From Nanobdellota archaeon (lineage in GTDB: Archaea; Nanobdellota; Nanobdellia; Woesearchaeales; UBA12501): 13,728 bases of DNA. Numbering within the stretch: position 1 is the stretch's first letter; the number at the start of each line of letters is the position of its first letter. Of the stretch, positions 1 to 13,728 are shown piece by piece. The translations under genes were made by a program, and so were the position numbers. The stretch is from assembly GCA_018812465.1 (NCBI GenBank), contig JAHJCS010000229.1:1-13728 (forward strand), given 5' to 3'. The notes under the pieces were generated by a model, which did not search any database, was not told the DNA's origin, and was given only the letters and a program-made list of their open reading frames with translations.

Positions 1-1098
1 AGCTCTTCCAATTCCCTGTGAAGGTTCTATCACAGCAGGAACTACCTTCTCTTTTGTGTCCTCATCAAAGAATGAAAGGTCTTTTTTTGAGGCATTAGCG
101 TGCTGAGTGAGGTCAAAACTCTGCCTGTCTGCATTGCCATGGATCTCTTTCCAGCCAAAAGGGAAATTATACTCAAGATCAAAACATGCTCTTGCATAAT
201 GAGCAAGCTCATCCTTCACGTGCTGTCTTATCCTAAGATTGTCCTTGTTTATCCCTAGGTCAAGGAAGAATTTGTAGAATTGTGATAGCCAGTAAGCATG
301 CCATTTTGATAGTATCTTTTTTGTGACCATATCTTTTATTGCCATCTTCTTGTGTTCCTTGTCTCCTTCAAGAAGTATATTGACTTCCATCTTCTCAAAG
401 TCCTTGAGCATTGGGCAGTCATCAGCTTTCTTTGGATGGACAAAGAACTCAATCTCAAACTGCTCGAATTCCCTGCACCTGAACATGAAATCCCTTGGGC
501 TTATCTCATTCCTGAATGCCTTTCCTACCTGGGCTATTCCGAATGGAAGCTTCATCCTTGCATGCTCCTGGACTAATCTGAAATTAGTGAAGATGAGCTG
601 GGCTGTCTCAGGCCTTAAGTAAGAGATATTGCCGCTGACTGGACCTACATTTGTCTCAAACATAAGATTGAACTGCCTTGGCTCGCCAAGCTCTCCTTTG
701 CAGTTTGGGCATTTTATCTTGTTCTCTTTTACAAGCTTGCTTATGTCCTCTTTTGATATTCCATCAGCCCTTATCTTAAGAGTGTCTTCAATGAGATGGT
801 CTCCTCTAAACCTCTGCTTGCATTTCTTGCAGTCAAGCATTATGTCGCCGAAGCAGTCAGCATGGCCTGAGGCTTTCCAAACAAGAGGATTAGTGATTAT
901 TGAACCGTCAATTCCGACAACATCCTGTCTTGACCTTACAAACCTGTTCCAGAGCTGCTCTTCAATGTTTCTTTTCAACTCTGAGCCAAGATGAGCATAA
1001 TCAAAGAATCCTGCAAGGCCCCCATAAATCTCAGCAGAAGGGTAGACAAAGCCTTTTTTCTTGCAGAATACAGCCATTTCCTCTATTGTAAGTGCCAT
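1..1098 (-). CDS. glyS: Glycyl-tRNA synthetase, archaeal/eukaryotic dimeric type (N-terminal 366 codons; C-terminus beyond window)
   Basis: Class II aminoacyl-tRNA synthetase that charges tRNA-Gly in the cytoplasm. Read on the minus strand from the ATG at 1098, the frame is open for exactly 366 codons to the window edge. Seen: an N-terminal catalytic start with GGLAGFFDYAHLG (res 26-38); KASGH (76-80); a zinc-ribbon-like insert with CKKC (90-93) and CPNC (130-133); RPETAQ (162-167); class II motif 2 GKAFRNEISPR (192-202); the glycine-site block EIHGNADRQSFDL (318-330); and the beginning of motif 3, VIEPSQGIGR (356-365). The anticodon-binding domain must lie outside the window. A TATA-like element about 27 nt upstream puts the predicted transcript start at or next to the ATG, so the mRNA is probably leaderless. 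It is transcribed divergently from the carrier array and is likely an unrelated housekeeping neighbour. Confidence 0.96.
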   Translation of the reverse strand, partial: MALTIEEMAVFCKKKGFVYPSAEIYGGLAGFFDYAHLGSELKRNIEEQLWNRFVRSRQDVVGIDGSIITNPLVWKASGHADCFGDIMLDCKKCKQRFRGDHLIEDTLKIRADGISKEDISKLVKENKIKCPNCKGELGEPRQFNLMFETNVGPVSGNISYLRPETAQLIFTNFRLVQEHARMKLPFGIAQVGKAFRNEISPRDFMFRCREFEQFEIEFFVHPKKADDCPMLKDFEKMEVNILLEGDKEHKKMAIKDMVTKKILSKWHAYWLSQFYKFFLDLGINKDNLRIRQHVKDELAHYARACFDLEYNFPFGWKEIHGNADRQSFDLTQHANASKKDLSFFDEDTKEKVVPAVIEPSQGIGRA

Positions 1099-1118
1099 AT
1101 ATTGGAATTTGATATCTG

Positions 1119-1130
1119 TATTTATATAGT
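1119..1130 (-). promoter_or_regulatory. TATA-box-like promoter of glyS (leaderless start)
   Basis: On the minus strand the segment reads ACTATATAAATA, close to the archaeal TATA consensus. Its centre is about 27 nt upstream of the glyS ATG at 1098, the usual distance from TATA box to transcription start in archaea, so transcription should begin at or next to the start codon. No ribosome binding site precedes this ATG, which fits a leaderless mRNA. Inferred from sequence only. Confidence 0.6.
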
Positions 1131-1155
1131 TTTTGATGGGAAAACCTAAAAAAGC

Positions 1156-1165
1156 TTTTTAAATA
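1156..1165 (+). promoter_or_regulatory. TATA-box-like promoter of the carrier array
   Basis: TTTTTAAATA, preceded by an A-rich stretch that could serve as the TFB recognition element. Its centre lies about 36 nt upstream of the P1 ATG (1197), predicting a transcript start near 1187 and a very short leader. A GAGGGG ribosome binding site lies at 1185-1190 with 6 nt spacing, so the site sits right at the predicted transcript start. This is the only clear promoter before the P1-P5 block. Confidence 0.55.
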
Positions 1166-1196
1166 GATTCATATTCTGTATATTGAGGGGTTTTAT

Positions 1197-2636
1197 ATGG
1201 AGATCAATGAGATATCAGGATATCCTCCAGAAGCATGGCTGGTTGAGCATTTAGATGCATGCCCTTTCTTTATAGAAGCAGCTGCTTATGGATTCACCAC
1301 TCCGTTTGATAAATTTCAAGACAATTATGGTTTCACAATCTCATTTTTTAGGGACAACCAGATTGACTGGGCAACACTGATTGAAGATCAAAACAGGATG
1401 GGGGAAAAGATATCCAGCATTGGACTGAAAGATCCTGATTTCTTCCCTACTTTCTTCAAGGAGTGGGATAAAGGGCTTAAAGAATTCTATGAATATGTAT
1501 TGCAGCTGCGGAAAAAGGGCCTAAGCAATCTGGATGACCAGGAATTCATAGATTTATTCAGGCAGTATTATGATAATGCAAAGAAAGCACATTTTCCTGG
1601 CTGGATAGATGCATTCATATTCTTCGCTGACAAACACTTCTCTGATCTGATAAAGGATTTCTGCAATAAGAAGAATCTGGATAATCCTCAAAGGATGTCT
1701 GCTGCGCTGTCTGCTCCTGTTGAACCATCATTCATATTTGAGAGTGAAGAAGAGCTTTACAGAATATCTATGATTAAGGATGAGGAAGAAAGAGATTCTG
1801 CTATCAAAAGATATCTTGACAGATTCTTCTGGCTAAAAGGAAGCTATGCAGGCTCTTCTGATTACACCAAGAATGATGTTATTGAAAGGATAAAAAGCAT
1901 GAAAAAGCCGGAACCTGCGCATATCACCCATAGAAAAGAAAAAGACATCCTCATGCAGACTCATGGATTCACTGAAGATATAAAGTCAATGGTGAAGCTG
2001 ATAGAGACAATATCAAAATGGCAGGATAACAGGAAGATATTCACATTGACAAGGGTTTACCTAGAGGAAGAATTCCTAAAAGAAGCTGGAAATAAAACAG
2101 GAATAAGCAGGGATCTGCTCAGATACTCAAGCATAGATGATTTCTTAAGGCTTCTTGAGGGAAGGGTTGACAAAAAAGAGTTTGAACGCATGCTGATTGA
2201 GATAAATAGAGGGTCATTATGGATATATTCTCATGGAAAGGCCCAAAAGATGGTAACAGGAAAAGAGGCAGAGGATATCTTTGAAAAGATTCAGGGAAAG
2301 CAGGAGAATGATGTTGAAGAATTAGAGGGCTTTGCAGCTTCATTCGGCAAGGCAAAAGGAAAGGCAGCCATAATAAAGAAGATTGATGATAACCAGAAAG
2401 TACAGCAAGGAGATATCATTGTTACTTCCATGACCCGGCCGGAACACACCCCTGCAATGATGAAAGCAGCAGCAATAGTCACAGATGATGGAGGGATAAC
2501 CTGTCATGCAGCTATTGTCAGCCGTGAGCTTGGGATACCCTGTATTATAGGCACAAAAAAGGCCACAAAGGCGTTCAAGGATGGGGATATGATTGAGGTT
2601 GATGCTGACAAAGGCATTGTGAGGAGGATAGGATGA
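1197..2636 (+). CDS. P1: helical domain + phosphohistidine swivelling domain protein (PEP-utilizing enzyme mobile domain, no ATP-grasp)
   Basis: 479 residues; first gene of the array. C-terminal ~100 residues (about 377-479) are a PEP synthase/PPDK-type swivelling domain: TSMTRPEHTPAM (410-421), then DGGITCHAAIVSREL with the phospho-accepting His at 437 (equivalent to His421 of E. coli PpsA), and GIPCIIGTK. The preceding ~375 residues are mostly helical and carry landmarks shared with the six paralogues: LSAPVEPSF (171-179), FFWLKGSY (210-217), WQDNRK (275-280), VTGKEA (353-358). No ATP-grasp or PEP/pyruvate barrel motifs are present, so it cannot phosphorylate itself as PEP synthase does; a partner kinase is inferred. 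Variants: DDGG where most paralogues have DEGG. The start is supported by GAGGGG at 1185-1190. Stop overlaps the P2 start (ATGA). Acceptor unknown; domain call strong, role inferred. Confidence 0.9.
   Translation: MEINEISGYPPEAWLVEHLDACPFFIEAAAYGFTTPFDKFQDNYGFTISFFRDNQIDWATLIEDQNRMGEKISSIGLKDPDFFPTFFKEWDKGLKEFYEYVLQLRKKGLSNLDDQEFIDLFRQYYDNAKKAHFPGWIDAFIFFADKHFSDLIKDFCNKKNLDNPQRMSAALSAPVEPSFIFESEEELYRISMIKDEEERDSAIKRYLDRFFWLKGSYAGSSDYTKNDVIERIKSMKKPEPAHITHRKEKDILMQTHGFTEDIKSMVKLIETISKWQDNRKIFTLTRVYLEEEFLKEAGNKTGISRDLLRYSSIDDFLRLLEGRVDKKEFERMLIEINRGSLWIYSHGKAQKMVTGKEAEDIFEKIQGKQENDVEELEGFAASFGKAKGKAAIIKKIDDNQKVQQGDIIVTSMTRPEHTPAMMKAAAIVTDDGGITCHAAIVSRELGIPCIIGTKKATKAFKDGDMIEVDADKGIVRRIG
2621..2627 (+). 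promoter_or_regulatory. Ribosome binding site of P2, encoded inside the P1 C-terminus
   Basis: GAGGAGG, 5 nt before the P2 ATG at 2633. It is formed by the codons GTG AGG AGG for the Val-Arg-Arg tail of P1, so the conserved protein tail doubles as the initiation signal of the overlapping next gene. Confidence 0.65.
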
Positions 2637-3424
2637 AGAAGCAAGAGGCCATCAGGATCCTGAAGACAGAGAAGCAGTATATCTGCTCTGCTCCTGGAAC
2701 ATATCATCTGGCCTATGCTCCGATGATAGGCTTCACGAGGATGGACAGGCACTTCAAAGAGTTTTATAAGTATGAGATTGTGCTCTACAAAGACAGGCAT
2801 ATTTACCAGTGCGAGTCATGGGACCAGGCTTTCAGGAACATGAAACAGCTTTATGATGATCCAAAGAACACCAAGAAGATAATTGAAGAGTGGAGAAAGC
2901 AGAAGAAGGGCTTCTATGAGTACTGCAAAAGCCTTTCTGATCCTGCAAAGCTAAGTGACAAGGATATTTTTGGTGAATATTGGAAGTTCATGGACCAGTT
3001 CTCTGATGTTTGGGCTGCGCCTCTGGTCACAGATGGAAGCGGGGTTTATACAGAATCAGAGCTATGGGAGGACTTCCTTAAAGAAGTCAAGTCAGAAGAG
3101 GCAAGGAAGATATTTCTCGAGATGACACAAAGCCAGGAACTGTCTTTCCTGGCGCAGAATAAGCTTGGCCTGCTGAAGCTGACGCTGAAGTGCAGGAGCA
3201 AAGACAAGGATCTCAAAGAAAAGCTGAAAGAGCACCAGCAAAGTTTTTTCTATGTTGAAAACACCTATGAGAAGGTAAGATATATCACTGAAGATAATCT
3301 TCTTGAAAGGATAAAGAAAGACAAGAGAAGCGACAAGGAGATAAAGGAAGAGGTAAGGAAGCTTGAGAATCCTGAGCTGAAAGCAAAGCAGGAAAAGCTG
3401 TTCAAAGAGATTAAGATGAGCTGA
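2633..3424 (+). CDS. P2 N-terminal fragment (helical domain only, 263 aa)
   Basis: The part of P2 translated if TGA at 3422-3424 terminates. It contains the N-terminal and central helical segments up to LFKEIKMS and has no swivel domain, hence no phosphohistidine. It starts at the ATG overlapping the P1 stop, with a strong ribosome binding site at 2621-2627. Whether it is stable or functional alone is unknown. Confidence 0.6.
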   Translation: MKKQEAIRILKTEKQYICSAPGTYHLAYAPMIGFTRMDRHFKEFYKYEIVLYKDRHIYQCESWDQAFRNMKQLYDDPKNTKKIIEEWRKQKKGFYEYCKSLSDPAKLSDKDIFGEYWKFMDQFSDVWAAPLVTDGSGVYTESELWEDFLKEVKSEEARKIFLEMTQSQELSFLAQNKLGLLKLTLKCRSKDKDLKEKLKEHQQSFFYVENTYEKVRYITEDNLLERIKKDKRSDKEIKEEVRKLENPELKAKQEKLFKEIKMS

Positions 3425-3544
3425 GAGCTTAAGGAAAAACTGCTTCTTACCCAGCTGCTCACTGTATGGAGCGACGAGAGGAAAGAGATTGACCTCAGGG
3501 GAAAACAGTACCAGAATGAGTTCCTCAAGGAGTTTGGGAAGAGG

Positions 3545-4078
3545 ATGGAATTCCCTGTTGAGGATATATATTATATCCAGCCAGATGAGATAAAAGAGTT
3601 CTTCATCACAGGAAAGAAGCCGTCAAAAGATCAGGTCAAGAGCAGGATAAAGCTATGTGTCCATGTAACAACAGTACCATTAACAGAAGAGTTCTTTGAG
3701 GAAGAGGATGCTGTAGAGATACTCAAGGCCTATGAGTCAATAACCCATGAGAAAGAGCTCAAAGGCACAGTGGCCTCATTCGGAAAGGAACATATCATAA
3801 GAGGAGAGGCTAACATTGTTCTTAACCCTGCCAAGACAGACTTCAGGAAAGGTCAGATAATGATCACGACAATGACCAGGCCTGAGTTTGTTCCTTTGAT
3901 GCATCTTGCAAAGGCTATAGTTACAGATGAAGGCGGAGTGACAACGCACGCAGGCATTGTTTCAAGAGAGCTGGAGATTGCGTGCATTGTGGGAACAAGG
4001 TCTGCAACAAAGGTCCTGAAGACAGGTGATATGATTGAGATGGACACAAGGACTGGGGAAGTGAGGAAAATAAAATGA
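3545..4078 (+). CDS. P2 C-terminal fragment (swivelling domain, 177 aa from first internal ATG)
   Basis: Same frame as the upstream fragment. The ATG at 3545 is codon 305 of the intact gene, an internal Met (KRMEF), and the purine run GGGAAGAGG abuts it directly without normal spacing, so independent initiation is doubtful. The product would hold the end of the helical region and the whole swivel domain; its His135 corresponds to His439 of intact P2. Most likely the severed 3' half of one gene. Confidence 0.5.
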   Translation: MEFPVEDIYYIQPDEIKEFFITGKKPSKDQVKSRIKLCVHVTTVPLTEEFFEEEDAVEILKAYESITHEKELKGTVASFGKEHIIRGEANIVLNPAKTDFRKGQIMITTMTRPEFVPLMHLAKAIVTDEGGVTTHAGIVSRELEIACIVGTRSATKVLKTGDMIEMDTRTGEVRKIK

Positions 4079-5496
4079 ATCTGAAACAGGCTCTCAAGGA
4101 GAAATGGTATAGCCAGGGATTCAATGCAACGCCTTTCCTGCTTGGAAGCGCAGCATTCTGCTGCGACATCATGGAGAGGGACCTGGGAATCTATTACACT
4201 CATTATCTCTACATCTTCAAAGAAGATTTCGGTGATATGAGCTATTATGAAAAGGATCTTAATAGTATGGGCCTTATAATAGAGAAGAAGCTTGCAGAGG
4301 ATCCTGATTATTTCAGAAAGGCAAAGAATCTCTATGACCTGCAGATGAAAGATTCTGCAAAGTTCTATGATAAGATAAAGAAGACAGACTTAAAGAAGGT
4401 GTCAGATGGGGAGCTTATGGCAATGCTTAAGAAAGCGTCTGAGAGAATCTCCTATTCTGTGGCTGTTGCGCACATAATAGAACCATATGTTCTGACAACT
4501 GATTTCAAGATAAAGAAGGAGCTTGAGAAGTTCATAAAAAACAAGACAGATCTCAACAGGACATTCACTCTTCTCATGGCACCTGTAAAGGAATCATTCG
4601 CAAACAGGTATGAGAATGCGCTGAGAAACATAAAGAACAAGCAGGACATCATGAAAGTGATAGAAGAATTCTTCTGGATAAGGGATACATATGCAGGAAG
4701 GCATATCCTGACCGAGAAGGATATCAAAGAAGAGATGGCATCAATAAAGGCAAAGCAGCCTGTTGACCTTAACAAGCTCGCAGAAGAAAAGAAGAATGCT
4801 ATAAGCAGGCTGAATCTTCCTGAAGCGCTGGTATTCAAGATAGAAACAACAGAATTCCTTACATTCTGGCAGGATGAGAGGAAAGTCCAGATACTGATGT
4901 CATTGGATTATGCTGACAGGATAATGGAAGAGGTCTCCAGAAGGGTTGGTCTTGACATAAGATATGCCAGGCAGGCGCTTCCAGAAGAGATAGACCTTGA
5001 TAGGATGAAATCAAAGGAATTCCAGGATACACTCAGGAAGAGAAGAGAGGGCTTCATCTATGTGTACAACTATAAGTACAATCCAAAAACTGATCTCCCT
5101 GACAGATATACTGGCAAGGATTATGATGATTTTGTGAAAGCAAGGGAGAAAGAGAAGAACATTGAGGTAAAGGAACTCACTGGAATGACAGCATCCACAG
5201 GCACTGCAATTGGTCCTGCTAGGATATGCACAACAATAGAATCCCTGAAGAAAGTAAAAGAAGGGGATGTTCTAGTTGCTTCTATGACCAGGCCAGAATA
5301 TGTTCCTGCAATGAGGAAAGCAGCTGCAATAATAACAGATGAAGGCGGAATAACCTGCCATGCTGCGATTGTGTCCAGAGAATTGGGGATACCCTGTATC
5401 ATAGGCACAAAGAACGCAACCAAAGTCCTCAAGGACGAAGACCTTCTTGAGATTAAAGGCAATCACGGGCTTGTGATAATCCTGGAGAGAAAATGA
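4075..5496 (+). CDS. P3: helical domain + phosphohistidine swivelling domain protein
   Basis: 473 residues. Landmarks: LMAPVKESF (167-175), FFWIRDTY (199-206), WQDERK (265-270), YTGKDY (345-350), then the swivel domain from about 366 with ASMTRPEYVPAMRKA and DEGGITCHAAIVSRELGIP, phosphohistidine at 429. This is the most canonical swivel loop of the set and virtually matches the PEP synthase consensus. The tail departs from the family: after LLEIKGNHG it ends VIILERK, where most paralogues have a VRK/VRR tail. The N-terminus (WYSQGFNATPFLLGSAAFCC) shares little with P1 or P2 except with P7 (EWYHQRFDGSPYFM), suggesting P3 and P7 form a subgroup; both also end with a NHG turn. Start overlaps the P2 stop by ATGA, with GTGAGG at 4061-4066 as ribosome binding site. 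Confidence 0.9.
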   Translation: MNLKQALKEKWYSQGFNATPFLLGSAAFCCDIMERDLGIYYTHYLYIFKEDFGDMSYYEKDLNSMGLIIEKKLAEDPDYFRKAKNLYDLQMKDSAKFYDKIKKTDLKKVSDGELMAMLKKASERISYSVAVAHIIEPYVLTTDFKIKKELEKFIKNKTDLNRTFTLLMAPVKESFANRYENALRNIKNKQDIMKVIEEFFWIRDTYAGRHILTEKDIKEEMASIKAKQPVDLNKLAEEKKNAISRLNLPEALVFKIETTEFLTFWQDERKVQILMSLDYADRIMEEVSRRVGLDIRYARQALPEEIDLDRMKSKEFQDTLRKRREGFIYVYNYKYNPKTDLPDRYTGKDYDDFVKAREKEKNIEVKELTGMTASTGTAIGPARICTTIESLKKVKEGDVLVASMTRPEYVPAMRKAAAIITDEGGITCHAAIVSRELGIPCIIGTKNATKVLKDEDLLEIKGNHGLVIILERK

Positions 5497-6962
5497 AAAC
5501 AGAAGATGTTCTAAAGGACATTGAATCAAACACCTGGTGGACAGAGGAATTTCCTGGAACACTTGGACTGTGCATGGAGTTCATGGATGGTTTCACAGGA
5601 ATAAGGAACCATATAAGCCCGCCTTTGCATTCTATGAGTGTTCTCCTGCTTGAGAAAGGCAGCATAAGAGAGGAGACAAAAGAGGATGAGAAGAGCCAGA
5701 TATTCATTCATATAATTGAAGAGATGAAAAAAGACCCTGATTTTGTTGACACGCTTATTGAGAAGCAGAAGCTGGTAGAGGATAATCTTATCAAAATCTC
5801 AGAAAAGGTAGGGAAGGACCTAAAATCAAAGAGCAATGAACAGCTGTGGAGTCTGTTCAAAGAATTCTATGACAATTATATCATTTTCTGTGAGGTTGCA
5901 GTGATTCCAGAAGGAGGAGACCCTTATGCAGAGCATTACCTGATTCCAAGGCTGAAAGATATTGAGAAAATACCCGTTAATGAAATAAATGATGTCATGG
6001 TCACTTTCTCTACACCTGTGATGTACAGCTTTATGGATAATGAACATATTGAATTCCTCGAGCTCTGTGTCGCTTACCTCAAAAAAGATGATTTTGAAAG
6101 GAGACTCAAGGAACATTCAGGAAAATATCACTGGCTCAGGAATAATTACTCTCAGGCATATTATCTTGATGAGAAATATTTCCTTGAAAGGGTAAAAGAA
6201 GAGGTCAAAGGCAGGAAATCAGAGGATATCAAGAAAGAGATTGAAGATTTGAAGAAAGAAAAAGAGAAACTGAGGAAAAAGAAAGAGGAATACCAAAAGA
6301 AATACAGACTCAGTGATGAGACAAAACTCATTTTAACAGTCTATGAGAAGATGGGTGTGTGGATTGATGAGAGGAAGAAAAGGATGGTCAATTCTGTGCA
6401 TTATCATGCAAAAGTACTGAAAGAGATTGCAGGAAGATTCAGCCTTGAATGGAATGATATAAACTATTACACAATCCCAGAGATAAAAGAACTTTTGATT
6501 CAGGAAAAACAGATTGACAGGAAAGAATTGAAGAGTAGATTTGAACTCAGCAGTTATATCACAACCTCCGATGAAAAATGGCTGGTTACAGGAGAGGATG
6601 CAAGGAAGATAAGAGATGCTTTTGATGCAAAGATCTCAAAAGAGGTCATAAAAGGTATTGTTGCCAACAAGGCAGAAGGAAAGTTCACAGGAGAGGTCTG
6701 CGTGATGATGGACCCTCACAAAGAGGATCTTCCTCAAGGAAAGATTCTTGTGACAAGCATGACCCGACCTGACTTTGTGCATCTTATCAAGAAAGCAAGT
6801 GCTATTGTGACTGATGAAGGAGGCATAACATGCCATGCTGCTGTGGTAAGCAGGGAATTCGGTATTCCATGCATAATAGGGACAAAGAACGCGACAAGGA
6901 TGCTCAAGACAGGAGATTGGGTGGAGATAGATACTGAGAAGGGGGTTGTGAGGAGATTATGA
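5493..6962 (+). CDS. P4: helical domain + phosphohistidine swivelling domain protein with coiled-coil segment
   Basis: 489 residues. Landmarks: FSTPVMYSF (172-180), YHWLRNNY (212-219), WIDERK (290-295), VTGEDA (365-370), and the swivel domain from about 386 with TSMTRPDFVHLIKKA and DEGGITCHAAVVSREFGIP, phosphohistidine at 448. Between YHWLRNNY and WIDERK it carries a very charged Lys/Glu-rich heptad-like stretch (about 232-270), longer than in the paralogues and likely a coiled coil, which could mediate dimerisation or partner docking. The tail is VVRRL, whose codons GTG AGG AGA make the ribosome binding site of P5. Start overlaps the P3 stop (ATGA), with GGAGAG at 5484-5489. No kinase domain. 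Confidence 0.9.
   Translation: MKTEDVLKDIESNTWWTEEFPGTLGLCMEFMDGFTGIRNHISPPLHSMSVLLLEKGSIREETKEDEKSQIFIHIIEEMKKDPDFVDTLIEKQKLVEDNLIKISEKVGKDLKSKSNEQLWSLFKEFYDNYIIFCEVAVIPEGGDPYAEHYLIPRLKDIEKIPVNEINDVMVTFSTPVMYSFMDNEHIEFLELCVAYLKKDDFERRLKEHSGKYHWLRNNYSQAYYLDEKYFLERVKEEVKGRKSEDIKKEIEDLKKEKEKLRKKKEEYQKKYRLSDETKLILTVYEKMGVWIDERKKRMVNSVHYHAKVLKEIAGRFSLEWNDINYYTIPEIKELLIQEKQIDRKELKSRFELSSYITTSDEKWLVTGEDARKIRDAFDAKISKEVIKGIVANKAEGKFTGEVCVMMDPHKEDLPQGKILVTSMTRPDFVHLIKKASAIVTDEGGITCHAAVVSREFGIPCIIGTKNATRMLKTGDWVEIDTEKGVVRRL
6948..6955 (+). promoter_or_regulatory. Ribosome binding site of P5, encoded inside the P4 C-terminus
   Basis: GTGAGGAG, 3 nt before the P5 ATG at 6959. As at the P1/P2 junction, it is made by the Val-Arg-Arg codons of the upstream protein tail. 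Confidence 0.6.
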
Positions 6963-8344
6963 TAAAGAGAATAGAATGGAAAAGGGTTTGGGCAAGGAAA
7001 TACGCACCTTATATTGCATCAACATTCATGAGAGTCTTCATGACAAAACCTGGCTTTGACATGTGCAAAAACAAGCTTTTCCTGCCAGAAGGAGGAATCA
7101 ATGCAATCTATTTTGCAGAGGATGAGTTCAGCCAGCTGATAAAGAATGCTACTGAGCTTCTCATGAAGGATGATATGAGACAGTTCGCAGAAGAGTATGA
7201 GAATACGTTCAGAAAGTTCCTGTCATGGGCTGAGAATTTCAGCAAAACAGACTTCAGCAGCCTTTCTGACAAGGAGATCATTGCCAAGCTTGAGGAATGC
7301 AGCAGGAATATAACTGAGTCAGCAGAAGACCAGTTCTTCTCATTCGTTGTTCTTGAAGGTCCAGGAAGGGAGCTTGAGAAAATGCTCTCTTTATATAGCA
7401 ATAAGGAAAAGATAAAACAGTGGATAGCCACACCGTACAAGGAGACTAAGCTGACAAAGATAAGGCTTGAGCTGCTCAAAATGATGAAAGAAAGAAAGAC
7501 ATCAGAAAAAGAGCTGAAGGATTATGCAGAGAGGAACAGGTGGATAACAGTATATGAGTTTGTAGACAAGCCGTTCACAATAGATGATGCCAGAGAGATA
7601 ATGGCCCATATAAAAGACCCTGAGAAAGAGATTGAGAATATAAAAGCCATCAACAAGGATAATCTGAACAATTACAATGAGTTCATCAAGAGCATAGATG
7701 ATGAGAAGCTGAAGAAGACTGCAAAGATCATGCACTATTTCACATATCTTAAGGAAATGAGAGATGATTATAGGAGGCATGCATATTATCTTCTTGCGCC
7801 TTTCATAAATGAACTAGCAAAGAGAGCAGGTATGACGCTGATTGAAGTCAACCAGCTTATCCATAAAGAGATTGTAGATGCAATAAAGACCCATGATCCA
7901 GGATATAAGAAGAAAGCTCAGGCACGCCAGAAGAAATACTCCCTGCTGTTTAAAGACGGAGAACTTAGCATATTCGATTATGATATCTCTCCTGATTATA
8001 TAAAAGAGCAGGAGTCAGGAAAAGAATCAGAGATAAAAGGTGTTGTGGCAAACAAAGGCAAGGTCACTGGGAAAGTTAATATTATATTCCACAGGAATGA
8101 TTTCAGCAAGTTCAGGCAGGGAGATGTGCTTGTAACTCCCATGACCCACCCGGAGTTCATGCCTGTGATAAAAAAAGCCATTGCAATAATCACAGATGAA
8201 GGAGGCATAACCTGCCATGCTGCGATAACAGCAAGGGAATTTGGGGTACCATGCATTATAGGGACTAAGATAGCTACAAAGGCCTTGAAAGATGGCGACA
8301 GAGTGGAAGTTGATGCAGACAGCGGAATTGTAAGAAAACTTTAA
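6959..8344 (+). CDS. P5: divergent helical domain + phosphohistidine swivelling domain protein
   Basis: 461 residues, the shortest and most divergent of the seven. The swivel domain (about 359-461) is intact: TPMTHPEFMPVIKKA, DEGGITCHAAITAREFGVP, phosphohistidine at 420, GTKIATKALKDGD. The helical region has lost several family landmarks: the Trp-Asp-Glu-Arg-Lys motif is replaced by LKEMRDDYR (264-272), the FFWLxNNY element by NRWITVYEF (193-201), AP...SF by ATPYKET (157-163), and no TGKEA is visible. The N-terminus is unusually basic and aromatic (IEWKRVWARKYAPY). Because the lost motifs cluster in the helical half while the His loop is well kept, a changed acceptor or partner with retained phosphate carriage is the simplest reading. 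Last gene of the ATGA-overlapped block; its tail codons are GTA AGA AAA, which form no ribosome binding site. Confidence 0.88.
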   Translation: MIKRIEWKRVWARKYAPYIASTFMRVFMTKPGFDMCKNKLFLPEGGINAIYFAEDEFSQLIKNATELLMKDDMRQFAEEYENTFRKFLSWAENFSKTDFSSLSDKEIIAKLEECSRNITESAEDQFFSFVVLEGPGRELEKMLSLYSNKEKIKQWIATPYKETKLTKIRLELLKMMKERKTSEKELKDYAERNRWITVYEFVDKPFTIDDAREIMAHIKDPEKEIENIKAINKDNLNNYNEFIKSIDDEKLKKTAKIMHYFTYLKEMRDDYRRHAYYLLAPFINELAKRAGMTLIEVNQLIHKEIVDAIKTHDPGYKKKAQARQKKYSLLFKDGELSIFDYDISPDYIKEQESGKESEIKGVVANKGKVTGKVNIIFHRNDFSKFRQGDVLVTPMTHPEFMPVIKKAIAIITDEGGITCHAAITAREFGVPCIIGTKIATKALKDGDRVEVDADSGIVRKL

Positions 8345-8407
8345 ATTAAACACCAGATTCATAAATCAAAGTGATATATAGATTATAATAAGACGCGGGG
8401 TGCAATC
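8345..8407 (+). promoter_or_regulatory. Possible internal promoter and RBS before the pta-like gene
   Basis: This 63-nt gap is the only sizeable one inside the array. It has A+T-rich TATA-like candidates at 8341-8350 (TTAAATTAAA, starting within the P5 stop codon) and 8374-8380 (ATATATA), and a GGGGTG ribosome binding site at 8397-8402, 5 nt before ATG 8408. The 8374-8380 element would start transcription around 8405 and exclude the ribosome binding site, so the upstream candidate, giving a leader of some 35 nt, fits better. Which one is used cannot be settled from sequence. Confidence 0.4.
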
Positions 8408-9400
8408 ATGAAAAATCTGATTAGGATAATGAAACAGACAGCCAAGGACAACAGGAAGAAGATAGTCATAGGCGAAGGCTGGGATGAGCGATGCCTGAAG
8501 GCAGCAGATTATGTCCTTAGAGAGGGCTATGCTGACCTTGTCCTGCTAGGTGATGAGAAACAGATAATGAAAGAAGCAGAGGAGTTCAAGGTAGACATCA
8601 CAGCAGCAGAGATAATAAACCCAAAGACTTCTGAAATGAGAGAGAAACTCGCAAAAGATCTTTATGAACTCAGGAAAGCAAAAGGTATGACAGAAGAAAA
8701 GGCATTAAAGCTTCTTGATGATGTGAATTACTTTGGCTGCATGCTTGTGCATACAGGATATGTGGATGGCATGGCAGGCAGCGCAATCTGCTCAACTGCT
8801 GAACTGATGAGACCTGCTCTCCAGATAATCAAGACAAAACCTGATGCAAAGCTTGTGTCAGAAGTCCTTATCTCAGAGGACAGGAAAAACAATAGGATTC
8901 TCATGTTCTCTGACTGTAGCCTGAATATTGATCCTGATGCAGAGCAGCTTGCACATATTGCTGTAAATGCAGCTGACCTTGCAAAATCATTCAACTTTGA
9001 GCCAAAAGTTGCTCTGCTCTCTTTCTCAACAAAAGGGTCTGGAGGAGATGCTGACATAATAAAGAAATCAAGGGAAGCAGCAAAGCTTGCCCAGGAGATG
9101 AGGCCAAGCTATGTGATTGATGCTGAATACCAGGGAGATGCTGCAACAAATCCTCATGCAGCAAAGAGGAAATGTAAGGATGCAAAGATAATGGGGGATG
9201 CGAATGTTCTTGTTTTCCCAAACCTCACTGCAGGCAATATAACACTCCACTTATTGTCACAACTTTCTGATATGAAGATTGACCTGTCAGCTCTTGTGGG
9301 CATAAGGAAACCAGTCATGATTCTTGGAAGAAGCACCCCATTAGAGACAGTCATAAATCTCATAATAATGGCTGCTTTTGAGGCAAACACCAGCAAGTAA
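8408..9400 (+). CDS. pta: Phosphate acetyltransferase (Pta)-like protein with altered catalytic loop
   Basis: 330 residues, the normal length of a single-domain Pta, which interconverts acetyl-CoA + Pi and acetyl phosphate + CoA. Seen: KIVIGEGWDERCLKAA (18-33), VDGMAGSAICSTAELMRPAL (119-138, including the conserved Arg135), FSDCSLNIDPDAEQLA (167-182), VALLSFST (201-208), VIDAEYQGDAA (236-246), VLVFPNLTAGNI (267-278). The C-terminal active-site loop, KPVNDLSRGCSVEDIVN in typical Pta, reads KPVMILGRSTPLETVIN: the Arg is kept (308), the preceding Ser is Gly307, and the catalytic Asp position is Thr314. The GPILQGL element before it is also missing. This C-terminus resembles the non-catalytic Pta-like domain of MaeB malic enzymes, which bind acetyl-CoA as an effector. 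It could be an acyl-CoA sensor, an enzyme with another acyl substrate, or a weak Pta. It sits inside the carrier array, 9 nt before P6. Confidence 0.85.
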   Translation: MKNLIRIMKQTAKDNRKKIVIGEGWDERCLKAADYVLREGYADLVLLGDEKQIMKEAEEFKVDITAAEIINPKTSEMREKLAKDLYELRKAKGMTEEKALKLLDDVNYFGCMLVHTGYVDGMAGSAICSTAELMRPALQIIKTKPDAKLVSEVLISEDRKNNRILMFSDCSLNIDPDAEQLAHIAVNAADLAKSFNFEPKVALLSFSTKGSGGDADIIKKSREAAKLAQEMRPSYVIDAEYQGDAATNPHAAKRKCKDAKIMGDANVLVFPNLTAGNITLHLLSQLSDMKIDLSALVGIRKPVMILGRSTPLETVINLIIMAAFEANTSK

Positions 9401-9409
9401 AGAGGGCGC

Positions 9410-10834
9410 ATGATTGATCCTAAAAAAGAGATTTTCAAGTGGGGGCCTATTGAGGGAAGGCCTATCTATATTGACATCTTTGTTGAAGCATTTGTCAAAT
9501 ATCCTGATTTCATTGACGGCTCATGGCCTGACAGCATTGGTTATTTCAAGGATGACTTTGTCACATTCATCTTTGATGACCATGACTTAAGGCAGAGAGG
9601 AGAGCATCTCTTCAAAGAGCATGTCATGAATGACTCAAAGTTGAAGAAAGCGTATGATGAATGGATAGAAGTGACAAAGAGGATAAAGCAGACAGAAGAA
9701 AGGGTCAATAAAGGCCTTTCTGGCATGAGTGACCATGGACTTTATGAACTTCTTGTTAAGTGGAATAAAATACACCTTGACTTCTGGCTTACTGGATTCC
9801 TTCCTGAGCTAAGCAACTGGGGAGGCGAGCAGATACTCAAGAAAAAGATAATCAAATCCTACAAAAAAGGATTCATAGAGATCTTTGAGAAGCTCAGCGC
9901 ACCTGAGAATATATCATTCTTTGAGAAAGAGCAGCTTGAGTTCATGAAAATCAAGCTGATGGCTCCTTTGGACAGGGAAAGGCAGATTGCAGTCCACCAG
10001 ATGAACTATTACTGGCTCAGGAACAATTATGGATCAACAAAAATGCTTGAAGAGCAATGGTTCAGAAAAGAGCTTGAGAAAATAAGCAGGGAAGAGGCAG
10101 AGAACAGGATCAAAGAGATAAATCATTATCCAGAGAAAGTTAGACAGGAGAAAGATGAGGCCATACAGAAGTACAGCATCCCAAAAGAGATTGTCAGGAT
10201 AGCTGACAAGCTCGCTTACTGTGTATTGTGGCAGGATTACAGGAAGAGCTTCATTTTCATAGCTAACCATATTGTGACACAGTTTGTGAGGGAGATAAGC
10301 AGGAGGAAACAGGTTGATTTCAAGGAATTATGCTGTTACACCACAGAAGAGCTTGAACATCTCATGGAGAAAGGAACAAAAGCCCAGTCCAGAGAGAGGC
10401 TTGAGGGTTTCCTGCAGTATTATAATGAAGGAGATGGATTGTCATATTTCACAGGCAAAGAAGCCCAGAACATGGCAAGGCCTTTTCTGAAGGTTGATTT
10501 TGACCCAAACATGAATGAGTTCAAGGGCATTGTTGTCAGCATGGGAGAGAAAGTGAGAGGAAGAGCAATAGTCATGAACAAGCCAGAACCAGAAAGGATG
10601 CAGCAGGGAGATATCCTTATTGCGCCAATGACATCACCTGATTATGTGGTTGCGATGAGAAAAGCAAGCGCCATAATAACAGATGCAGGAGGCATGACCT
10701 GCCATGCAGCGATTGTGTCAAGAGAGCTTGATGTGCCGTGTATTGTGAACACAAAGATAGCGACAAAGCTTCTGAAGGACGGAGACATGATAGAGGTTGA
10801 TACAAAGAAAGGTGTTGTGAGGAAGATAAAATAA
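9410..10834 (+). CDS. P6: helical domain + phosphohistidine swivelling domain protein
   Basis: 474 residues. Landmarks: LSAPENISFF (162-171), YYWLRNNY (200-207), WQDYRK (274-279), FTGKEA (347-352), and the swivel domain from about 371 with APMTSPDYVVAMRKA and DAGGMTCHAAIVSRELDVP, phosphohistidine at 432. Differences from the consensus: MTSPD for MTRPE, DAGGM for DEGGI, and CIVNTK for CIIGTK, so the surface around the His loop is modified although the His remains. Starts 9 nt after the Pta-like stop; the GAGGG at 9402-9406 is only 3 nt from the ATG, tight spacing that may lower initiation or rely on coupling. The N-terminus has no similarity I can see to the other paralogues. Confidence 0.9.
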   Translation: MIDPKKEIFKWGPIEGRPIYIDIFVEAFVKYPDFIDGSWPDSIGYFKDDFVTFIFDDHDLRQRGEHLFKEHVMNDSKLKKAYDEWIEVTKRIKQTEERVNKGLSGMSDHGLYELLVKWNKIHLDFWLTGFLPELSNWGGEQILKKKIIKSYKKGFIEIFEKLSAPENISFFEKEQLEFMKIKLMAPLDRERQIAVHQMNYYWLRNNYGSTKMLEEQWFRKELEKISREEAENRIKEINHYPEKVRQEKDEAIQKYSIPKEIVRIADKLAYCVLWQDYRKSFIFIANHIVTQFVREISRRKQVDFKELCCYTTEELEHLMEKGTKAQSRERLEGFLQYYNEGDGLSYFTGKEAQNMARPFLKVDFDPNMNEFKGIVVSMGEKVRGRAIVMNKPEPERMQQGDILIAPMTSPDYVVAMRKASAIITDAGGMTCHAAIVSRELDVPCIVNTKIATKLLKDGDMIEVDTKKGVVRKIK

Positions 10835-10848
10835 ATGAGGTATATGAT

Positions 10849-12414
10849 ATGTCAATGAAATTCATCCCAGGCCTGGCAAAACAGAAAGTGAACAGCTGGA
10901 TAAACAAAGAATGGTATCATCAGAGGTTTGATGGAAGCCCTTATTTCATGCATTTCATTGCAGAGGGAGAGATTAGCCTGCACAGGGAGAGGAAGAAAGG
11001 GGGCTATTTTACTGTGCATTACTGCTTCTATGATGAAGGAAAAGCAGACTGGTACATCCTCATGGATGATATAAAGCAGGTTTACACCTCTGTGATCAAA
11101 GAGAGCAGAAAGAATCCTGATATAAGCTCTGATCTTATCAAAGCATGGCAGAAAGACCAGGAGCTTTTCTACAAGAAATGTATTGAAGTTGGAGACATTG
11201 ACTTGACAAAGCTTAATGACCAAGAGCTTATTGAACTGCATGATGAGTTTGCCCAGATAGCTCTCAACAAAAACAGCTCATCATCATTGATTGACGGCTT
11301 TGCTCTTGGAACAGATGAGATGATAGCAGAAGAGATAAAGAAAGCCTATGAGAAATCAGATTTAAGCAAGGATAAGAGATTTGCTGAGGTATTCTCAATA
11401 CTGACTGCTCCTGTACACAGGTCTTTTATCAATGAGGCTGAGGTGAGCCTTTTCAGGGTTGCTCAGGCAATAGAGAAAGAGAAATTAAAGGATGTCTTCA
11501 GGCACAAAGATCCTAAATATATACTCAATGAGCTAAAAGGAAAGAGAGCATTGCAGCTTCTTCAGGAACACCAACAGAACTTCTTCTGGATAAAGAACAA
11601 TTATGTCAGCACATTCATAATCACATTAGAAGAGCTGGTTATAGAGATAAAGAAGCTCTTTGACCTGGGCATTGACCTGCAGAAAGATGCAGAGAAGATA
11701 GAGCATACTCCTGTAATCAACAAGCAGGATAAAGAAGACATGATGAAGAGCATAAAGCTAGGAAAAGAGCTCAAGATATTGATAAAGATCTCAGAGGATT
11801 TCACATACTGGCAGGATGAAAGGAAAAAGTCAACTATGTGGAATATGCATTATTTCAGCAGTATACTCAAGGAATTGAGCAGGAGAGTGGGGCTTGATAT
11901 TGAAGATATGAAATATATGACCTGCAGAGAGGTCAGTATAATATTTGAGCATGCTCCAACAGCAGCAGAGCTTCAGGCCAGAAGAAAGAATGGTGTCTAT
12001 TACTGGGATGAAGAAGGCATTGATGCCCTGCACTCCAAAGAAGCTGATGAGGTCAGGCAGAAAGTGCTTGGAAGCCAGGACATGAGTGATGTTGATGATT
12101 TCAGAGGTTTGACAGCATGCACAGGAAAGGCTGTAGGCCATGTGAAAATACTCAAGAGCGCAACAGAGATAAACAAAATAGAACCAGGAGACATCCTTGT
12201 CGCAGTCATGACCAGGCCTGACTATGTTCCTGCAATGAAGAAAGCAGCAGCAATAGTGACTGATGAAGGAGGCATAACAAGCCATGCTGCGATTGTGAGC
12301 AGAGAGCTGGGCATACCCTGCATAATAGGCACCAAGATAGCAACAAAAGTTTTAAAGGAAGGCCAGTTAGTAGAGGTCAATGCCAATCATGGATGGGTTA
12401 AAATCATAAGATAG
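10849..12414 (+). CDS. P7: helical domain + phosphohistidine swivelling domain protein (longest paralogue)
   Basis: 521 residues. Landmarks: LTAPVHRSF (185-193), FFWIKNNY (245-252), WQDERK (321-326), SKEADEV (396-402) in place of TGKEA, and the swivel domain from about 416 with AVMTRPDYVPAMKKA and DEGGITSHAAIVSRELGIP, phosphohistidine at 479. The residue before the His is Ser instead of the usual Cys. N-terminal EWYHQRFDGSPYFM and the C-terminal NANHGWVKIIR resemble P3, marking a P3/P7 subgroup. The start ATG at 10849 is supported by GAGGT at 10837-10841 with 7 nt spacing; a second in-frame ATG lies two codons later. It follows P6 by 14 nt and is the last carrier gene. Confidence 0.9.
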   Translation: MSMKFIPGLAKQKVNSWINKEWYHQRFDGSPYFMHFIAEGEISLHRERKKGGYFTVHYCFYDEGKADWYILMDDIKQVYTSVIKESRKNPDISSDLIKAWQKDQELFYKKCIEVGDIDLTKLNDQELIELHDEFAQIALNKNSSSSLIDGFALGTDEMIAEEIKKAYEKSDLSKDKRFAEVFSILTAPVHRSFINEAEVSLFRVAQAIEKEKLKDVFRHKDPKYILNELKGKRALQLLQEHQQNFFWIKNNYVSTFIITLEELVIEIKKLFDLGIDLQKDAEKIEHTPVINKQDKEDMMKSIKLGKELKILIKISEDFTYWQDERKKSTMWNMHYFSSILKELSRRVGLDIEDMKYMTCREVSIIFEHAPTAAELQARRKNGVYYWDEEGIDALHSKEADEVRQKVLGSQDMSDVDDFRGLTACTGKAVGHVKILKSATEINKIEPGDILVAVMTRPDYVPAMKKAAAIVTDEGGITSHAAIVSRELGIPCIIGTKIATKVLKEGQLVEVNANHGWVKIIR

Positions 12415-12440
12415 TAAGAGAATAACATAACATTAAAGAC

Positions 12441-12518
12441 AACCAATGGTCGTGGGGCTGAGCGAAGCGAACGCCCCACTTGGTTCGCGTGTTAACGGAG
12501 CGAGCCGTTATGCGTGAA
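12441..12518 (+). other. GC-rich structured element: two hairpins with GAGCGA loops and possible pseudoknot
   Basis: Within the 131-nt gap after P7 this segment is far richer in G+C than its surroundings. Hairpin 1: GTGGGGC (12452-12458) pairs with GCCCCAC (12473-12479) around a 14-nt loop containing GAGCGAAGCGAAC; AACCAA (12441-12446) can extend it with TTGGTT (12480-12485) past a 5-nt bulge. Hairpin 2: TTCGCGTG (12484-12491) plus TAACGG (12493-12498) pair with CCGTTA (12505-12510) plus TGCGTGAA (12511-12518), one bulged T, loop AGCGAG. The loop segment GCGAAC (12467-12472) is also complementary to GTTCGC (12483-12488), allowing a pseudoknot or an alternative fold. No T-run follows, so a simple terminator is unlikely. 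It may be a leader RNA, a dispersed palindromic repeat, or a small RNA; I do not recognise it. Confidence 0.6.
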
Positions 12519-12534
12519 GATAATAAAGAATTAA

Positions 12535-12539
12535 GGGTG
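12535..12539 (+). promoter_or_regulatory. Ribosome binding site fixing the start of the hexapeptide-repeat protein
   Basis: GGGTG, 6 nt before the ATG at 12546 and of the same type as the GGGGTG ahead of the Pta-like gene. It selects ATG 12546 over the in-frame TTG at 12480, whose first codons would lie inside the structured element. Confidence 0.6.
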
Positions 12540-12545
12540 TTAAAT

Positions 12546-13658
12546 ATGAACCAGAAAGAAAGGATAAAGAAAGCAATTGAAGTCATTCAGAGCGGAAAGA
12601 AGAGAAAAGCCATCATAGATCTTGATGACACTGATTTTAATATCAAACCATTGCCGAAGTTGTGGTGGAACAAGCTTGTGTTCTTCTGCCAGAAATGGAT
12701 TGTGCCATCGCACATAAAGAACTGGCTTCTCAGAACAACAGGAATGAATGTAGGACATGATGCATGCATCCCTCATTACATTGACTTTGACCCTTATTTT
12801 CCAGAGCTGATATACCTAGGATCTGGTGCATTGATTGGAGGAGACTCAAACTTATGGACACACAAGGTTGAGGGAAAGAAGCTGATTATTGGAAAGGTTG
12901 AGCTTAAGGACAAGACAATGATATCTGGCTTTGTGACATTATGGCCAGGAGCATTAGTGAACAAGAACTCTATTGTCAGCCTCAAGTCAAAGCTTGATCA
13001 TGAGATTCCAGAAGGAGAGATATGGGAAGGAGAACCTGCAAAATGCGTATTCAAACTTTCTCCTGAACAGATTGACAAGTATTTCAAGAAAGTTGATATG
13101 GACCCAAAAGAGTATTACAGAGAATTCAGGAAGAAAGTCAATGCATTCCAGAAAGATCCTAACCACAGCTATTTCAAAGTCCAGTATGGAGGGAAAAGGG
13201 CAGGAGCAGGAAATGACTGGTGGAGAGCAAGGAATGTGTTCAGAATATTCTATAATGGACCGATTGTAGAGCTTATAAGACTCCTTCCTCACAACTGGTT
13301 CAAGACTCTGCTCTGCAGGATGATCGGAGTAAAGCTTGGAAAGAATGTGTACATAGGCAAAGGAACTGTGTTTGATCATATATACTGCGACACTGTGACT
13401 CTTGAGGATAATGTGAGGATTGATGACCACTGCTATTTTGATGGACATGAATACACAATAGCCCAGACAATATTTGGCAGGGTCCTTGTGAAGAAAGGAG
13501 CTCATCTGAAACACCACACATTTGTTAGGACAGGATGCACAATAAGTGAGAACACAGTAATAGAACCCTGGAGCATGTGCGCAAAAGAGATTCCCCCTAA
13601 TGAAGTCTGGGGAGGAATGCCTGCAAGATTCATAAAAAAGAAGGGTAATAAGAAGTAA
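12546..13658 (+). CDS. Tandem hexapeptide-repeat (left-handed beta-helix) acyltransferase-like protein
   Basis: 370 residues from ATG 12546. Two similar halves, each with a helical lead-in and a hexapeptide-type coil. Half 1 (about 50-168): HIKNWLLRTTGMNVG, then IYLGSGALIGGD, a His at 106, and the exit signature EIPEGEIWEGEPAKCVF. Half 2 (about 245-364): WFKTLLCRMIGVKLGKNVYIG, TLEDNVRIDDH, FDGHEYT with His301, and EIPPNEVWGGMPARFI. The IP..E.W.G.PA exit and the GH.Y-type His loop are usual for WcaF-like acetyltransferases and for the tandem acyltransferase-like end of Pls/PosA peptide synthetases. A charged linker (about 170-230) separates the halves. It probably transfers an acetyl or other acyl group from an acyl-CoA; the substrate is unknown. 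Trimeric assembly is usual for the family. Association with the array is by proximity and shared direction only; a 131-nt gap separates it from P7. Confidence 0.85.
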   Translation: MNQKERIKKAIEVIQSGKKRKAIIDLDDTDFNIKPLPKLWWNKLVFFCQKWIVPSHIKNWLLRTTGMNVGHDACIPHYIDFDPYFPELIYLGSGALIGGDSNLWTHKVEGKKLIIGKVELKDKTMISGFVTLWPGALVNKNSIVSLKSKLDHEIPEGEIWEGEPAKCVFKLSPEQIDKYFKKVDMDPKEYYREFRKKVNAFQKDPNHSYFKVQYGGKRAGAGNDWWRARNVFRIFYNGPIVELIRLLPHNWFKTLLCRMIGVKLGKNVYIGKGTVFDHIYCDTVTLEDNVRIDDHCYFDGHEYTIAQTIFGRVLVKKGAHLKHHTFVRTGCTISENTVIEPWSMCAKEIPPNEVWGGMPARFIKKKGNKK

Positions 13659-13728
13659 ACTATATATAGCAATAAGCCTTATTTATTCATTATGATAATC
13701 ATAATCTACCTCATGAGCATTGAGGACA
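13659..13728. other. Right-edge intergenic segment: possible TATA box and edge of another gene
   Basis: TATATATA at 13661-13668 is TATA-like; its centre is about 27 nt before the ATG at 13692, which opens a plus frame (MIIIIYLMSIED) to the window end, the same geometry as leaderless glyS. Alternatively the minus strand has a frame open from 13727 ending at TAA (13685-13683), reading VLNAHEVDYDYHNE, which would be the C-terminus of a convergent gene. The T-rich stretch around 13679-13691 could then serve as terminator sequence for the upstream gene. Too little sequence to decide. Confidence 0.35.

Follow-up and report, generated by a model that had tools for sequence, protein, structure and literature searches.

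Split dikinases are known experimentally as one-to-one pairs, represented by HpeHI, CreHI and PpsAB (PMC12167813). According to the descriptions in that source, a histidine is phosphorylated and the phosphate then passes to a bound small molecule; each ATP-grasp protein has one partner, which is 71 kDa in HpeH. HpeHI lost its activity when the swivel histidine was mutated, and HpeH could by itself transfer phosphate from one substrate to another (PMC12167813). The archaeal proteins analysed here are similar in that the ATP-grasp domain is on its own polypeptide (312 aa in the genome of origin, G000, and 319 aa in its relative G001) and that the partner consists of a substrate domain with a C-terminal swivel histidine, a fold predicted for two members, P3 and P5. 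The split dikinase itself is known; what differs here is the ratio of putative charger to acceptor proteins, with one ATP-grasp protein against as many as about 45 partners that are shorter and divergent, their occurrence in arrays or fused chains, and a companion phosphotransacylase (Pta) that recurs together with an acyltransferase. Instead of forming a one-to-one gene pair, 13 swivel matches face a single ATP-grasp match in G000, and 18 face two in G001. One-to-one pairs were also encountered, e.g., in Geoglobus (L127) and Enteractinococcus (L098). The NCBIfam PRK08296 models, which we take to be linked to PpsA, score 107 bits at best with P1 and 102 bits with P3, below the cut-off of 578.

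Rifampin phosphotransferase (RPH; 5fbt, 5hv1; PMC4844700) shares the acceptor and swivel fold over the whole chain of the P3 and P5 models, but RPH carries an ATP-grasp domain in the same chain, and P1–P7 are without PF01326. Rifampin binding is not implied by this likeness. PEP synthase and PPDK have the ATP-grasp and swivel domains, but their PEP/pyruvate TIM barrel (PF02896) is absent from P1–P7. PTS enzyme I has a homologous swivel domain, and in the PTS several branches are fed by one donor; the donor here would be an ATP-grasp protein and not PEP. VadK, a mycobacterial truncated PPDK relative, is similar in having no pyruvate/PEP domain; it is described as autophosphorylating and as fine-tuning a pathway via its enzymes, a role reported as regulatory, but it is reported as a single chain with ATP-binding and histidine domains only, no acceptor domain being described (PMC13400623). 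No title or abstract on archaeal swivel arrays or multi-swivel fusions was found among the open-access papers listed, which is weak evidence of absence, and a term look-up in PMC11237513, PMC8204110 and PMC8421398 gave no mention of either.

Layout, domains and fold of the swivel proteins

The window, i.e., the whole 13,728-nt stretch of DNA that was analysed, is contig C138 of G000, a Nanobdellota archaeon genome of 1.35 Mb (79% complete, 280 contigs). Its genes are listed in Table 1.

Table 1. Genes of the window, with positions, Pfam matches and features
Gene	Position	Strand	Pfam match	Features
P1	1197..2636	+	PF00391, E 3.6e-26	acceptor (helical) domain and C-terminal swivel; His437
P2	2633..4078	+	PF00391 in 3' part, E 6.9e-22	P1-like architecture; His439; TGA at codon 264 (3422-3424)
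P3	4075..5496	+		His429; structure modelled
P4	5493..6962	+	PF00391, E 3.8e-26	His448
P5	6959..8344	+		His420; structure modelled; WQDxRK-type motif degenerate (LKEMRDD)
Phosphate acetyltransferase (Pta) paralogue, array-type	8408..9400	+	PF01515, E 2.6e-94	
P6	9410..10834	+	PF00391, E 8.4e-27	His432
P7	10849..12414	+	PF00391, E 2.6e-27	His479
Hexapeptide-repeat acyltransferase	12480..13658	+	PF00132, E 1.2e-07	start codon uncertain; recurs beside arrays (9 genomes, neighbour clustering)

A Pfam scan (E <= 0.01) places PF00391 at the C-terminus of all seven swivel frames (E 6.9e-22 to 2.6e-27), as does a profile search of the genome; other matches in P1–P7 are weak and below the cut-off. The same scan finds neither PF01326 (ATP-grasp) nor PF02896 (TIM barrel) in any of the seven. 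Both results agree with the initial annotation, and the swivel histidines read off the translations are exactly at the positions it gave. It also described seven genes in a row with coupled translation. Seven paralogues are present, but the Pta gene splits P5 from P6 and P2 is interrupted; 4-nt overlaps are found at the four junctions from P1 to P5, but from P5 on the genes are separated by gaps of +63, +9, +14 and +65 nt, in order. The swivel set extends beyond the window: six of the 13 PF00391 matches in G000 are on other contigs, one of them a contig-end fragment.

Recoding of the in-frame TGA within P2 is rejected. TGA is a normal stop in G000, because P1–P4 end in TGA. G009, a genome of the same genus, has a frameshifted orthologue, with whose parts the two parts of P2 share 50% and 68% identity. 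Either P2 is decaying in both genomes or it represents something not understood.

In structure models, P3 and P5 correspond along nearly their full length to the rifampin-binding and swivel domains of RPH, and the helical-then-histidine resemblance to RPH that had been proposed thus holds for the two members modelled. A hidden N-terminal nucleotide-binding fold, checked in the same models, is rejected, since both fit the RPH substrate domain instead. Sequence identity to RPH is 14%. Part of the Arg/Glu/Lys phosphate site of RPH has counterparts in the swivel proteins and the phosphate-contact residues are kept in most members, with parts of the D-x-R-K motif missing in P5 and others; the swivel histidine is kept in 119 of 120. 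An acceptor-domain profile run against PDB sequences does not find RPH (best match E 0.014, unrelated), and the homology of the acceptor domain to RPH therefore rests on structure and on swivel-anchored alignment. A scan of genome contigs with P3 as the query gave no relative.

A comparison of the six intact window proteins shows identities of 50.0–63.5% in the swivel domain and 11.9–23.2% in the acceptor domain. The acceptor domains of P3, P4, P6 and P7 have far better scores with proteins of other genera than with paralogues in their own genome. That of P1 has one close orthologue in the same genus, and that of P5 has distant relatives only. As judged from these sequence comparisons, the acceptor domains are old, separately kept lineages and not the result of recent amplification, which is consistent with distinct acceptors.

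The separate ATP-grasp protein and its distribution

G000 has a single PF01326 match, a stand-alone PPDK_N protein (312 aa, contig C129) that terminates where the ATP-grasp domain ends. No full-length PF01326 protein is found in a search of this genome, which is 79% complete; here and below, "full-length" and "PEP synthase" are judged by ORF length and by the presence of PF01326 and PF00391 in one frame. The ATP-grasp gene and the window array are thus on different contigs. The end of C129 also holds a swivel fragment, and the contig has a further hexapeptide acyltransferase copy, which shares 92% identity with the one in the window, a gene with a weak alpha/beta-hydrolase match and two unassigned genes. 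In G001 (98% complete) the 319-aa ATP-grasp protein, 81% identical to that of G000, is encoded on contig C24. Nine swivel genes flank its gene there, two of them before or after it and seven on the opposite side; the whole set shares a strand and has a few non-swivel genes interspersed. The second ATP-grasp match of G001, together with one of the swivel matches, is in an 817-aa ORF of PEP-synthase length on another contig.

In seven genomes ATP-grasp and swivel units are fused in single ORFs. With A for ATP-grasp, S for a swivel unit and the number for the count of swivels, these are A-S4 in G014 (2013 aa) and G049 (2217 aa), A-S3 in G040 (1637 aa), A-S2 in G116 (1250 aa), S2-A in G057 (1389 aa), S-A in G083 (793 aa, adjoining a 1705-aa ORF of four swivels), and eight swivels with a C-terminal ATP-grasp in G050 (4201 aa, read as two stretches, L142 and L143). 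The G014 chain, the only fusion examined in this way, has no Pfam TIM barrel. Other ORFs consist of five swivels (G013, 2815 aa) or three (G117, 1414 aa). PPDK_N ORFs of about 1200 aa are not fusions of this kind by default, as shown by L111, the single case tested, which proved to be an intein-containing PEP synthase. The ATP-grasp partner that had been predicted is thus present as a stand-alone protein in G000, within a swivel array in G001 and fused to swivels in the seven genomes. The fusions are the strongest sign that one ATP-grasp may serve several swivels.

A survey of 118 genomes sampled from the order gives lower bounds, as counts are from the matches listed. At least 30 genomes have five or more PF00391 matches, and at least 27 of these 30 have a separate or swivel-fused ATP-grasp among the matches listed; within the 27, the ATP-grasp of G035 is at a contig edge and that of G018 is interrupted. 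Of the remaining three, G021 (nine swivels, 90% complete) gives no PF01326 match even when the threshold is relaxed to E 10, the sole match of G122 (nine swivels, 76% complete) is in an ORF of 912 aa, and that of G054 is stand-alone, lies in GC-rich sequence and has no swivel as a neighbour. Among the 78 genomes with no more than two PF00391 matches, at least four have a separate ATP-grasp. A swivel gene directly adjoins it in G053 and G081, yet in G019 and G123 the one PF00391 match listed is that of the PEP synthase. The ten genomes with three or four PF00391 matches are outside both classes. G095 has 46 PF00391 matches in 1.5 Mb (44 in the survey itself), one of them in an 831-aa ORF of PEP-synthase length. 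Five of the ten genomes of the window's family carry at least three stand-alone swivel matches, and three of these five (G000, G001 and G006) have the separate ATP-grasp. Of the 28 stretches read that carry a stand-alone ATP-grasp gene, 16 also contain a swivel gene and 12 have none nearby.

Proposed mechanism and alternatives

P1–P7 are probably the acceptor-plus-swivel halves of split dikinases, charged in trans by one stand-alone ATP-grasp protein. This protein would bind ATP and phosphorylate each swivel histidine in turn. The charged swivel would then swing towards the RPH-like helical domain at the N-terminus of the same protein, a fold predicted for P3 and P5, and the phosphate would pass to a small molecule bound there. 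A constant donor combined with acceptor domains that diverged into old lineages could give many substrate specificities with one charger. The initial annotation had suggested acceptor-specific carriers served by a trans-acting ATP-grasp kinase; gene content, the fusions and the fold support this, and we infer the charging step itself from gene content, the fusions and the chemistry of the family. Several observations speak against this reading: the swivel-bearing genomes G021, G122, G054, G008 and G009, which show no separate ATP-grasp or only an isolated one; G019 and G123, where the ATP-grasp has no stand-alone swivel to serve; the 12 stretches lacking a nearby swivel gene; the contig-edge and interrupted genes of G035 and G018; the failure of the acceptor-domain profile to find RPH; the incomplete D-x-R-K motif in P5 and others; and the location of the putative kinase and the window array on separate contigs. 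A wider network is plausible at somewhat less than even odds: one ATP-grasp protein would feed, in hub-and-spoke fashion, as many as about 45 swivel enzymes that differ in their acceptor domains in this DPANN order, and multi-swivel chains such as that of G050 would perhaps act in some species as an assembly line for one metabolite or several. An outlay of as many as 46 swivel domains within 1.5 Mb (G095) on one enzyme family is not expected of small, reduced genomes. If true, the combination of one common charger and exchangeable acceptor domains would be a new, cheap route to many kinases, and many unassigned proteins of uncultured archaea would become a testable family of candidate small-molecule kinases.

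The swivels might instead form a regulatory phosphorelay similar to the PTS or VadK, in which the ATP-grasp charges them and the phosphate passes to proteins; TrmB regulators and phosphatases would be the partners. VadK is a described precedent (PMC13400623), and genes for histidine-phosphatase-like, LMW-phosphatase and HAD proteins adjoin swivel genes. TrmB genes are enriched near stand-alone swivel genes (9 of 56 within 3 kb versus 1.4 expected; 9 within 5 kb versus 2.0 expected) in a rough test that covers the six of the ten family genomes with stand-alone swivels, leaves out full-length PEP synthase matches and sub-cut-off TrmB matches, trims contig ends on the left side only and uses rounded genome sizes. 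However, TrmB may merely control metabolic genes, the window contig has no TrmB match, and the N-terminal domain keeps a small-molecule-binding fold with its phosphate-contact residues mostly retained, and a relay is considered unlikely.

Charging by a full-length PEP synthase, or from PEP, is very improbable. It would account for G122 and for the same-genus genomes G008 (91% complete) and G009 (76%), in which swivels are present and the only PF01326 protein found is of PEP-synthase length, but not for G000, which at 79% completeness shows no such protein, nor for G083, where the lone PF01326 match of the genome is the swivel–ATP-grasp fusion. Fusions and synteny also tie the separate ATP-grasp to the swivels. 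That the copies are decaying or recently amplified without a shared function is hardly credible: the interruption of P2 and the frameshift nearby in its G009 orthologue point in this direction, but the other six window proteins are intact and orthologous lineages are retained across genera together with the histidine.

Companion genes

When the genes lying up to 6 kb from a swivel or ATP-grasp gene are clustered, for the stretches read, the result is TrmB regulators in 13 genomes, Pta in 12, hexapeptide acyltransferases in 9, and an alpha/beta-hydrolase-like family (weak Pfam match) and HAD phosphatases in 7 each. The window Pta scores 286.2 bits with TIGR00651, below the equivalog cut-off of 311.2, and G000 has a second Pta on contig C152. 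A tree of 32 Pta proteins unites the 14 array-linked sequences, without exception, in one clade of 17 (support 100/100); the array label is assigned by location, and surroundings were checked for a minority of the other Ptas. The other three members of the clade are from swivel-rich genomes (G056, G085 and G119). The 15 Ptas outside it include the second Pta of G000 and sequences from swivel-rich G025, G083, G095 and G115; G073 has both kinds.

A phosphotransacylase kept beside putative phosphotransferases suggests acyl phosphate products. Since the separate Pta clade and the hexapeptide acyltransferase recur in arrays, it is tentatively proposed that one or more of the acceptors are carboxylates, converted to acyl phosphates and then to acyl-CoA. 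A general rule that swivels replace a missing acetate kinase is rejected, as acetate kinase is present in G000 and G008; none was seen in G001, G006 and G009. Genes for glycosyltransferases, PIG-L proteins and carbamoyltransferases also adjoin swivel genes, and the acceptors may therefore differ between loci.

Interrupted P2 and possible continuity of the locus

An in-frame TGA at window positions 3422–3424 splits P2 in the source genome (G000). The P2 orthologue in a genome of the same genus (G009; positions 2442–3907 in stretch L057) has a frameshift in roughly the same region. Conservation persists in both halves of P2 and of this orthologue despite the interruption.

Two hexapeptide acyltransferase genes within G000, at positions 12480–13658 of the window and 4578–5768 of L010 (the stretch with contig C129), are 92% identical. 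C129 may be a continuation or a duplicate of the window locus. A swivel-type protein whose N-terminal portion lies at the edge of contig C7 (end of L011) seems to run on into contig C101 (start of L014).

Short swivel proteins and neighboring phosphatase genes

A shorter class of swivel protein, about 350–360 aa, is present in four stretches. Histidine-phosphatase superfamily genes are close to swivel genes in three genomes. A PF01326 search of the swivel-rich genome G021, up to E 10, gave no ATP-grasp matches.

Coordinates of short-class swivel and phosphatase genes
Feature	Stretch	Positions	Remark
Short-class swivel	L013	8523–9572	TrmB regulator gene adjoins
Short-class swivel	L059	6151–8300	TrmB regulator gene adjoins
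Short-class swivel	L052	4999–6072	
Short-class swivel	L067	349–1422	
Histidine-phosphatase superfamily	L014	847–1440	Match under Pfam cut-off
Histidine-phosphatase superfamily	L062	4940–5689	
Histidine-phosphatase superfamily	L176	12665–13309	
LMW phosphotyrosine-phosphatase family	L222	15390–16064	G021; immediately adjoins swivel gene

Swivel genes in a bacterial record and an intein

Stretch L121, assigned to Ca. Kerfeldbacteria (a CPR bacterium), carries a fragment of an ATP-grasp gene together with three swivel ORFs, one of them truncated where the contig stops. Their presence in a CPR record may represent either horizontal transfer or mis-binning.

The PEP synthase at positions 429–4289 of stretch L111 has an intein, with splicing and LAGLIDADG domains, inserted within its ATP-grasp domain. 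Further PPDK_N-bearing ORFs of ~1200 aa may likewise be intein-containing PEP synthases.
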